DNA of 64,000 nt. Origin: Synechococcus elongatus PCC 11801. Its GTDB lineage: Bacteria > Cyanobacteriota > Cyanobacteriia > Synechococcales > Synechococcaceae. The translations under genes were made by a program, and so were the position numbers. The DNA is taken from the NCBI RefSeq assembly GCF_003846445.2, contig NZ_CP030139.2:682001-746000 (forward strand), written 5' to 3'. The notes beneath the pieces were generated by a model. It made no database searches, was not told the origin of the DNA, and saw only the letters and a list, made by a program, of their open reading frames with translations. This document shows positions 1-64,000 of the stretch, one piece after another (positions within the stretch are counted from its first letter, which is position 1; each line of letters begins with the position of its first letter).

Positions 1-1578
1 GACACCGGTGAACAGGGGAGTATCGCTGCGGAGGCTGCCAGCGGTGGGTGGCAGTTGGGGCTTGTGCCCCATGCCTTCGGCCAAAGCCAAGAGTGCCGCG
101 ATCGGCAGAAACCGACCGCCCAGCAAACTGACCGTGGTGCTGAGGTTCCACCAAAGGGTGTCATCCTGGAGTCCTTCCAGACCCGAGCCGTTGTTGGCAC
201 TGGCAGAGGCATATTCGTAGATGGCTTGGCTCAGGCCGTGGAAACCCGCTTGGCTGAGGGTTTGCGTCACTACAGGCTGGGAGAGGGCGATCGCACTGGG
301 AATTAGGACAAACAGCGGGTGAACGAGCAAAATCAGACTGGCTAAGACCACCTGAGGCTTTTCAATCTTGCGGCCCTGAAAATCGGGGGTACGCCCCACC
401 ATCAGACCGGTCACAAAAATGCTGAGCAGCACAAAGACAACGAGATAGGCTGCCCCCAACCCTTGCCCACCAAAGATGACCTGCAGAAACAGCGCAAACA
501 AGGTCGCAAGGTTACTCAAGGGCATCAGGGAATCTAAGTCAGCATTGACCGCTCCGGTCATGGTGCTGGTGGTGATCACCGACCAGAGAGCGGACTGCAC
601 CCAGTCGAAGCGAATTTCTTTGCCTTCCCAATTGGGGCCTTGCACCCAAGTCTGGAGCCCAGGATTGCCCTGGCCTTCACTGCTGACGGCCAAACCCACC
701 AGCACCAGCAGTAGACCTGTCGCCAGACCCAACAGCAGCCAAGCCTGTCGCCGATTGCCGAGAAAGCGACCATAGGTATCCAGCAGGGCTGTCGGGATGA
801 CCAACATGGCGATCGCTTCCAGCCAATTGCTGAGGGCACTGGGATTTTCAAACGGATGGGCAGAGTTCGCCGCCAAGATCCCTCCACCGTTTTCTCCCAA
901 GAGCTTGATCGCTTCGAGATGGGCGATCGGCCCACGAGCGATCGCTTGGGTTGCCCCGTCTAAGGTCTGAGCGATCGCCACCTCAGCCAAGCTTTCTGGG
1001 ACACCGAGCGCCAGCAAGATCACTGCCAAAACGAGCGAGAGCGGCAGCAGCACCCGCGTCAAACTCAGCAGCCAATCGCGGTAGAAGTTACCGAGTCCTT
1101 GACCCGCCAAGCCCCGCACGAAGGCAATCCCCACTGCCAGTCCTGTCGCGGCAGACGTGAACATCAGAAATCCGATCACCCCAATCTGACTGGCATCGCT
1201 AAGACTTAGCTCACCGCTGTAGTGCTGCTGGTCAGTATTGGTGACAAAGGAAACGATCGTATGCAGGGCCAAATCCCAGCGCAGGGGCGATCGCTGAGTG
1301 GGGTTAAGCGGCAGCCAACCCTGGAGCGACAGCAGACCGGCACTCAAGATGGCGGTGATGGCATTGACGGCAAGCAGCGATCGCAGGTAGGCCCCCGCCG
1401 TCATCGACTGCTGGGGATCTACGCCGATCCACGCCCAGAGACGCTGTTCCCAAGGACGGCAGAGGCGATCGAGCAGGCTGGATTGCTCAGTAAAAACGCG
1501 CCATAGGTATCTCCCCAGAATCGGTGTTGTCAGGAGTAGTGGCGCAAGCGTCAGCCCAACTTCGACAAGAGGCAGCAT
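1..1578 (-). CDS. kdpA: Potassium-transporting ATPase subunit KdpA (partial, cut by the left window edge)
   Basis: This is the K+-translocating membrane subunit of the KdpFABC high-affinity potassium pump in the plasma membrane. Reading the minus strand from ATG at 1578 gives 526 codons open to the window edge; the family is about 560 residues, so only the C-terminus is missing. All four pore-loop signatures are visible: SFVTNTDQQHYSGE, GENGGGILAANSAHPFENP, TGAVNADLDS and ANNGSGLEGL. They differ from the usual TNGGG and CGAVN forms at filters 2 and 3. Hydrophobic membrane segments fill the spaces between them. The start gives MLPLVEVGLTLAPLLL; no strong ribosome site precedes it, so the start is moderately sure. 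kdpB and kdpC would lie beyond the left edge. Confidence 0.93.
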   Translation of the reverse strand, partial: MLPLVEVGLTLAPLLLTTPILGRYLWRVFTEQSSLLDRLCRPWEQRLWAWIGVDPQQSMTAGAYLRSLLAVNAITAILSAGLLSLQGWLPLNPTQRSPLRWDLALHTIVSFVTNTDQQHYSGELSLSDASQIGVIGFLMFTSAATGLAVGIAFVRGLAGQGLGNFYRDWLLSLTRVLLPLSLVLAVILLALGVPESLAEVAIAQTLDGATQAIARGPIAHLEAIKLLGENGGGILAANSAHPFENPSALSNWLEAIAMLVIPTALLDTYGRFLGNRRQAWLLLGLATGLLLVLVGLAVSSEGQGNPGLQTWVQGPNWEGKEIRFDWVQSALWSVITTSTMTGAVNADLDSLMPLSNLATLFALFLQVIFGGQGLGAAYLVVFVLLSIFVTGLMVGRTPDFQGRKIEKPQVVLASLILLVHPLFVLIPSAIALSQPVVTQTLSQAGFHGLSQAIYEYASASANNGSGLEGLQDDTLWWNLSTTVSLLGGRFLPIAALLALAEGMGHKPQLPPTAGSLRSDTPLFTGV

Positions 1579-1877
1579 CAGCCGAAACCGATGAAATGGG
1601 TGGAAGGTTGCAGGCCGGCCATTGGCAATGGCGATCACTAGCAAACTTCACAGTGTTGAGAACAACCTGCTTTTCAGGAATCGTCGCGATTTTTTTAACG
1701 TTTGGGGGACTGTCAGGTGAACCGCGATCGCTCACCCAACCTGTCGCGCGTCATGAAATAAAACGCGCTCATCATCCCGCAAGTCACAATTGGGAGCAGC
1801 GATCGGAGTCCTAGAAAGCTCTCGTTTGGTCAGGACGACTCCGATCAGCAAGCAGAATTCACCAAGGCTGAGGGCGC
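1579..1877. other. Intergenic region between kdpA and the NIL-domain gene
   Basis: About 300 bases without a convincing gene. It should contain the kdpA promoter on the minus strand. I looked for a c-di-AMP (ydaO) riboswitch, which often precedes potassium genes, and did not recognise one. A short minus-strand frame reading into kdpA in another phase has no family resemblance. Confidence 0.5.
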
Positions 1878-2144
1878 TTACCAGTCTGTCGGTTCAGACT
1901 CCGTCCAAACTTCCAGGCCATTCGTTCGCAGGAATGCGATCGCCTCTTCAATCCGATCCGAGGGGCCAGCCAGGCTGAGGTCAAACCACCCCTCACCAAT
2001 GCCGTTCGCTCCCATCGTTGCAGCTGCGATGTTGACCTGCAGTTGGTATTCCGTGATCAGCGTGTAGATGATGGGTTCATTGCGACGGGGCTCAGGAATG
2101 CAGAGGCGGATCCGCAGCTCCGTTGTTGCAGTATCAGAACTCAT
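1878..2144 (-). CDS. NIL-domain protein
   Basis: Small 88-residue protein. The pattern RLCIPEPRRNEPIIYTL...VNIAAATMG...GWFDLSLAG...AIAFLRTNGLEV fits the NIL domain, a ferredoxin-like fold known from the C-terminus of MetN ATPases and common as a free-standing cyanobacterial protein. The ligand is unknown here; methionine or another small molecule, or protein contacts, are possible. ATG at 2144 is chosen because a strong GGGAGGAG lies about 8 bases upstream; a longer frame starting at 2171 would place this site inside the gene. It appears to be a single-gene unit. Confidence 0.82.
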   Translation of the reverse strand: MSSDTATTELRIRLCIPEPRRNEPIIYTLITEYQLQVNIAAATMGANGIGEGWFDLSLAGPSDRIEEAIAFLRTNGLEVWTESEPTDW

Positions 2145-2448
2145 GGCTAGCGCTCCTCCCGAGGGCCACACAAAGGCGTTGATCTCACTCTAGGGGGATT
2201 CGGCCGTTCCTGGGAATTGCTCCTTTAATACGCTTTGTTTCAGGCGCGATCGCGCTGAGGGGTCCTCGCAGTTCAACCGATGCCAGATTTTGCTTAACCA
2301 AAACCTATGGCTGCCTTCCCTGCAGACTGAAGGCTCTCGGCACCCAAACCCTGCAGCGATCGCCCATTGGCAAAAGTCGCACAAAGGATGCGGGGAAAAG
2401 GCGAACGATCCTTAATAATGAGGACGCCGGTAGAGGAGAGCCACTCGA
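2145..2448. other. Divergent intergenic region upstream of the NIL-domain gene and aas
   Basis: About 300 bases separating two divergent genes. It should hold both promoters. I see no conserved operator, RNA motif or small gene in it. A GAGGAGAG ribosome site for aas sits at its right end. Confidence 0.5.
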
Positions 2449-4398
2449 GTGACTGGAACCGCCCTCGCGCAACCTCGCGCCATCACGCCTCATGAACAGC
2501 GACTCCTGGCTCAATTGCAAAGCTATCGCGATGTCCAAAGCCTGCCCCAGATTTGGGGACGAACAGCCAGTCAATTCGGTGCTGCACCAGCCCTCATTGC
2601 TCCCCATGCTGACCCACCCGTCACGATCAGCTATCAGGAACTCGCTATCCAGATTGAGGCGTTCGCGGGTGGTTTGCTCGCGCTGGGATTACCGGCCGCA
2701 ACAGCTACGGATTTGCCCCCACGATTAGCCCTGTTTGCAGACAACAGCCCCCGCTGGCTGATTGCGGATCAGGGCACACTGCGAGCCGGTGCTGCCAATG
2801 CCGTCCGCGGTGCTCAGGCAGATATTCCAGAACTGCTCTACATCTTGGAAGACAGCGGCGCGATCGGCCTGATCGTTGAAGATGCTGCCCTCCTTCATAA
2901 GCTACAGCCCGGATTAGAAGAGCAATCGCTGCAATTTGTGATCGTGTTGAGCGATGAAGTGGTTGACCTGGGCGGACTGCGCGTTGTCAGCTTTAGCGAG
3001 GTGTTGGAACTAGGGCGATCGCAGACGGTACCGGAACCGACTCTCCAACTCGATCGCCTCGCAACTTTGATCTACACCTCAGGCACCACAGGCCAGCCGA
3101 AGGGCGTCATGCTCTCCCATGGCAACCTGCTCCACCAAGTTACGACTTTAGGGGTTGTCGTTCAGCCCCAACCCGGCGACACCGTTCTGAGCATTCTGCC
3201 GACTTGGCATTCCTACGAGCGGGCCTGCGAGTACTTCTTGCTCTCCCAAGGCTGCACGCAGGTCTACACTACCCTGCGCCATGTCAAACAAGATCTGCGC
3301 CACTATCGGCCCCAGTTCATGGTCAGTGTGCCGCGTCTGTGGGAGTCGATCTACGAGGGAGTCCAAAAGCAATTTCGAGAGCAACCGCCGAAAAAACGTC
3401 GCCTGATCGATACATTCTTCGCGATCAGTCAGCGCTTTGTTTTGGCGCGTCGCCGCTGGCAAGGCTTGGATTTGCTGGCCCTCGATCTCTCGCCCCTGCA
3501 ACGGTTGACTGAGGGCGCTTGGATGTTGGCTTTAGCGCCCCTGCATCGTTTGGGCGATCGTCTCGTCTATGGCAAGGTGCGTGAAGCAACCGGTGGCCGC
3601 ATCCGCCAAGTAATCAGTGGTGGCGGCTCACTAGCGCTTCACCTCGACACCTTCTTTGAAATCGTCGGCGTTGATCTCCTCGTTGGCTATGGTCTGACGG
3701 AAACGTCGCCCGTGCTGACCGGTCGCCGCCCTTGGCACAACCTACGCGGTTCTGCAGGTCAGCCGATTCCGGGCACAGCAATCCGCATCGTCGACCCCGA
3801 AACCCAGGAAAATCGACCCAGTGGCGATCGCGGGCTGGTGCTCGCCAAAGGGCCACAGATTATGCAGGGCTACTTTGGGAAACCGGAGGCCACGGCTCAG
3901 GTGCTCGATGCCGAAGGGTGGTTCAACACTGGCGATCTGGGTTACGTCGTGGGCGAAGGCAACCTTGTGCTAACCGGTCGGGCCAAGGACACGATCGTGC
4001 TGACCAATGGCGAGAATATTGAGCCACAGCCGATCGAGGATGCTTGCCTGCGCAGTTCCTACATCAGCCAGATCATGCTGGTGGGGCAAGATCGCAAGAG
4101 TTTGGGGGCACTGATTGTTCCCAACCAAGAGGCGATCGCCCTTTGGGCCGCTGAACAGAGCATCAGCCAAACCGATTTGCAGGGGGCAGTGCAAAAATTG
4201 ATTCGCGAGGAACTCAACCGCGAAGTGCGCGACCGCCCAGGCTATCGCATTGATGACCGCATTGGTCCCTTCCGACTCCTCGAAGAACCCTTCAGCATGG
4301 AAAACGGCCTGCTGACTCAAACCCTGAAAATCCGCCGCAATGTTGTGGCGGAGCGCTACGCGGCTATGATCGACGGGATGTTTGAATCGGCGAGTTAG
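2449..4398 (+). CDS. aas: Acyl-ACP synthetase / long-chain fatty acid ligase
   Basis: ATP-dependent ligase that reattaches free fatty acids to acyl carrier protein, or CoA in related enzymes. It recycles fatty acids released from membrane lipids. The 649-residue protein has the AMP-binding P-loop YTSGTTGQPKG at residues 209-219, a GYGLTETSP motif near 410, and a C-terminal GWFNTGDLG...GRAKDTIVLTNGENIEP region typical of the ANL superfamily. The start is GTG at 2449 preceded by GAGGAGAG. The sequence is very close to what I remember of Aas from S. elongatus PCC 7942, whose loss causes fatty acid secretion, but differs at many positions. The next gene starts 44 bases downstream. Confidence 0.93.
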   Translation: MTGTALAQPRAITPHEQRLLAQLQSYRDVQSLPQIWGRTASQFGAAPALIAPHADPPVTISYQELAIQIEAFAGGLLALGLPAATATDLPPRLALFADNSPRWLIADQGTLRAGAANAVRGAQADIPELLYILEDSGAIGLIVEDAALLHKLQPGLEEQSLQFVIVLSDEVVDLGGLRVVSFSEVLELGRSQTVPEPTLQLDRLATLIYTSGTTGQPKGVMLSHGNLLHQVTTLGVVVQPQPGDTVLSILPTWHSYERACEYFLLSQGCTQVYTTLRHVKQDLRHYRPQFMVSVPRLWESIYEGVQKQFREQPPKKRRLIDTFFAISQRFVLARRRWQGLDLLALDLSPLQRLTEGAWMLALAPLHRLGDRLVYGKVREATGGRIRQVISGGGSLALHLDTFFEIVGVDLLVGYGLTETSPVLTGRRPWHNLRGSAGQPIPGTAIRIVDPETQENRPSGDRGLVLAKGPQIMQGYFGKPEATAQVLDAEGWFNTGDLGYVVGEGNLVLTGRAKDTIVLTNGENIEPQPIEDACLRSSYISQIMLVGQDRKSLGALIVPNQEAIALWAAEQSISQTDLQGAVQKLIREELNREVRDRPGYRIDDRIGPFRLLEEPFSMENGLLTQTLKIRRNVVAERYAAMIDGMFESAS

Positions 4399-4442
4399 GC
4401 GTCGACTCAGACCCCTGACCCTTCATCCTTTTCTTTGACCCT

Positions 4443-4889
4443 ATGGCTATCGGTACTCCTTTGCAGCTCAAGCGGACGATCAATGTCAAGGCGATCGTGA
4501 CGCCGACTTGGAAGCAAGAAGCCCAAAATGCACTGCAGGGCCAGCTCGGTCAGGTAGATGCCCAGATCCAACAGCTAGACTTGCAGGGGCAGGCTGCTAT
4601 CAATGAAATTCGCAGCCAAAGTGCCAATCCAGTACATCCCAATGTGCTGCAACAGATTGACAACATTCAGATTCAAGTCAATCAACAAAAAACCCAGCTA
4701 CTAGAGCAAAAGAACCAAATTCTCCAGCAACTCCAGCAAGTACAAGTAGTCAACCTCGAAGAAGAAGTTAATCAGGGTCAAATCGAGAGCTTCTTTGAGC
4801 TCCATCCGGGCGATAACTTGATTGAAAAAATGCAAGTCGAAATTGTACTGCGTGATGGCGTTGTCGTCGAAATTCGCGGTGCTGCCTAG
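4443..4889 (+). CDS. YlqD-like coiled-coil protein
   Basis: 148-residue soluble protein. An N-terminal beta-rich piece (PLQLKRTINVKAIVTPTWK) is followed by a long Gln/Leu-rich helix, about residues 25-105, predicted to form a coiled coil. A C-terminal tail ends in VEIVLRDGVVVEIRG. This layout fits the YlqD family, whose function is not established. It lies 44 bases after aas on the same strand and may be co-transcribed; the hairpin at 4927-4954 ends the unit. Confidence 0.75.
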   Translation: MAIGTPLQLKRTINVKAIVTPTWKQEAQNALQGQLGQVDAQIQQLDLQGQAAINEIRSQSANPVHPNVLQQIDNIQIQVNQQKTQLLEQKNQILQQLQQVQVVNLEEEVNQGQIESFFELHPGDNLIEKMQVEIVLRDGVVVEIRGAA

Positions 4890-4926
4890 AGTGTATTGAG
4901 CCGAAAAGCCAACCTTTTGTTCTGAG

Positions 4927-4954
4927 AAGCTCACAGCAGATTGTGGGCTTTTTT
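4927..4954 (+). terminator. Intrinsic terminator after ylqD-like gene
   Basis: AAGCTCACA pairs with TGTGGGCTT (one G-T pair) around a six-base loop and continues into a run of T. Confidence 0.85.
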
Positions 4955-5214
4955 AATGGCTATCTCCAGCAGTCGCGATCGCGCATTCAAGTCTGTCTTG
5001 ACGGCTCCTCTATCCTCAGCCTACTTTTCGTTAAAACAACAGCAGAACTCAAGACAGGCGATAACAATCCTGTTGTCTAGGCGTTCGGAACTGTTAATGA
5101 GTGCAAGAGGGCAAATCGATCCGTCGTTTAAACACTTGTTCTTAAAGGCAATCAGGTATGCCAGACTGATCAACAATAGGGAAAAAGCGTTTGTGTTCTG
5201 AGACCGAGCTGACA

Positions 5215-5541
5215 ATGGCGACTTATCACTACATTTTGGCTAGCGAAAAGTTTTTGATTGAGGAAGAACCCCTCGCAGAAGTATTGCAGGAACGCCAGCG
5301 TCACTATGCAGAGCGTAATCAGACCATCGATTTTTGGCTCGTGCGCCAGCCTGCTTTTCTCGAAGCGCCTGAGTTGGCCAGCATCAAGGCTCAGTGCCCT
5401 CAGCCTGCTGCTGCCATCATTTCGACCAATCCACAGTTCATTACTTGGCTAAAGCTGCGGCTTGAGTTTGTTCTCAAAGGCAGTTTTGAGGCACCAACAG
5501 CGGCGATCGCCGATCCCTTAGCATCCTTGGCGGCAGTCTAG
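5215..5541 (+). CDS. ycf54: Ycf54, accessory factor of Mg-protoporphyrin monomethyl ester cyclase
   Basis: 108-residue protein needed for assembly or stability of the oxygen-dependent cyclase that forms ring E of chlorophyll. It acts at the membrane-bound cyclase (AcsF/CycI). The signature runs YYILASEKFLIEEEPL-like at the N-terminus, then HYAERNQTIDFWLVRQPAFL, PELASIKAQCPQPAAAI and STNPQFITWLKLRLEFVL. I recognise this as the DUF2488/Ycf54 family, at full expected length. ATG at 5215 gives the usual N-terminus MATYHYILAS; an upstream frame from 5191 is not needed. Confidence 0.95.
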   Translation: MATYHYILASEKFLIEEEPLAEVLQERQRHYAERNQTIDFWLVRQPAFLEAPELASIKAQCPQPAAAIISTNPQFITWLKLRLEFVLKGSFEAPTAAIADPLASLAAV

Positions 5542-5626
5542 ATCAGTTCAATTGAAGGAGAGTTGCGGGCGTGGAGCCGTCCTAACCCGCTCCTCTTCAT
5601 CAATCGATCTAGACAGAGGTGCGGGC

Positions 5627-6082
5627 ATGGCTGAGCGTTGTTTCCAGCAGGCGATCGCAATCCAAGCGAGTTGTGCAGCGGTAGAAGCCTGTTTTCGTGA
5701 TCTGAGCCTGATGCATCGCTGGTTGAACCCTCTGCTTCGCTGTCGTCCCGTCGGCGAGTGGAGCCTCAATCGCGGCAGTCGCACTCAGTTTCAGATTCAA
5801 ATTCCGTTGCTCTACCCTTGCTTGGACTGTATCGTTTGCGATCGCAGCGAAGGGAAGATTGTCTGGCAGTTTGAGGGATTTTTTCAGGGAACTGATACAT
5901 GGCAGTGGTGGCCCGAAGCTGACCACACACGTCTCGATAATTGCTTTCGCTTCCAGATTGCAAAGCCCTGGATTGCTTGGGGATTTGATCGCGTTGCTGC
6001 AGGAGTGACCCAGCGAGACATGCAAGCCCAACTGAAACGGCTTAAGGCGATCGCGGAATCCTTACCGGATGACCTCACCTAA
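5627..6082 (+). CDS. SRPBCC (START-like) domain protein
   Basis: 151-residue soluble protein. The opening FQQAIAIQASCAAVEACFRDLSLMHRWLNP and the mid-region GSRTQFQIQIPLL...IVWQFEGFFQGTDTWQWWPE suit a polyketide cyclase/dehydrase-like ligand-binding cavity of the SRPBCC superfamily. The ligand is unknown. ATG at 5627 with AGAGGTG upstream is chosen over a non-ATG start 75 bases earlier. It follows ycf54 by 85 bases and could share its transcript. Confidence 0.72.
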   Translation: MAERCFQQAIAIQASCAAVEACFRDLSLMHRWLNPLLRCRPVGEWSLNRGSRTQFQIQIPLLYPCLDCIVCDRSEGKIVWQFEGFFQGTDTWQWWPEADHTRLDNCFRFQIAKPWIAWGFDRVAAGVTQRDMQAQLKRLKAIAESLPDDLT

Positions 6083-6168
6083 GCCTGCGATCGCACGGAC
6101 TCGTGGGCCAATGAATCGAGTTATTCCAGCATCATTTAGGAGTTTCGTCATTGCATCCAATCGCCAAG

Positions 6169-6194
6169 AAAAACCCCGCCATCGCTGAGCGGGG
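6169..6194 (-). terminator. Intrinsic terminator on the minus strand, about 300 bases beyond trmFO
   Basis: On the minus strand CCCCGC, a nine-base loop and GCGGGG are followed by TTTTT. An outer CCAAG/CTTGG pair (6164-6168 with 6200-6204) can extend it. It is oriented to end transcription coming from the trmFO side, but trmFO stops 300 bases away. Confidence 0.8.
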
Positions 6195-6270
6195 AAAAGC
6201 TTGGGTAGAGACGTGGAATAGCCGCAGACTGATTGCGGTTGCTCTATTCAAAGCAATTAATCACCGGAAA
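6169..6270 (-). ncRNA. Candidate small RNA or structured trmFO 3' UTR
   Basis: Just before the terminator, the minus strand can form a second stem-loop. CCGCA/TGCGG (6222-6226 with 6234-6238) lies inside AATAG/CTATT (6217-6221 with 6244-6248), with a five-base bulge. Two hairpins ending in a T-run look like a small RNA of about 100 bases. I cannot identify a clear promoter, so it may be only the 3' end of the trmFO message. The right-hand boundary is a guess. The rest of the 6083-6498 gap holds no recognisable gene. Confidence 0.3.
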
Positions 6271-6498
6271 TTTGTCTTTTTCCCTACAATCACAAAATAA
6301 TTTTAAGTTTGACGCGATCGCTCTTGCTAAACCCGCACCGATGATGCTTGTTCAGTCCGTTTGACTCAGCGTTTCATCCGTGAGCTCAATCAGCATTCGG
6401 CTCGAATTGTGATTGGTGCTGAAGGCATTGGAGTTCCTTGACTGCTGCAAGCAAGCCCTCTAAACAGGTCAGAAGGTAGTTGCCAGAGCACTTAGAAC

Positions 6499-7899
6499 TT
6501 AGTGAGCGATCGCCGTCGCCAAACTCGGGACTGAGGGTGGATTGCCAACTGAATGAACCTGTTGCCAGCCATTCAAGTCTTGGAGGGCGCGATCGCGATA
6601 GGCCGCATAGCGATCTTTCTTACTGCGAGGCGGCTGTTCCAGATTGGGCAGGATGCCAAAGTTGGGGGGCATGGGTTGGAAATATTTAGGCTCTGCGCTG
6701 CTGATGAAACGGAAGAGCGAACCGCTGACCAAAGTGTCGGGTAGAACAAGCGGCGATCGCCCCAAGGCCAGACGTGCCGCATTGGTTCCGGCCAACCAGC
6801 CCCCAGCCACCGCTGCGCTATAGCCTTCTGTGCCAATCAACTGACCTGCAGCCAAAAGTGTCGGTCGCTGCCGGAATTGCAGACTGGGGTCAAGCAGTTG
6901 GGGCGCATTGATAAAGGTATTGCGGTGCATAACCCCAAATCGGACAAACTCAGCTTGAGTCAGCCCTGGAATCATTTGGAAAATCCGCTTTTGTTCGCCC
7001 CAGCGCAAATTGGTCTGGAAGCCGACCAAATTCCACAGATTACCGGCCCGATCTTCCTGCCGAAGCTGGACAACCGCATAGGGACGGCGACTCCGATTTT
7101 CGGGGTCGCGCCAGTCTCCCAAGCGAGCATCGAACAGTCCCACTGGCTTGAGCGGCCCGTAGCGCATCGTATCTTCGCCGCGCCGCGCCAATTCTTCAAT
7201 TGGCAAGCAGCCTTCAAAGAATTTGGCTGACTCTTGCTCAAAATCCTTGAGTTCCGCCTGTTCTGCCGTGATCAGGGCTTCGCGGAAGGCCAGATATTGC
7301 TCGCGATCGAGAGGGCAGTTGAGATAAGCTGCTTCGCCTTTGTCATAGCGGGAGGCCCGAAACGCGATCGCTTGATCGATGGATTCACCCGTGACGATCG
7401 GGCTAGCTGCATCGAAGAAGCTGCAATAGTCCTGTCCAGTAAATTGCTGCAAATCTTCCGCGAGGTCGGGACTGGTCAGTGGGCCAGTGCAGAGCACAAC
7501 AATGCCATCCGTCGGCAGCGATCGCAGTTCCTCGCGCCGAATCTCAATCAAGGGATGATCGGCAAGAGTGCGGGTCAGATCTTCGCTGAACAAGGCGCGA
7601 TCGACCGCCAAAGCTCCACCAGCGGGAACCTGATGCTCACGGACTTTGCTGAAAATCAGCGACCCTAACCGCCGCAGTTCCTCGTGCAACAGTCCTGCTG
7701 CACGATCGCTAGCCATCGCGCCAAAGGAGTTGCTACAGACCAGCTCCGCAAAGGATTCACTGTGGTGCGCTGGACTCTGGCGCTGGGGCCGCATCTCGTA
7801 GAGGATAACCGGCACGCCCGCCTGGGCAATCTGCCAAGCAGCCTCGGTTCCCGCCAACCCTGCTCCAATCACGATTACGGGTTGCGTTGTTGCTGCCAT
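6499..7899 (-). CDS. trmFO: tRNA (uracil-54 C5) methyltransferase TrmFO, folate- and FAD-dependent
   Basis: Makes ribothymidine at position 54 of the tRNA T-loop using methylenetetrahydrofolate and FADH2. The 466-residue protein opens with the FAD-binding motif [14 protein letters not shown] (residues 10-23), then YEMRP, the TrmFO hallmark ELVCSNSFG, and a C-terminal [21 protein letters not shown] second flavin motif. Length and motif order match the family. It lies 165 bases downstream of znuA on the same strand. Formerly called Gid. Confidence 0.96.
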
Positions 7900-8064
7900 G
7901 CCAACCGGAAAAATGCAATCTTCATCCTAGCGAATGGTCACTGTCCCCCCGCGCTGACCCGCCGTGAAGGTCAGCATCAGGAGCTGCGCTCTCAGGGGTT
8001 CACAGCATGCGGGTGGCTTCCCAGCGAATGGGAATGAAGGCAGAAGTGGCTGGCCGTTGAGTCT

Positions 8065-9099
8065 CTAGGACGGTAATTGGAGCGGCTGGCAACGTCCGCC
8101 CAGTCCGGTGGCGATCGCGCAGGTGTTGTGGATCAACATCTGCTGATAGTTGGGGGCGGGAGATTCAGGACCACCAGGGCCTTCCACGTAGAGCGGTTGA
8201 GCAAAGACCTGCACGCCTGCTTCCTGGGCAACGGTGCCAATTAACTGGGGATTGCTAGTGGTCTCACGGAAAACAGTTGGGACTTGCGCCGCTCGCAAAC
8301 TATCAACCAATTCTGTCAGCCGCGTCGGTGTGGGTTGCTCTTGGGTACTGAGGCCCGCGATCGCCCCCGACTCTGTCAGACCGTAGGCTTGGGCGTAGTA
8401 GCCAAACGAATCGTGGGTGGTAATCAGCCGACGTTGGGCTGCGGGAATCGAGGCAATTTGCTGAGGGATCCAAGCTTGAATCTGCTCTAATTCCGCCGCG
8501 ATCGCCTGCTCTCGTTGTTGGTAGGTAGCGGCTTCAGCAGGCTGCAGATCACTCAGTGCCTGGGTCACCACCTGCGCGATCGCCACTCCATTGCGGGCAT
8601 CATGCCAGACGTGCGGATCGGGAGTTGGTTCAGCGACTTTGGTGTTCTCCGCTGTTTTCTCCTCGGCATGGTCATGATCGTGATCCTCTCCGTGATCGTG
8701 ACCATGGTCGTGATCATGCGCCTCACCCAGCAACGGCTTGGGGACTGCCGCCTCAAACACTGCGAGTTTAGGTGTCGTCGACTGGGTCGCTTGCACCATG
8801 CGAATCAGGGACGGTTCGTAGTCATAGCCGCCGTAAAGCACTAATTGAGCTTCTTCCACAGCCCGCCGGTCTTCAGGGGTGGGGGTGTAGACGTGGGGAT
8901 CCTGATCGGGCTTCAGCAAGCAAGTCAGATCGATGCTGTCCTGACCAATTTGCTTGGCTAAGTCGCAGAGAACAGCCGTTGTTGCCACGACTTTGGGCCG
9001 GTTGCGATCGCTGCTGATGGTGTTTTGCTGACAGCCCCAGAGCAGCGCAGTGACACAGACGAATCCCAGTGCTTTAGCAGAACCCAACGCAATCTTCAT
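8065..9099 (-). CDS. znuA: Zinc ABC transporter substrate-binding lipoprotein
   Basis: Periplasmic metal-binding protein of a cluster 9 (A-I family) ABC importer. The 344-residue protein starts with a lipoprotein signal peptide and lipobox LLWGC (Cys23), so it should be membrane-anchored. It carries a His/Asp-rich loop at about residues 126-146 (HDHDHGHDHGEDHDHDH), the mark of zinc-specific members, and metal-ligand histidines in DPHVYTP and DPHVWHD. It is divergent from znuC-znuB with a Zur-type box between them. Mn specificity is the alternative but the His loop and operator favour zinc. Confidence 0.93.
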   Translation of the reverse strand: MKIALGSAKALGFVCVTALLWGCQQNTISSDRNRPKVVATTAVLCDLAKQIGQDSIDLTCLLKPDQDPHVYTPTPEDRRAVEEAQLVLYGGYDYEPSLIRMVQATQSTTPKLAVFEAAVPKPLLGEAHDHDHGHDHGEDHDHDHAEEKTAENTKVAEPTPDPHVWHDARNGVAIAQVVTQALSDLQPAEAATYQQREQAIAAELEQIQAWIPQQIASIPAAQRRLITTHDSFGYYAQAYGLTESGAIAGLSTQEQPTPTRLTELVDSLRAAQVPTVFRETTSNPQLIGTVAQEAGVQVFAQPLYVEGPGGPESPAPNYQQMLIHNTCAIATGLGGRCQPLQLPS

Positions 9100-9142
9100 C
9101 GTGGCTTGCCGAAAATATCCCCTGCTCGATGATAGATTAATT

Positions 9143-9157
9143 TGAGAATCGTTATCA
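9143..9157. promoter_or_regulatory. Zur-type operator between znuA and znuC
   Basis: TGAGAATCGTTATCA is a near-perfect 7-1-7 palindrome close to the cyanobacterial Zur consensus TGATAATNATTATCA. It sits midway between the divergent znuA and znuC genes and ends only 6 bases before the znuC ATG. Confidence 0.82.
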
Positions 9158-9163
9158 TTCCTT

Positions 9164-9901
9164 ATGCTCGAGATCCGGCACCTCAGCGTCTGCTATCGCC
9201 AGCAAAGGGTCTTAGAAGATATTTGTTTGCAGGTGCAAGCCGGTGAGCAGTTGGCCCTGATCGGCCCCAATGGTGCGGGTAAGAGCACCTTGATGCGCGC
9301 CATCTTGGGGTTGTTGACTCCCTATGCGGGCATGGTGCATTGGCGAGGACGGCCCTTGCGGCGTGGCCAGCGATCGATTGCCTACGTACCGCAGCGATCG
9401 CAGATCGATTGGCAGTACCCGATCACCGTAGAAACCGTCGTGCGATTGGGTGCAGAAGTCCGTTCCTGGTGGGGGCGATCGCCTCAGACCGAGCCACGGA
9501 TTGCCGCTGCTCTAGAACAAGTCCAACTGACAGCACTGCGTCACCGTCCCCTAGCAGAACTCTCGGGTGGACAGCAGCAACGGGTGTTTTTAGCACGAGC
9601 GATCGCCCAAGGCGCAGATTTGCTGCTGCTGGATGAGCCCTTCACCGGCATTGATCACCCCACTGAGCGGCTGATGCAGGACTTGTTCCAGCAGTTTGCC
9701 CAGCAGGGAAAAACCCTGATTGTCTGCAGCCACGAATGGGGCGATGCCCTGCAGCGCTACGATCGCCTGATTCTGCTCAACCGCCGGATCATCTGCCACG
9801 ACATTCCCGAGCGGGCGCTCACGCCCCAGAACCTGCAACAAACCTTTGGCATGCGGCGAGCGGATCACCCTCCCGATCGACAATGGGGCTTTGCTTGCTA
9901 G
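9164..9901 (+). CDS. znuC: Zinc ABC transporter ATPase
   Basis: Cytoplasmic ATPase that powers zinc import with ZnuB and ZnuA. The 245-residue protein has Walker A GPNGAGKST (residues 34-42), signature LSGGQQQR (133-140), and Walker B LLLLDEP (153-159) followed by the switch histidine in CSHEW. ATG at 9164 gives the expected N-terminus MLEIRHLSV. There is almost no space for a leader after the Zur box, so the transcript may be leaderless or nearly so. znuB begins 6 bases after the stop. Confidence 0.94.
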   Translation: MLEIRHLSVCYRQQRVLEDICLQVQAGEQLALIGPNGAGKSTLMRAILGLLTPYAGMVHWRGRPLRRGQRSIAYVPQRSQIDWQYPITVETVVRLGAEVRSWWGRSPQTEPRIAAALEQVQLTALRHRPLAELSGGQQQRVFLARAIAQGADLLLLDEPFTGIDHPTERLMQDLFQQFAQQGKTLIVCSHEWGDALQRYDRLILLNRRIICHDIPERALTPQNLQQTFGMRRADHPPDRQWGFAC

Positions 9902-9907
9902 GCGATC

Positions 9908-10759
9908 GTGATTGTTGACAGTCTGACTGCGCCGCTGGCCTACGACTTCTTCCGGCGGGCATTACTGATGGGCTTGATCGCGGGCGTGATTGGGCCGGTG
10001 GTCGGCAGCTATTTGATCGTGCAGCGCCTTGGCTTTTTGGCGAATGTCATCTCCCATGCGGTGCTACCGGGCTTGGTGATTGCCCAGGCGATCGGCATTG
10101 ACATCAGCATCGGTGCCTTCTTGTCGGGACTGCTCAGCTCGGGCTTACTGACTTGGATTCAAAGTCAGGCCGTTGTCAAACCCGATGCCGCCATGAATGC
10201 GATTTTGGCAAGCTTCTTTGCGCTGGGGATGCTGTTGATTCCCGTGCTGGGCAGTCGCTTGAATCTTGAGGGCTTTCTGTTTGGCGACATTCTTAGCGTC
10301 AGTCCAACCGATCTGTGGCGAAGTGGCAGTATTGCGGTCGGTGTGTTGCTGGCGATCGTGCTTTGCTATCGTCCCCTGCTCTATTACTCCTTCGATCCAG
10401 TCGGTGCGGCGGCGATCGGACTGCCGGTGCGCTGGCTAGAGTTTGGCATGGTGACAGCGATGAGCCTGACGATCATCGCGGGGATGCAAGCCGTGGGCGT
10501 CATTTTGATCATTGCCCTCATTTCCTGCCCCGCCCTCGCGGCCTATCTCTTGGTGCGGGAGTTGCACTGGATGCTGGTGGTCAGCGGGGTGATTGGTGTC
10601 GCTTCTGCTTGTCTGGGACTCTACGGCAGCTACTACCTCAACCTGCCCTCGGGGCCGGCGATCGCCCTAATCAGCTTTTTGGCCTTTCTGGCTGCTTTCT
10701 TGTTCAGTCCCAGTCGGGGCCTCTGGATGCGATCGCGCGCTAAATCAAAACTGCGCTGA
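9908..10759 (+). CDS. znuB: Zinc ABC transporter membrane permease
   Basis: Integral membrane subunit of the zinc importer, 283 residues with about eight hydrophobic segments. VVGSYLIVQRLGFLANVISHAVLPG and the later ALISCPALAAYLLVREL region are typical of the ABC-3 permease family. GTG at 9908 follows the znuC stop by 6 bases, so the two are translated together. The C-terminus is basic (RSRAKSKLR). Confidence 0.93.
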   Translation: MIVDSLTAPLAYDFFRRALLMGLIAGVIGPVVGSYLIVQRLGFLANVISHAVLPGLVIAQAIGIDISIGAFLSGLLSSGLLTWIQSQAVVKPDAAMNAILASFFALGMLLIPVLGSRLNLEGFLFGDILSVSPTDLWRSGSIAVGVLLAIVLCYRPLLYYSFDPVGAAAIGLPVRWLEFGMVTAMSLTIIAGMQAVGVILIIALISCPALAAYLLVRELHWMLVVSGVIGVASACLGLYGSYYLNLPSGPAIALISFLAFLAAFLFSPSRGLWMRSRAKSKLR

Positions 10760-10825
10760 GATCTGCTTGACCGACGTGGTGGCCAATCCTGCATCAATAA
10801 TGAGCTTGTCTGGTTGGCGATCGCT

Positions 10826-11365
10826 ATGAGCCCCTCTCAAATTGAATTGCTGTCTGCCGATGAACAGCGGCGCACCCTCAATCGTTTGGCCTCGCAGATT
10901 GTCGAGAGCGCCCGAGAGGTTGATCGCCTCGTGTTGATTGGCATCCACACCCGAGGGGTCTACCTCGCCGAAGGACTGGCGCAAGCGATCGCCCAGCTCG
11001 AAGGCCAGCCGATCGCCTCTGGCAGTTTAGACATCACTTTCTATCGCGATGACCTCGATCGCATTGGGGCCCGCCAACCCGAGCGCAGCCGCATTCCTCA
11101 AGATTTGACCGGCTGCACCGTTGTTCTGGTCGATGATGTGATCTTCACGGGCCGCACGATTCGCGCCGCCATGGATGCTTTGAATGACTATGGACGCCCG
11201 GCGATCGTCCGCCTCGCAGTTCTGATCGATCGCGGCAATCGGGAGTTGCCCATCCAACCCGATTTTGTTGGCAAAGTCGTTCCAACGCGGCGCAGTGAAC
11301 GCGTGGAAGTCTACTTCCAGTCCGTTGATGGTCACGAAGGAGTGGCGTTGATCCGGCCTGACTGA
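10826..11365 (+). CDS. pyrR: PyrR, pyrimidine operon regulator / uracil phosphoribosyltransferase
   Basis: 179-residue type I phosphoribosyltransferase. The PRPP-binding motif [17 protein letters not shown] is clear, with [15 protein letters not shown] upstream and [14 protein letters not shown] near the C-terminus, all typical of PyrR. It can make UMP from uracil and, in many bacteria, attenuate pyr transcripts; whether it regulates here cannot be seen. ATG at 10826 gives [10 protein letters not shown]; an in-frame TTG at 10814 is the alternative. Its 3' end overlaps the convergent CHAD gene by 34 bases. Confidence 0.93.
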
Positions 11366-12285
11366 GGCGATCGCCAACCCAAACAGTCGTAGACCGTGGC
11401 TTGCAAGCCTGTACTGGGATCTCGCAGCGCTTGTTGCTGTTCCAACCATTGCTGCCACGCCAGTCGGCTATCCTGCTGCCAGCGATCGGCCAAGCTCGGG
11501 ACCCGCCGCTGCCAGTGGGCTTGTTGAGTGTCCAGTAACACCGTCCAAGTTGCTCGATCCTGCCAAGTGCCCAAAGCTGTTTGCAGGGGTTTGAGGCGCT
11601 GCAACAGCGGTTCGAGGGTTGGGGCGACAGTCGCCAGCACTTCCACGCCATAGCGAAAGCGTTTGACCGTCTTGCGCAGGTCGTGGAGCTGATGATTATC
11701 TGCCGAACGCAGTTGCTGCTGATCCGTCACCCGTATCCACCAGCCCGGATGGACATGCAAGCGGGCATAGCTGGCCAACACCAGTTCTGGAAGTAGATCT
11801 GGACTAGGGAGATAGGCGCAGGCTTCAAAAGAGGGCTTCGCTAGCCAATTGCGCAGGGCCGTGATGCAGCGTTGATAGCGCGATCGCTGGAGTTCTCGGC
11901 GGAGCTGGCAGCGCGCTTGGCGACAGCGGGCTTTTAACTGTTTTTGAAGCTGCTGGAACCGGCGCGCTTCTTGGTGTTGCTCCGGCTTCGGTAAGGATTG
12001 CAAGGCTTCCAGCAAAACATCGAGATCGCGGACTTGACCACAACGGCGTCCCAAACTCGCCAGCGATCGCTGGCGAACGGCCTTTGGCAAACTCAGGGCA
12101 AAGCCATAGTGCTCCAGCAGGCTGCGCAGCCGCCGCAAGCTGACGCGCAACTGGTGTAAATCTTCAGGATCGCGATCGCGCAGCACCGCACGACGATAGT
12201 GCAGATAGCGATCGACCTGTCGCTGCATCCCTTGCAGCAAACAAAGACCCAGACTGTCAGCGGGCAGATTGAGCGAGGCAGACAT
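11332..12285 (-). CDS. CHAD-domain protein
   Basis: 317-residue, strongly basic helical protein. [18 protein letters not shown] (residues about 44-61) and [18 protein letters not shown] in the second half are the paired histidine/arginine helices of the CHAD domain, which binds polyphosphate. A role at polyphosphate granules is inference from the family. ATG at 12285 has GGAGG about 8 bases upstream. No CYTH triphosphatase partner is nearby. It overlaps the end of pyrR convergently. Confidence 0.85.
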
Positions 12286-12508
12286 TCCTGACCCTCCATC
12301 GCATGCTGACGACCCCACTTCTCGCTTAGCAAGCGAAGAGCCAGAACGACAGCGACCCGTCTCGTCTCAGTCTAGCGAGAAGGGTTACAGGCATCGCAGC
12401 AGGCTAAAGAACGAGGGTTCACCTCAAGCGCCTGCCTCCACCAGTGAAAGTCTCTGGCTCAGCGATCGCTCACAACTGGTCAACAGCATTTCGGAGTGCT
12501 GGGGTGAA

Positions 12509-13045
12509 TCAGCGAGAGAGATTTCGCTTGAGAGAATCCAGCTCATCCTCAATATCCCAAGCATGGAAAGCGGCTTCTAGCGGATCGTTGGGATCGGCTG
12601 CAGGCGGAGTCCCCCAAGTAGCGGGGCTAGCTTGAACGGTTGCAAGTCGTTGCTTTACTTCCTGCTGCCGCGTTTGAATCTGGCGATAAAGCTGCTGACT
12701 CTGCTCAATCTGCTGTTTCACTGCCGTCATTTGACCCCAAAGCTGATTGCCTTGTCGTAGCAGGGCAGCTTCACGGGCCTGCGCGGGTTCAACTAAATCC
12801 AACCGCCCCTTGGATTGCGCCTTGGCAATGCGTTCGTGCCAGAGTTGTACATCGCGGGCTGTCGCTAGGATTTTCTCTTGCAGCGTTTGTTCTTGGCGCT
12901 GGAGCTGCGCAATCAGCCGGAGTGTATCGTTGGCCTGCTCGTCGAGCTGTTCTGCTAAAGCCTGTAGTTCGAGGTGGGGATTGTTGCGTAGATACTCTTC
13001 GAGCCGATCCTCCAAAAAGCGGCTGACGTCATCAAAAACACTCAC
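12509..13045 (-). CDS. Conserved cyanobacterial coiled-coil protein (TIGR04376-like)
   Basis: 178-residue soluble protein. The opening MSVFDDVSRFLEDRLEEYLRN and the long Gln/Glu/Ala-rich helices (about residues 25-130) suggest a coiled coil similar in feel to PspA/Vipp1 but much shorter. I recognise it as the cyanobacterial family catalogued as TIGR04376, of unknown function. The C-terminal tail has PNDPLEAAFHAWDIEDELDSL, a conserved acidic end. It is a lone minus-strand gene with about 220 gene-free bases on its downstream side. Confidence 0.75.
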   Translation of the reverse strand: MSVFDDVSRFLEDRLEEYLRNNPHLELQALAEQLDEQANDTLRLIAQLQRQEQTLQEKILATARDVQLWHERIAKAQSKGRLDLVEPAQAREAALLRQGNQLWGQMTAVKQQIEQSQQLYRQIQTRQQEVKQRLATVQASPATWGTPPAADPNDPLEAAFHAWDIEDELDSLKRNLSR

Positions 13046-13149
13046 CGTTCGTCCTCGGTTCTCCTGCCTTCAGTATGCGGGCTGATTGGGAGATGGCGAG
13101 GAACATGCGATGCTGACTGCGATCGCGGCTTTTCTGCTCTGTCAGCTCT

Positions 13150-14094
13150 ATGGAACTCTCTTCTTCAATCTTTGTCGCAGGCCATCGGGGTTTGGTGGGA
13201 GCGGCGATCGCGCGACGGCTGCAAGCAGCAGGCTACCCAAATCTCCTGACGGCCTCACGATCGCAATTGGATTTGCGCGACGCGATCGCGGTCGACCGAT
13301 TCTTTGCCGAGCATCGACCAGACTATGTCTTTCTTGCAGCAGCGAAGGTCGGCGGGATTTATGCCAACGACATCTATCCGGCAGATTTCCTGCGTGACAA
13401 TCTGCAGATTCAGACCAACGTGATCGATGCAGCCTACCGCAACGGTTGCCAGAAGCTGCTGTTCTTAGGCTCGACTTGCATCTATCCCAAATTTGCACCC
13501 CAGCCGATGCCGGAAAGTTGTCTGCTGACGGGGGAATTGGAACCGACGAATGAGTGGTACGCGATCGCGAAAATCGCCGGCATTAAACTCTGTCAGGCCT
13601 ACCGCAAGCAGTATGGCTTCAATGCCATCAGCTTGATGCCCACCAATCTCTACGGCCCAAGCGACAACTTCCATCCGGAAAATAGCCATGTGTTGCCAGC
13701 CTTAATTCGGCGCTTCCTAGAAGCGAAGGAAGCGAATCACGCGGAAGTAGTGTGCTGGGGAACGGGCAGCCCCCGCCGTGAATTTCTTTACGTTGATGAC
13801 TTGGCTGATGCCAGTCTCTTCTTGATGCAGACCTACAACGAGCCCGAGATCGTCAACGTTGGCGTGGGCAGTGATATTTCGATTCGTGAGCTGGCGGAAC
13901 TAGTCGCTCAAACCGTGGGCTACAGCGGCGCGATCGCTTGGGATACCAGCAAGCCAGATGGAACGCCTCGTAAGTTGGTGGATGTGCGGCGGTTGACCGA
14001 GTTGGGCTGGACTGCTCAAACTTCGCTAGAACAGGGATTGCGACAAACGGTGGATTGGTTCTTGGCGCACCGTCTGCAAGAGGCTCGACTCTGA
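13150..14094 (+). CDS. fcl: GDP-L-fucose synthase
   Basis: NADPH-dependent epimerase-reductase converting GDP-4-keto-6-deoxymannose to GDP-L-fucose for surface polysaccharides. The 314-residue SDR has the nucleotide motif [11 protein letters not shown], catalytic Ser in GSTCIYP and the YxxxK pair in [10 protein letters not shown]. The [21 protein letters not shown] and [11 protein letters not shown] segments are specific to this enzyme. ATG at 13150. GDP-mannose dehydratase is not in the window. The MATE gene follows by 34 bases on the same strand. Confidence 0.93.
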
Positions 14095-14128
14095 GCGAAG
14101 CGATCGCAACTGTCCCTGTTTCTTTGGA

Positions 14129-15520
14129 GTGAATTTGCAAACCATTCGGGCTGAGCTGCGACAGTTCTTGCAGCTGGCAATTCCTTTGGCTGCCGCCCAA
14201 GTAGCTCAAGCAGCGGTCGGCTTTGTCGATACGGTGATGATGGGGCGCCTGGGGCCAGAACCCTTAGCAGCAGGCGGTTTAGCCTCGGCGCTGTTTCAAT
14301 TCATCTTGGCCACGGCCAGCGGAGCTGTCATGGCTGTGAGTCCGCTAGTCGCCGAAGCGCAGGGTGCAGGCAAAGACTACAAAATTGCTGCGATCGCTCG
14401 GCAAGGCCTGTGGCTCTCGGTCCTGCTGGGACTACCGGTCATGGTCATCATCGGCCAATTAGCCAACGTGATGCCAGCTTTGGGGCAGTCGGCAACCACG
14501 ATCGCCCTTGCCCGCAACTATTGGGATGCCGTGCTTTGGGGCATCATTCCGGGACTGGGCTTTGCCATGTTGCGGGGCTACGTGGCAGCGCTGGGTCAAA
14601 CGCGCATTATTTTGCCGCTGGTCTTGCTGGGCACGCTGGTCAATGGCATTGGCAACTATCTCCTGGGCTATGGGCAGTTCGGGTTCCCACGGCTGGAGCT
14701 GACAGGCTTGGGGCTGTCGAGTGCCCTGGGTTTATGGGTGATGTTTCTTGGGTTGCTGGCCTACACCGGCTGGCAGCCAGAGCTGCATCGCTATCCGTTT
14801 TGGCAGCATTGGCGCTTGCTGCAACCAACGATTTGCCGCCAAATCCTGCAATTAGGCTGGGCGATCGCAATCACGGTTGCGGTGGAATTTGGCCTGTTCA
14901 CGATCATTACGATTCTGATGGGAGCGATTGGGGTCGAGGCGTTAGCGGCCCATCAAACGGTTTCGCAGACGATCATTTTGATTTTTATGGTGCCTTTGGG
15001 CTGCTCCTTTGCGATGACAGCACGGGTGGGCTGGTGGTTTGGTCGCCAGGATGGACCGGGGGCACGGCGGTCTGGACTGGTTGGCATCAGTGCGATCGCG
15101 ATTTGGATGCTGCTGCCCTCCAGCGCCTTGCTCTTCTTTCCTCGCGCGATCGTAGGCATTTACGTTGACCTTAGCGATCCAGCCAACGCTGGACTGTTGG
15201 CTCTGGCATTGCCCATGCTGCGGATTGCGGCCTTTGCGCTAGTTCTCGATGGTGTGCAACGGGTTGCCATGGGCGCTTTGCATGGCCTACAAGATACCCG
15301 CATCCCCCTCCTGCTCAGTCTGGTTGCTTTCTGGGGCGTTGGAGTCGGGAGTAGTGCACTGTTGGGCTTTCAACTGGGCTGGGGCAGCACCGGACTCTGG
15401 ATCGGTCAATCCTTGGGGGTTGCGATCGCTGGAGGACTCTTTTTGCGGCGCTTTTTGCGACTCACTCAGCGTTTAAATCAGCAGTTCCCGCTTCAGGCGC
15501 CGCTGACGACCCATTCGTAG
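14129..15520 (+). CDS. MATE family efflux transporter (DinF/NorM-like)
   Basis: 463-residue membrane protein with about twelve hydrophobic segments and the MATE hallmarks IPLAAAQVAQAAVGFVDTVMMGRLG at the N-terminus and a repeated EFGLFTIITILMG...ALAAHQTVSQT half. It should export cationic organic compounds in exchange for Na+ or H+; the substrate is unknown. The start is unsure. GTG at 14129 lacks a ribosome site, while TTG at 14135 has TTTGGAG about 5 bases upstream and may be the true start. It follows fcl closely. Confidence 0.88.
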   Translation: MNLQTIRAELRQFLQLAIPLAAAQVAQAAVGFVDTVMMGRLGPEPLAAGGLASALFQFILATASGAVMAVSPLVAEAQGAGKDYKIAAIARQGLWLSVLLGLPVMVIIGQLANVMPALGQSATTIALARNYWDAVLWGIIPGLGFAMLRGYVAALGQTRIILPLVLLGTLVNGIGNYLLGYGQFGFPRLELTGLGLSSALGLWVMFLGLLAYTGWQPELHRYPFWQHWRLLQPTICRQILQLGWAIAITVAVEFGLFTIITILMGAIGVEALAAHQTVSQTIILIFMVPLGCSFAMTARVGWWFGRQDGPGARRSGLVGISAIAIWMLLPSSALLFFPRAIVGIYVDLSDPANAGLLALALPMLRIAAFALVLDGVQRVAMGALHGLQDTRIPLLLSLVAFWGVGVGSSALLGFQLGWGSTGLWIGQSLGVAIAGGLFLRRFLRLTQRLNQQFPLQAPLTTHS

Positions 15521-15583
15521 CCCAGTTGGGATGAATTCGGCGATCGCTCAGCACCGATGCTCATCGGTGATTGGCAGTGCTTT

Positions 15584-15925
15584 CTAGGACGGAGCCTGTA
15601 AGCCTTGTCCCCAAGCATGCAATCCCTCCAATACCGGCAAGAGTGCCTGTCCTCGCTCGGTCAAAGCATATTCGACCCGAGGTGGAACTTCTGGATAGAT
15701 AGTACGGGCGAGGACTCCATCTGCTTCCAACTCTCGCAGTTGGCTGGTCAATACTTTCTGGCTCACCCCTGTCAGCGATCGCTGCAGATCCGAAAAGCGG
15801 CGTACACCGTCTGCGAGTTCCCGAATGATCAGTAACTTCCAGCGACCTTGCATCACCCGCAGCGCTATTTCGGCAGGGCAATTACCGTGATCATGACTCT
15901 CTAAATAGCCGGGTGATGAGTCCAT
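15584..15925 (-). CDS. HxlR-family winged-helix regulator
   Basis: 113-residue MarR-like DNA-binding protein. CPAEIALRVMQGRWKLLIIREL, then RFSDLQRSLTGVSQKVLTSQLRELEADG and VEYALTERG, are the HxlR family pattern. Cys16 sits at the position that senses redox or electrophile stress in family members such as QorR and HypR. It is divergent from the CDGSH and pirin genes, which are plausible targets. An inverted repeat lies 2 bases upstream of its start, suggesting autoregulation. Confidence 0.88.
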   Translation of the reverse strand: MDSSPGYLESHDHGNCPAEIALRVMQGRWKLLIIRELADGVRRFSDLQRSLTGVSQKVLTSQLRELEADGVLARTIYPEVPPRVEYALTERGQALLPVLEGLHAWGQGLQAPS

Positions 15926-15926
15926 G

Positions 15927-15942
15927 GTTACAAACAGGTAAC
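15927..15942. promoter_or_regulatory. Possible HxlR operator
   Basis: GTTAC-AAACAG-GTAAC is a perfect 5-bp inverted repeat directly upstream of the HxlR start codon, in the divergent promoter region. The site assignment is inference from position and symmetry. Confidence 0.4.
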
Positions 15943-16118
15943 TAACGTACTTAACGGTGCGTTCTTGTCAGGAAATCGGATGATAGTTCAGACTGATGAG
16001 TAAGGAAATGCGATCGCTAATTAAGTGCTCATTTAGCTGATTGATTAGGCCTAAATCCTATTTAATCCTGATGATTAGAGTCGCGATCGCCCACAAATTG
16101 CTGTGAAGGATTGGCATC

Positions 16119-16391
16119 ATGTCTACACTCAGTCCTCATTCTATTCACCTAGAAGCGGGCACCCACGCTCTCTGCTCCTGTGGCTTGAGTCAAGCCGGTC
16201 ACTTTTGTGATGGCTCTCACCAAGGCTCGGGCAAAAGTCCGCAGATACTCAAGCTGGATCAGGCCAAAACAGTTTATCTCTGTAGCTGCAGTGCCAGTGG
16301 GAATGCTCCTTTTTGTGATGGTAGCCATACCCGCATCAGTGCCACTTCAGCTGCTTCCAGCCGCAAGCCTTGGTGGAAGTTCTGGGGATAG
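16119..16391 (+). CDS. Tandem CDGSH iron-sulfur domain protein
   Basis: 90-residue protein with two CDGSH-type 2Fe-2S motifs, CSCGLSQAGHFCDGSH and CSCSASGNAPFCDGSH, each giving the three Cys and one His ligands of the mitoNEET fold. The tandem arrangement on one chain is typical of bacterial class III CDGSH proteins. It ends in an aromatic basic tail (KPWWKFWG). The role is probably redox sensing or Fe-S transfer, by family. It lies between the divergent HxlR gene and pirin, pointing to a small oxidative-stress module. Confidence 0.92.
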   Translation: MSTLSPHSIHLEAGTHALCSCGLSQAGHFCDGSHQGSGKSPQILKLDQAKTVYLCSCSASGNAPFCDGSHTRISATSAASSRKPWWKFWG

Positions 16392-16539
16392 CATCGCTGC
16401 TCGGCTTGTTAGCTTGTGGTTAATCAGTGCGATCGCTCCAAGCCCTAACCGGGGTAGGGAGCGCATCGACTCTCAGGGTGCTTCTGCCTGAACAACAGAA
16501 GTCAACCCACTGTTGTTGACTTCATTCTCGGTGACTGTG

Positions 16540-17280
16540 ATGGTTTCAACTACTAATCTCCGCTCAACTTTGACAACACCACTGTTTCGCCCTGCGGCGG
16601 ACCGTTTTCACAGCCAAATTGAGTGGCTGGATAGTTGGCACAGCTTTAGTTTTGGAAGCCACTATGACCCCGCTTGGATGGGGTTTGGGCCACTGCGCGT
16701 GATTAACGATGACACGATTGCAGCGGGGAAAGGCTTTGGCATGCACCCCCACCGAGACATGGAAATTGTCACGGTCATGGTTGAGGGCGAGCTAACTCAC
16801 CAAGATTCCATGGGCAATCGCGAGGTGCTGCGGGCTGGTGAAGTGCAGCGGATGAGTGCTGGCACGGGCGTCGTTCACAGCGAAGTCAACGCCAGCGATC
16901 GCCCCTGCCACTTGCTGCAGATCTGGATCGAACCCGTTCGTTTGGGCATTCCCCCCGCTTATGAGCAGAAGCCATTTGCGATCGCTGAGGGCTGGACGCC
17001 GTTGCTGAGTCCCACGCAAGACCAAGAAAGCATGGCGATCGATCGGCCTATCCGACTTTGGCGGGCGCAACCGGCTCCGGGAACAACCTTGGAAATCCCG
17101 ATCGCTGCGAAAACCCTCGGCTGGATTCAGCTGATTGATGGGGCTGCCACGGTCGAATCTGATGCGGGCACCTCGCAGACCCTAGTCCGTGGCGATGGCC
17201 TCGGTTTCAGCCAAGGCCAAATCCAGCGGCTAACTAGCAGCCAAGCAGGGACTGATCTCCTGCTGTTTGAGCTGGTTTGA
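16540..17280 (+). CDS. Pirin-family protein
   Basis: 246-residue bicupin. WHSFSFGSHYDPAWMGFGPLRVIN, the metal site GMHPHRDMEIVTVM, and MSAGTGVVHSE give the iron-binding histidines and glutamate of pirin/YhaK proteins. Some members are quercetin dioxygenases; the substrate here is unknown. ATG at 16540 is preferred to an in-frame codon 27 bases upstream. It is downstream of the CDGSH gene by about 150 bases. Confidence 0.9.
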   Translation: MVSTTNLRSTLTTPLFRPAADRFHSQIEWLDSWHSFSFGSHYDPAWMGFGPLRVINDDTIAAGKGFGMHPHRDMEIVTVMVEGELTHQDSMGNREVLRAGEVQRMSAGTGVVHSEVNASDRPCHLLQIWIEPVRLGIPPAYEQKPFAIAEGWTPLLSPTQDQESMAIDRPIRLWRAQPAPGTTLEIPIAAKTLGWIQLIDGAATVESDAGTSQTLVRGDGLGFSQGQIQRLTSSQAGTDLLLFELV

Positions 17281-17286
17281 GTCCGT

Positions 17287-19872
17287 TTAGGTCACTGGAG
17301 GGCGCTCGCCCTCCAGTGTTGTCGCAGACTGCAGGGTTTCAGCCGATCGCAGGTTGAATAAGGTTTGACCTTCGGCATCTGTACCCGTGACTGCGATCGC
17401 GCTGATCGATCGCTGCCAGAGTCGCTGATCGCTGGCGAACAGTGCCAACCCGTGACTGGGAGCGGCTAGGAGCGCAATCAGGCGATCGCGTTTATCGGTG
17501 AACCGGAAGGCATTATTGCCCAAGTCACCGGCGCGACAGAGGCGCAGCAGTCCCAATGGCAGACGTTTGACTAGACCTAGCGTTGAGACCAGCAGCAAAT
17601 CTTGGCCTGAAGGCACACTCAAGCAGCCCAACGGTTGTTCGCCCTCCCGTAGACGCAAGAGCCGAGGTTGACCTTGGGAAGTGCGACTCGCCAGTGGTAA
17701 TTCCGACAGCGACAAGCGCAGCAAGCGACCACCACTACTGCCAAGTAGGACTTCCTGTTGGGGCGCACAGAGGCAAGCCGCTTGGATGGTTTCTTCCTCC
17801 ACCAGCTTCAGCAGTTGCAATCCTCGATTAGAAATCTCCGCTAACTCAGTCAGCGCTAGACGTTTTGCTCGACCCTGACTGCTGAGCAGCAGGAGCGATC
17901 GCTCCTCGCTCGCAGGAGGCAAGAGTAAGGTCGCAGCGATCGCAGTGGACTGGCGACCGGTGGGCAAGAGATTGGCGATCGGCCCCAGATGAACCTCGCG
18001 CAGCGATCGCCGGTAGGCACGTCCTTCAGCGGTAATCACCAGCAAATCTTGGCTGGGGTCAGCCCACTGCAGCACTTTCGGAAAATCCGTTCGCTCTTGA
18101 GCGCCCGACCTGGCAGTCAGCCAGGGTTCCAGTTCAGTCGAATTAGCGGCCTGCAGCTGACCGCGATCGCTGAGGCAGAGCCAAGTCGGTTCTTGGAAAG
18201 CAAAGCGCGGCGCGGTGACTGGGGCAGAATCTGAGGCTGCGGAGTCGGTTGCTGAGTTGAAAATCAGCTCGCCTTGAATCGGGGCTGCCGTTGTCGGTGT
18301 TGGAGCCGATGGCTCGCTGGCAGGAACAACCGGAGCGGCGACTGGCTTGGGAGCTGCGAATGCTTCTGGGGGAATTTCGGGCAGACGCGTCCGGCGCAGA
18401 CTGCCAAAACGCCGCTTCAGGTCGCGCAAATCTTTTTTCAGCGATTTGAGCAGGGTGGGGCGATCGTTCAGAAGGGTTTGCAGGCGAGCCTGTTGCTCCC
18501 GCAGGTTGGTAGCTTCTTGTTGCAGTTGTTCCTGCTCCAAGCCCGTGAGCCGCCGCATCGGCATTGACAGAACAGCATCGGCTTGGCGTTCATTCAGATC
18601 AAAGTGAACCTGCAAGCGGGCCCGAGCAGTGCTGCCATCTGGTGATTGGCGCAGGATCTCAATCAAGCCATCCAAATCACCCAAGCTGCGCAGCAAACCT
18701 TCCAGAATCATCAAGCGATGCTCGGTCTGCTCCAGCTCATGACCGTAGCGACGGCGCAGCGTCGCTTCTCGGAAGCTGAGGAACTGTTCCAGCAATTGCT
18801 TGAGGCTGAGCTGCTGGGGCTGACCTTCGACAATCGCCAGCAAAATAGCACCGAAGTTGCTCTGCAGAGCCGTGCGTTTGTAGAGCTGCTCTAGCACTTT
18901 GTCTGCTTGGGCATCGCGGCGCAGTTCAATCACTACCCGCATTCCTTCGCGATCGCTCTCGTCACGAATATCGGCAATGCCTTGCAGCTTGCCATCGTTG
19001 ACTAAGTCAGCAACTTTTTCGATCCAGCCCGCTTTGCTGACCTGATAGGGCAGCTCACTGACGATGATCACTGGGCGACGGTGGCGACCTTTGGCTGGTT
19101 GGATTTCTTCAACCCGTGCCACCCCGCGCACCGGAATACTGCCGCGCCCCTCGGAATAGGCATCGATAATGCCCCGCGCATCAATCACCTCGCCGCCTGT
19201 GGGAAAGTCGGGGCCTGGCACATAGCGCAGCAGATCGCGATCGCTGAGTTGGGGGCGATCGATTAAAGCGATCAGCGCATCGACAATTTCGCCCAAATTA
19301 TGGGGCGGAATGTTGGTCGCCATGCCGACGGCGATGCCCGAGCAACCATTCAGCAACAGGAAGGGCAACTGGGCTGGGAGGACCGAGGGTTCTTGCTGCG
19401 AGTTGTCGAAGTTAGCAACAAAATCGACGGTTTCTTCGCCAATTTCTTCCAGCAGCGCCACGTGGCTGACGGGTGCGAGGCGGGTTTCGGTGTAGCGCAT
19501 CGCCGCTGGCGGATCATTATCGATCGAGCCAAAGTTGCCATGCCCCGCCAGCAAGGGATAGCGACTACTAAAGTCCTGCACCAAGCGCACAAGCGCGTCG
19601 TAAACCGCCTGATCGCCGTGGGGATGATACTTACCCAACACGTCACCCACCACCCGCGCACTTTTGCGGAAGGGGCGATCGGGTGTCAGACCCAGTTCAT
19701 GCATGGCATAGAGAATGCGCCGCTGCACTGGCTTGAGGCCATCGCGAGCATCGGGCAAGGCCCGGCCCACGATCACACTCATGGCGTACTCCAGATAGGA
19801 GCGTTGCATTTCTTGGTGGAGTGCTGTCGGCAGAATGCGATCAGCGCCGTTGAACTGGATCGAGTCGGTCAT
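17287..19872 (-). CDS. Type II topoisomerase subunit A (GyrA/ParC-like)
   Basis: DNA-cleaving subunit of a gyrase or topoisomerase IV, 861 residues. [45 protein letters not shown] (78-95) and the catalytic Tyr127 in AAMRYTETR are intact. After the coiled coil there is a Pro/Ala-rich linker (about 505-555) and then a C-terminal beta-propeller with repeated ...GRAKRLAL and GLVKRLPL blades. I see no GyrA box (QRRGGKG-type), so it may lack supercoiling activity and act as ParC. Gln88 occupies the position equivalent to the quinolone-target Ser83 of E. coli GyrA. The partner ATPase subunit is not in the window. Confidence 0.9.
17293..17318. terminator. Perfect 12-bp hairpin inside the 3' end of the gyrA-like gene
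   Basis: CACTGGAGGGCG pairs exactly with CGCCCTCCAGTG with only CT between. It lies between the convergent pirin and gyrA-like stop codons, within the last coding codons of the latter. T-runs are weak on both sides, so a bidirectional terminator or transcription roadblock is inferred. Confidence 0.5.
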
Positions 19873-19982
19873 GCCTTAGCCAAACTGGCGATCGTTGTCG
19901 CAGTAAGCAACGTGGCCTAGCATAACGGACGCTTTCGTCCTGCTGTGGCAGACTCCAAAGTCAGTGCTTGCGAGGTTTGGCG

Positions 19983-20390
19983 ATGGCGACCTTACTCTTG
20001 GTCGAGGATGACCCAACCAATGCTCGGGTCCTTGCCAAAATCTTGGAAAAACGGGGCGGCTACAGCGTGCAGCACTGTGAAGATGTCGCCACGATTTTGT
20101 CGGTCTGTGCCAGCGGCGCGATCGCTCTGGTCTTACTCGATATCTCCCTCGCCCACAGTACCTATCAAGGACGGCAACTGAATGGCATCGAAATTGCCCA
20201 ATTGTTGCGCCAAAACCCGCAGACAGCGCAGCTCCCGATCGTGTTGCTGACAGCCCACGCCATGATCGGCGATCGCGATCAGTTTCTGCAGGCCAGCCAA
20301 GCTGATGCCTACATCGTCAAACCGGTGATCGACTACGACGCCTTTCTGCAGCTGATTCAGCAATTACAGGCGGCGCCCCGTTCGGTCTAG
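19983..20390 (+). CDS. Single-domain response regulator
   Basis: 135-residue free-standing receiver domain. The acidic pocket LLVEDD (9-10), phospho-acceptor Asp53 in VLLDIS, Thr90 in VLLTAH and Lys113 in YIVKP are all present. A short insert after Asp53 (AHSTYQGRQLNG) resembles DivK-like cyanobacterial receivers. There is no output domain, so it works by protein contacts or as a phosphorelay shuttle. ATG at 19983 with GAGG about 9 bases upstream is chosen. The cognate kinase is not adjacent. Confidence 0.9.
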   Translation: MATLLLVEDDPTNARVLAKILEKRGGYSVQHCEDVATILSVCASGAIALVLLDISLAHSTYQGRQLNGIEIAQLLRQNPQTAQLPIVLLTAHAMIGDRDQFLQASQADAYIVKPVIDYDAFLQLIQQLQAAPRSV

Positions 20391-20473
20391 CGGGCTAGAG
20401 TCAGAACAGGGTTGATCACAAAGTCAAGTGCAATTTGCGATCGCCCACACCGAGTCACCGAGCAATCGCCAAG

Positions 20474-21385
20474 ATGCCCCTGCCGGATTATCAAGCCCTG
20501 ATGTTGCCGCTCTTACAGTTGTTGGCGGATCAGCAAGTCCATCGCACTCGCGCTGTCATTGAAGCCTTGGCAGAGTCTTTTCAGTTGACTTCTGCTGAGA
20601 GACAGCACTTACTACCCAGCGGTAAAAAATTTACGTTTGATAACCGGGTAGGTTGGGCACGCACATACCTGAAGAAAGCAGGGTTAATTGACAGTCCTCA
20701 ACGGGGCTTTTTGCAGATTACGGCTGCAGGACAGGAGGTACTCCGACATAATCCCTCCAAAATTGATGTTGGCTATCTTGATCAGTTCGAAGGCTTCCGA
20801 GAATTTCGAGGTCTATCTGGTACGACTACCGAAACGCCAGCGATCGCTGATCTAACGCAAACACCCAATACGCCTGAAGAAGATTTAGATGCGGTCTATC
20901 AGCAACTAAGGTCTGATCTTAGGTCTGATTTGCTGCAGACTATCAAGAGTTGCTCCCCAGCCTTTTTTGAGCGCTTAGTCGTTGAGCTGCTGGTGGCCAT
21001 GGGTTATGGCGGTTCCCGCCGAGAAGCGGGTCAAGCGATCGGCCGCAATAACGATGAAGGCATTGACGGCATTATCAAAGAGGATCGTTTGGGCTTAGAC
21101 ATTATCTATATCCAAGCGAAGCGCTGGGATGCAGTCGTTGGCCGGCCGGAGATTCAAAAGTTTGCAGGAGCGCTGCAGGGGCAACGGGCTCGCAAAGGTA
21201 TCTTTATCACGACCTCTGCTTTCTCTAAGGAAGCTGCCGATTATGTTCGTAAGATTGACTCGAAAATCATTTTGATTGACGGTCAAACCTTAGCGGAATA
21301 CATGATTGATAACAACGTCGGAGTGACGGTAGAAGCAATCTATGAGCTAAAGCGAATTGATCGCGATTATTTCATTGAAGACTAA
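20474..21385 (+). CDS. mrr: Mrr-type restriction endonuclease
   Basis: 303-residue protein with the two Mrr domains. An N-terminal winged-helix (PDYQALMLPLLQLLAD...GWARTYLKKAGLID, residues 1-100) is followed by the Mrr catalytic domain (FERLVVELLVAMGYGGSRREAG...). The nuclease core shows Asp198 and Gln214-Ala-Lys216, the D-QxK variant of the PD-(D/E)xK fold. Such type IV enzymes cut methylated DNA. ATG at 20474 gives the family's usual MPLPDYQ start. No methyltransferase or other defence gene is adjacent. A 12-base tandem duplication (20909-20932) encodes RSDLRSDL in the linker. Confidence 0.92.
   Translation: MPLPDYQALMLPLLQLLADQQVHRTRAVIEALAESFQLTSAERQHLLPSGKKFTFDNRVGWARTYLKKAGLIDSPQRGFLQITAAGQEVLRHNPSKIDVGYLDQFEGFREFRGLSGTTTETPAIADLTQTPNTPEEDLDAVYQQLRSDLRSDLLQTIKSCSPAFFERLVVELLVAMGYGGSRREAGQAIGRNNDEGIDGIIKEDRLGLDIIYIQAKRWDAVVGRPEIQKFAGALQGQRARKGIFITTSAFSKEAADYVRKIDSKIILIDGQTLAEYMIDNNVGVTVEAIYELKRIDRDYFIED
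20909..20932 (+). repeat. Short in-frame tandem repeat in mrr
   Basis: AGGTCTGATCTT is followed directly by AGGTCTGATTTG, giving a duplicated Arg-Ser-Asp-Leu between the DNA-binding and nuclease domains. Confidence 0.8.
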
Positions 21386-21489
21386 GTGCGGTTAAACCCG
21401 TTGTGGATAACTGATTTGAGAAGAATAGATAACGGCCAACATCACGCGGCTGATGTGGCGGGGCCGTGCGATCGCTTAATAAACTGAAA

Positions 21490-21534
21490 CCCAGCCGCAG
21501 AGACATGAGAATTCAGAAAGAGTCTGCGACTGGG
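21490..21534 (-). terminator. Probable petG terminator
   Basis: On the minus strand CCCAGTCGCAGA pairs with TCTGCGGCTGGG (one G-T pair) over a 21-base loop, followed by TTTCAGTTT. It lies just past the petG stop. Confidence 0.6.
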
Positions 21535-21555
21535 ACGGTCAATCACTTGGAGTGG

Positions 21556-21669
21556 TTAGGCACCGATTTGGTTGCCGCGACGATATTGCAGGTAGGCCGC
21601 CACAAACAAGCCTGCCAAGGTAATCGGGATTAGGCCGAGAACGATACCGCAGAGCAAAGGCTCGATCAT
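21556..21669 (-). CDS. petG: Cytochrome b6f complex subunit 5 (PetG)
   Basis: A 37-residue, single-span thylakoid membrane protein needed for b6f complex assembly. The translation [20 protein letters not shown] then [17 protein letters not shown] is a near-textbook PetG. ATG is at 21669 and TAA at 21556-21558. It is divergent from cytM with about 117 bases between. Confidence 0.97.
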
Positions 21670-21786
21670 GATCTGCTGCCTCTTGGAAATACAGGGTGCT
21701 TAAGCAGTGTAGCGACTGAGATGACCCGCCGAAAAGCCCAAGGCAAGCGGCGATCGCTGCTGCTGCCCCTCTGATTGTAAAGGTGT

Positions 21787-22224
21787 ATGATCATTCTGAG
21801 ACACGTCTTAAGGGCAAGAAACGGTCTTGGTCCCGCGATCGCGAGCGCTGTGGAACAATCTCTCTCCAAAGTCATTGAACCTCGCGCAGCTCAAGTCTTG
21901 GGCTGGATCGCCGCTGGCGTCGTTGTTATCGCAATCGGCCTGCTGCTAACCTTTTTTCGCCCCACTGACCCCTACGTCAGTACCGTGCTGACCTTGACGG
22001 GTGATACAGAGCGCGGTCAAGCCATCTTCCAAATTAATTGTGCAGGTTGTCATGGCCTAGAGGGGCGTGGACTTGTGGGGCCAGACCTCGCCAACGTCTC
22101 GAATCGCAAGTCACGCAAAGACCTGATTTTACAGGTCACAACCGGCGAAACACCCCCCATGCCCAAGTTTCAGCCCAGTCCAGAGACGATGGCAGACCTC
22201 CTCAGCTATCTCGAAACTTTGTAG
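21787..22224 (+). CDS. cytM: Membrane-anchored c-type cytochrome, probably cytochrome M
   Basis: 145 residues as drawn. A membrane anchor (VLGWIAAGVVVIAIGLLLTFF, residues 37-57) precedes a class I c-type domain with haem motif CAGCH (Cys85, Cys88, His89) and axial Met125 in PPMPKF. This layout fits CytM, a cyanobacterial cytochrome linked to stress and respiratory or photosynthetic electron flow. The start is uncertain. ATG at 21787 has AAAGGTG upstream, but GTG at 21850 gives a more usual length of 124 residues, and TATGAT at 21785 could then be a -10 box. The divergent neighbour is petG. Confidence 0.85.
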   Translation: MIILRHVLRARNGLGPAIASAVEQSLSKVIEPRAAQVLGWIAAGVVVIAIGLLLTFFRPTDPYVSTVLTLTGDTERGQAIFQINCAGCHGLEGRGLVGPDLANVSNRKSRKDLILQVTTGETPPMPKFQPSPETMADLLSYLETL

Positions 22225-22299
22225 TGCCGGCTCGTAACAACTGACACTGCAGCCCGAGCGCGAACATGGCTTGCTGAGAGCACTGTTACAGAGCAAGCG

Positions 22300-24489
22300 A
22301 TGGGGTCAGCGGCGGAACATTGGCCAGCGATCGCAGCCTTGGGCGATCGCGTGGAAGCAGCCCTGCAAGCAGCAGGTGTTGATCTCTGGATGGGTGGTGA
22401 ACCTACCTTTGTGGCCGCTGATCAACTGGAAGATCCGCAATGGCGAACCGCTGCATTAGGGACTGAGAAATATCAGCTCGGCCAGCAACTGCGCGATCGC
22501 CTCGTCACAACGTTTCAGCTGCCGCACCCTTTGTTGATTGAAGGAACTGGCAAGTGGTATCCCGGTGAGGCTGCTCCACGGTGGTCTTTAGGTGCCTATT
22601 GGCGACGGGACGGTCAGCCGCTCTGGACGGGCGACCCCCTGACGATGCGTTCTGGAACTGTGGCGATCGCGTCAGCAGAACAGTTTGTACAAACCCTCCA
22701 ACAAATTCTTCAACTGCCAGACGTTGCACCGTGGCGAGTGCGCCAAGAAGCAGCTGTTGTCTTACCCCTACTGCCAATTCGCAAGGCCGATCAGCCCGCT
22801 TGGGCCACCTGCACGTGGTCTTCTGTGTCAGGGGCAGACCTCGTTCCACTCGAAGGTGAAACTCCTTTAGGACTGCGACTCCCTCTTCAACAACTGGGAG
22901 AAGTGGACTTGCCCTATGAGCCCGATGACAGCACTGACTTAGTCGACTGGCAGCCGGATACCGCTGTTCTCGCGCCTCCCAATAGTCTGAAGCTGGCTGT
23001 GATCGTCCGCGAAGTTCAGCAGCAATTGCGGGTCTTTCTGCCCCCTTTGATTTCAGCCCCCGCCTATCTCCACCTATTGCAAGCGATCGCGCAGACTAGC
23101 CGACGCTTGCAGCAACCGATTCAACTCGAGGGCTATCCACCACCGCGCCATCCTGAGCTGATGGGCTTCCAGGTCACACCAGATCCCGGTGTCCTTGAAG
23201 TCAATATCCATCCAGTCGGAGATTGGCGATCGCTGGCTGACCAAACCAAGAGTCTTTATCAGGAAGCGCAAACGCTGGGGCTGACGGCGCGGCGCTATCA
23301 ATTCAATGGCTTACCAACCGATACGGGCGGGGGTGCACACATCACCTTGGGCGGACGATCGCCCGAAACCAGTCCTCTGTTGCGGCGACCCGATCTGCTA
23401 CGGAGCCTAATCAGTTACTGGCAGCATCACCCCAGCTTGTCCTATGGGTTTGCAGGTTGGTTCATTGGCCCTACCTGCCAAGCGCCACGAGTTGATGAAG
23501 GTCGCCCAGAAGTGCTCTACGAGTTGGAATTGGCCTTTGAGCAACTCCAAATGAGTGCAGAGCCCGCCGCCATTGATGGCCTTCTAGGGCATTTGCTGGC
23601 GGATGTCAGTGGCAACACCCATCGTGCTGAGTTTTGTCTGGATAAGTTATGGCCTAGCCAAATCCCCACTCAACAGTGGGGCGTGCTGGAATTACGAGCT
23701 TTTGCCATGCCGCCGGATGCAGCGGAACGCCTCCTGCAACTGCTCCTGGTGCGCGCTTTGGTCGCTTGGTTCTGGCGATCGCCTTTTCAAGCACCGCTAC
23801 GTCGTTGGGGCACTCAGCTACACGATCGCTTTCTCAGTCCTGAGGCGATCCAAGCTGATTTTCAAGCAGTGCTAGCTGACCTTGCTGAAGCAGGATTTGT
23901 CTTCAATCCAGCCTGGTTTGACAGCCACTTTGCTGAGCGCTTTCCCTGCCTAGGCAATCTGGAACTAACGCCCGACTGGTCACTAGATCTCCAGCGGGGG
24001 CTCGAACCCTGGCCGGTGCTAGCGGATGACGTCAATGAAAGCGGAACCAGTCGACGGGTTGATGCTTCTTTAGAACGGCTGCAAATTCGGGTGCAAGGCC
24101 CCGCCGATCGCCTGCAATCGCTAGAGATCGTCTGCAATGGTTGGCGAATTCCCTGGCACTGGCAAAGCCATAATCAGGCGATCGCGATCGTGCGTTTTCG
24201 TGCCCGTCCTCGCCTCGGGACCGTGCCGCTAGCAGCGATCGCTCCTCAAGTCCCGCTGGAGATTCAACTCTTCGAGGCTCAGCAAGGACTCGGAGGCTGT
24301 CGCTATTGGCCCGAAGCTCCTGGTGGCGGACTCTATGACCAGTTACCGACTACCACTGCCGAAGCCGCTCAACGGTGTCGTGATCGTTTTCAGGCCCTTC
24401 CCGCTGTTGCTTGGCAGGATTGGCCGCACTTAGCGATGGCAGCAGAATTTCCTGAGACCGCTGACCTGCGGCGATCGCAGTCGTACTGA
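22300..24489 (+). CDS. DUF2126-family protein (putative amidoligase-like)
   Basis: 729-residue soluble protein. WMGGEPTFVAADQLEDPQW, then LIEGTGKWYPGE..PRWSLG, NIHPVGDWRSLADQT, FNGLPTDTGGGAHITLGG and NTHRAEFCLDKLW are hallmarks of DUF2126, listed in Pfam as a putative amidoligase family. In proteobacteria the domain is often fused to a transglutaminase-like domain; none is present here. The substrate is unknown. It starts 75 bases after cytM on the same strand. In-frame ATG at 22300. Confidence 0.75.
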   Translation: MGSAAEHWPAIAALGDRVEAALQAAGVDLWMGGEPTFVAADQLEDPQWRTAALGTEKYQLGQQLRDRLVTTFQLPHPLLIEGTGKWYPGEAAPRWSLGAYWRRDGQPLWTGDPLTMRSGTVAIASAEQFVQTLQQILQLPDVAPWRVRQEAAVVLPLLPIRKADQPAWATCTWSSVSGADLVPLEGETPLGLRLPLQQLGEVDLPYEPDDSTDLVDWQPDTAVLAPPNSLKLAVIVREVQQQLRVFLPPLISAPAYLHLLQAIAQTSRRLQQPIQLEGYPPPRHPELMGFQVTPDPGVLEVNIHPVGDWRSLADQTKSLYQEAQTLGLTARRYQFNGLPTDTGGGAHITLGGRSPETSPLLRRPDLLRSLISYWQHHPSLSYGFAGWFIGPTCQAPRVDEGRPEVLYELELAFEQLQMSAEPAAIDGLLGHLLADVSGNTHRAEFCLDKLWPSQIPTQQWGVLELRAFAMPPDAAERLLQLLLVRALVAWFWRSPFQAPLRRWGTQLHDRFLSPEAIQADFQAVLADLAEAGFVFNPAWFDSHFAERFPCLGNLELTPDWSLDLQRGLEPWPVLADDVNESGTSRRVDASLERLQIRVQGPADRLQSLEIVCNGWRIPWHWQSHNQAIAIVRFRARPRLGTVPLAAIAPQVPLEIQLFEAQQGLGGCRYWPEAPGGGLYDQLPTTTAEAAQRCRDRFQALPAVAWQDWPHLAMAAEFPETADLRRSQSY

Positions 24490-24842
24490 TAAGCGATCGT
24501 TTAGTGCTGACCTTGGGATAACAGTCAGATCAATCCTCAATCTGAGCGACTCCACGATTCATATAGATTGCTATCGCTTCAAGGGCAGCAATCGACAAAT
24601 CCACTGTCAACCGAGGTTTAGAGCCTGGTTCTTAATCATTATCCAAGCTAGATCTCAATCATTGAGCGCTGGGCGAGAATCAGGTGATACAGAATAATGA
24701 AAAAAGTCGCTCAGTTTTGCCTTGACTGATTTCTATGAACACAATTGAACCAACTGAGTCGACTGAGCTACTTCGCTTACGATAGCCAGCTTGTATTGCT
24801 TGCAGCTGACTAACTTCAAATCAGTTTGTGAAGGCTTCTTTT
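24490..24842. other. Leader region of the mrp operon
   Basis: About 350 AT-richer bases that should carry the operon promoter. A TTGACT box lies near 24722, but I cannot pair it confidently with a -10. No RNA family or small gene is recognised. Confidence 0.4.
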
Positions 24843-25178
24843 ATGCTAGAAAGCTTTGTTTTAGCAACTCTTTTGCTAGGCTTCTTCGGCATCTTATTCA
24901 AGAAAAATTTGATTATGAAGGTCATCGCCATGGATGTGATGACCACGGGAGTCATTGCCTACTTTGTTGTCATTGCTGCCCGCGACGGACTATTTACCCC
25001 AATTCTGACTGGCGAACAGACTCGTGCCTATGCTGACCCAGTGCCACAGGCAGTAATTCTAACTGCGATCGTCATTGGATTTTCGATTCAGGCACTGATT
25101 CTAGTAGGAGTTATGAAGTTATCCAAAGACAATCCAACCCTAGAAATCAGTGAGATTGAACGTAACAATACACCATGA
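24843..25178 (+). CDS. mrpC: Mrp-type Na+/H+ antiporter subunit C (NuoK-like)
   Basis: 111-residue membrane protein with three hydrophobic helices: FVLATLLLGFFGILF, a middle TTGVIAYFVVIAA, and AVILTAIVIGFSIQALILVGVM, the NuoK/MrpC pattern. It is the first gene of a seven-gene operon for a multi-subunit cation/proton antiporter, likely used for Na+ and pH homeostasis. ATG at 24843 with GAAGG about 8 bases upstream is chosen over an in-frame GTG 15 bases earlier. Its stop overlaps the next start. Confidence 0.87.
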   Translation: MLESFVLATLLLGFFGILFKKNLIMKVIAMDVMTTGVIAYFVVIAARDGLFTPILTGEQTRAYADPVPQAVILTAIVIGFSIQALILVGVMKLSKDNPTLEISEIERNNTP

Positions 25179-26614
25179 CAGACTTAACTATCCTTTGGAT
25201 CTTCTCTCCATTTTTACTAGGATTTTTAGCCTATATTTTCCCACAGCTCAGTAGATCGCTCTCGCTATTGATGGCGATCGCGTCTGCAGCTTTTGCAGGC
25301 AGTCTCTTTATTCGAGACACCCCGTTAACACTCCAATTACTTGATCAGTTTGGGGTTCAACTCCTACTTGATCCCTTAACAGCGTTCTTCATTCTGACGA
25401 ATGCACTCGTTACTTCAGCAGTTGTCATCTACTGTTGGAGTGGCCGCAAGACAGCTTTCTTTTACACACAGCTTTTGATGCTGCATGGCAGTGTGAATGC
25501 TGCGTTTGCCTGTGCAGATTTTATGAGTCTGTACGTCGCCTTAGAAGTTCTGAGTATTGCAGCATTTCTCCTCATTTCTTATCCTCGTAGCGATCGCTCA
25601 ATTTGGATTGGTCTTCGCTATCTCTTTGTTAGCAATGTTGCCATGCTGTTCTATCTTGTCGGTACAGCACTGGTTTATCAAGCCAATCATTCCTTTGCCT
25701 TTGAAGGGTTGCAGAATGCCCCTTTAGAAGCGATCGCCCTCATCTTCGTCGGTCTACTGGTCAAAGGAGGCATTTTCATCTTAGGGCTGTGGCTTCCTTT
25801 GACCCATTCAGAGTCTGAGTCCCCTGTCTCTGCATTGATGTCTGGGGTTGTTGTCAAGGCAGGCGTACTGCCCCTCGTTCGCTGCGCACTGCTATTTGAG
25901 GAAGTCGATCCGATTGTTCGCCTTTTTGGTGTTAGCACCGCCCTATTTGGTGTCTTCTACGCTGTCCTTGAGAAAGATACAAAGCGTATCTTGGCATTTC
26001 ACACCATCTCCCAGATTGGTTTCATTCTGGCTGCACCAGAAGTCGGCGGTTTCTATGCTCTCTCTCATGGATTGGTGAAAGCGGCTCTATTCCTCATTGC
26101 AGGCGTGTTACCCAGTCGCAATATCAAGGAGCTACAACAGCAGAGCATGTCAACTTCTATATGGATAGCTCTCGCGATCGCCAGTTTTTCAATCTCAGGA
26201 TTTCCTCTCTTGTCAGGATTTGGTGCAAAAGTCTTGACGATGAAAAACTTGCTTCCTTGGCAGGTAATTGGCATGAATCTAGCTGCTTTAGGCACGGCTA
26301 TCTCATTTGCAAAGTTTATCTTTCTCCCCCATCAGCAAGCAGACTCAGAGCAATCGCCTCAACAAGCAAGCTTTTGGGTAGCCATGATAGTGCTCTTAGG
26401 AGGGTTGGTAGTAGCCAATGTTGCCTACTACGAGGCCTACACATTCGAGAACATTGCAAAACCGCTTCTAACCATTGCCGGTGGGTGGTTAGCCTACCTC
26501 TTCATTTTCCAGAAACTAGTTGTTAAGTTACCACGTGTTTTTGAACAGTTTGAGCACTTGATGGGGATTATGATCCTCAGTCTTGTCATCATTTTTGGAA
26601 TGACCGCAGTATGA
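25175..26614 (+). CDS. mrpD: Mrp-type antiporter subunit D (proton-conducting, NuoN/NdhD-like)
   Basis: 479-residue membrane protein with about 14 hydrophobic segments. The proton-channel family core is visible: LYVALEVLSIAAFLLI with a membrane Glu, LLVKGGIFILGLWLPLTHSESESPVSALMSG with the key Lys, and LEKDTKRILAFHTISQIGFIL. It is the only large antiporter-like subunit in this operon. It overlaps mrpC and mrpE by 4 bases at each end (ATGA). Confidence 0.9.
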   Translation: MTDLTILWIFSPFLLGFLAYIFPQLSRSLSLLMAIASAAFAGSLFIRDTPLTLQLLDQFGVQLLLDPLTAFFILTNALVTSAVVIYCWSGRKTAFFYTQLLMLHGSVNAAFACADFMSLYVALEVLSIAAFLLISYPRSDRSIWIGLRYLFVSNVAMLFYLVGTALVYQANHSFAFEGLQNAPLEAIALIFVGLLVKGGIFILGLWLPLTHSESESPVSALMSGVVVKAGVLPLVRCALLFEEVDPIVRLFGVSTALFGVFYAVLEKDTKRILAFHTISQIGFILAAPEVGGFYALSHGLVKAALFLIAGVLPSRNIKELQQQSMSTSIWIALAIASFSISGFPLLSGFGAKVLTMKNLLPWQVIGMNLAALGTAISFAKFIFLPHQQADSEQSPQQASFWVAMIVLLGGLVVANVAYYEAYTFENIAKPLLTIAGGWLAYLFIFQKLVVKLPRVFEQFEHLMGIMILSLVIIFGMTAV

Positions 26615-26997
26615 TTGGCCATTTTCTGCTTAGGATTATTATTTGGTTTCTACTAACGGCTAATTTTGAGCTTCCCAATATTATTATTGGGATTATTGTT
26701 GCTCTCTCTCTTCCCTATATCCCTCTTTTTAAATCAACTGATAAGATTCAAGATTTATTGAAGAGCTTATGGCAAATAGCCATCGCAATTCCGCAGGCTT
26801 ACTTAGAAGCATTTCAGCTTATTCTCCATCCCCATCGGCAAGAGGAAATCGTAATCGAGCGAATCAAATCAGAGCGATCGCCAAGACTAGTTTTCTTGGA
26901 TATTTTCTTGATTACTCTTACACCTAAAACTGTCGTCCTAAAATACAACGAGCAGGGCTGGTACGAGGTACATCGTGTGCGGAGGAAGAAAAAGTGA
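26611..26997 (+). CDS. mrpE: Mrp-type antiporter subunit E
   Basis: 128 residues. N-terminal hydrophobic segments are followed by the conserved soluble tail LDIFLITLTPKTVVLKYNEQGWYEVH, matching the MnhE/MrpE family. It overlaps mrpD and mrpF by 4 bases. Confidence 0.88.
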   Translation: MIGHFLLRIIIWFLLTANFELPNIIIGIIVALSLPYIPLFKSTDKIQDLLKSLWQIAIAIPQAYLEAFQLILHPHRQEEIVIERIKSERSPRLVFLDIFLITLTPKTVVLKYNEQGWYEVHRVRRKKK

Positions 26998-27251
26998 TTT
27001 TAAACTTAGTTTTGATCGCTATGATCTTAACGCTTCTCATTCCTCTCTATGTAGCCTCAAAAAACGAGGATATTTGGCAGGCAATGCTAGCTTTTTCAAG
27101 CGTTGCAACAAAAGCATCCGTTATCATTCTTCTCGTTTCTGTTCTGCGTGATGACTGGATGATTGGAGTGGTTGGTGTGATTATTCTTAGCGTGGGCAAT
27201 TCAGGATTCATGTTATTGGCACATATTTTGAAGCGTTTAGGTGACTCATGA
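26994..27251 (+). CDS. mrpF: Mrp-type antiporter subunit F
   Basis: 85-residue membrane protein with three hydrophobic segments, opening ILNLVLIAMILTLLIPLYV. Size, position and overlaps (GTGA with mrpE, ATGA with mrpG) match MrpF/MnhF. The sequence itself is weakly conserved, so the call rests partly on context. Confidence 0.78.
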   Translation: MILNLVLIAMILTLLIPLYVASKNEDIWQAMLAFSSVATKASVIILLVSVLRDDWMIGVVGVIILSVGNSGFMLLAHILKRLGDS

Positions 27252-27541
27252 TCAGCATTTTAAGCTATTGCTTGATTGGCATTGGACTATTTTTCTGGAT
27301 TTGGGGAACACCCATTTTATTGAGTAGGCGATCGGTTCTTTTTAAACTACATAATCTTTCAGTTTCAGACACATTGGGATCGATTAGTATCATTTTAGGT
27401 TTGCTCTTAAGAAGGCCGAGCGAACTTCCTTTACTTATCCTCGCAATTCTTTCATTAGCCCTTTGGAACACAATGCTAGGCTATGTCCTTGCCTACTGCT
27501 CAAGTGAACAACTCTCTCACCAAAGGAATATGAATGGATAG
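27248..27541 (+). CDS. mrpG: Mrp-type antiporter subunit G
   Basis: 97-residue membrane protein. RRSVLFKLHNLSVSDTLGSISIILGLLL resembles the MnhG/MrpG core, in which a short loop carries a D-T-LG motif. It overlaps mrpF by 4 bases and the next gene by 8. Start ATG at 27248. Confidence 0.78.
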   Translation: MISILSYCLIGIGLFFWIWGTPILLSRRSVLFKLHNLSVSDTLGSISIILGLLLRRPSELPLLILAILSLALWNTMLGYVLAYCSSEQLSHQRNMNG

Positions 27542-28118
27542 TTACATCTATTTCATTGCAGCCTTATTACCCTTAGTCTCGGCTGTTCTAATCTATCAAA
27601 CCAATCCCTATCGAGCCTTATTAACTCGAGGAATTCTAGGGGCGATCGCTGCACTGATGTACACCATTATGGGTGCAGCTGATGTTGCATTAACTGAGGC
27701 TTTAGTCGGAACTTTATTAGCAGTTACTCTCTATGCCATTGCCATCCGCTCTTCACTCGTTATTCGCCTAGGTATTCTTTGCCAGATGAGATCAGAAGAT
27801 AATTCTGACCAATCAAATAGTCAGCTCAATGAGCTAATCGCTGATTTTCGAAAAATATTCAACAAGTACAATCTACGTCTGGAAATCGTCACCTTTGATG
27901 ACTCAAGTGATTTAATGCGAAGCTTATCGAACAAAGAAGTTCATGCAATTTGTTTACAAGCAGAAGAAATAGGCAAAGAACACTCTGTTTTGGGATACCG
28001 CTTTCAGATAATCACGCGCCTTCAACGACTACATGAAATTATGATTGCCAATTTCAAGTCTGATCTAACTTACATCGCCTATGGCAACTCATTCAGTGAA
28101 ACAGGAGTTCTTTTATGA
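27534..28118 (+). CDS. DUF4040 (MbhD / MrpA C-terminal-like) subunit with a soluble tail
   Basis: 194 residues. The first about 80 residues are membrane helices with RGILGAIAALMYTIMGAADVALTEALVGTLLAVTLYAIAIRS, the DUF4040/MbhD signature normally found in the C-terminal half of MrpA. They are followed by about 110 hydrophilic residues (RSEDNSDQSNSQLNELIADF...) that I cannot assign. The NuoL-like antiporter half of MrpA is absent. It overlaps mrpG by 8 bases and mrpB by 4. Confidence 0.83.
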   Translation: MDSYIYFIAALLPLVSAVLIYQTNPYRALLTRGILGAIAALMYTIMGAADVALTEALVGTLLAVTLYAIAIRSSLVIRLGILCQMRSEDNSDQSNSQLNELIADFRKIFNKYNLRLEIVTFDDSSDLMRSLSNKEVHAICLQAEEIGKEHSVLGYRFQIITRLQRLHEIMIANFKSDLTYIAYGNSFSETGVLL

Positions 28119-28774
28119 AGTGGGTCTATCTAATTGCTGGCATTGTTGCTTTTTTCAAAATATTGCTACTCCCCAACCCAGCCCCTCAATTATCGTTCTC
28201 AATCGTTGAGGCCATTGTTCAAGATAGTGGGGTGATCAATGCTGTCTCAGGGGTAATTTTTCGGAATCGTTTATACGACACGATTTTTGAAGTCATTGTC
28301 TTTACGATTGCGATTATGGGGGCTCACTTCCTGCTAGCCAATGACCCGCTTCCCTCAAAAATTCATCAATTTACTGATCCTCCCTCTCAGCTATTAGCAC
28401 GACTGGGAGCAACGATTTCTGCCCTTGTCGGAATTGAGCTAGCAATTCGAGGACATCTCAGCCCTGGTGGTGGATTTGCCGCTGGAGTGGCTGGTGGTAC
28501 AGCAATTGGGTTGATTGCAATGACATCATCACCTGCCAGGATGCAAGAGGTCTATCAGCGTTGGCAAGCCGCAACTTGGGAAAAAGTTGCAGTGCTCGTC
28601 TTCATTGTTCTTTCAGTCCTGACGCTGATCGGGTTTGAATTGTCTCAAGGACAATTGGGGTCACTCTTGAGTGGTGGGATGATTCCGATTCTGAATATCC
28701 TTGTTGCGATTAAAGTTGCCCTAGGAGCTTGGTCAGTTATTCTGACGTTTATTCGTTACCGAGGCTTACTATAA
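28115..28774 (+). CDS. mrpB: Mrp-type antiporter subunit B (MnhB-like)
   Basis: 219-residue membrane protein. RNRLYDTIFEVIVFTIAIMGAHFLLA (the MbhE-like part) is followed by the MnhB signature IELAIRGHLSPGGGFAAGVAGGTAIGL. The two parts together make it longer than a bare MrpB and suggest a fusion of pieces that sit in MrpA and MrpB elsewhere. It is the last gene of the operon. Confidence 0.86.
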   Translation: MKWVYLIAGIVAFFKILLLPNPAPQLSFSIVEAIVQDSGVINAVSGVIFRNRLYDTIFEVIVFTIAIMGAHFLLANDPLPSKIHQFTDPPSQLLARLGATISALVGIELAIRGHLSPGGGFAAGVAGGTAIGLIAMTSSPARMQEVYQRWQAATWEKVAVLVFIVLSVLTLIGFELSQGQLGSLLSGGMIPILNILVAIKVALGAWSVILTFIRYRGLL

Positions 28775-28840
28775 ATCTCAGGCACTGTTGGCATTGTCAG
28801 TTATGGCCATTCGTTTGCTTAGATTGCTGTTTTAGCGCTG

Positions 28841-28887
28841 CAGCTATCGGATATCTAAATTTCACTAACTTAGATATCCGATAGCTG
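28841..28887. repeat. Perfect 18-bp inverted repeat
   Basis: CAGCTATCGGATATCTAA (28841-28858) is exactly complementary to TTAGATATCCGATAGCTG (28870-28887) across an 11-base spacer. No T-run follows on either strand, so it is not a standard intrinsic terminator. Confidence 0.93.
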
Positions 28888-29020
28888 AGAGAGTTTACTG
28901 CGCTCTTTGATCTAGTCTTTGCGATCAATCTGTATTGACAGATCGTGCTTTGGCAGAATTGGCTCAGTCAGCACTCATTAACTCGTTTGAACTGAATCAA
29001 TAGCAGCCCCACAAAGAACA

Positions 29021-29054
29021 ACTCCGAGGTCTTGCCGTGTTTCGACCTCGGAGT
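29021..29054. repeat. Perfect 11-bp inverted repeat
   Basis: ACTCCGAGGTC and GACCTCGGAGT flank a 12-base loop. On the minus strand the hairpin is followed by TTGTTCTTTGT, so it could terminate leftward transcription. On the plus strand it sits 9 bases before the Yfr1-like motif. Confidence 0.85.
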
Positions 29055-29063
29055 CATTCTGAG

Positions 29064-29077
29064 CGTTCACTCCTCAC
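29064..29077 (+). ncRNA. Yfr1-like motif, possible second Yfr1-type RNA
   Basis: CGTTCACTCCTCAC is identical to 14 bases of the Yfr1 single-stranded core at 49005-49018. It is flanked by the hairpin at 29021-29054 and by a weaker TTTAGCC/GGCTGAG stem downstream, resembling the Yfr1 layout. There is no T-run terminator, so the call is tentative. Confidence 0.25.
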
Positions 29078-29429
29078 TTGCCCTTTAGCCTAACGGCTGA
29101 GTAAAGAGCATCGATATAGTTTATGCCACTTTCTCTACTTGGCACAGATTTTCGCGGAAGGACGATCGCGGAAGCCTATGTCACTACTTTTGATTGATCA
29201 CTCTTTCGGGAAGATCTGCATCAACAGATGCCTGAGACTGGTTCTACAAGCTTGCTGGCACTTTGCAACTGCAGTCCTGCAAAAGCTTGCGCCTTACGGT
29301 CGCAACGCTCAACGTCCCGGCAGGGACATCCCCAAAAAAGAGCGATCGCCCTGTCACTACATCCAGAGGCGATCGCCATTGGTTTAGAAGTTGGTGGGAG
29401 AAACTGCCTCAGCTAAGACAAAAACCGAT

Positions 29430-29585
29430 TTACAGCAAGCCCAATTGATGCAAGATACCTTGACCCGTCAGCGCTTCGGTTAGCAAGCCAATGATCAAGC
29501 CCATCATGGCGAAGCGACCATTCCAACGCTCAGCCCGAACGCTCGTGAAGCCGTAGTTCGGGTCAAGACCTTGTTGTTCGTCCAT
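29430..29585 (-). CDS. High-light-inducible protein (Hli/Scp)
   Basis: 51-residue single-helix chlorophyll-binding protein of the thylakoid membrane. The LHC-like motif ERWNGRFAMMGLIIGLLTE carries the chlorophyll-ligand Glu and Asn. These proteins protect photosystem II and chlorophyll synthesis under light stress. ATG at 29585 gives MDEQQGLDPNYGFTSV; a longer frame from 29663 reads through the promoter and is rejected. An HLR1 box for RpaB lies about 47 bases upstream. Confidence 0.94.
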   Translation of the reverse strand: MDEQQGLDPNYGFTSVRAERWNGRFAMMGLIIGLLTEALTGQGILHQLGLL

Positions 29586-29631
29586 GGTGAAATTCTCTAA
29601 CGGCTTCCTTAATGTAACGCATTTATTGCGT

Positions 29632-29649
29632 TTTGTAAATTTATGTAAA
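29632..29649 (-). promoter_or_regulatory. HLR1 box (RpaB binding site) upstream of hli
   Basis: On the minus strand TTTACATA-AA-TTTACAAA matches the HLR1 pattern of two (G/T)TTACA(A/T)(A/T) repeats two bases apart. A third half-site, GTTACATT, lies at 29611-29618. Confidence 0.85.
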
Positions 29650-29802
29650 CCATTGATGAACACAAAGACGTGCGACGCGACTTCTGCTAGTTGACCTCGA
29701 TCAACTTTAATCAGTATTTTTTGCAGCTTACAGAGGGCCTGATACTTCAGGGGAAGCAGCCAATACCCTAAAGTTCAGCCAAACGCTCGGTTAACAAGCT
29801 TC

Positions 29803-31956
29803 CTAGGGTTGTTGAGGCGCTTCGGGCGCTGCTGGAGCTTCTGGATCAGGTAATGGAGCAGAAGGCTCAGGCGGCGGTGTCACTTCGGGTTGGGTGGGCG
29901 TGCCAGCACTAGGCGGATCTGCATCAGGATTCGTGCCAGGTTGAGAGGGCTGCGGAGCTGTTGGGCTCGGTGCGGCGATCGCCCGCTGCGCGGTCAGGCT
30001 AAAACTGACCGTTCCACCAGCAGCAGACGTCACCACAATTTGATAAATGCCCCCTGCAGTCAGGTTTTGTTCTCGTTGTGGCGCGTTGTCTTGATTGACG
30101 ATCGCTTCACCACCCGCATTGGCAGGTGCGACTAGACTGTAGGCGCTGCCCGCCCCGCCTGAAAAATTGAGCTGGAGAACCTCCCCTGCTTGGAGCGGTA
30201 GGAGGAAAATGCGACCTTGCCCTGGGGCCAAATTGCCGCCGACTTGGGCCGTGCCATCTTCATTCCAAGTCAGCAGGGTTACCCCTTCTCCGGCTTGCAA
30301 GTTAGCGGCTTGAGCCGCCGCGATCGCCAGCCACACCTGTTCCCGTGGGCTGCCTCGCTGGGGCAAGGCTGGACCATCACTAAGGTAGGCGTATTGCGAG
30401 TCAACCACCGTCCGGAAAGCGGCTTCGCTAACAGACTGCTGCTGGGCAATATCTAACCAGCCCGTCAACTCACTGATGCTGTAGCGCCCCAAGCGCGATC
30501 GCTCAGCGACTGGCAGATTATTGAGCCGCACGATCCAGTTTTTCGCCAGACTGAGCCAGCGCTGTTGCAGCCCCCGATCCTCAGGGCGATCGCTCGGCGG
30601 TTGCCCCTGTCGTTCCGGTACGGCTTGGAAAAAGCTTTCATTGACCAACAATTCAAAGAAAGCAGGATCTACCTGCATGGCTTGTAGTTGGTTGGCGAGA
30701 TCCGCTCGCTGCTGACCGAAGTCGCTCTCTGGCGTCGGATCGGGTAGCGGCAATGTCGGATTAGCAGGCCCCGAGTCCGAGGTTTGCCAGCCTAGCCAAG
30801 TTCGGGCTGCCCACCAGCCTGTTCCTGCTGCAAAAACAGCAAACACGATCGCCAACACCACCCAAATCAAGCGTTGAGCAGGAGCGGGTTCTTCTGGAAC
30901 CGATGCGATCGCCGATTCGCCTGCAGTAGACGACAGAACTTGAGTAGGTGCGACGACAGCAATGGGTGAAGCTACGGCTTGACGGGGGGCAACAACTACC
31001 GTGTCGAGCTGACTGGGCGCAGGTGGCGGAGGCTGAATCGGTTCTGGCGTCAGCTCCACCCCTCGGAGAGCAGCCTGAACTGCCGCTGCGCTGGCAAAGC
31101 GATCGCTCGGCCGCAGCGCCAACATGCGATCGAGAACCTGCGCAAAGATTGGATCGAGGCTGAGATGCTCGCGCCACAGCCATTCCAAGGTCAGTGGATG
31201 CTGCAGTTCCTGGGGGTCGATGCCCGTCATCAAAACTAACAGCGTCACTGCCAAAGCATAGAGATCGCTGTGGGGATAGGCGACCCCCTGCTGCATCTGC
31301 TCACCGGGAGCATAGCCCACTTTTCCGAGGCGAGTAGCCGTCACTGGACGTGGACGACGCTGAGCAAATTGAGAAACCGCTTCTGCCGCGGCTGCCTTGA
31401 CACCGCCAAAGTCAATCAGCACAGGCAGACCATCGCGATCGCGACAGATCAAGTTATCCGGCGAAATATCGCGGTGAATGACCCCGGCTTGGTGCAGGTA
31501 ATCCAAAACGGGCAGGAGTTCCTGCAGCAGACCCAGCGCTTCCGCTGGACTAAAGGTCTTACCTTGGGCTCGGCGGACTTCGAGGATCTGTTGATAGGTC
31601 AGGCCCGCCACATAGTCTTGCACCAAGAACAGCCGCCCATGACCCGCATGAGTCACCCTCAGTAGTTCACGGAAGCGCGGTATCTGTGGATGCTCAATCT
31701 TATAGAGCACCCCAGCTTCGCGATGAAAGAGGTCTTGGGCTTTCTGAAGGCTCTCTTCCCCTTCGACTTGGGGCGCAAACTCCTTCAGGACACACTCTTC
31801 TTGAAAGCGGTTTAAGTCCTGCGCCAGATAAGTTCGCCCAAAGCCGCCTTGGCCCAGCTCCCGTACGATCCGATAGCGATCGCCTAGCACCACCCCAAGT
31901 TGGAGTTCGGTCACCATTCTGGCCGGGAACGGTGAAGAGGAAGGATTGGAAGTCAT
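29803..31956 (-). CDS. Serine/threonine protein kinase, membrane-anchored
   Basis: 717 residues. The N-terminal Hanks-type kinase domain has Gly-rich GQGGFG (35-40), Lys58, HRDISPDN (161-168) and DFG (182-184), so it should be active. A Pro/Ala-rich linker leads to one membrane span (about 365-387, LIWVVLAIVFAVFAAG). About 240 further residues contain a conserved extracytoplasmic-type domain, then a Pro-rich tail. The C-terminal domain resembles the PPC-like sugar- or protein-binding beta-sandwich, but I am not sure. The target is unknown. It is divergent from rpmG and upstream of hli on the same strand. Confidence 0.88.
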   Translation of the reverse strand: MTSNPSSSPFPARMVTELQLGVVLGDRYRIVRELGQGGFGRTYLAQDLNRFQEECVLKEFAPQVEGEESLQKAQDLFHREAGVLYKIEHPQIPRFRELLRVTHAGHGRLFLVQDYVAGLTYQQILEVRRAQGKTFSPAEALGLLQELLPVLDYLHQAGVIHRDISPDNLICRDRDGLPVLIDFGGVKAAAAEAVSQFAQRRPRPVTATRLGKVGYAPGEQMQQGVAYPHSDLYALAVTLLVLMTGIDPQELQHPLTLEWLWREHLSLDPIFAQVLDRMLALRPSDRFASAAAVQAALRGVELTPEPIQPPPPAPSQLDTVVVAPRQAVASPIAVVAPTQVLSSTAGESAIASVPEEPAPAQRLIWVVLAIVFAVFAAGTGWWAARTWLGWQTSDSGPANPTLPLPDPTPESDFGQQRADLANQLQAMQVDPAFFELLVNESFFQAVPERQGQPPSDRPEDRGLQQRWLSLAKNWIVRLNNLPVAERSRLGRYSISELTGWLDIAQQQSVSEAAFRTVVDSQYAYLSDGPALPQRGSPREQVWLAIAAAQAANLQAGEGVTLLTWNEDGTAQVGGNLAPGQGRIFLLPLQAGEVLQLNFSGGAGSAYSLVAPANAGGEAIVNQDNAPQREQNLTAGGIYQIVVTSAAGGTVSFSLTAQRAIAAPSPTAPQPSQPGTNPDADPPSAGTPTQPEVTPPPEPSAPLPDPEAPAAPEAPQQP

Positions 31957-32135
31957 AGTGTCCAGCGCCTGGCTAGCCTACAGAGTACTGTGTGCATCGC
32001 CTGCTTGGTGTCGCGATCGTCCAGCCCTCAATCCGGCGTGGAGGGGACGCCGCAGCCTAAGCAATGGCTTGCCGAAGTCTGCGATCGCGTGGCATGATTC
32101 AAGATTGTGTCTTAACCATCAAGGTCGAAACAACC

Positions 32136-32330
32136 ATGGCCAAGGCGAAGGGCGCCCGCATCGTGATCACTCTTGAGTGCACGGAATGTCGGTCCAACAC
32201 AGCTAAGCGCTCTCCAGGCGTATCCCGTTACACCACGCAGAAAAACCGTCGCAACACGACGGAACGGCTGGAAATCAAAAAATTCTGCCCGCACTGCAAC
32301 AAGCACACCGTACACAAAGAAATCAAGTAA
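32136..32330 (+). CDS. rpmG: 50S ribosomal protein L33
   Basis: 64-residue ribosomal protein. [18 protein letters not shown], then [35 protein letters not shown], is L33 with the CxxC...CxxC zinc-ribbon form. ATG at 32136. rpsR follows by 51 bases, the usual cyanobacterial and plastid order. Confidence 0.97.
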
Positions 32331-32381
32331 GCCATCGGCTGACTGGGTCTCTACTGTCGTCTGTCTTTTTCGGGATTCGTT

Positions 32382-32597
32382 ATGAGCTACTTCCGTCGTC
32401 GTCTCTCTCCTATCAAGCCCAGCGATCCAATCGACTACAAAGATGTCGATCTGCTGCGCAAGTTCATCACCGAGCGGGGCAAAATTCTGCCTCGTCGGAT
32501 TACCGGTTTGACCGCACGTCAACAGCGCGATCTGGCTGTTGCTATCAAGCGGGCCCGCATTCTGGCTCTGCTGCCGTTCCTCAACCAAGAAGGCTAA
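32382..32597 (+). CDS. rpsR: 30S ribosomal protein S18
   Basis: 71-residue ribosomal protein. [43 protein letters not shown] and [16 protein letters not shown] are unmistakable S18. It lies between rpmG and rnb on one strand, 21 bases before the latter. Confidence 0.97.
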
Positions 32598-32618
32598 TTC
32601 CTGCCCTAGGACACACTT

Positions 32619-34634
32619 GTGGAAGCAGGAACGCTGATTGAGTTTCGCCTAGGTGGTCAACGCCACTTAGGCGTTTTGGATCGTCCCGACGGCAAAAAGA
32701 ACTGGATTGTCGTCGATGAACGTGGTGCCAATCGCTCATTGCACCCCCGCGATTTCACCTATGTGGTGGTAGGACAAACCTACAAACCTCAGGAACTGGT
32801 TGCATTTCGCAAGGATGTCGAAGCCCTGCTCGACCCCGAGGCCTTGGCAATCGCCTGGGAAATGCTGGTCGATGAAGGGACTGAAGCTGAACTATCGCTG
32901 CTAAGTGATCTGCTGTTTTCGCAGGCCGAGCCAGCGGCACTCTATGCCACTTTTCGACTCCTCGATGAGGATCGGCTCTATTTTCGGCAGCGCCGCGATC
33001 GCTACGAGGCACGTAGCCGTGAACAGGTCGCTGAGCAACAACGCCAGCAAGCGATTGCGGCTGAAAAAGCTCGACTTTGGCAAGACTTTCTCGATCGCTG
33101 TCAGCAAGCTCAAGCTGGGCAGTCCGTGACTTGGGCTGATAGCGATCGCCCTTGGTTGAAGGCCCTCGAACAATGGGCACTCTTGAATGAAGACAGCAAC
33201 AATCAAAATCGAGCAGCGACCGAAGTTCTGACCGCCTTGGGTCGCCCAGCCTCTGCTCAAGCTGCCCACGATCTTTTGGTCGCTTTGGGTTACTGGCAAC
33301 CGCACGAAAACCTCTTTTTGCGCCGCAGCCAAGTCCCGACAACATTCCCTGTCGCGGTGATGGACGTGGCTCAAACTCGCTTACTTTCTCCGCCCGTCGA
33401 TCGCGATCGCCGTCAGGACCTCACTCACCTCAAGGTCTACACGATTGACGATGAAAGCACGCGGGAGATCGATGACGGTCTCAGCTGCCAACGTCTCAGC
33501 GATGGTCGCCTACAACTGTGGGTACATGTGGCCGATCCCACGCGCCTGATCGAGCCCGGTGATTCCCTCGATCTGGAAGCCCGTCGCCGCAGCACCACCA
33601 TTTACCTCCCGACGGGTATGGTGCCCATGTTCCCCTTGGAATTGGCGGCAGGCCCGATGAGCCTTGTTCAGGGGAAGCCCTGCTGTGCGCTTAGCTTTGG
33701 TATCTGTCTTGATGAAAGCGGGGCGATCGCCAGCTACGAAATTGTGCCCAGTCAGATTCGGCCCACCTATCGCCTCACCTACGAGGATGTCGATGAAATG
33801 CTCGACCTCGGCGTGACTGCTGAGCAAGAGTTACTGGACCTCTGGGATTTTGCGCGACGACGGCAGCAATGGCGTCAGCAGCAGGGGGCGATCGCCATCA
33901 ACATGCCCGAGGCGGTGATCAAAGTCTCTGAGGCCTCTGACGAAATTCAGATCTCGGTCCTTGAAGACTCAGCCGCGCGAACACTCGTCGCCGAGATGAT
34001 GATTCTGGCGGGTGAAGTCGCGGGGCACTATGGCGAGGCCAATGGTCTACCGCTGCCGTTCCGTGGGCAGCCCCAACCCGAGTTACCCAGTGAAGAGGAA
34101 TTGCTAGCTTTGCCAGCGGGGCCTGTGCGAGCCTGTGCCATCCGGCGTTGCATGCCCCGCAGCGAAACCAGCCTCAGTCCCCAGCGTCATGCCAGTTTGG
34201 GTCTCGATCGCTATTCCCAGGTCACTTCGCCAATTCGGCGCTATACCGATTTAGTGACTCACTTCCAGATCAAGGCGCATCTGCGGGGAGATGAATTGCC
34301 CTTTAGTGCTGAAGATCTGCAGACGCTATTGCAAAGCACCCTCAGCATCAGCTCCGAAGCCGTGGTTGTAGAGCGTCAGACCAATCGCTACTGGGGCTTG
34401 GAGTACCTTCGCCGCCAAGGCAATCGCCTGTGGTCTTCTCTGGTCTTACGCTGGCTGCGAGAGCATGAGCGGTTAGCCCTGATTTTGATCGAAGATCTGG
34501 GGTTGGAGTTACCGATTCGTCTTCAACAGCCGGTGGAGCTGGGCGATCGCTTGGCCTTACGAGTGACCCATGCAGATCCGCGCCAGGATCGCATTCAATT
34601 TGAAGTGGTTGAAAGCTTGGAGTCTGTTACCTAA
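32619..34634 (+). CDS. rnb: RNase II / RNase R-family exoribonuclease
   Basis: 671-residue 3'-5' exoribonuclease. After N-terminal OB-like parts, the RNB catalytic domain begins near residue 270 with YTIDDESTREIDDGLS, which holds the acidic Mg2+ ligands, and continues through YLPTGMVPMFP and QVTSPIRRYTDLVTH. A short S1-like C-terminus follows. GTG at 32619 gives MEAGTLIEFRLG. Linkage to rpmG-rpsR is common in cyanobacteria and may couple RNA turnover with ribosome synthesis. Confidence 0.93.
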   Translation: MEAGTLIEFRLGGQRHLGVLDRPDGKKNWIVVDERGANRSLHPRDFTYVVVGQTYKPQELVAFRKDVEALLDPEALAIAWEMLVDEGTEAELSLLSDLLFSQAEPAALYATFRLLDEDRLYFRQRRDRYEARSREQVAEQQRQQAIAAEKARLWQDFLDRCQQAQAGQSVTWADSDRPWLKALEQWALLNEDSNNQNRAATEVLTALGRPASAQAAHDLLVALGYWQPHENLFLRRSQVPTTFPVAVMDVAQTRLLSPPVDRDRRQDLTHLKVYTIDDESTREIDDGLSCQRLSDGRLQLWVHVADPTRLIEPGDSLDLEARRRSTTIYLPTGMVPMFPLELAAGPMSLVQGKPCCALSFGICLDESGAIASYEIVPSQIRPTYRLTYEDVDEMLDLGVTAEQELLDLWDFARRRQQWRQQQGAIAINMPEAVIKVSEASDEIQISVLEDSAARTLVAEMMILAGEVAGHYGEANGLPLPFRGQPQPELPSEEELLALPAGPVRACAIRRCMPRSETSLSPQRHASLGLDRYSQVTSPIRRYTDLVTHFQIKAHLRGDELPFSAEDLQTLLQSTLSISSEAVVVERQTNRYWGLEYLRRQGNRLWSSLVLRWLREHERLALILIEDLGLELPIRLQQPVELGDRLALRVTHADPRQDRIQFEVVESLESVT

Positions 34635-34731
34635 AAGTCGTAGCAATTCCATGCAGGCCGCCCAGAGCTTGCCCGCGTCAGGCAAAATAGGCCATGCATA
34701 ATTTTGGCTTCAGCGGAGAGGGACAGGGCTC

Positions 34732-35667
34732 GTGGATGCAGAACAGCAACAGGTTCTCGAATACTTCATTGAAGAAGCCCGCGAAAATCTCGACACGATC
34801 GAGAAGGGCTTGATGGATTTGGTGGCAACTAGCCAAAATACCGAACGCATCAATGAACTTTTCCGCTCGGCTCACTCGGTCAAAGGGGGCGCGGCCATGT
34901 TGGGGTTGCAGAGCATCCAACATGTCGCCCACAGGTTGGAAGATGGCTTTAAAGTGCTGCGCGATCAACCTGAGGTCGCTAGCCCCGAAGCTCAGTCCCT
35001 GTTTTTACAGGGCTTTGATTTTCTCTGCAACCTGCTCGAGCACCTGCAGAACAATGGCGATCTAGAGGCGGAATACACTCGCCAGATCATAGAGCAGTCT
35101 GACCCTGCTTTTACTGAGTTACAGGCTCTACTGTCTGCTGCCAGTCAAACCACGCCACAAGCACCACAAGTCGATCGCTGGGAAAGCTTGCTGGCAGCAA
35201 CACCGATTGCCTCCACTCCCGCCGCCGCAGACGATGCAGTCACGGGGCTCCTGCAACAACTCCTTGAACAATTCCGTGCAGAGGAAACAGCAGAACAGCG
35301 GCAACAGATCCTCCAAACCTGTCAGCAGCTGCGCGATCTCTCGGCCGAGACCGCTTGGCAGTACCTGCTCGATATCTGTGCGCGAGCGATCGCCAAGCCC
35401 GAAAACAGTTTTGCGCAGCTCGCAGCTGTCGTGGTTCGTAACCTCAAGCAGGCCAGTGACCAATGGCAACTGGGACGGGCGGATCAAGTCGCTGTCACAC
35501 CGGCTCTAGCCCGTTTGGCAGGCGGTGCAACCGATCCTTATACGGCGACGGTGGTCAGTATCCCGATTGAGCCGAATGAGGCCGCTCGGGCGCTCGCTGC
35601 TAGCTTTGAGCGTGCGCAACTCTTGGTACTTGCCACACAACTCGTTCAAGTACTACGGGAAGGCTAG
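34732..35667 (+). CDS. Stand-alone Hpt (histidine phosphotransfer) protein
   Basis: 311 residues. The N-terminal Hpt domain (about 1-115) has FRSAHSVKGGAAMLG, with phospho-acceptor His48. It resembles the P1 domain of CheA-type hybrid kinases, but no kinase, CheW or receiver domain follows. The C-terminal about 190 residues are helical and Gln/Ala-rich with no family I recognise. GTG at 34732 is the start. It could pass phosphate to a lone receiver such as the one at 19983, but this is speculation. Confidence 0.83.
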   Translation: MDAEQQQVLEYFIEEARENLDTIEKGLMDLVATSQNTERINELFRSAHSVKGGAAMLGLQSIQHVAHRLEDGFKVLRDQPEVASPEAQSLFLQGFDFLCNLLEHLQNNGDLEAEYTRQIIEQSDPAFTELQALLSAASQTTPQAPQVDRWESLLAATPIASTPAAADDAVTGLLQQLLEQFRAEETAEQRQQILQTCQQLRDLSAETAWQYLLDICARAIAKPENSFAQLAAVVVRNLKQASDQWQLGRADQVAVTPALARLAGGATDPYTATVVSIPIEPNEAARALAASFERAQLLVLATQLVQVLREG

Positions 35668-35769
35668 ATAGCGGCGATCGCTGATTGCATCAGCAGGAAG
35701 AACATGAGTCCTGATTGCTAACTGGGCGATCGCTTCTGATTCAGTGACGACGACTCAGCTTCTTGAGCA

Positions 35770-36603
35770 TCAGAGGATGTCGGCAAACCCAGGCTGCAGG
35801 CGCTGGAAACAGCGCCGACCCAGCCAGAACAGGATCACTGCGATCGCGGTGAACTTTAGCCAAAGTCCTCCTTGAAATTGCTGCTCAAATAAGACCCCTC
35901 GATACAACTCAACTAATTGGGCCATGGGGTTAACGGTGAGTAGTAGCCCTCGCCAAGGCTCTGGGATGAGACTCAGGGGGTAAACAATCGGTGTCAGGTA
36001 AAACCAGAGGTTGAGGGAAACACCCACGACTTGAGGAATATCTCGCAGATAAACGGTCAAGCCAGCTAACAAATAAGCCAGCCCCGCAGTCAGCAGAAAC
36101 TGAGGCAGCCAGAGTAACGGGAGCCAAAGAGCGCCTTGCAGATTTACCCCTGCGATCGCTGTGGCCACTAAGAGTGCCAAGGTGCCAAAGGCGCTCTCCA
36201 CCATTGCCACACCAGGATCGACCAGCGGCAAGAGGTTCAATGGGAACACAACTTTCTTGACCAAGTTAGGCTGCCGGATCACCGCCGTTGCCGCTCGACT
36301 AAAACCATTCGTGAAAGCAATCCAAGGCAAGAGGCCACAAAAGAGCCAAAGGCCATAGCCCATGGTGCTATCCCCCAAGCTGGCCAAAGCCGGACGAGAC
36401 TTGAGAATGATCGAAAAGATAAAGGTGTAGATCAGCAGTTGCGACAGTTGGTTGAGCAAAGGCCAAGCATTACCCAGCACTGACCCCTGATACTGTGCTT
36501 CCAGTTCACGCCGAACTAGGGTTAGCCAGAGTCGTAGTCGTTGGCGTCGTTGTGCTCCAAGCCAGCGTTGAAAGGGGAAAATGGGGGAGCGCCGAGGAGC
36601 CAT
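35770..36603 (-). CDS. ABC-2 type polysaccharide export permease
   Basis: 277-residue membrane protein. LWLTLVRRELEAQYQGSVLGNAWPLLNQL is the N-terminal amphipathic signature of Wzm/TagG/KpsM permeases, and FYLTPIVYPLSLIPEPWRGLLLTVNPMAQLVELYRGVLF is the C-terminal one. It probably exports an O-antigen or surface glycan with a Wzt-type ATPase, but no ATPase gene is next to it. ATG at 36603 with an in-frame GTG at 36606. Confidence 0.87.
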   Translation of the reverse strand: MAPRRSPIFPFQRWLGAQRRQRLRLWLTLVRRELEAQYQGSVLGNAWPLLNQLSQLLIYTFIFSIILKSRPALASLGDSTMGYGLWLFCGLLPWIAFTNGFSRAATAVIRQPNLVKKVVFPLNLLPLVDPGVAMVESAFGTLALLVATAIAGVNLQGALWLPLLWLPQFLLTAGLAYLLAGLTVYLRDIPQVVGVSLNLWFYLTPIVYPLSLIPEPWRGLLLTVNPMAQLVELYRGVLFEQQFQGGLWLKFTAIAVILFWLGRRCFQRLQPGFADIL

Positions 36604-36752
36604 CACGATGCGACAGGGACAGAGTCACGTCGCTTGATTATCGCAGTCGATATCGTCCTCAATGAGCGGCGCAATCTCTGAGGCGAACAGTCCTTTTAGG
36701 CCAAGTAAAAGTCGTTGTTAGACTGAACGGAAGTTCAAGTCTTGCGATTGCC

Positions 36753-38222
36753 ATGGTTGTTGCACCGCCCCTCTCCCTCACCTTGGATGCTGATCTCGCA
36801 GCCGGCGATCGCCAACGTTTTGATAGCAGCTGGACACCAGCGCTGGCGCAACTGCTGGGGCTCGGACGGGCAGCGGGTGCAGACTTTGTCGAGTTCTTCC
36901 TCGAGCGCGTTCAGTACATCAGCTGCTTGGTGGAAGAGGATGCTGTCACCAGTCTGTCGCCGCGCTTATCCAGTGGTGCAGGGGTGCGAGTCTTTCGCGG
37001 CACCACGGATTGCTATGTCAGCACCAATGATCTCTCCTATGAAGGGCTGAAGCGATCGCTCGAACAGGCGCTTGGCATCCTTGGTCTGCAATTGCCCAGT
37101 GCTCAGTCCCTTGTGCCCCCGGTGAATTTGGAGCCGCTGCGCGATTATGGACACCTTCGCCAGAAAGACCAGTGGCTAAGCCGCTGTAGCTCGATGGCCG
37201 AAATGGGAGATCTGTTGCTCTCCGCTAGCGATCGCCTCAAACGGCAGGCCAAGCATGCCCAGTCGCGCCGCGCTGCTTATTTCCGTGACTGGCAAGAGGT
37301 CTTGGTTGCTGCCAGCGATGGCACCTTTGCGCGGGATATTCGCCTCACCCAATCCGTGGGCTACAACTTGCTCTGTGCCGATGGCAGCTATCGCGCCTCA
37401 ATCGGCAAACGAGTCGGCGACACCAGCAATCCTGACTTTTTGCGATCGTGGGATTCCGAAGCGGATGCAGCTGAGGTTGCCGAGTCCGCAGGTCAAATGC
37501 TCTACGCAGACTTTGTCGAGTCCGGTACCTATCCAGTCATTTTGGCGAACCAGTTCGGCGGTGTGATCTTCCACGAAGCCTGTGGCCACCTGCTAGAGAC
37601 CACCCAGATTGAACGGGGAACGACGCCGTTTAAGGACCAGAAGGGAGAAGCGATCGCCCATAGCAGCGTGACAGCTTGGGATGAAGGACTCTCGCCCGAT
37701 GCCTTTGGCACCTTGGATATGGATGATGAAGGAATGCCAGTTCAGCGTACCTTGCTGATTGAAAATGGCATCCTCAAAAACTTCATCGCCGATCGCGCTG
37801 GTGAACTGCGCACAGGACAGCCTCGCACTGGTAGTGGTCGTCGCAGCAACTACACCTATGCAGCTGCCTCGCGGATGCGCAACACCTACATTGCACCGGG
37901 ACCGCACAGCTTCGACGATCTCTTAGGCTCGATCGATCGCGGCATCTATTGCAAGAAGATGGGTGGTGGCAGTGTTGGCGCGACCGGCCAGTTCAACTTT
38001 GCCGTGGATGAAGCCTACTTGATTGAGAAAGGGCGGATTACCAAGCCCCTCAAAGGTGCCACTCTGATCGGCGAGGCCACGGAGATTATGCAGCGCATTT
38101 CCATGTGTTCGAATGATCTGGGTCTCGCTCCCGGCTTTTGCGGTTCTGTCAGCGGCAGCGTCTACGTGACTGTGGGTCAACCCCACCTCAAGGTTGATGC
38201 GATCACTGTTGGCGGTCGTTAG
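36753..38222 (+). CDS. tldD: TldD-family metalloprotease
   Basis: 489-residue zinc metallopeptidase subunit. The motif HEACGH (His274, Glu275, His279) in [14 protein letters not shown] and the C-terminal [16 protein letters not shown]...GATLIGEA region are typical of TldD/PmbA. With PmbA/TldE it degrades unfolded peptides or matures small modified peptides. No tldE is adjacent. ATG at 36753. Confidence 0.94.
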
Positions 38223-38355
38223 TCGAGTACCTAGCGAGGAATCTCGAGCGAGTGATGCTCTTGGTTAAGGAGCAACTGGGTTGAGCGATCGCATGAGGGA
38301 GTGCAGTTTGCTCAGATAGGACAGGCGAGAATAGAAGCGATCGCTGCAGAAGTTC

Positions 38356-38808
38356 ATGACCGAAACGCTCACCCAACTCGGCCAACAGGTTGGCCTACCA
38401 GCTAGTCCAGAAGTTGCCGTTCTGGAAACCTTTGAGAATCCCCACCCCGATCGCCAATACCTCGTACGGTTCGTCGCGCCGGAATTTACGTCGCTCTGCC
38501 CGCTGACAGGGCAGCCGGACTTTGCCCACTTGGTGCTCGACTACGTGCCAGACCAACGGCTCGTTGAAAGCAAGTCACTCAAACTTTTTCTCGGGAGCTT
38601 TCGGAATCACGGTGCCTTCCACGAAAACTGCACCCTGACGATTGCGAAACGCCTCGAAGAGGCGATGAACCCAACTTGGTTGCGATTAGGCGGCTACTGG
38701 TATCCCCGCGGTGGTTTGCCCATTGATGTCTTTTACCAATCGGGAGAGCCACCTGCTGGAGTTTGGGTGCCTGACCAAGGGGTTGCGCCCTACCGAGGTC
38801 GCGGCTGA
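38356..38808 (+). CDS. queF: NADPH-dependent preQ0 reductase QueF
   Basis: 150-residue enzyme that reduces 7-cyano-7-deazaguanine (preQ0) to preQ1 in queuosine synthesis. Catalytic Cys48 in [13 protein letters not shown] with Asp55, the QueF motif [16 protein letters not shown], and FHENC are present; this is the short type I form. ATG at 38356. Its stop overlaps the following ATG by one base. Confidence 0.96.
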
Positions 38809-39608
38809 TGCCAGCGGCAACTGAGACAGTTCAGCAGGCAGCGGTAGCCGACTTTTGCTATACCCCTCCGCCAGCAGCAACGACAGCTAGACGGATTCTG
38901 GTCAAACCCAATTTGGGCTATCCTGTCGGGCCGCCGGTGACGGTGGGAATGCCGGTCCTCAAAGCTGTTTTGACAGGCTTGCGGCAGGTCAACCCCAGCG
39001 CTGAGATCCTGATTGTGGAAGGGGTTTGCTCGCCAGTTCCCCTCTCTGAAATTGCCGATCGCCTCGGAGTGCGATCGCTGCTAGATGAGGGCATGCAGCT
39101 TTTGGATGCCGACCAGTTGCCCCAGGCAGAATATCCCAATCGACTGCCGAGCCCGACCCGCTTTGCCAGCCTTTGGGCACCGCAGCTACTCACAGAAGTG
39201 GACTGTCGGATCACGGTGGGAACGCTCAAGCAGACCAGTCTCCAGAGCAGCCCGCTGATTTCCGCTTCGCTCAAGAATCTTTACGGACTGCTGCCTCGCG
39301 ATCGCTACAAGGCCCGCAGTAGTCATTCACGGGGACAACTGCATCGTCCTTCGGTACCCCTCGTGTTGCGCGATGTCTGGGGCTGCATTGGCCATCTTTT
39401 TGATGGTGCAGTCGTGGATGGCAGTTGGCGCTACATCAGTCCCGACTGGAAACCCGATCGCGCCAAGGCGGGCCAGTGGCTAGGACAAGTGGTCTGGGGC
39501 GAGGATCCGATTGCCGTTGACCGCCAAGCCTGTCGTGCAGCCCAGTTCGATGAGCCAGAGTATCTGCAAACCTTGGCGCAGTTCCGGCAAGCCCTCGGCG
39601 TAAACTAA
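38808..39608 (+). CDS. DUF362 domain protein
   Basis: 266 residues. ILVKPNLGYPVGPPVTVGMPVLKAVLTGL and a later VDCRITVGTLKQTSLQSSPLISASLKNLYGLLP match DUF362, a family of unknown function that in some members is fused to ferredoxin domains. No Fe-S cysteine cluster is seen here. It overlaps queF by one base (TGATG), so it is translationally coupled, and murF follows by 22 bases. Confidence 0.83.
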   Translation: MPAATETVQQAAVADFCYTPPPAATTARRILVKPNLGYPVGPPVTVGMPVLKAVLTGLRQVNPSAEILIVEGVCSPVPLSEIADRLGVRSLLDEGMQLLDADQLPQAEYPNRLPSPTRFASLWAPQLLTEVDCRITVGTLKQTSLQSSPLISASLKNLYGLLPRDRYKARSSHSRGQLHRPSVPLVLRDVWGCIGHLFDGAVVDGSWRYISPDWKPDRAKAGQWLGQVVWGEDPIAVDRQACRAAQFDEPEYLQTLAQFRQALGVN

Positions 39609-39630
39609 TCCAGCGATCGCCGGAGCGGGT

Positions 39631-41007
39631 ATGACCACTTTCTTCTCGCCGTTTCAGATTCAGCTGGGTTTGGGTGCAGTTCCCCTGCAGGTCGGGGAGG
39701 CTTGCGATCGCCCAGCCCGATCACTGACCACCGATTCCCGCCAGATTCAAGCCGGCGACATTTTTCTGGCTTTGCGAGGCGATCGCTTTGATGGCCATGA
39801 CTTTGTGGCTCAAGCTTTGGCAGCTGGCGCGATCGCGGCGATCGTCGATGCGGCCTATCAACCTCCCAGTAATTTGCCCGCTGGTCATTTGCTGCAAGTT
39901 CCCAACACGCTCTGGGCTTATCAGGAAATTGCTCGCCTCTGGCGACAGCGCTGTCCACTGCCACTGATTGGAATCACAGGTTCGGTGGGCAAAACCACGA
40001 CTAAAGAACTGATCGCGGCCATGCTCGCGGTGCGCGGGCCGGTGCTGAAAACAGAGGCTAACTACAACAACGAAATTGGCGTGCCCAAAACAGTGCTGCA
40101 AATCGACCCCGATCAGCATTGGGCAGCAGTGCTGGAAATGGGAATGCGCGGCCGTGGTCAAATTGCCGAGCTAGCCCGCATTGCCCAGCCGAATATTGCG
40201 GTGATCACCAACGTCGGCACAGCCCATATCGGTCTACTCGGATCCGAACAGGCGATCGCTGAGGCTAAGTGTGAACTCCTAGCCCAACTGTCCGGCACAG
40301 GGCTAGCGATTTTGAATGCTGACAATCCTCGCTTGATCGCCACCGCCAGTCGCCTCCAGCTACCCCGCTGTCGCACCTATGGCTTGCAGAATGGTGATCT
40401 GCAGGGCCAGCTCCTCGATCCAGAAACCTTGATCGTCGAAGGTCAGCGATTCCATCTGCCATTGCCCGGTGCCCACAACGCCCTCAATTTCCTTGCCGGT
40501 CTAGCGATCGCTCAGGAATTGGGGCTGGATTGGGACGCTTTCCAAAACCTCACTGTGACACTGCCCCAAGGTCGGGCGCGGCGTCTAGAACTGTCGCCGG
40601 ACATCGTGCTGCTGGATGAGACCTACAACGCCGGTCTGGAATCGATGTTGGCAGCCCTACAACTACTAGCGGACACGCCAGGCCAGCGCCGCATTGCAGT
40701 GCTGGGCACGATGAAAGAGTTAGGCGACTTCAGCGAAACCTACCATCGTCAAGTTGGAGAAAAAGCCGCTGCCCTCGGGCTCGATCGCCTCTTTATCTAT
40801 GCCGATCCGCCCGAAGCGGCTGCGATGCAAGCCGGAGCTGCCGCGATCGCCACCCAAATCTTCACGAGCGCTGACGACCTCGTAACCGAGCTACGAGAAA
40901 CCGTCGAGAGGGGCGATCGACTCTTATTCAAGGCCTCACGGAGTGTTGCTCTCGATCGCGTGCTGGCAGACTTTGTGGCAGTCTACTCCGCCACCTTAAC
41001 GACATGA
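39631..41007 (+). CDS. murF: UDP-N-acetylmuramoyl-tripeptide--D-alanyl-D-alanine ligase
   Basis: Adds D-Ala-D-Ala to the muramyl tripeptide, the last cytoplasmic step of the peptidoglycan stem. The 458-residue protein has the Mur ligase P-loop GITGSVGKTTT (114-124), TEANYNNEIGVPKTVL, EMGMRGRGQIAELA and the C-terminal LLDETYNAGLESMLAAL. The length matches the family. It follows queF-DUF362 on the same strand. Confidence 0.95.
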   Translation: MTTFFSPFQIQLGLGAVPLQVGEACDRPARSLTTDSRQIQAGDIFLALRGDRFDGHDFVAQALAAGAIAAIVDAAYQPPSNLPAGHLLQVPNTLWAYQEIARLWRQRCPLPLIGITGSVGKTTTKELIAAMLAVRGPVLKTEANYNNEIGVPKTVLQIDPDQHWAAVLEMGMRGRGQIAELARIAQPNIAVITNVGTAHIGLLGSEQAIAEAKCELLAQLSGTGLAILNADNPRLIATASRLQLPRCRTYGLQNGDLQGQLLDPETLIVEGQRFHLPLPGAHNALNFLAGLAIAQELGLDWDAFQNLTVTLPQGRARRLELSPDIVLLDETYNAGLESMLAALQLLADTPGQRRIAVLGTMKELGDFSETYHRQVGEKAAALGLDRLFIYADPPEAAAMQAGAAAIATQIFTSADDLVTELRETVERGDRLLFKASRSVALDRVLADFVAVYSATLTT

Positions 41008-41049
41008 AGAAATGTTAACCTCAGCCTTGGACGATGTGGAGTGCCGCCG

Positions 41050-41556
41050 GTGAAAGTTTGGCAACGCTTGCTCAAGGGAATGGTGCTGGCGATCGCGATT
41101 GCTCTTGTTGCAGTCCCGACTTCAGCTTGGGCTGCCAGTTCTGCGGCGATTCGCGCTTTTGATGATGCTGAGGTTACCCGTAAAGACTACTCGGGTCAGA
41201 GCTTGATCCAGGCAGAATTCGCCAGCGTGCGACTCAATGGCGTCAGTTTCCGTGAGGCTGACCTCCGTGGTGCAGTCTTCAATGGTGTCGACCTGCGGGA
41301 GGCTGATTTTGAAGGCGCTGACTTCACCGATGGCATCGCCTACGTCAGTGATCTGCGCAATGTCAATTTCCGCAACGCCAATCTCACCTCAGCCATGCTG
41401 TTGCAGTCGGAACTGCAAGGCTCCGATGTGACTGGTGCTGATTTCAGCTTTGCGGTGCTCAGTAAGCAACAAATTACGGCGCTCTGCACAACCGCCAGTG
41501 GCACCAATCCCAAAACGGGTGCGGATACCCGTGAGTCGCTGGGCTGCCCCGACTAA
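41050..41556 (+). CDS. Exported pentapeptide-repeat protein (probable thylakoid lumen)
   Basis: 168 residues. A signal peptide (LLKGMVLAIAIALVAVPTSAWA) is followed by pentapeptide repeats A(D/N)LXX at about residues 60-135, for example ADLRGAVFNGVDLREADFEGADF. They form a right-handed quadrilateral helix. Such proteins are abundant in cyanobacterial lumens, role unknown. GTG at 41050 has GGAG 8 bases upstream; GTG at 41041 is an alternative. Two Cys near the C-terminus (ALCTTASG...LGCPD) may form a disulfide. Confidence 0.86.
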   Translation: MKVWQRLLKGMVLAIAIALVAVPTSAWAASSAAIRAFDDAEVTRKDYSGQSLIQAEFASVRLNGVSFREADLRGAVFNGVDLREADFEGADFTDGIAYVSDLRNVNFRNANLTSAMLLQSELQGSDVTGADFSFAVLSKQQITALCTTASGTNPKTGADTRESLGCPD

Positions 41557-41899
41557 AGCCCACTTGAAGACCCAACTCAGCGATCGCTTCTGGAGTGACA
41601 GGTGCGATCGCTCACTCTCTCCCCACGAAATCGACCCCCAGTAGCATTGTCGGGACCCATTAGAACGCTTTGTCAGACCTGATCAGCTTCCTACCTGAGG
41701 TCAACACCGGCTAGTTTTACCGGCTGCGATCGCTGCTCCACTGATAAGTCTGATCCGAAATCTTGTTGCGGGGGGGCTGGGGGAGTCGAGTCCCCCAGTG
41801 CGTGGGTGTGGGGGTGCGCAATCATCCCCACGGACAGCAAGTTTGGATCTCTCCCTCAGCTCAGATTGTCCTCAGCCAGTTGAAGTTGAAGACTGTTGT
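41557..41899. other. Intergenic region with a GC-rich hairpin
   Basis: About 340 gene-free bases. CTGGGGGA and TCCCCCAG (41777-41798, six-base loop) form a hairpin followed by a G-rich run. ACCGGCT occurs twice near 41710. No known RNA is recognised. Confidence 0.5.
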
Positions 41900-42640
41900 A
41901 TGGATCAAATCAGTGCCAGTTCTGCGCAGCCTGCCACGGACATCCAAGGCTTACCGACGGTCATCCTGCCAGGGTACTTAGCTGGAGCAGAACCTTATCA
42001 ACCCTTGGCGCAATGGCTGAGCGATCGTGGCTTCCCAACCACGGTGGTACCGCTTAAACGGAGTGACTGGTTCCCGACCTTAGGCGGCCGCCCCGTTACA
42101 CCGATCCTAGGAGCGCTGGAAGTTACCGTTGCCCAAGTTTTGGAAGAAACGGGCGCAACGAGAATCAATTTGATCGGCCATTCAGCTGGTGGCTGGATAT
42201 CGAGGATTTGGTTGGGCGATCGCCCCTACGGACCCACTCAGCAGATTTGGCAGGGACGCGATCGCACGGCCGCGCTGATTTGCCTCGGGACCCCGCACCG
42301 CAGCCAAGAACGCTGGACGCGCCGCAACATCGATTTCGTCAACGAGCAATATCCTGAGGCTTTTTACCGCGACGTTCGCTACGTCTGTGTCGCCGGTAAA
42401 GCCGTGCAGGGTGCCCAACGCTGGGGTCAGTGGGTAGCCTACAACAGCTACAGTTTGACGATTGGCCAAGGCGATAGTTGGGGTGATGGCATCACGCCGA
42501 TCGCGGCAGCGCACCTAGAAGGCGCCCTGAATCTGACCTACGAGGCGGTCTATCATTCCCCCCGCCCAAATCGACTCTGGTATGGCAGCCCTCAGATTGC
42601 CGAACAGTGGCGATCGCACCTGCTCACAACAGCTGCGTAA
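41900..42640 (+). CDS. Alpha/beta hydrolase, lipase-like
   Basis: 246-residue hydrolase. LPTVILPGYLAGAEPYQPLAQWL gives the oxyanion-hole strand, and NLIGHSAGGWISRIWLGDR holds the nucleophilic elbow GHSAG. LICLGTPHRSQERW follows as in triacylglycerol lipases. The substrate is unknown; membrane lipid or ester breakdown is plausible. ATG at 41900 is chosen over an upstream GTG (41798) that falls in the GC-rich hairpin. Confidence 0.84.
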   Translation: MDQISASSAQPATDIQGLPTVILPGYLAGAEPYQPLAQWLSDRGFPTTVVPLKRSDWFPTLGGRPVTPILGALEVTVAQVLEETGATRINLIGHSAGGWISRIWLGDRPYGPTQQIWQGRDRTAALICLGTPHRSQERWTRRNIDFVNEQYPEAFYRDVRYVCVAGKAVQGAQRWGQWVAYNSYSLTIGQGDSWGDGITPIAAAHLEGALNLTYEAVYHSPRPNRLWYGSPQIAEQWRSHLLTTAA

Positions 42641-42776
42641 CGACCAGCGTAGCGACCACTCCAGCAACGTAACGTTTCTCCTGCGATCGCCGGGGATCAG
42701 GGTTGGCTTTGCCACCATCGGGAAATGACCCGCGATCGGGGCGGGCCGTGGCTTTTCAGTCCCCAGGAGCAAGCGC

Positions 42777-44303
42777 ATGAAGCTGGCCTATTGGATGTAT
42801 GCAGGCCCTGCTCATATCGGCACGCTGCGCATTTCCAGTTCCTTCCGCAACGTGCATGCGATCATGCATGCGCCCTTGGGCGATGACTACTTCAACGTCA
42901 TGCGATCGATGTTGGAGCGCGAGCGTAACTTCACGCCCGTCACGACCAGCATCGTCGACCGCAATGTTTTGGCGCGCGGCTCCCAAGAGAAAGTGATCGA
43001 CAACATCCTGCGCAAGGATGTGGAAGAGCGGCCAGATCTGATTGTCCTGACCCCCACCTGCACCTCCAGCATCCTGCAAGAAGATTTGCAGAACTTCGTC
43101 GAGCGAGCGAAGGAAAGTGCTCAGTGTGACGTGCTCCTAGCGGACGTCAACCACTATCGCATCAACGAACTGCAGGCTGCTGATCGCACCTTGGAGCAGA
43201 TTGTTCGCTTCTACCTCGATCGCGCCCAGCGGCAGGGCACACTTTCGCACCAGCGAACGGAGCAGCCCTCCGTCAACATTCTGGGCATGACCACCCTTGG
43301 CTTCCACAACCGCCACGACACCACCGAACTGCAGCGGTTGATGGCGGAGTTAGGGATCACCGTCAATGCGGTCATTCCTGCAGGTGCTTCCGTGGAAGAA
43401 CTACAGCATCTCCCCCGCGCTTGGTTCAACCTCGTGCCCTACCGCGAAGTGGGGCTGCTGACGGCGCAGTACCTGCAGGAAACCTTTGATCAGCCGATGG
43501 TGGCGATCGCGCCGATGGGGATTACTGCAACAGCAGACTGCATCCGCCAAATTCAACAGGTCTTGAATCAGCAGGACACTGCGGTCGATTTTGAACCCTT
43601 TATCGATCGCCAGACTCGCTTTGCTTCAGAAGCAGCTTGGTTTAGCCATTCGATCGACTGTCAGAACCTGACGGGGAAACGAGCAGTCGTTTTTGGTGAC
43701 AACACCCATGCGGCGGCCTTCACCAAAATCCTCAGCCGCGAGATGGGCATTCATGTCGTGCTGGCCGGCACCTACTGCAAACACGATGCCGACTGGTTTG
43801 AAGCGGAAGTGGCGGGACATTGCGATCGCGTGCTGATCAGTGACGACCACACGGTGATTGCGGATGCGATCGCGGAGCTCGAACCGGCTGCAATTTTTGG
43901 CACCCAAATGGAACGCCATGTCGGCAAGCGGCTCAATATTCCCTGTGGGGTGATCGCAGCCCCAGTCCACATCCAAAACTTTCCGGTCGGCTATCGTCCC
44001 TTTGTTGGCTACGAAGGCGCAAACCAAATCGTCGACTTGGTCTACAACAGCTTCACCTTGGGAATGGAAGATCACCTGCTGGAGATCTTTGGCGGCCACG
44101 ACACCAAAGAAGTGCTAACCAAAACCGTTTCGGCAGATAGCGATCTCGACTGGAAGCCGGATGGATTAACGGAATTGAACCGGATTCCTGGCTTTGTGCG
44201 CGGCAAGGTCAAACGCAACACCGAAAAGTATGCAAGGGAGCAAGGATTGACCGCCATTACTGCTGAAGTGCTCTACGCAGCCAAGGAGGCACTCGGAGCG
44301 TGA
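42777..44303 (+). CDS. chlB: Light-independent protochlorophyllide reductase subunit B
   Basis: Catalytic subunit of the nitrogenase-like DPOR enzyme that reduces protochlorophyllide in the dark. The 508-residue protein begins [20 protein letters not shown], has Asp36 (APLGDD), the unusual fourth ligand of the shared 4Fe-4S cluster, and [12 protein letters not shown] with another ligand. A C-terminal small domain follows. AGGAG lies about 7 bases upstream of the ATG. chlL and chlN are not in the window, so the complex is encoded at separate loci. Confidence 0.97.
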
Positions 44304-44359
44304 TCCTGCCTTCTCGCCAAGGCTGTTAGGATGCGAATACTGTTGTCTTCAACGCGATC

Positions 44360-44704
44360 GTGACTTTACCGGAATTGCCTGCCCAGCCTGAACTGCTGAA
44401 AGCAATTTTGGAGCCTCTGCTCGATGACTTCCTCTTCTGGTTCAGTCGGGCTGAACAATTGCTGACTCAAGAAGCGATCGACTTTCTGACGCCTGAGGAG
44501 CAAGCTGTCCTCTGCGATCGCTTGGCAACTGCTACCGCTGAAGTGCGATCGACTCAAGCCCTTTTCAAAGCAATGGACGGGACTGTGGGGATCGAGGTTG
44601 CGGCCATGAAACCATGGCATGCCCTCGTGACCGAGTGCTGGCAAATTGGGGCACGCTGGCGTCGAGAACAGGCAGAGCAATCGCCCCCTGAGGCGTCACA
44701 ATGA
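44360..44704 (+). CDS. DUF2605 protein
   Basis: 114 residues, acidic and helical. LLKAILEPLLDDFLFWFSRAEQLL and VLCDRLATATAEVRSTQALFKAMDG match the cyanobacterial DUF2605 family of unknown function. GTG at 44360. It is followed by the DUF2973 gene, a pairing common in cyanobacteria, so the two probably work together. Confidence 0.82.
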   Translation: MTLPELPAQPELLKAILEPLLDDFLFWFSRAEQLLTQEAIDFLTPEEQAVLCDRLATATAEVRSTQALFKAMDGTVGIEVAAMKPWHALVTECWQIGARWRREQAEQSPPEASQ

Positions 44705-44743
44705 AATCAGTCGTTGCTGCCTGAACAGACAGGAGGTTTGGTG

Positions 44744-45076
44744 GTGCTGCAAGCAATCTATATCCTGCTGTTCGCAGTGCTGGCCATCGTGGCGTTTGCC
44801 AATTTGTTCCGCAACCTGCTGAGCTTGGGCATTGCGAGTCAGCGAGTCACGCAAGCGCCAGCTTGGGATGGGGGCTCTGCTCCTCAGGAACCGCGCCAGC
44901 CAACACTTCATCCAGAGCTGCTCGACGATCGCGGTCGCCTGATCAATGAGCCGCTGTTGGTGATGCGGCAGATCAGTGTCGAAGATGTGCGCGATCGCCT
45001 CGATGCGCTCTATGAAGCTTCTCCGGAAAACAAAGGCGGCGACAGCGAAGAGCCTCCAACAGCGCCGCTCGCTTAA
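44744..45076 (+). CDS. DUF2973 membrane protein
   Basis: 110 residues. One N-terminal membrane helix (AIYILLFAVLAIVAFANLF) is followed by a soluble tail with HPELLDDRGRLINEPLLVMR and VRDRLDALYEASP, the DUF2973 signature. GTG at 44744 is set 7 bases after a perfect AGGAGG; GTG at 44741 is also possible. Function unknown. Its stop directly abuts the stop of the convergent rhomboid gene. Confidence 0.83.
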   Translation: MLQAIYILLFAVLAIVAFANLFRNLLSLGIASQRVTQAPAWDGGSAPQEPRQPTLHPELLDDRGRLINEPLLVMRQISVEDVRDRLDALYEASPENKGGDSEEPPTAPLA

Positions 45077-45709
45077 TTACCAATCGCTCCAATCATCTCG
45101 CGCGGAGGGCTCAGCAGGCTTTGCCAACAGTTTTGCTGCGATCGCCCCTCCCACAAAACCAAAAAGGTGGCCTTCCCAAGAGACGCCATCTTGCAGCGGC
45201 AGCACGCCCCAAATCAGGCTGCCGTAAAGGAAGAAAGCGACAACTGCAAAAATCAGCGTCGAGAGACTACGGTCAAACAAACTACGGCTGAGCAGAAAAC
45301 CAAAGAAGCCAAACACTAAGCCGCTTGCCCCGACGTGAACCGATCGCGTCGCGCCGAATAACCAGACACCTAGGCCGCTGACCAGGATCGTGACGATAGT
45401 AGTGACCCAAAAGTCACGCACGCTGCGCAGCAGAATCAGCCCCCCTAGCACCACAAAGGGCACCGTATTCGCAACAAGATGCGCCAGATTGAGGTGCAGG
45501 AAGGGAGCGAAGAGAATGCCCCAGAGTCCGCTGATTGTACGCGGGTGAATTCCGTAAAAGATCAGACGGTTGCTGAACAGTAGGCCATTGATCAGGGCGA
45601 TCGCCCACATGGTTCCCAGCAAGATCAGTAGCGATTGCACCCCGGTTCCCCAGCGCTCGAGAGCTGCTGACTTGGGAGGTTGGGGATCGAGGGGAGCAGT
45701 CATCGTCAA
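45077..45709 (-). CDS. Rhomboid-family intramembrane serine protease
   Basis: 210-residue membrane protein with six hydrophobic segments. The catalytic Ser is in VHVGASGLVFGFFGFLLSR and the catalytic His in WEGHLFGFVGGAIAA. FAPFLHLNLAHLVANTVPFVVLG carries the conserved His-Asn of rhomboids. Substrates are unknown. It is upstream of neither partner in sequence; mcdB ends 37 bases before its start on the same strand. Confidence 0.92.
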   Translation of the reverse strand: MTMTAPLDPQPPKSAALERWGTGVQSLLILLGTMWAIALINGLLFSNRLIFYGIHPRTISGLWGILFAPFLHLNLAHLVANTVPFVVLGGLILLRSVRDFWVTTIVTILVSGLGVWLFGATRSVHVGASGLVFGFFGFLLSRSLFDRSLSTLIFAVVAFFLYGSLIWGVLPLQDGVSWEGHLFGFVGGAIAAKLLAKPAEPSARDDWSDW

Positions 45710-45745
45710 CCTCAGGGAATCTGATGCGCGGCGATCGCTGCCAGT

Positions 45746-46204
45746 TTACCAGCCGTGCAGTTTGCGCTTGAGCTGATCGAGTTCTTGACGGAGCAGGGCC
45801 ACTTCTTCGCGCAAGGTCGTCTGACCAAGAACTAAGTCAAGGCGTTGAGCGATCGCCTCTTGCAGTAAGTCCGCTTCTGACAGACCCTGATCCCGCGCCT
45901 GTTGCTGCAATTGTTGCTGCCAACTACGGGGACAAGCGGTGCCCAACCAAACGCGATCGCTGGCGTTACCCTGCCGCAGACGCTGCAAAAGGCGTTGCTG
46001 TAAGTCGGGATCGAGTAAGACCAAATCCAATGCGGCTTCGATCACATCGCCTGCATCGACGGCATAGCGATCGCAAAAAGTTTCAAATTCTCGGGGCAAG
46101 AGTTGCAGTGGCCGATCGCTCGGTTCGGAGCCAGTCGTGAGGCTTCCCTCCCGCGCGATAGGTGTTCGCGATCGCTTTTTGAGGCGGTCAAAGGCGTCAG
46201 TCAT
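45746..46204 (-). CDS. mcdB: McdB, carboxysome-positioning adaptor
   Basis: 152-residue protein of the two-part system that spaces carboxysomes along the nucleoid. A charged, disordered N-terminus (KKRSRTPIAREGSLTTGSEP) precedes a Gln-rich helical middle (QQRLLQRLRQ, SWQQQLQQQARDQ) and a short coiled coil ending in LKRKLHGW, with the terminal Trp seen in S. elongatus McdB. By family knowledge it binds the carboxysome shell, phase-separates and stimulates McdA ATPase. Its ATG overlaps the mcdA stop. Confidence 0.9.
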   Translation of the reverse strand: MTDAFDRLKKRSRTPIAREGSLTTGSEPSDRPLQLLPREFETFCDRYAVDAGDVIEAALDLVLLDPDLQQRLLQRLRQGNASDRVWLGTACPRSWQQQLQQQARDQGLSEADLLQEAIAQRLDLVLGQTTLREEVALLRQELDQLKRKLHGW

Positions 46205-46962
46205 TCGCAGCCAAGCTTTTCAAGGATCGTCCGGAAAGGATACTCCAGATCGGCATAGCCGAGGGCTGCCAAACTCACCCCTTGGTCGATCGCCTTTTTA
46301 AATTGCTCCGATTCCAAAATCGACGGCAAGATCGGATGGCCTGCAGCTACTTCCTGCATCGACTCCAAACTCTTTTGACTTTGCTTTGCTTGGGTTCGGC
46401 CCAACCAGCGATCGCGAAAGGGCAGAACTCCCAGGATTTGTCCCTGAAAAGCTTCGACCTCGCTCATTTCCGCCACAAGATCAAGAGTGCGCAAGAGCGA
46501 GTTCAGTCCTTTGGAAGAAGCTTCGGCAGGGATCAACAGCTGATCGGCAGCACCCACACTGGTCATACAGAGCTGCGATCGCTGAGGTGGCGCATCGATC
46601 ACACAGAAATCAAAGCGATCTTGGAGCGGCAGCAACCGGCGACGCAAAACAATCGCTCCCATGCCACTGGTTGCCAAGAAATCCTGAGCACTATCTAAAG
46701 CATCATCGGCGGGGATCAATGTGAGGCGATCGTCTACAGCCAAAAGACTATCGACGACATCGATCTCTTTTTTCAGGACTTCTAAAAGTGTCGGTTGATC
46801 CGGGCTCAGCTCGCAGCCCAGATAAAAACTCAAGCTAGATTGCGGATCAGCGTCGATCATCAGCACGCGTTGACCCTGCGCTGCCAGCGATCTTCCCAAG
46901 AACAGCGCGCTGGTGGTTTTTCCTTGTCCGCCTGAGAGCGATGCGCATGTGACCGTCAGCAT
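46201..46962 (-). CDS. mcdA: McdA, ParA-type ATPase for carboxysome positioning
   Basis: 253-residue P-loop ATPase that binds DNA non-specifically and is cleared by McdB to move carboxysomes. The deviant Walker A SGGQGKTT has Ser10 where ParA proteins carry the signature Lys, a known McdA feature. Walker A' LMIDADPQSS and Walker B FDFCVIDAPP follow. ATG at 46962 with GCGAGG upstream is chosen over two in-frame TTG codons. It overlaps mcdB by 4 bases (ATGA). Confidence 0.92.
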   Translation of the reverse strand: MLTVTCASLSGGQGKTTSALFLGRSLAAQGQRVLMIDADPQSSLSFYLGCELSPDQPTLLEVLKKEIDVVDSLLAVDDRLTLIPADDALDSAQDFLATSGMGAIVLRRRLLPLQDRFDFCVIDAPPQRSQLCMTSVGAADQLLIPAEASSKGLNSLLRTLDLVAEMSEVEAFQGQILGVLPFRDRWLGRTQAKQSQKSLESMQEVAAGHPILPSILESEQFKKAIDQGVSLAALGYADLEYPFRTILEKLGCE

Positions 46963-47132
46963 CAACAACCTCGCGCAGCGAAGCAGAAATTATAGACCGG
47001 AATGCAAACTAAAATGCCGCCCTTCTTTTTTCTTCAGGCAAGGCGCTATTCTTAGTGCTGATCACCACTTGGGTAAAGCTCTGGTCAGCTCTACACTGAG
47101 TTGCTGGTTTTTTGTCATCCCCTGTACTCGCC

Positions 47133-47582
47133 ATGACTTCCGAATCCAACCTGCCTGAATCTGCTGTTGCGCAGTCGGTGCGTCTGGAAGCCCCTTCTCA
47201 AGAAGCCTCGCCAACCCCTGATAGTGGTGCCCCCCTCACCCTGCCGAGTGGCAGCTCCAGCACCGCCGCGAGTGACGTACAAGAAATTCTTCAACAAGTC
47301 ATCGAATGGCTGTCGATCGATAAGCTAACAACTCTCTTCCAGCAATATCGTCAGCCGGTCATCGCTGTTGGTTTGGCGATCGCAACTGTCATTCTTTTGA
47401 AAGTTGCATTGGCCGTTCTGGGCGCCATCAATGAAGTTCCTCTTCTGGAACCGACCTTCGAAATTATCGGATTGGCCTACTCCGCTTGGTTCATCTATCG
47501 CTACCTGCTGAAAGCAGAAAGCCGTAGCGAACTGCTAGTGCGCTTCAATACCCTCAAGAAACAAGTGCTGGGCGAACGCTAA
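47133..47582 (+). CDS. curT: CurT / CAAD-domain thylakoid membrane protein
   Basis: 149 residues. A long disordered acidic/Ser-Pro N-terminus (about 1-55) precedes an amphipathic helix (VQEILQQVIEWLSIDKLTTLFQQY) and two membrane helices (PVIAVGLAIATVILLKVALAVL and IIGLAYSAWFIYRYLL). This matches the CAAD domain, shared with plastid CURT1 proteins that bend thylakoid membranes. ATG at 47133 rather than TTG at 47112. It is divergent from mcdA and ends at a strong terminator. Confidence 0.9.
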   Translation: MTSESNLPESAVAQSVRLEAPSQEASPTPDSGAPLTLPSGSSSTAASDVQEILQQVIEWLSIDKLTTLFQQYRQPVIAVGLAIATVILLKVALAVLGAINEVPLLEPTFEIIGLAYSAWFIYRYLLKAESRSELLVRFNTLKKQVLGER

Positions 47583-47606
47583 TCTCCTAAGCACCGTCTG
47601 AGGTCT

Positions 47607-47629
47607 GGGGGCGACTTAGCCCCCTTTTT
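47607..47629 (+). terminator. Intrinsic terminator after curT
   Basis: GGGGGC, loop GACTTA, GCCCCC, then TTTTT. Confidence 0.95.
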
Positions 47630-47714
47630 GTAGCGTCGGTCACGGACAGGATGACTGGGCGCTGTTCAAGCCAATTTGATACGCTAGCCTAAATAACCTT
47701 TGGGAACGGGACGA

Positions 47715-48878
47715 GTGGATATCCAACTGGGACGCGGCAAGACCGTCCGCAGAGCCTATGGTATTGACGAAATTGCGCTAGTACCAGGCGATCGCACGGT
47801 GGATCCTGCCGTGACAGACACCCGCTGGACCATCGGCGGCATCGAGCGGGAAATCCCCATCCTCGCCAGCGCCATGGACGGGGTCGTTGACGTCAAGATG
47901 GCCGTGCGCCTGTCGCAGCTTGGGGCGATCGGGGTGATCAACCTCGAAGGTATTCAAACGCGCTACGAGGATCCCGAACCGATCCTCGATCGCATTGCCT
48001 CGGTTGGCCCCACTGAATTTGTGCCGCTGATGCAAGAACTCTACGCCGTGCCGGTTCAGGAGGACCTGATCCGCAAACGGATTGCGGAGGTCAAATCCCA
48101 GGGTGGAATTGCTGCAGTCAGTGCTACCCCTGCTGGCGCTGCAAAATTTGGCTCTGTTGTTGCAGAAGCGGGGGCAGACCTCTTCTTGATTCAGGCAACG
48201 GTTGTTTCCACCGATCACATCGCTCCTGAAGGGATTGAACCCCTCGACCTAGCAGCTTTCTGTCAGTCGATGCCCATCCCCGTGATCCTGGGTAACTGCG
48301 TCACCTACGACGTCACCATGAAGCTGCTGAAAGCTGGTGCTGCTGGCATTTTGGTCGGCATTGGCCCCGGTGCTGCCTGCACCTCGCGTGGGGTTCTGGG
48401 TGTCGGCATTCCCCAAGCAACTGCCGTTTCGGACTGTGCGGCAGCTCGCGATGACTACGAACGGGAAACTGGTCGCTATGTGCCAATCATTGCTGACGGT
48501 GGCTTGATCACCGGTGGCGATATCTGTAAGTGCATTGCCTGCGGTGCGGATGCCGTGATGATCGGATCGCCATTTGCCCGAGCAGCTGAGGCTCCAGGTC
48601 GCGGCTTCCACTGGGGGATGGCAACGCCTAGCCCTGTCCTGCCGCGGGGTACCCGCATTAAAGTGGGTACTACCGGAACGTTGGAGCAAATCCTACGTGG
48701 GCCAGCGCAGCTGGATGATGGCACCCACAATTTCCTCGGTGCTTTGAAGACCAGCATGGGAACACTTGGGGCACAAACCCTGAAGGAAATGCAACAGGTT
48801 TCTGTTGTAATCGCTCCCTCGCTGTTGACAGAAGGGAAGGTCTACCAAAAAGCCCAACAGTTGGGCATGGGCAAATAG
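47715..48878 (+). CDS. guaB3: GuaB3-family IMP dehydrogenase-related protein
   Basis: 387 residues of IMPDH-fold barrel without the CBS pair of canonical GuaB. GRGKTVRRAYGIDEIALVPGDR opens the GuaB3 subfamily. The catalytic loop GIGPGAACTSRGVLGVG has the reactive Cys, and IIADGGLITGGDICKCIACGADAVMIGSPF is the phosphate-binding part. It acts in purine nucleotide conversion, probably IMP to XMP. GTG at 47715 is preferred to TTG at 47700. The guaB3-Yfr1-trxA order is typical of cyanobacteria. Confidence 0.92.
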   Translation: MDIQLGRGKTVRRAYGIDEIALVPGDRTVDPAVTDTRWTIGGIEREIPILASAMDGVVDVKMAVRLSQLGAIGVINLEGIQTRYEDPEPILDRIASVGPTEFVPLMQELYAVPVQEDLIRKRIAEVKSQGGIAAVSATPAGAAKFGSVVAEAGADLFLIQATVVSTDHIAPEGIEPLDLAAFCQSMPIPVILGNCVTYDVTMKLLKAGAAGILVGIGPGAACTSRGVLGVGIPQATAVSDCAAARDDYERETGRYVPIIADGGLITGGDICKCIACGADAVMIGSPFARAAEAPGRGFHWGMATPSPVLPRGTRIKVGTTGTLEQILRGPAQLDDGTHNFLGALKTSMGTLGAQTLKEMQQVSVVIAPSLLTEGKVYQKAQQLGMGK

Positions 48879-48987
48879 AGAAGATAGAGAAGAAGGTGCG
48901 AGCGATCGCTTGTACCGGTATGAAGAAACCGCCGCTGCCAGCTGAGTCTTGCAGCGGTCTGGGAAACCATCACTTAGAATGAAATTA

Positions 48988-49054
48988 GCGGAGACAAATG
49001 TTTCCGTTCACTCCTCACACCACACTTCGCCCGGGCAGCGCTCGGGCGTTTTTT
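48988..49054 (+). ncRNA. yfr1: Yfr1 small regulatory RNA
   Basis: The guaB-trxA spacer is the usual site of Yfr1. A 5' stem GGAGAC/GTTTCC is followed by the conserved unpaired core ACTCCTCACACCACAC (49010-49025) and a terminator CGCCCG/CGGGCG with TTTTTT. TAGAAT at 48975-48980 fits a -10 box about 7 bases before the start. Yfr1 base-pairs with outer-membrane porin mRNAs in marine picocyanobacteria. The exact 5' end is inferred. Confidence 0.92.
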
Positions 49055-49187
49055 ATGCAATTGCAGCGAGTACGGTGATCCCCGACTCGACAGACTTATG
49101 AATTCTTTCGTTGTCTAGCAGACAGGGCCGTAAGACATCCGCTATCTTAGGATTTTAATGACCTGATCAAAGCAAGGGCTGAATCCT

Positions 49188-49511
49188 ATGTCAGTAGCTG
49201 CCGCTGTGACAGACGCCACTTTTAAGCAAGAAGTGCTCGAAAGTAATATTCCGGTACTTGTTGATTTTTGGGCGCCTTGGTGCGGCCCTTGTCGGATGGT
49301 TGCTCCTGTTGTTGATGAGATCGCTCAGCAGTACTCCGATCAAGTCAAAGTTGTCAAAGTCAATACGGACGAAAATCCCAGTGTTGCGAGCCAGTATGGC
49401 ATCCGTAGCATCCCTACGCTGATGATCTTTAAGGATGGTCAACGGGTAGATACAGTCGTTGGTGCTGTGCCCAAAACCACTTTGGCTAATACCCTCGACA
49501 AGCACCTCTAG
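49188..49511 (+). CDS. trxA: Thioredoxin (m-type)
   Basis: 107-residue disulfide reductase. Active site WCGPC (Cys32, Cys35) in [18 protein letters not shown], then [27 protein letters not shown] with the cis-Pro. By family it takes electrons from ferredoxin- or NADPH-thioredoxin reductase and controls photosynthetic enzymes. ATG at 49188, downstream of Yfr1, with its own terminator behind it. Confidence 0.97.
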
Positions 49512-49550
49512 GGTCTTTCACTGGTTATCGGGTCAACGATCCTTCCTGTC

Positions 49551-49580
49551 AGCGCCTTGAGTTTTTCTCGGGGCGCTTTT
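49551..49580 (+). terminator. Intrinsic terminator after trxA
   Basis: AGCGCCTTGAG, loop TTTTT, CTCGGGGCGCT (two G-T pairs), then TTT. Confidence 0.85.
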
Positions 49581-49641
49581 GCATGGTTGAGTGAAGGCGA
49601 TCGCTGTCATAATTTGCCCTACTCGCTCAATATTTCCTAAC

Positions 49642-49664
49642 AAAAAACCCCCAAAAATTGGGGG
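49642..49664 (-). terminator. Intrinsic terminator after hisA
   Basis: On the minus strand CCCCCAATTTTTGGGGG runs into TTTTTT. It lies about 100 bases past the hisA stop. Confidence 0.85.
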
Positions 49665-49763
49665 CGTAGTGCTTCTGCTGTGACGAACGCTCAAGTTATG
49701 AAAAAAATATTGCAGGCACTCAGGAATAACTGCACAGAAGTTTTGATTTTCTTAACCTTTGGC

Positions 49764-50534
49764 TCAAACCCAGCGAGATGAATCATCAGCGCTGATATCT
49801 TGCCAGCGTCCTGGTCCGATCGCGTGGATCGCCTCTTGCAGATCGACAGCACCGGTATAGAGCGCTTTACCGACAATGACCCCGCTTACGCCCTGAGCTT
49901 CCAGCGGTAGCAGGCTAAGCAGATCGGTCAGTGAGCCGACACCGCCAGAAGCAATCACAGGGATCGGAACAGCCGCCGCGATCGCTCGCAATTCCTCAAG
50001 ATTCGGCCCTTGCAGGGTGCCATCTCGACCAATATCGGTACAAATCAACGCACAAGCCCCAAGTTCAGCCATACGCTGCGCTAGGGCGACAGCAGTCAAG
50101 CCGGAGTCCTCTAGCCAGCCGCGAGTTGCCACTTTCCCGCCACGGGCATCAATACCCACGGCAATCTGACCAGGAAATTCCTGGGCTAAAGCTTCGACCA
50201 GCTCCGGCTTTTCAACGGCAACTGTTCCAAGGATGGCTCGTTCGACTCCACTATCGAGGAGACGTGCCACGGTGTCGCGATCGCGCAGACCGCCCCCAAC
50301 TTGAATCGGGATCGATAACCGTTGGGCGATCGCCGCGATCGCCTCCGCATTCACTGGCGATCCCTGCTTGGCTCCATCCAAATCCACAAGATGCAGGCGT
50401 TGAGCACCAGCTTCAGCCCAGCGAAGTGCCATACCAACTGGATCTTGCCCATAGATCTCGGCCTGGTCGTAATCCCCTTGGAATAGGCGGACACACTGGC
50501 CTCCGAGGAGGTCAATTGCTGGGATTACGTCCAT
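49764..50534 (-). CDS. hisA: Phosphoribosylformimino-AICAR ribotide isomerase
   Basis: 256-residue TIM barrel that performs the Amadori isomerisation in histidine synthesis. [22 protein letters not shown] has catalytic Asp8. VGGGLRD and [18 protein letters not shown], carrying the second catalytic Asp, and [13 protein letters not shown] complete the two phosphate-binding halves. No other his gene is adjacent. ATG at 50534. Confidence 0.96.
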
Positions 50535-50567
50535 AGAACTGACTTGAAACCTGCAGGATCTAGGCTA

Positions 50568-50825
50568 TCAGTCTGCCTGAGCAGACTCTGCAGCTGCGAT
50601 CGCCTGCAAAGGCTGCCAGCCCGGTTGCCAGAGGTCGCGATCGCGCAGAGATTCCGCATTTACCCACAATCTCACCTGCTCATCACAGGCAGCCACCAGT
50701 TCAGCAAAGACCAGCTTGCCCTGATTTTTGCGAGTGACAACGCGAAAATGCCGCCACCCCAGAGTCTTCTGCTGAGCAGTCCACTGAGAGCCCACCAGAA
50801 ATGGGAATCGCTGCTTGCGCGCCAT
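50568..50825 (-). CDS. Small Trp-rich conserved protein (TIGR02450-like)
   Basis: 85 residues, basic and Trp-rich. GSQWTAQQKTLGWRHFRVVTRK, GKLVFAELVAACDEQVRLWVNAESLRDRDLWQPGW is a pattern I know as family TIGR02450, widespread in cyanobacteria and marine proteobacteria, function unknown. It begins immediately after the stop of the upstream exported protein gene (50826), so the two are likely co-transcribed toward hisA. Confidence 0.78.
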   Translation of the reverse strand: MARKQRFPFLVGSQWTAQQKTLGWRHFRVVTRKNQGKLVFAELVAACDEQVRLWVNAESLRDRDLWQPGWQPLQAIAAAESAQAD

Positions 50826-51458
50826 TTAGTAGAACTGCACCTCAATGACTTGGCTGCCTTGAATCGTCAGCAAGGGCGTCACCTCTGGGTTGATCCGTTG
50901 CCACATTTCTTGACGGCCTTGGTTGCCATCGACGACTTGGCGGCGTTGATAACCACTGGCTTCTAGGAGCGTAGCTGCTTCATCAGGGGCCAAGCCTAGT
51001 AGTTGATTGCGAAGCGCCACAATCTGTTGTGCTTTAGTCGGTCCCCACGCCCAGCCCGCGTTGGCAATTTTGCAGTCGAGCTGGCGCAGGCGATCGCCCC
51101 GCAACCAGCCCGATCGTGCCAAATCAGTCCGCAGTCCAGCATTGCCTACCCCACCTTCGAAGACAACAGGGGCGACTTGGAAATACTCATAGCCATCAAT
51201 CTGATTCAGGGCACGGCTTAGAACCGAGACGACTGCCCCACTATCTAGACGTTGCGATACACCCGTCACACTGGGCGGCGTGAGGCTCCCGTAAGGAGTC
51301 GCAAACAGAGCCACCGTTTCATCGCTATAGGCCGTAATTACCCGACCCAGCTGTCCAGCCACTGCACCACACTCCGCTTGCGCAGCCTGGGGCCAAAAGC
51401 CAAGGCCCAACACTGCCGCTAACCCCAGCCAAACCCGTTTGCCTGCCATGCCGATCAC
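50826..51458 (-). CDS. Exported protein of unknown function
   Basis: About 210 residues with an N-terminal signal peptide (VWLGLAAVLGLGFWPQAAQA) and probable cleavage after AQA. The mature part has an SH3-like feel (SGAVVSVLSRALNQIDGYEYFQVAP...GWLRGDRL) with two Cys that could form a disulfide. I do not recognise a named family. Start either GTG at 51458 or ATG at 51449 (MAGKRVWLG), the latter with AGGTGAT upstream. Confidence 0.7.
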   Translation of the reverse strand: MIGMAGKRVWLGLAAVLGLGFWPQAAQAECGAVAGQLGRVITAYSDETVALFATPYGSLTPPSVTGVSQRLDSGAVVSVLSRALNQIDGYEYFQVAPVVFEGGVGNAGLRTDLARSGWLRGDRLRQLDCKIANAGWAWGPTKAQQIVALRNQLLGLAPDEAATLLEASGYQRRQVVDGNQGRQEMWQRINPEVTPLLTIQGSQVIEVQFY

Positions 51459-51571
51459 CTGCTCTTGCTGTATTTTGCGCCAACCAGAGGATTTTGCCAG
51501 CCCTTGTCCTGACTGTCAGCGTGCCCCCCAACCTGCTCTAATGGCGATCGGAGAAGGAATGAGCCAGGGAA

Positions 51572-52507
51572 ATGCGGATCCTCGTCATCGGCGGCAGTCG
51601 CTTCATTGGAGTTGCCCTCGTCCGTCAATTGTTGGCCGCAGGTCACGAAGTCACGGTCTTAAATCGGGGCAGTCGTCCAGCGCCAACTGGGGTTGAGCAA
51701 CTAGTGGGCGATCGCCACGATCCTTTAACCCTTGCTCAACTGAAAGGCCGATTCTTCGACGTTGTTTTCGACAACACCGGCCGTGAAGCCGCTGAAACTC
51801 AATCCCTCGTCGCCAGCCTCGATGGTCAGTTTCAGCAGTTGATCTACGTCAGCTCTGCCGGCGTCTATGCTGCGAGCGATCAGCTGCCGCTGCGGGAAAG
51901 CGATCCAGTGGATCCGCAGAGTCGCCATCGCGGCAAGTTTGAAACAGAAGATTGGCTCCGTCAGCAAGGACTACCTTTTACAGCCTTCCGCCCGGTCTAT
52001 ATTTATGGCCCCAGTAACTACAACCCAATCGAACAGTGGTTCTTCGATCGCATCCTGCGCGATCGCCCCATTCTGATTCCAGGGTCAGGTCTTCATTTGA
52101 CTCAGCTAGGGCATGTCGAGGATTTGGCCTCAGCCATGGTGGCAGCGGTCAGCAATCCCCGTGCGATTGGACAGGTCTACAACCTCTCCGGCGATCGCTA
52201 CGTCAGCTTTGATGGCTTGGCCCGTGCCTGTGCGATCGCAGCCAGTCGTGATCCGCAAGCGCTGCAACTGGTTCACTACGATCCCAAGTCCCTCAATCTC
52301 GGCAAACGCAAAGCCTTCCCACTACGGGCGCAGCACTTTATCGCCGCGATCGAAAAAGCTCAGCAAGACCTCAACTGGTCGCCCCGCTTCTCGCTAATTG
52401 AAGGCCTACAAGATTCACTCCAGAACGACTATCTGGCACGGGGATTGGATCAGCAAACAGTTGATTTCAGCTTGGATGACGAGATTTTGGCTGCAGTCTC
52501 AATCTGA
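51572..52507 (+). CDS. Atypical SDR, CSP41-like RNA-binding/NAD-epimerase family protein
   Basis: 311 residues. MRILVIGGSRFIGVALVRQLLAAGHEVTVLNRG is a Rossmann start with an altered glycine motif; IYVSSAGVYAAS and TAFRPVYIYGPSNYNPIEQWFFDRI follow. This matches the cyanobacterial homologues of plastid CSP41 proteins, which bind or cleave stem-loop RNA and stabilise plastid transcripts. The catalytic YxxxK of true epimerases is not apparent. Its stop overlaps the convergent pgsA by 9 bases. Confidence 0.85.
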   Translation: MRILVIGGSRFIGVALVRQLLAAGHEVTVLNRGSRPAPTGVEQLVGDRHDPLTLAQLKGRFFDVVFDNTGREAAETQSLVASLDGQFQQLIYVSSAGVYAASDQLPLRESDPVDPQSRHRGKFETEDWLRQQGLPFTAFRPVYIYGPSNYNPIEQWFFDRILRDRPILIPGSGLHLTQLGHVEDLASAMVAAVSNPRAIGQVYNLSGDRYVSFDGLARACAIAASRDPQALQLVHYDPKSLNLGKRKAFPLRAQHFIAAIEKAQQDLNWSPRFSLIEGLQDSLQNDYLARGLDQQTVDFSLDDEILAAVSI

Positions 52508-53029
52508 TCCTTGGACAACTTTGGTGGGGCGCAGATAAGTCCAGCCAGAGATCAAGGTCAAGGCAACGGCGACCCAAAAGCAGCCTAGTCCGAGTGGTAG
52601 CAAGCGAGGACTGAGGGGCGGTAAGAGTAAGGCGATCGCAGCGATCTGGACAACCGTTTTAAGCTTGCCCCAGAGACTCGCTCCGCTAATTTTCGGCTGA
52701 TTGACCCGCCAACCGGCGATCGTTAGTTCCCGCGCCAAAATCAGAAACACCGCCCAAGCGGGCACTACCTGTTGGGCCACCAACACCATCAACGGCGCCA
52801 GCACCATCAACTTATCGACGAGGGGATCAAGGACTTTACCGAGGTCACTCACTTGATTGAGGCGACGGGCAAGCCAGCCATCCAGCCAATCGGTCGCGGC
52901 CGCCAGCAAAAAGACTACAAGCGGAATCCAGACGGGGAACAGACCCGGTCGCTCCATGCCCACCAGCAAAATTGGCACTGCCAACAGGCGAGTAAGCGTG
53001 ACCCAAGTAGGCAGTGTGATCGTGGCCAT
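52499..53029 (-). CDS. pgsA: CDP-diacylglycerol--glycerol-3-phosphate 3-phosphatidyltransferase
   Basis: 176-residue membrane enzyme of phosphatidylglycerol synthesis, the only phospholipid of cyanobacteria and required for photosystems. The CDP-alcohol phosphotransferase motif D-G-AR-G-D-D is seen in DWLDGWLARRLNQVSDLGKV and LDPLVDK (about residues 46-72). There are four or more hydrophobic segments. ATG at 53029. Confidence 0.95.
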   Translation of the reverse strand: MATITLPTWVTLTRLLAVPILLVGMERPGLFPVWIPLVVFLLAAATDWLDGWLARRLNQVSDLGKVLDPLVDKLMVLAPLMVLVAQQVVPAWAVFLILARELTIAGWRVNQPKISGASLWGKLKTVVQIAAIALLLPPLSPRLLPLGLGCFWVAVALTLISGWTYLRPTKVVQGSD

Positions 53030-53105
53030 TCGAAAATCTTTACCCCGGTAGATTAATCGCGGCGATCGCGATCCCTAAAATTAGAGCAGACCTTAGGCTT
53101 CGCCC

Positions 53106-53570
53106 ATGACTGCGACTGTTGCTGATTTCATGACCCGTGACCCAATCGCTGTGAAGCCACAAACACCGCTGACGGAAGCCATTCGCATCTTGGCGGACAA
53201 GCACATTAGCGGCCTGCCCGTGGTCGATGAAGCCGGTCAGTTGGTCGGGGTGATTTCTGAAACCGATCTGATGTGGCGCGAAAGTGGTGTGCCAACCCCA
53301 CCGCCCTACATTCAGGTTCTCGACAGCTTTATCTATCTGGAAAATCCAGCCCGCTACGAAAAAGAACTTCACAAGGCCTTAGGCGAAACGGTCGCTGAGG
53401 TGATGACGGCCAAGCCCCTCACGATCGCCGCCGATCGCCCGCTGCCAGACGCAGCCCGCTTGTTTAACGATCGCAAAGTGCATCGTCTATTTGTGCTCTC
53501 CGGGGATCAACAGTTAGTCGGGGTGCTAACCCGCGGTGATATCATCCGGGCGATGGCACAGGGAGCCTAG
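53106..53570 (+). CDS. CBS-domain pair protein
   Basis: 154 residues consisting of two CBS domains: VADFMTRDPIAVKPQTPLTEAIRIL (1-55) and VAEVMTAKPLTIAADRPLPDAARLF (about 95-150). They are joined by a loop (PPPYIQVLDSFIYLENPARYEKE) typical of bacterial YtkL-like proteins. It likely senses adenine nucleotides. nblB starts 6 bases after its stop. Confidence 0.9.
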   Translation: MTATVADFMTRDPIAVKPQTPLTEAIRILADKHISGLPVVDEAGQLVGVISETDLMWRESGVPTPPPYIQVLDSFIYLENPARYEKELHKALGETVAEVMTAKPLTIAADRPLPDAARLFNDRKVHRLFVLSGDQQLVGVLTRGDIIRAMAQGA

Positions 53571-53576
53571 CTGCGA

Positions 53577-54239
53577 ATGACCCCGGCAGAAATATCAGCG
53601 TTGCTCGACTCGGAAGATTACGGCGATCGACTGAAGGCTTTGAATCTGATTCGGGCTCTAGAGCGAGCTGAAGCCTTTGAACTGATCTGTAAGGCAATCG
53701 CGGACAGCAATGCCCGAGTTCGCTATGCCGCTGTCAGTCAGATGGCAAGCCTTGGACATCAGGATCGCGATCGCACACGCACGATTTTGATCGATCGCTT
53801 GGAGAATGATTCCGAGACTGACGTACAAGCTGCTGCTGCTGATGCCTTGGGGGCGCTGCAATTTAGCGATGTCTACCCAGCGCTGGAGGCAGCCTACCAG
53901 CGATCGTCTGACTGGGTGCTGCAGTTCAGTATCGTTGCAACTCTCGGAGAGCTGGGCGATCGCCGAGCTTTTGAGTTGCTGGCTACTGCCCTTGAGTCGC
54001 CAACGGATTTGATTCGCACCGCAGCCGTAGCAGCCCTAGGCGAATTGGGTGATGAGCGCGCCATTCCCTTGCTTCTGCCTTTAACCAGTGATGACGACTG
54101 GCAGATTCGACATCGCTTGGCGCAAGCGCTGCAACGATTCACCCATCCGGACGCCCAAGCTGCTTTAGCAGAACTTTCCCAAGACAAAGCGGCAGCCGTT
54201 GCTGCCGCCGCGCGGGGTGAAGGACTCGAATCTGCCTAG
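53577..54239 (+). CDS. nblB: NblB-like HEAT-repeat protein (phycobilisome degradation / bilin-lyase family)
   Basis: 220 residues made of short alpha-helical HEAT/PBS-lyase repeats, for example RYAAVSQMASLG, QAAAADALGALQ, RTAAVAALGELGDERAIPLL. Size and repeat type match NblB of S. elongatus, a CpcE/F-like protein needed to dismantle phycobilisomes when nutrients run out. The alternative is another HEAT-repeat bilin lyase. It is 6 bases after the CBS gene, and its stop overlaps a small convergent gene. Confidence 0.82.
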   Translation: MTPAEISALLDSEDYGDRLKALNLIRALERAEAFELICKAIADSNARVRYAAVSQMASLGHQDRDRTRTILIDRLENDSETDVQAAAADALGALQFSDVYPALEAAYQRSSDWVLQFSIVATLGELGDRRAFELLATALESPTDLIRTAAVAALGELGDERAIPLLLPLTSDDDWQIRHRLAQALQRFTHPDAQAALAELSQDKAAAVAAAARGEGLESA

Positions 54240-54409
54240 TCCTGGGTTGGAGGAGCGACCTGCTGTTCGAGCTCAGCGATCGCAGCATTGATTCCTGCCA
54301 AACGGGTTTTCAGGTCGTCGCGCATCCAACGCAGGAAGCGTAACTTTCGTGACTTGTACTCCTGTTCTGCCGCTGCACTCGTTTCGCAGCCAAGGAAGAA
54401 GGGCAACAT
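54236..54409 (-). CDS. 57-residue conserved-looking small protein
   Basis: Reads MLPFFLGCETSAAAEQEYKS then RKLRFLRWMRDDLKTRLAGI and NAAIAELEQQVAPPTQD. It is a basic helix followed by a short acidic coiled coil. I recall similar short cyanobacterial proteins with RKLRFLRWMRDDLETRLAG, but no function. The start is ATG at 54409. The stop overlaps the last codons of nblB on the opposite strand. Coding is inferred from amino-acid character and remembered similarity. Confidence 0.65.
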   Translation of the reverse strand: MLPFFLGCETSAAAEQEYKSRKLRFLRWMRDDLKTRLAGINAAIAELEQQVAPPTQD

Positions 54410-54476
54410 GGGCGATTTCTCCGTGCTGATGTAACGGATTATTACGCAACTTGTCTGCGCTGGTTAGCAGCAGAGG

Positions 54477-54836
54477 CTACTTTTGGGCGAGCTGTTGCTG
54501 GAGCGACTGGTACGCCGAATTTTGTGGATCCAGTTTCAGCAAGCGATCGAGATACTCCTGCGCCGTGGTCTTGCGGCCCAGTTGCAGCTCTAGTTGCACG
54601 AGCTGTTCTAGGGCAAAGCGGTTGTTGGGTTCGCGCTCGACCACATTGCGGTAACCCTGAATTTGTTTCAGCAGGTCAGCGCTGACCAGCCCTGCAGTTT
54701 CGGATTCCTGACTGGCTTGCCAACTCGATTGCAGCGCGCCCACAATGCCGACCGCACTGGTGCCGATAAAGGCAATGCCACTGACATAAACCAGCAGAAG
54801 TTTTGCAATTCGGCCTTTGCGATCGCTAGCTGCCAT
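54477..54836 (-). CDS. Membrane-anchored TPR-type protein
   Basis: 119 residues with one N-terminal membrane helix (LLLVYVSGIAFIGTSAVGIVGAL) and a C-terminal TPR-like segment (GYRNVVEREPNNRFALEQLVQLELQLGRKTTAQEYLDRLLKLDPQN). It is common in cyanobacteria and has no assigned function. The same-strand 57-residue gene lies 67 bases downstream. Confidence 0.78.
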   Translation of the reverse strand: MAASDRKGRIAKLLLVYVSGIAFIGTSAVGIVGALQSSWQASQESETAGLVSADLLKQIQGYRNVVEREPNNRFALEQLVQLELQLGRKTTAQEYLDRLLKLDPQNSAYQSLQQQLAQK

Positions 54837-55003
54837 GTCGAGCCTTCCATTCAGTTCGAGAATTTTCCCAAGCTTTGATTGTCTGATAGCGATGTCGAGA
54901 GGCGGAAAACCGTCCTGCGTGCGATCGCCACAGTCGCTATGCTGTAAGCAATCAGCCTCTTGCGGGCCTCTTAAAGCCTGCAGCAGCTCTGGAGAGATTT
55001 TTC

Positions 55004-55732
55004 ATGTCCACCTCGAGCAACTTTCGAGACGCAATTCGTGAGGCCCAGACTAGCGCACTGGTAGGCCCCAGTGTGGTGCGTCGCTCCCTGCCCTTTGTGG
55101 GCGGCGGTCTCATCCTGACCTCTGTCGGTGTTTACGGTGGTTTAGGCATTCTGGGCAGCAATCCTGGCCTGTTTATGCCGCTTTGGATCGGCTCCATCGT
55201 GCTACAGCTGGTGCTGTTCTTCGTTGCCCAAGGCATCGCTTCGCGTGGGAACAACAGCACAGCCCTACCGATTCTGGCCTTGTATGGTCTGGTCACTGGT
55301 TTTTCGTTGACCGGCCTGATCAGCATCGCCCTCGGCAGCGTTGGCATTGGTGGCCTTGGGATTGCAGCTCTCGGCTGCGGCATCACCTTCATCTTGGCCA
55401 GCATTTTCGGGCAAAAAATGTCCGAGTCGACGGGTCAAGCCCTCACCCAGACAGTCACCTTGGGCATTGGCGCCCTGTTCTTGGTGATGTTGGTGCAGCT
55501 AATTGGCGGCATCTTCATCCCGGCACTGCGGGGTGGACTGGAGCTGTTGATCGCCGGTGCTGGCACAGTCTTGTTTATCGGTGCTGCTTTCGTCGACTTT
55601 TATACGCTGCCGCGCACCTATCGCGATGACCAATACTTGGCCGCAGCATTGTCGATGTACTTGACCTACATCAACCTGTTCATCTTCATCCTGCGCTTCC
55701 TGATCGCTATTTCGGGCAGCAGTCGCGACTAG
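55004..55732 (+). CDS. Bax inhibitor-1 / YccA family membrane protein
   Basis: 242-residue protein with seven hydrophobic segments. The family core appears in GLVTGFSLTGLISIAL...FGQKMSESTGQAL and in FVDFYTLPRTYRDDQYLAAALSMYLTYINLFIFILRFL with the paired acidic residues. Homologues leak Ca2+ or interact with membrane proteases. It is a single gene ending at a clear terminator. Confidence 0.9.
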   Translation: MSTSSNFRDAIREAQTSALVGPSVVRRSLPFVGGGLILTSVGVYGGLGILGSNPGLFMPLWIGSIVLQLVLFFVAQGIASRGNNSTALPILALYGLVTGFSLTGLISIALGSVGIGGLGIAALGCGITFILASIFGQKMSESTGQALTQTVTLGIGALFLVMLVQLIGGIFIPALRGGLELLIAGAGTVLFIGAAFVDFYTLPRTYRDDQYLAAALSMYLTYINLFIFILRFLIAISGSSRD

Positions 55733-55776
55733 GCTACGATCGCCCATTTAGGGCTCTACCACTTCCTAATAGTTGC

Positions 55777-55809
55777 AAAGGCCAAGTCCTGAGTGGACCT
55801 GGCCTTTTT
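55777..55809 (+). terminator. Intrinsic terminator after the Bax inhibitor-1 gene
   Basis: AAAGGCCAAGTCC pairs with GGACCTGGCCTTT (one mismatch), then TT. Confidence 0.9.
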
Positions 55810-55912
55810 GCTATCGCAAGCAGAGCATTTTCAGGCTGAGTTCAAGTCTTTACCCCATCCTTTGGGCAAGGGGCGGATGCCCCTGACCTCACCAGTATTC
55901 AGCTTGTAAGGC

Positions 55913-56479
55913 TTAAAACTGGTTGGTTTCATTCGGTGACTGTTCAGCCCCGCCCGGCGATAGGAAGAGATTCTGCGCTGCATCGTTCTGATAGACGCAG
56001 TTCACCGCCGGTTTACTGCGCAGCGTGCCTGTATAGGCAAAGGTATTCATCCGGTTTTTGCAGTCGCGGACATCGTTGCTGCTGACTGCCCCCTGTTGTT
56101 CCAGCACTGCCCAGTTATTGCGGCGAATCACACAGCCAGGTTGCATCACAGGCTGCGAAACATAGACGCTAAACGGGTTGAGCGTCATGAAGACCCGCAT
56201 ATCCATGGCGACGGCACTGGCACCGTACTGGACACAGATATCGCGATCGGGGGCTTGTTGGTCCAGTGCTTCCCGCGAGACGACGTTCTCCGGCGAGAAG
56301 CTGAGGTTCGAGGTGATCACCGAGCCAATGCCAATTCCGATGATCAACACCCCGCCCAGAATCGACAGCGTCATCAAGTCAAACGGATTTTTGCCCTTGT
56401 CCTGTGGCGGCTGGGGCGATCGGCTCGGCGGCTCTGAATAGCGGCTCGGGTAGGAAGGAGGAGAAGGACGGCGTCGCAT
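55913..56479 (-). CDS. DUF3172-like membrane protein
   Basis: 188 residues. A basic Pro/Ser-rich N-terminus (RRRPSPPSYPSRYSEPP) precedes one membrane helix (LMTLSILGGVLIIGIGIGSVI) and an extracytoplasmic domain with CVQYGASAVAMDMRVFMTLNPFSVYVSQP and several Cys. It matches what I recall of the cyanobacterial DUF3172 family, function unknown. ATG at 56479 (MRRRPSP) rather than the codon 18 bases upstream. Confidence 0.75.
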   Translation of the reverse strand: MRRRPSPPSYPSRYSEPPSRSPQPPQDKGKNPFDLMTLSILGGVLIIGIGIGSVITSNLSFSPENVVSREALDQQAPDRDICVQYGASAVAMDMRVFMTLNPFSVYVSQPVMQPGCVIRRNNWAVLEQQGAVSSNDVRDCKNRMNTFAYTGTLRSKPAVNCVYQNDAAQNLFLSPGGAEQSPNETNQF

Positions 56480-56579
56480 GCAAAGCCTCGTTGGCAACTG
56501 CAGGAAGGTGAGGGTGCGACCAAAAACGCACCGTATCCTGATCTGAGTACTGGTTTAGCACGATTGTTCCCGGAACCTC

Positions 56580-57395
56580 ATGGCTCCTCTCCTCGCTTCA
56601 ATCACAACGCCGCGATCGCCCTTGGCTCTGATCTGGCAAGACAGCCTAACCGTGTTCTGGGGAGACTGGCTCGATCTGCGGGTTCGCGTCACCCAGATCG
56701 TTTCCTCTGGTTTAGTCTCGCCCCTAATCTATATCGTTGCCTTTGGCTTTGGCTTAGGTAGTTCCTTGCGCCCCGGCTCTGGTTTGCCAGAGGGATACAA
56801 CAGCTATTTGGAATTCATCCTGCCGGGGATGGTGGCGCTGTCATCGATGGCAATTAGCTTTGGCGGCACCACTTTTTCGATCTGTGGCGAGCGACTATTC
56901 AGCAAAACCTTTGAGGAAACGCTGCTGCTGCCGGTTCATCCGCTGGCATTGCACATTGGCAAGATGATCGCGGGCGTTGTGCGCGGACTACTGACCTCCG
57001 TCTCCTTGCTGGCGATCGCGATTTTAGCGACGGGGAGCTGGGGCTTCCTGCATCCGCTCTTTCTGCTGACACTGGTCCTGAACTGTGCCACTTTCGCTGG
57101 CATTGGTGTCTTGGTTGGCCTGCGGGTCAAGTCTTTGGAGACTGTCGGCCTCTACAACAACTTCTTGATTGTGCCGATGTCGTTTTTAGGGGCAACCTTC
57201 TTCGATCCGGCACAACTGCCGATCGCCCTTAAAGCAGCGGTCTATCTGATGCCCCTGACCTATACCAATTTGGGATTGCGCGCTGCCGCCTACAATCCTG
57301 CCGAATATCCGTGGTACAGCCTGGTGATCCTGGTGCTGTTAGCGACAAGTTTGGCTGCCTTGGGTGCCAAGCAGTTTGCTAGCCAGCAAGACTAA
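56580..57395 (+). CDS. ABC-2 type transporter permease
   Basis: 271-residue membrane protein with six hydrophobic segments. YLEFILPGMVALSSMAISFGGTTFSICGERLFSKTFEETLLLPVHP and PMSFLGATFFDPAQLPIALKAAVYLMPLTYT are typical of the DrrB/NodJ-like ABC-2 family. The substrate may be a polysaccharide, lipid or drug. No ATPase gene is adjacent, so its partner is encoded elsewhere. trpS begins 66 bases later. Confidence 0.87.
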   Translation: MAPLLASITTPRSPLALIWQDSLTVFWGDWLDLRVRVTQIVSSGLVSPLIYIVAFGFGLGSSLRPGSGLPEGYNSYLEFILPGMVALSSMAISFGGTTFSICGERLFSKTFEETLLLPVHPLALHIGKMIAGVVRGLLTSVSLLAIAILATGSWGFLHPLFLLTLVLNCATFAGIGVLVGLRVKSLETVGLYNNFLIVPMSFLGATFFDPAQLPIALKAAVYLMPLTYTNLGLRAAAYNPAEYPWYSLVILVLLATSLAALGAKQFASQQD

Positions 57396-57461
57396 GGCGC
57401 GGGCGCAGGGAGATCCTCAGGCACAATAGTCCTTTGTAGCCATTTGGACTCTGCCTGCCCC

Positions 57462-58475
57462 ATGGGGAAGCCCCGCGTTCTTTCCGGTGTTCAACCGACC
57501 GGCAACTTGCACCTCGGCAACTATCTCGGGGCGATTCGGAATTGGGTCGAAGGTCAGCAGCAGTACGACAACTTTTTCTGTGTGGTCGATCTGCACGCAA
57601 TCACGGTTCCCCACGACCCAACCACGCTGGCTGAGAACACCTATCGCACGGCAGCGCTCTATTTGGCCTGTGGCATCGATCTCAGTTGCTCGACGATTTT
57701 TGTGCAGTCCCATGTCTCAGCGCACAGTGAGCTGACTTGGCTGCTGAACTGCGTGACGCCCCTGAACTGGCTGGAAGGCATGATTCAGTTCAAGGAAAAA
57801 GCGCTGAAACAAGGAGAGAACGTCTCGACGGGGCTCTTGGATTACCCCGTGCTGATGGCAGCGGATATTCTGCTCTACGATGCCGATCGCGTCCCGGTGG
57901 GCGAAGACCAAAAGCAACACTTAGAGTTGACCCGCGACATTGCGGTTCGCATCAATCACCTGTTTGGGCGCGACGAAACGCCAGTCTTCAAGTTGCCGGA
58001 GCCCTTGATTCCTAAGGCAGGGGCACGGGTGATGAGCCTGACCGATGGCACCAAGAAAATGTCGAAGTCAGATCCGACGGAACTGAGCCGGATTAACCTG
58101 CTGGATCCGCCCGAGCTGATTGAGAAGAAGATCAAGCGCTGTAAGACCGATCCGCAGCGCGGGCTGGAATTTGATAACCCCGATCGCCCCGAGTGTAATA
58201 ACCTGTTGAGCCTCTACGCGATCCTGAGTGGCCGTAGTCGCGAGACTGTTGCCGCAGAATGTGCCGACATGGGCTGGGGGCAATTCAAACCGCTGTTGGC
58301 AGAAGCGGCGATCGAGGCCCTGCGTCCGATCCAGACCAAATACGACGAAGTGCGATCGGAGCCAGGCTATTTGGATAGTGTGCTGAAGCAAGGCCGAGAA
58401 CGGGCCAGTGAAGTGGCGAATGCTACCTTGCGCCGTGTCCAAGATGCCCTTGGTTTTAGTCGGCCCGTGGCATGA
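57462..58475 (+). CDS. trpS: Tryptophanyl-tRNA synthetase
   Basis: 337-residue class I synthetase charging tRNA-Trp. SGVQPTGNLHLGNYLGAIRNW contains the HIGH-equivalent GNLHLGNY and KMSKSDP the KMSKS loop; AADILLYDADRVPVGEDQKQHLEL is highly conserved. ATG at 57462 gives MGKPRVLSG. Its stop overlaps metF by 4 bases (ATGA). Confidence 0.97.
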   Translation: MGKPRVLSGVQPTGNLHLGNYLGAIRNWVEGQQQYDNFFCVVDLHAITVPHDPTTLAENTYRTAALYLACGIDLSCSTIFVQSHVSAHSELTWLLNCVTPLNWLEGMIQFKEKALKQGENVSTGLLDYPVLMAADILLYDADRVPVGEDQKQHLELTRDIAVRINHLFGRDETPVFKLPEPLIPKAGARVMSLTDGTKKMSKSDPTELSRINLLDPPELIEKKIKRCKTDPQRGLEFDNPDRPECNNLLSLYAILSGRSRETVAAECADMGWGQFKPLLAEAAIEALRPIQTKYDEVRSEPGYLDSVLKQGRERASEVANATLRRVQDALGFSRPVA

Positions 58476-59404
58476 ACATGCGTCGTTTTCGCGAAGCGGT
58501 CGCCGCTGGTGAGTTTTTAATCACCGCTGAGGTAGCGCCACCCAAGGGAGCCGATCCCAGTGGCATGCTTGTCCATGCGGAACTGCTGCGATCGCGCGTC
58601 CATGCCATCAACATCACCGATGGCAGTCGCGCCGTGATGCGGATGTCCTCCCTCGCTGCGACGGTGTTGCTGCGCCAGCGGGGCATTGAGCCAATCTGCC
58701 AAGTTGCTTGCCGCGATCGCAATCGCATTGCCCTACAAGCCGATCTCCTCGGGGCGCAAGCCCTCGGTCTGGACAATATCTTGGCGCTGACGGGTGACCC
58801 GGTCAAAGCCGGCGATAGTCCTGAAGCGCGGCCAGTGTTTGAGCTGGAATCCGTGCGATTGCTGCAGTTGATCCAGAAGCTGAACGGTGGACTAGATATC
58901 CACGACAAGCCGCTGCCGGATGGTGCCAGTGATCTGTTTGCAGGCGCAGCCGTCGATCCACAACTCAAGAGCTGGTCGGGGCTGGAACGCCGTTTTTGGC
59001 GCAAGGTGGACTCGGGCGCGCAGTTCTTTCAGAGCCAGCTAATCTGCGATTTCGATCGCCTCGATCGCTTCATGGAGCAGATCGCACGGCCTAGCGGTCG
59101 CCCTGTACTGGCCGGTATCTTCCTACTCAAGTCCGCCAAAAACGCGGAGTTTATCAATCGCAATGTGCCAGGAGTGCAGATTCCCCAGACGATCATCGAT
59201 CGCCTCGCAGCAGCAGCGGATCCACTGGCAGAAGGGATTGCGATCGCGGCTGAACAGGTTCGTTGGGCTCAGCAACTTTGCCAAGGCGTGCATCTAATGG
59301 CAGTCCGGCGGGAAGACTTGATTCCAGCCATTCTCGATCAAGCTGGGATTGCACCACTGCAACCCACGAGCGATCGCCAACCATCGACTCTGCTTATGCC
59401 ATAG
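58472..59404 (+). CDS. metF: Methylenetetrahydrofolate reductase family protein
   Basis: 310-residue flavoprotein-type TIM barrel. FLITAEVAPPKGADPSG, HAINITDGSRAVMRMSS, QVACRDRNRIALQADLLGA and NILALTGDPVKAGDSP are the MTHFR family signature. It should reduce methylene-THF to methyl-THF for methionine synthesis. The sequence belongs to the shorter, NADH-oxidising or ferredoxin-linked branch, so the electron donor is unsure. It overlaps trpS and precedes cmpR by 69 bases. Confidence 0.87.
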   Translation: MNMRRFREAVAAGEFLITAEVAPPKGADPSGMLVHAELLRSRVHAINITDGSRAVMRMSSLAATVLLRQRGIEPICQVACRDRNRIALQADLLGAQALGLDNILALTGDPVKAGDSPEARPVFELESVRLLQLIQKLNGGLDIHDKPLPDGASDLFAGAAVDPQLKSWSGLERRFWRKVDSGAQFFQSQLICDFDRLDRFMEQIARPSGRPVLAGIFLLKSAKNAEFINRNVPGVQIPQTIIDRLAAAADPLAEGIAIAAEQVRWAQQLCQGVHLMAVRREDLIPAILDQAGIAPLQPTSDRQPSTLLMP

Positions 59405-59473
59405 ATATATAGAGAAAATTCTTAGAAACGTGAATTAAAGATAGACTTGAGTCTATCGAATGGTGATTAGGTT

Positions 59474-60454
59474 GTGAAAAATCTGACGCTGCACCAGCTC
59501 AAAGTGTTTGAAGCCGCTGCCCGCCATAGTAGCTTCACCCGCGCGGCAGAAGAGCTGTATTTGACCCAGCCCACAGTCTCCATTCAGGTCAAACAACTGA
59601 CCAAAGCAGTCGGTCTGCCGCTTTTTGAGCAAATTGGTAAGCGGCTCTACCTCACAGAAGCAGGACGTCAGCTCTACAAAACAACCCGGCAGGTGTTCGA
59701 GCAGCTCGAACAGCTCGACATGACGATCGCTGACCTGCAAGGCATGAAACAGGGTCAGCTACGTCTCGCAGTCATCACCACGGCCAAGTACTTTATTCCC
59801 CGCTTGATCGGACCCTTTTGCCAGCGCTACCCCGGCATCAATGTCTCTCTCAAGGTGACCAACCATGAGGGTCTCGTCAATCGGATCAATGACAACCTTG
59901 ACGATCTCTACGTGCTCAGCCGTCCCCCCAGTGGACTAGATATCACTGTACAGCCCTTCCTCGATAACCCCCTTGTTGTCGTAGGCCCAGCAACGCATCC
60001 CCTCGCGAAGCAGCGAGGCATTTCCCTCGAGCGCATCGCACAAGAGCCGTTTATTCTGCGGGAACGGGGGTCGGGGACTCGGGAAGCAGCGGAACAGCTA
60101 TTTGCTGCCCATAACCTCAATTTGAATGTCAAGCTCGACCTCGGTAGCAACGAAGCAATTAAGCAAGCCATTCTCGGGGGCTTAGGACTCGCGGTGCTGT
60201 CTTATCACACCCTGACCTCAGCGGGTGCAACGCCGGAATTAGTGATGTTTGAGGTTGAAGGATTCCCCATCCATCGCCAGTGGCATGCCGTTTATCCAGC
60301 CGGTAAGCAACTCTCGACTGTCGCTGCAACTTTTTTGGATTACCTCCTCACAGAAAGCCAGCGGATCGCAGCAGATATTCAAATTCCTGAAGCAAGCGCA
60401 AGCGTGATCGCAGCAGATAATCCTGAAAATCCTGAGCCTCTGCTTGAGGTCTAA
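59474..60454 (+). CDS. cmpR: LysR-type regulator, CmpR/RbcR group
   Basis: 326-residue LysR regulator. The N-terminal HTH is MKNLTLHQLKVFEAAARHSS then FTRAAEELYLTQPTVSIQVK, and the effector domain contains AVITTAKYFIPRLIGPF and RERGSGTREAAEQLF. From memory it is almost identical to CmpR of S. elongatus, which activates bicarbonate uptake (cmp) genes under low CO2 and responds to 2-phosphoglycolate or RuBP. RbcR is the alternative. The cmp operon is not adjacent, so it acts in trans. Confidence 0.85.
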   Translation: MKNLTLHQLKVFEAAARHSSFTRAAEELYLTQPTVSIQVKQLTKAVGLPLFEQIGKRLYLTEAGRQLYKTTRQVFEQLEQLDMTIADLQGMKQGQLRLAVITTAKYFIPRLIGPFCQRYPGINVSLKVTNHEGLVNRINDNLDDLYVLSRPPSGLDITVQPFLDNPLVVVGPATHPLAKQRGISLERIAQEPFILRERGSGTREAAEQLFAAHNLNLNVKLDLGSNEAIKQAILGGLGLAVLSYHTLTSAGATPELVMFEVEGFPIHRQWHAVYPAGKQLSTVAATFLDYLLTESQRIAADIQIPEASASVIAADNPENPEPLLEV

Positions 60455-60939
60455 CTGGCAACAGAGGACAAAGCTGCACTCCTCATCGGCCGCTGACAGT
60501 CTGTGGAGTGAGTTGCTTAGTGGTGGGCGATCGCTGAATTCAGGTGCTGACGACCTTGCCGTACCAGAGCGGCGGTCACTGGCAGTTGATGGCTGACAGA
60601 GTTTAAGGGAAGATCACCCACTCTCAGGCAAAAGAGACTCAGCTTCAAAAACTTGAGAGCACCACCACTCATTTCCAGTAGTCGGGCATAACTGCGATCG
60701 CAGGAGGGTTATTCAGCCGTTGAGGACGGAATAGTTCGACTTAGCCGAACTTGGCAGGAATCGCCCGAAATTTCAGCTTTAGCAACGCTTTTCAGTCACG
60801 GTTTTTGCGGGAGTATCAAGGATTATTGCAGTTCATAGCGCTCCCCGAATCCCCTTCGTACGGTGGGTTTAGAGAGCGGCGGCAAGCCCCCCCTAGGATG
60901 CCCAAGTTCTCCTTGCCTCACACAATCCTCGGAGGCCCC
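60455..60939. other. Long leader region between cmpR and sigF
   Basis: About 485 bases without a gene. It contains the glycine-riboswitch-like segment listed separately; nothing else is recognised. GGAGG at 60931-60935 is the sigma factor's ribosome site. An open frame from 60751 runs into sigF but lacks family similarity before residue 64. Confidence 0.5.
60591..60642 (+). promoter_or_regulatory. Glycine-riboswitch-like segment
   Basis: ACTCTCAGGCAAAAG (60619-60633) is the conserved 3' core of the glycine aptamer. It is enclosed by GCTGA/TCAGC and an inner AGAGT/ACTCT stem. The CACCGAAGG element of a full aptamer is not visible, so this may be a degenerate or coincidental match. Confidence 0.25.
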
Positions 60940-61758
60940 ATGATGGTGAACTCAGCAGCGTTACGGACCCGAGGGATGGAATTGCTGGTCGCCTACGCTG
61001 AGAATCCCAGCATTGCCCTCCGCAATCAAATCGTGCAGTTGAATCTCGGGCTCGTTCGCAAAATTGCCCACCGCTTGAGCCGTCAGTGCTCGGAGCCCTA
61101 TGAAGACCTTGAGCAGATTGGCTTTCTGGGGTTAATTCGAGCGATCGAGCGATTTCAGCCCCATCAGGGCTGTGCCTTTAGCTCCTTTGCCGTGCCTTAC
61201 ATTCGCGGTGAAATCCTCCACTTTTTACGCGATAGCTGCCATAGTGTCCGCATCCCGCGCCGCTGGCAGGAACTCCAGCGTCAAGGCCAGCATCTGCGCG
61301 AAGCCCTGCGCCATGAGTGGGGGCGTGCCCCCACTGAACAAGAGCTGGCCTCGGCATTGAACCTGTCCATGACGGAGTGGCAGGAAATTCATCTCGCCCG
61401 CCGCAATCGTCTGCCGATGAGTCTCGATGCCACCCTCAATCAAGCGGGGGATTCCTCGGTCACGTTAGTGGAAACGCTACCGGATAACAGTCAGCAGTGG
61501 CAGCAGGCAGCCCTCGAAGAACGTCAGCAGTTAATCGAGGCGATCGGGCAACTGGAGGAAAAGGCTCGAACAGCGATTGAGTCAGTCTACTTGCGGGGAT
61601 TGACCCGTAAAGAGGCAGCTCAACAGTTTGGCATTAGTCCTATGACGATCACGCGCCGGATCAATCGCGGCGTTCAAAAAATCGCTGAACATCTAGAACG
61701 GATGGCCAACGAGTCCTCGATTCAGCCTCAGAACGACTCTCGATCAGCGGCGTTGTAA
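60940..61758 (+). CDS. sigF: Group 3 RNA polymerase sigma factor, SigF type
   Basis: 272-residue sigma-70 family protein. Region 2 includes LVRKIAHRLSRQCSEPYEDLEQIGFLGLIRAIERF and GCAFSSFAVPYIRGEILHFLRD. Region 3 is EWGRAPTEQELASALNLS, and region 4 the HTH GLTRKEAAQQFGISPMTITRRINRGV. This matches cyanobacterial SigF, which controls pili, motility and stress genes. GGAGG precedes two consecutive ATGs at 60940 and 60943; either may be used. Its 3' end overlaps the convergent DUF4332 gene by 15 bases. Confidence 0.9.
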   Translation: MMVNSAALRTRGMELLVAYAENPSIALRNQIVQLNLGLVRKIAHRLSRQCSEPYEDLEQIGFLGLIRAIERFQPHQGCAFSSFAVPYIRGEILHFLRDSCHSVRIPRRWQELQRQGQHLREALRHEWGRAPTEQELASALNLSMTEWQEIHLARRNRLPMSLDATLNQAGDSSVTLVETLPDNSQQWQQAALEERQQLIEAIGQLEEKARTAIESVYLRGLTRKEAAQQFGISPMTITRRINRGVQKIAEHLERMANESSIQPQNDSRSAAL

Positions 61759-62166
61759 ATACTGCTGAGCTTCACGGATCCAGCGATCGACTTGTCCAAG
61801 CGTCGGAGCTGGACTGCGATCGCCCAGAAGCGATCGCTGGAGACGATGCAGGCGTTGATGCAGTTGCGGCGGACTTTGGATCGCGAGCATTTGCAGGCTG
61901 CCAATACCTGTGTGCAACAGCACGCCACACCAGCGATGGTTCACAGACGGAAGGTGCGAGAGCTGCGCTAGGGCTTGCCATTTTCGTAGGCGCTGCACTG
62001 GCTGGCGTAGTTTTTGAGCCAATTCCATCTGCTCTGCTTCCGATCGCAGTTGGAGTAAATCTCTACTGGAGTGCAGGCCCAGCGCCGCTAACTGCTGGCG
62101 ATCGCGATCACTGAGACCGGGGAGCTGCGTCAGCGGCCAACCCTGATCCGGTACAGACTCAGCCAT
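61744..62166 (-). CDS. DUF4332 protein
   Basis: 140 residues with two helix-hairpin-helix-like repeats. LTQLPGLSDRDRQQLAALGLHSSRDLLQL and WCGVLLHTGIGSLQMLAIQSPPQLHQRL fit the DUF4332 family of likely nucleic-acid-binding proteins. ATG at 62166 overlaps the ycf51 stop by 8 bases, so it is in one operon with ycf51 and sufU. Confidence 0.83.
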   Translation of the reverse strand: MAESVPDQGWPLTQLPGLSDRDRQQLAALGLHSSRDLLQLRSEAEQMELAQKLRQPVQRLRKWQALAQLSHLPSVNHRWCGVLLHTGIGSLQMLAIQSPPQLHQRLHRLQRSLLGDRSPAPTLGQVDRWIREAQQYLQRR

Positions 62167-62686
62167 GCTCCGCTTGAGCTAAGCGAGCGATCGCCTTGAG
62201 ATTAGTACTGATCTGCATCGCTTCGTCATCGAGTTGATTCAGCGATCGCCGGACTTCCCCGAGGTAGAGTGGCTCAGAGATGCCAGGCTGGGGATGCACA
62301 ATGGTGCGCAGCCGAATGTGCAACTGTTGCTCGCCTTGGCTGCTGTAGCGACCGCGCGAAAAGAGATTAAACGCTGCTTGCTTGAGGGTCGGTTCAATGG
62401 CTTCAGGTGCGATTGTGGGTTCAACTGCAACCACAGCTTCGCTGCCGCCAGCATCATAGACCACATTAAAAGCAACCGCTCCTTCAATGCTGACTGGCTG
62501 CTTGAAACCCAAGGCAAAGCCGATACAGCCACCGATCAAAACAACTGTAAAGGCGGTGACCCCCACCAATCGGAAGCGAAAGCCCCAGCCAAAAATGAAG
62601 GCCAGCACTGTCAAAACAGCCAGAGCGAGAGCCGCCCAACCCAGCCAGCCAGCGATCGCAAAAAAATCTGTGGCGGCACTGTTCAT
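62159..62686 (-). CDS. ycf51: Ycf51 (DUF2518) membrane protein
   Basis: 175 residues. Two N-terminal membrane segments (WLGWAALALAVLTVLAFIFGWG and LVGVTAFTVVLIGGCIGFALGF) precede a soluble domain with NVVYDAGGSEAV...EQQLHIRLRTIVHPQPGISEPLYLGEVRRSL. This is Ycf51, conserved in cyanobacteria and red-lineage plastids, function unknown. It overlaps sufU by 4 bases (ATGA) and DUF4332 by 8. Confidence 0.9.
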   Translation of the reverse strand: MNSAATDFFAIAGWLGWAALALAVLTVLAFIFGWGFRFRLVGVTAFTVVLIGGCIGFALGFKQPVSIEGAVAFNVVYDAGGSEAVVAVEPTIAPEAIEPTLKQAAFNLFSRGRYSSQGEQQLHIRLRTIVHPQPGISEPLYLGEVRRSLNQLDDEAMQISTNLKAIARLAQAEHG

Positions 62687-63165
62687 GCAGATGCTTCCTC
62701 ACTCGTTTCCGTACTGACAAAATCGCTCAAGCGGGGTGAATCGAGAGCGGCGCGCAGGGTATGCCAAGCCAAATTGGCACACTTGATCCGCACCGGGAAT
62801 TGCGCAACTCCTTTCATCACATTGAGCTTGCGCAGCTCATGGGGAAATTCAGAATCACCGCGCATCATGGCTTGGAAAGTTTGCACCATCTCCAGTGCTT
62901 CGGTGACCGTGCGACCTGCCAGAGCTCCAGCCATTAAGTCGGCGGAAGCCATGGCGATCGCGCAGCCTTCTCCCTCAAATTTGACCGCCGTAATGCGATC
63001 GCCTGCCTCGTTCAAACTGAGGGTCAGCTCAATCGTGTCGCCACAGGAGGGATTGTGACCGCGCTGGTGTCGGTCAATCGGGTCGGCGGTCCCTCGATGG
63101 CGGGGCTTTTTGTAATGCTCCAGAATGACCTGCTGGTACAGGTCGCGCAGATTGCCTGCCTGCAT
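62683..63165 (-). CDS. sufU: SUF-type iron-sulfur scaffold (SufU/IscU-like)
   Basis: 160-residue NifU N-terminal-domain protein. LYQQVILEHYKKPRHRG opens it, and Cys41 (NPSCGD), Cys68 (GEGCAIAMASADLMAG) and Cys129 (VRIKCANLAWHTL) are the metal ligands. The extended loop between Cys68 and Cys129 is typical of SufU, which in Gram-positives passes sulfur from SufS. Whether it is a scaffold or a sulfur acceptor here is unknown. ATG at 63165 is chosen; a longer frame to 63315 has no family similarity. Confidence 0.9.
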   Translation of the reverse strand: MQAGNLRDLYQQVILEHYKKPRHRGTADPIDRHQRGHNPSCGDTIELTLSLNEAGDRITAVKFEGEGCAIAMASADLMAGALAGRTVTEALEMVQTFQAMMRGDSEFPHELRKLNVMKGVAQFPVRIKCANLAWHTLRAALDSPRLSDFVSTETSEEASA

Positions 63166-63601
63166 GGCGGCGATACGTCTCGCAAGGTCGTGCTCGATCC
63201 TAACCTGCTTCCGCATTCTGCTGCTGTGAGTACGTTCGCTCGACAGGTGTTCTTCTTGCCTACACTCATCCCAGCTCAGGGATCCCTGACAGGGACTGCT
63301 TGGCAGGCTATCCAAATTGATCGCTTTGAGCGCTGGCGATCGCAGTTACGCATGACTTCGCAATCGTTGCAATTTGTTGATACGACACCAGCACCCTAGC
63401 GGCCCTGACACCGTCATGGGAGATCGAACGCCAGAGATGCTCTGACAAGGACAGGACTTGGCTCGGTGGGACTGACCTGAGAGCGATCGCTTTTTCAGTT
63501 CGTTTGACCCTCTTAGGAAACTGTTCTGGCTGCGGTTGACAGCCGAAAGTGAGGCCAGATAATGGCCTAGCGTTCTACTCTGCGCCATCCCCGAAGACTC
63601 T
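63166..63601. other. Divergent intergenic region between sufU and the tamB-like gene
   Basis: About 435 bases that should hold both promoters. I see no known RNA, operator or small gene. Frames on both strands continue here from neighbouring genes but have no family resemblance. Confidence 0.45.
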
Positions 63602-64000
63602 ATGGTTGCTTCGCCCGAGCCCAATCCTTCCACTCCCTCCTCGCGGCGGCGTGCTTGGTGGATGCTTGGAGGTGGGTTGTTGCTGTCGGGTGGTGTGTGG
63701 GTTGGCGTGGGTGGCCCCCAGCGTTTGGCAGAAACATGGCTGATTCCGCAAGTGGAGCAGCAACTCACGGCGGTATTAGGACAGCCGCTGCAACTGGGGC
63801 GTATTGAAGGCTGGACTTGGAATGGCGTGCAGCTGGGGCGATCGCAACTCGGCAGCGTCTCAGGGCCTAGTTTCGTTAGCTGGCAATCCACCACGGTAGG
63901 TGTGGATTGGGTGGGATTGTTCCAAGGCCGTATACCGCTAGAGGTGCGCCTGCAAAACGTCGATGCCAGCTTGCAACAGCTCAACAGTGGGCAATGGTAT
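63602..64000 (+). CDS. TamB-like translocation/assembly protein (partial, cut by the right window edge)
   Basis: The first 133 codons run open to the window end. After a basic start (SSRRRAWWML) comes one membrane helix (GGGLLLSGGVWVGVGG). The sequence then reads LIPQVEQQLTAVLGQPLQLGRIEGWTWNGVQLG and VGVDWVGLFQGRIPLEVRLQNVDASL. This matches the N-terminus of cyanobacterial TamB/AsmA-like proteins, very long beta-groove proteins linking inner and outer membranes and moving lipids. The rest of the gene lies outside. Confidence 0.8.
   Translation, partial: MVASPEPNPSTPSSRRRAWWMLGGGLLLSGGVWVGVGGPQRLAETWLIPQVEQQLTAVLGQPLQLGRIEGWTWNGVQLGRSQLGSVSGPSFVSWQSTTVGVDWVGLFQGRIPLEVRLQNVDASLQQLNSGQWY

Follow-up and report, generated by a model that had tools for sequence, protein, structure and literature searches.

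This locus raises the question of why 14 bases of the small RNA Yfr1 recur at a second place in the 64-kb stretch of DNA analysed here (the window). The sequence-only reading had found CGTTCACTCCTCAC at 29064-29077 to be identical to positions 49005-49018 within Yfr1, and both its coordinates and its letters are right; it had also considered an exact match of this length beyond chance, in agreement with simple arithmetic (approximately 5e-4 matches expected per 64 kb). The whole 2.80-Mb genome contains two exact copies, both inside the window, and on this count a chance origin of the match was rejected. With up to three mismatches allowed, the window yields seven matches versus 5.2 expected; only the exact match thus stands out. 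At gathering thresholds, Rfam matched the window only at Yfr1 itself:

48988-49050, plus strand: Yfr1, the predicted pairing partner (RF01116, 61.7 bits)

The second motif had been read as a possible Yfr1 paralog, a decoy, or a site of shared pairing logic. The covariance search with the Yfr1 model that had been proposed as a check (RF01116; 28900-29250, either strand) gave nothing at E ≤ 10, which together with the missing ACACCAC half and the evidence for a gene on the other strand speaks against the paralog. A permissive cmscan of the same 351 nt placed RF01701 (Cyano-1, which we take to be Rfam's name for the Yfr2 family) on the minus strand at 29083-29011, with 35.9 bits and an E-value of 1e-4; the two other families reported had E-values of 7.5 and 9.7. 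The locus is then composed as follows:

29011-29083, minus strand: Yfr2-family small RNA (Cyano-1, RF01701), approximately 73 nt, ends set by the model, found by RF01701 and by a second model, R1
29064-29077, minus strand: mostly unpaired 5' tail GUGAGGAGUGAACG, perfectly complementary to Yfr1 49005-49018
29015-29060, minus strand: 17-bp hairpin with arms 29060-29044 and 29031-29015, 12-nt loop GAAACACGGCAA and GUC/GAC closure, uninterrupted near the loop

Yfr2 has a tail complementary to the Yfr1 motif, so reading a yfr2 gene on its plus strand gives a Yfr1-like sequence; the plus-strand look-alike is the reverse complement of Yfr2's Yfr1-pairing site. The window RNA has these 14 bases in common with Yfr1 as their reverse complement and differs from it in strand, structure and family; it is a predicted partner of Yfr1, not a homolog. 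The decoy and the shared pairing logic were therefore close in spirit, in that the Yfr2-type RNA encoded here is complementary to Yfr1.

The RF01701 score of the window RNA does not reach the Rfam gathering cut-off of 41, which its ortholog in the sister species exceeds (41.1) and the second copy in its own genome narrowly misses (40.1). For this reason, a covariance model (R1) was built from 26 Yfr2s of other families (25 distinct rows), picked by eye among 90 extracted Yfr2s; the window genus (four RNAs), the picocyanobacteria, the second of the subclasses described below, and L038, L095, L127 and L130 were kept out. R1 recovers the window RNA at 29013-29083 with 54.6 bits (E 8e-9) as its sole strong match in the 64 kb; the next-best match, with 14.0 bits and an E-value of 0.59, falls on the strand opposite Yfr1, which is expected from the complementarity. 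When R1 was run on the whole genome, the window locus was found at E 3.5e-7, and two places were found at E ≤ 1 in this genome as well as in the sister genome G001; the other place in the own genome is

G000:C1:2455775-2455845: second Yfr2 copy

The homology to Yfr2 extends to the conserved 5' GUGAGGAG, predicted to be mostly unpaired (predicted unpaired probability of the tail 0.63-0.98 for 13 bases and 0.12 for the last), to the 12-nt GAAACACGG loop closed by GUC/GAC on a long hairpin (GUC-GAAACACGGCAA-GAC in the window RNA), to an upstream -10-like box, and to complementarity with Yfr1; each of the two genomes of the window genus carries two copies. The Yfr2 features given in the published description of the family (PMC2662882) agree with Cyano-1. 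The window copy differs from the family in its sub-cut-off Rfam score, in an uninterrupted stem that is peculiar to it and its sister ortholog, and in the linkage to an hli-like gene seen in the window genus.

Four agreeing lines of evidence support the minus strand. First, two wobble pairs of the minus-strand stem, one U-G and one G-U, turn into A-C mismatches on the plus strand, so that the stem runs to 17 bp on the minus versus 11 bp plus mismatches on the plus. The perfect 11-bp hairpin seen earlier exists, with plus-strand arms at 29021-29031 and 29044-29054 and a 12-nt loop at 29032-29043, but it is part of the longer minus-strand stem. Among 26 aligned Yfr2s, 14 pairs each read in the sense direction comprise 30 G-U, 0 A-C, 329 Watson-Crick and 5 other cells, counted in related sequences and hence non-independent. 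Second, in the sister ortholog one G-C pair is changed to A-U and both wobbles to Watson-Crick pairs. Third and fourth, a -10-like box precedes the RNA, and both lie within an island of conservation:

29087-29092, minus strand: -10-like hexamer TAGGCT of an inferred promoter, upstream of the RNA and identical in the sister genome
29011-29160, minus strand: conserved island, comprising the RNA and approximately 75 nt upstream, from the comparison with G001

In 65 of 85 Yfr2 loci, again related sequences (the other five of the 90 Yfr2s have no exact TGAGGAG), TGAGGAG is preceded at a distance of 8-14 nt by a TANNNT box, compared with 14.3 such loci on average and at most 25 in 200 base shuffles. 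The weaker second stem reported beside the hairpin, presumably AGCC TAAC GGCT at 29087-29098, can be located, but it falls in this putative promoter region of the minus strand. Conservation in relatives, the check asked of this locus, was found in the sister genome for the RNA and its upstream island alike: over the compared range 28861-29260, identity to G001 is 20-24 per 25-nt block within 29160-29011 and 8-14 per 25-nt block outside.

These results bear on the view that the locus is a plus-strand Yfr1 paralog or a Yfr10-like RNA sharing the Yfr1 motif. The 14 identical bases favor it, and RNAs other than Yfr1, such as Yfr10 and Syr5, are described as carriers of the motif (PMC6778093); yet the motif is in sense orientation in those RNAs and antisense at the window locus, the RF01116 search came back empty at E ≤ 10, and the minus strand accounts for the whole hairpin, the loop, the wobbles and the upstream box. 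The predicted fold is also more stable on the minus strand (z-score -4.24 for 28995-29088, versus -2.83 for the slightly different stretch 29018-29115 on the plus strand), and a plus-strand RNA of this kind is very improbable. Strand confusion of a similar sort probably entered the 2007 Yfr1 survey, where one Synechocystis BLAST match of the Yfr1 query is reported from the sll0185-slr0199 spacer (PMC2190773); Yfr2b sits directly upstream of slr0199 (PMC2662882).

The minus-strand RNA belongs to a family that is present throughout the genomes compared. RF01701 matches 53 of 59 genomes, the own genome included (E ≤ 0.01), and the remaining six (G013, G023, G032, G037, G046, G051) all match R1 with best E-values of at most 4.2e-4; the Yfr1 model RF01116 matches 57 of the 59, at one place each except for a weak second match in G018. 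A plain terminator or dispersed palindrome with a fortuitous Yfr1 match could draw on the U-rich stretch that follows the hairpin on the minus strand, but the occurrence of RF01701 or R1 matches in 59 of 59 genomes, the TGAGGAG held by 85 of 90 Yfr2s, and a conserved island that takes in tail, loop and upstream region make this explanation barely credible, and a terminator or repeat alone was rejected on the RF01701 matches across genomes and the island. A search of a plasmid collection, from which the own genome is perhaps absent, gave no match.

Among the 90 Yfr2s, two RF01701 subclasses were distinguished, one with a GUCGAAAC loop (35 RNAs in 29 genomes), the other very uniform, with GAGCGAACCA following GUGUG (42 RNAs in 40 genomes) and mismatching Yfr1 after ten bases; both occur together in 18 genomes. 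The RNAs of family f23 (L164-L166; G023, G037 and G051) score 52.7-54.4 bits with R1 and are not matched by RF01701 at E ≤ 0.01; L164 and L165 among them have GUGUGAGGAGCGAAC and a differently closed GAAACAGGGAAA loop. In all three genomes of family f13 among the 59, Yfr1 is immediately preceded on its own strand by a Yfr2-like RNA at a distance of 44-46 nt, an arrangement noted in a survey of 20 of the 57 Yfr1 loci:

L051:1501-1676 (G046): Yfr2-like RNA and Yfr1
L056:1501-1677 (G013): Yfr2-like RNA and Yfr1
L058:1386-1562 (G032): Yfr2-like RNA and Yfr1

These f13 RNAs reach 40-43 bits with R1, and the Rfam Cyano-1 model reports none there; the start downstream of Yfr1 is one that we take to be thioredoxin-like. 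Sponge and target may be co-transcribed in this family.

The stem of the window RNA departs from published Yfr2 structures. For eight Yfr2s, a bulge at position -4 from the loop was predicted "in all sequences" (Voss et al., PMC2662882); it is absent in the window Yfr2, which has at least 14 uninterrupted pairs past the three closing ones. A survey of 93 of 96 hairpins (L164 and L165, with their different loop closure, and L166 were left out) found such a run of at least 14 pairs in the window RNA and its sister ortholog only; of the others, one has four pairs past the closing three, 15 have three, and 75 have at most two. The four-pair hairpin belongs to a picocyanobacterial RNA and fits better with a bulge. 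We regard the interruption as typical of Yfr2 without being part of its definition, descent being shown by the model matches. The other Yfr2 of the same genome retains an internal loop. Two Yfr2s were predicted in S. elongatus PCC 6301, among the eight just mentioned (Voss et al. 2009, PMC2662882), with the consequence that either the published drawing differs, or one of those two is not the ortholog of the window RNA. That the genus possesses two functionally divided Yfr2s, a standard interrupted one and an uninterrupted one beside a light-stress gene with a Yfr1-pairing tail of 14 rather than 12 nt, is a speculative and rather improbable extension; if it were true, the uninterrupted copy would be a more stable, dedicated Yfr1 trap.

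The genes around the locus contribute less to its identity. The adjacent hli gene to which attention had been drawn is real and common to the sister species:

29430-29585, minus strand: hli-like gene, upstream of yfr2 on the same strand
29352-29339: terminator-like consensus match after the hli-like gene, from a consensus scan

From its sequence we take the gene at 29585-29430 to be hli-like, and Pfam assigned no family to it; the terminator-like site is one of two found versus 1.1 expected, weak by count. The gene order kinase-like (a name we likewise assume), hli-like, yfr2 is common to the window and G001, and the far side of yfr2 differs, with an MnhB-domain gene in the window and a VTT-domain gene in G001. 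As a trait of the Yfr2 family, hli linkage was rejected: the window hli-like peptide matches 2 of 32 Yfr2 loci at E ≤ 1, those of the window and the sister species, in a search that could overlook a divergent hli and in which contig ends truncated three of the 32 loci. The usual, though not universal, Yfr1 context guaB-yfr1-trxA (PMC2190773) is absent at the window locus, whose neighbors are the MnhB-domain gene and the hli-like gene. The spacer that separates the MnhB-domain gene from the Yfr2 gene contains a near-perfect palindrome, TATCGGATATCTAA...TTAGATATCCGATA (28841-28887), perhaps the end of the antiporter operon, which matched only itself among the 59 genomes.

The predicted pairing with Yfr1 is strong. 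When the 73-nt RNA is cofolded with Yfr1, the predicted gain is -20.9 kcal/mol (-20.8 for the second copy), a value that none of 1000 tail shuffles equaled (mean -7.5, best -19.3); an 86-nt version gains 17.5, compared with 1.4 for the plus strand. Full-length shuffles scored with duplexfold were as good in 197 of 500 cases; this method ignores internal structure, and the cofold control was used in its place. The Yfr1 core UCACUCCUCAC is predicted to be unpaired, and the CGU end of the 14-mer lies inside the first stem of Yfr1, which must open for full pairing. A length of 14 is long but not unique, as 8 of 86 Yfr2s share 14 or 15 bases of perfect complementarity with the Yfr1 of their own genome (the other four of the 90 are in two genomes without a Yfr1 match). 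Co-evolution of Yfr1 and Yfr2 in pairing length cannot be claimed for these 86 RNAs, since the Yfr1 motif is nearly invariant and the mean complementarity is equal within genomes (10.51 nt) and across families (10.49 nt).

Titration of Yfr1 is, by inference, the most likely function of the window RNA. Its GUGAGGAGUGAA tail would pair with the UUCACUCCUCAC motif of Yfr1, which hardly varies; opening of the last pairs in the first Yfr1 stem would lengthen the duplex to 14 bp, and the bound Yfr1 would be withdrawn from its mRNA targets, as described for Prochlorococcus, where Yfr2 counteracts Yfr1 (PMC6778093). For Prochlorococcus MED4, a Yfr2 pull-down enriched Yfr1 and Yfr10, Yfr2 relieved a Yfr1-repressed GFP reporter in Escherichia coli, and Yfr2 bound by Yfr1 was no longer cleaved by RNase E in vitro (PMC6778093); a gel shift of Yfr1 and Yfr2 is stated for Nostoc (PMC6974561). 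Possible pairing of Yfr2, Yfr4 and Yfr5 with a Yfr1-type motif had been noted in 2008 (PMC2518516), and light raises the activity of the Yfr2a promoter of Synechocystis (PMC2662882). The RNA could instead act mainly on mRNAs or on a protein, with Yfr1 pairing secondary: a targetome beyond Yfr1 is reported for MED4 (PMC6778093), protein sites have been suggested at GGA motifs and bulges (PMC2662882), and the loop is conserved as much as the tail. Against this stands a very strong predicted Yfr1 duplex that uses exactly the conserved tail, and we regard a primarily Yfr1-independent role as unlikely, if a serious candidate. The computations show the homology to Yfr2, the strand, the conservation in the sister species and a strong predicted pairing with Yfr1. 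The locus is, with high probability, a minus-strand yfr2 gene whose transcript starts near 29083, ends at its own hairpin, and would pair through its tail with Yfr1, removing it from mRNA targets.

The literature searched, supplements aside, contained no S. elongatus Yfr2 with coordinates or a functional test, and papers on transcription starts in S. elongatus PCC 7942 added nothing useful. The find is mostly ordinary, a member of the known Yfr2 family with a small structural twist in the window lineage. The correction of strand and identity matters beyond this locus: Yfr1-motif searches of raw DNA will return Yfr2 genes that lie on the other strand, and the Rfam cut-off for Cyano-1 misses real-looking members. 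The S. elongatus lineage gains a clear Yfr1-Yfr2 pair to test, and the presence of interrupted and uninterrupted Yfr2 stems in one cell provides a natural comparison.
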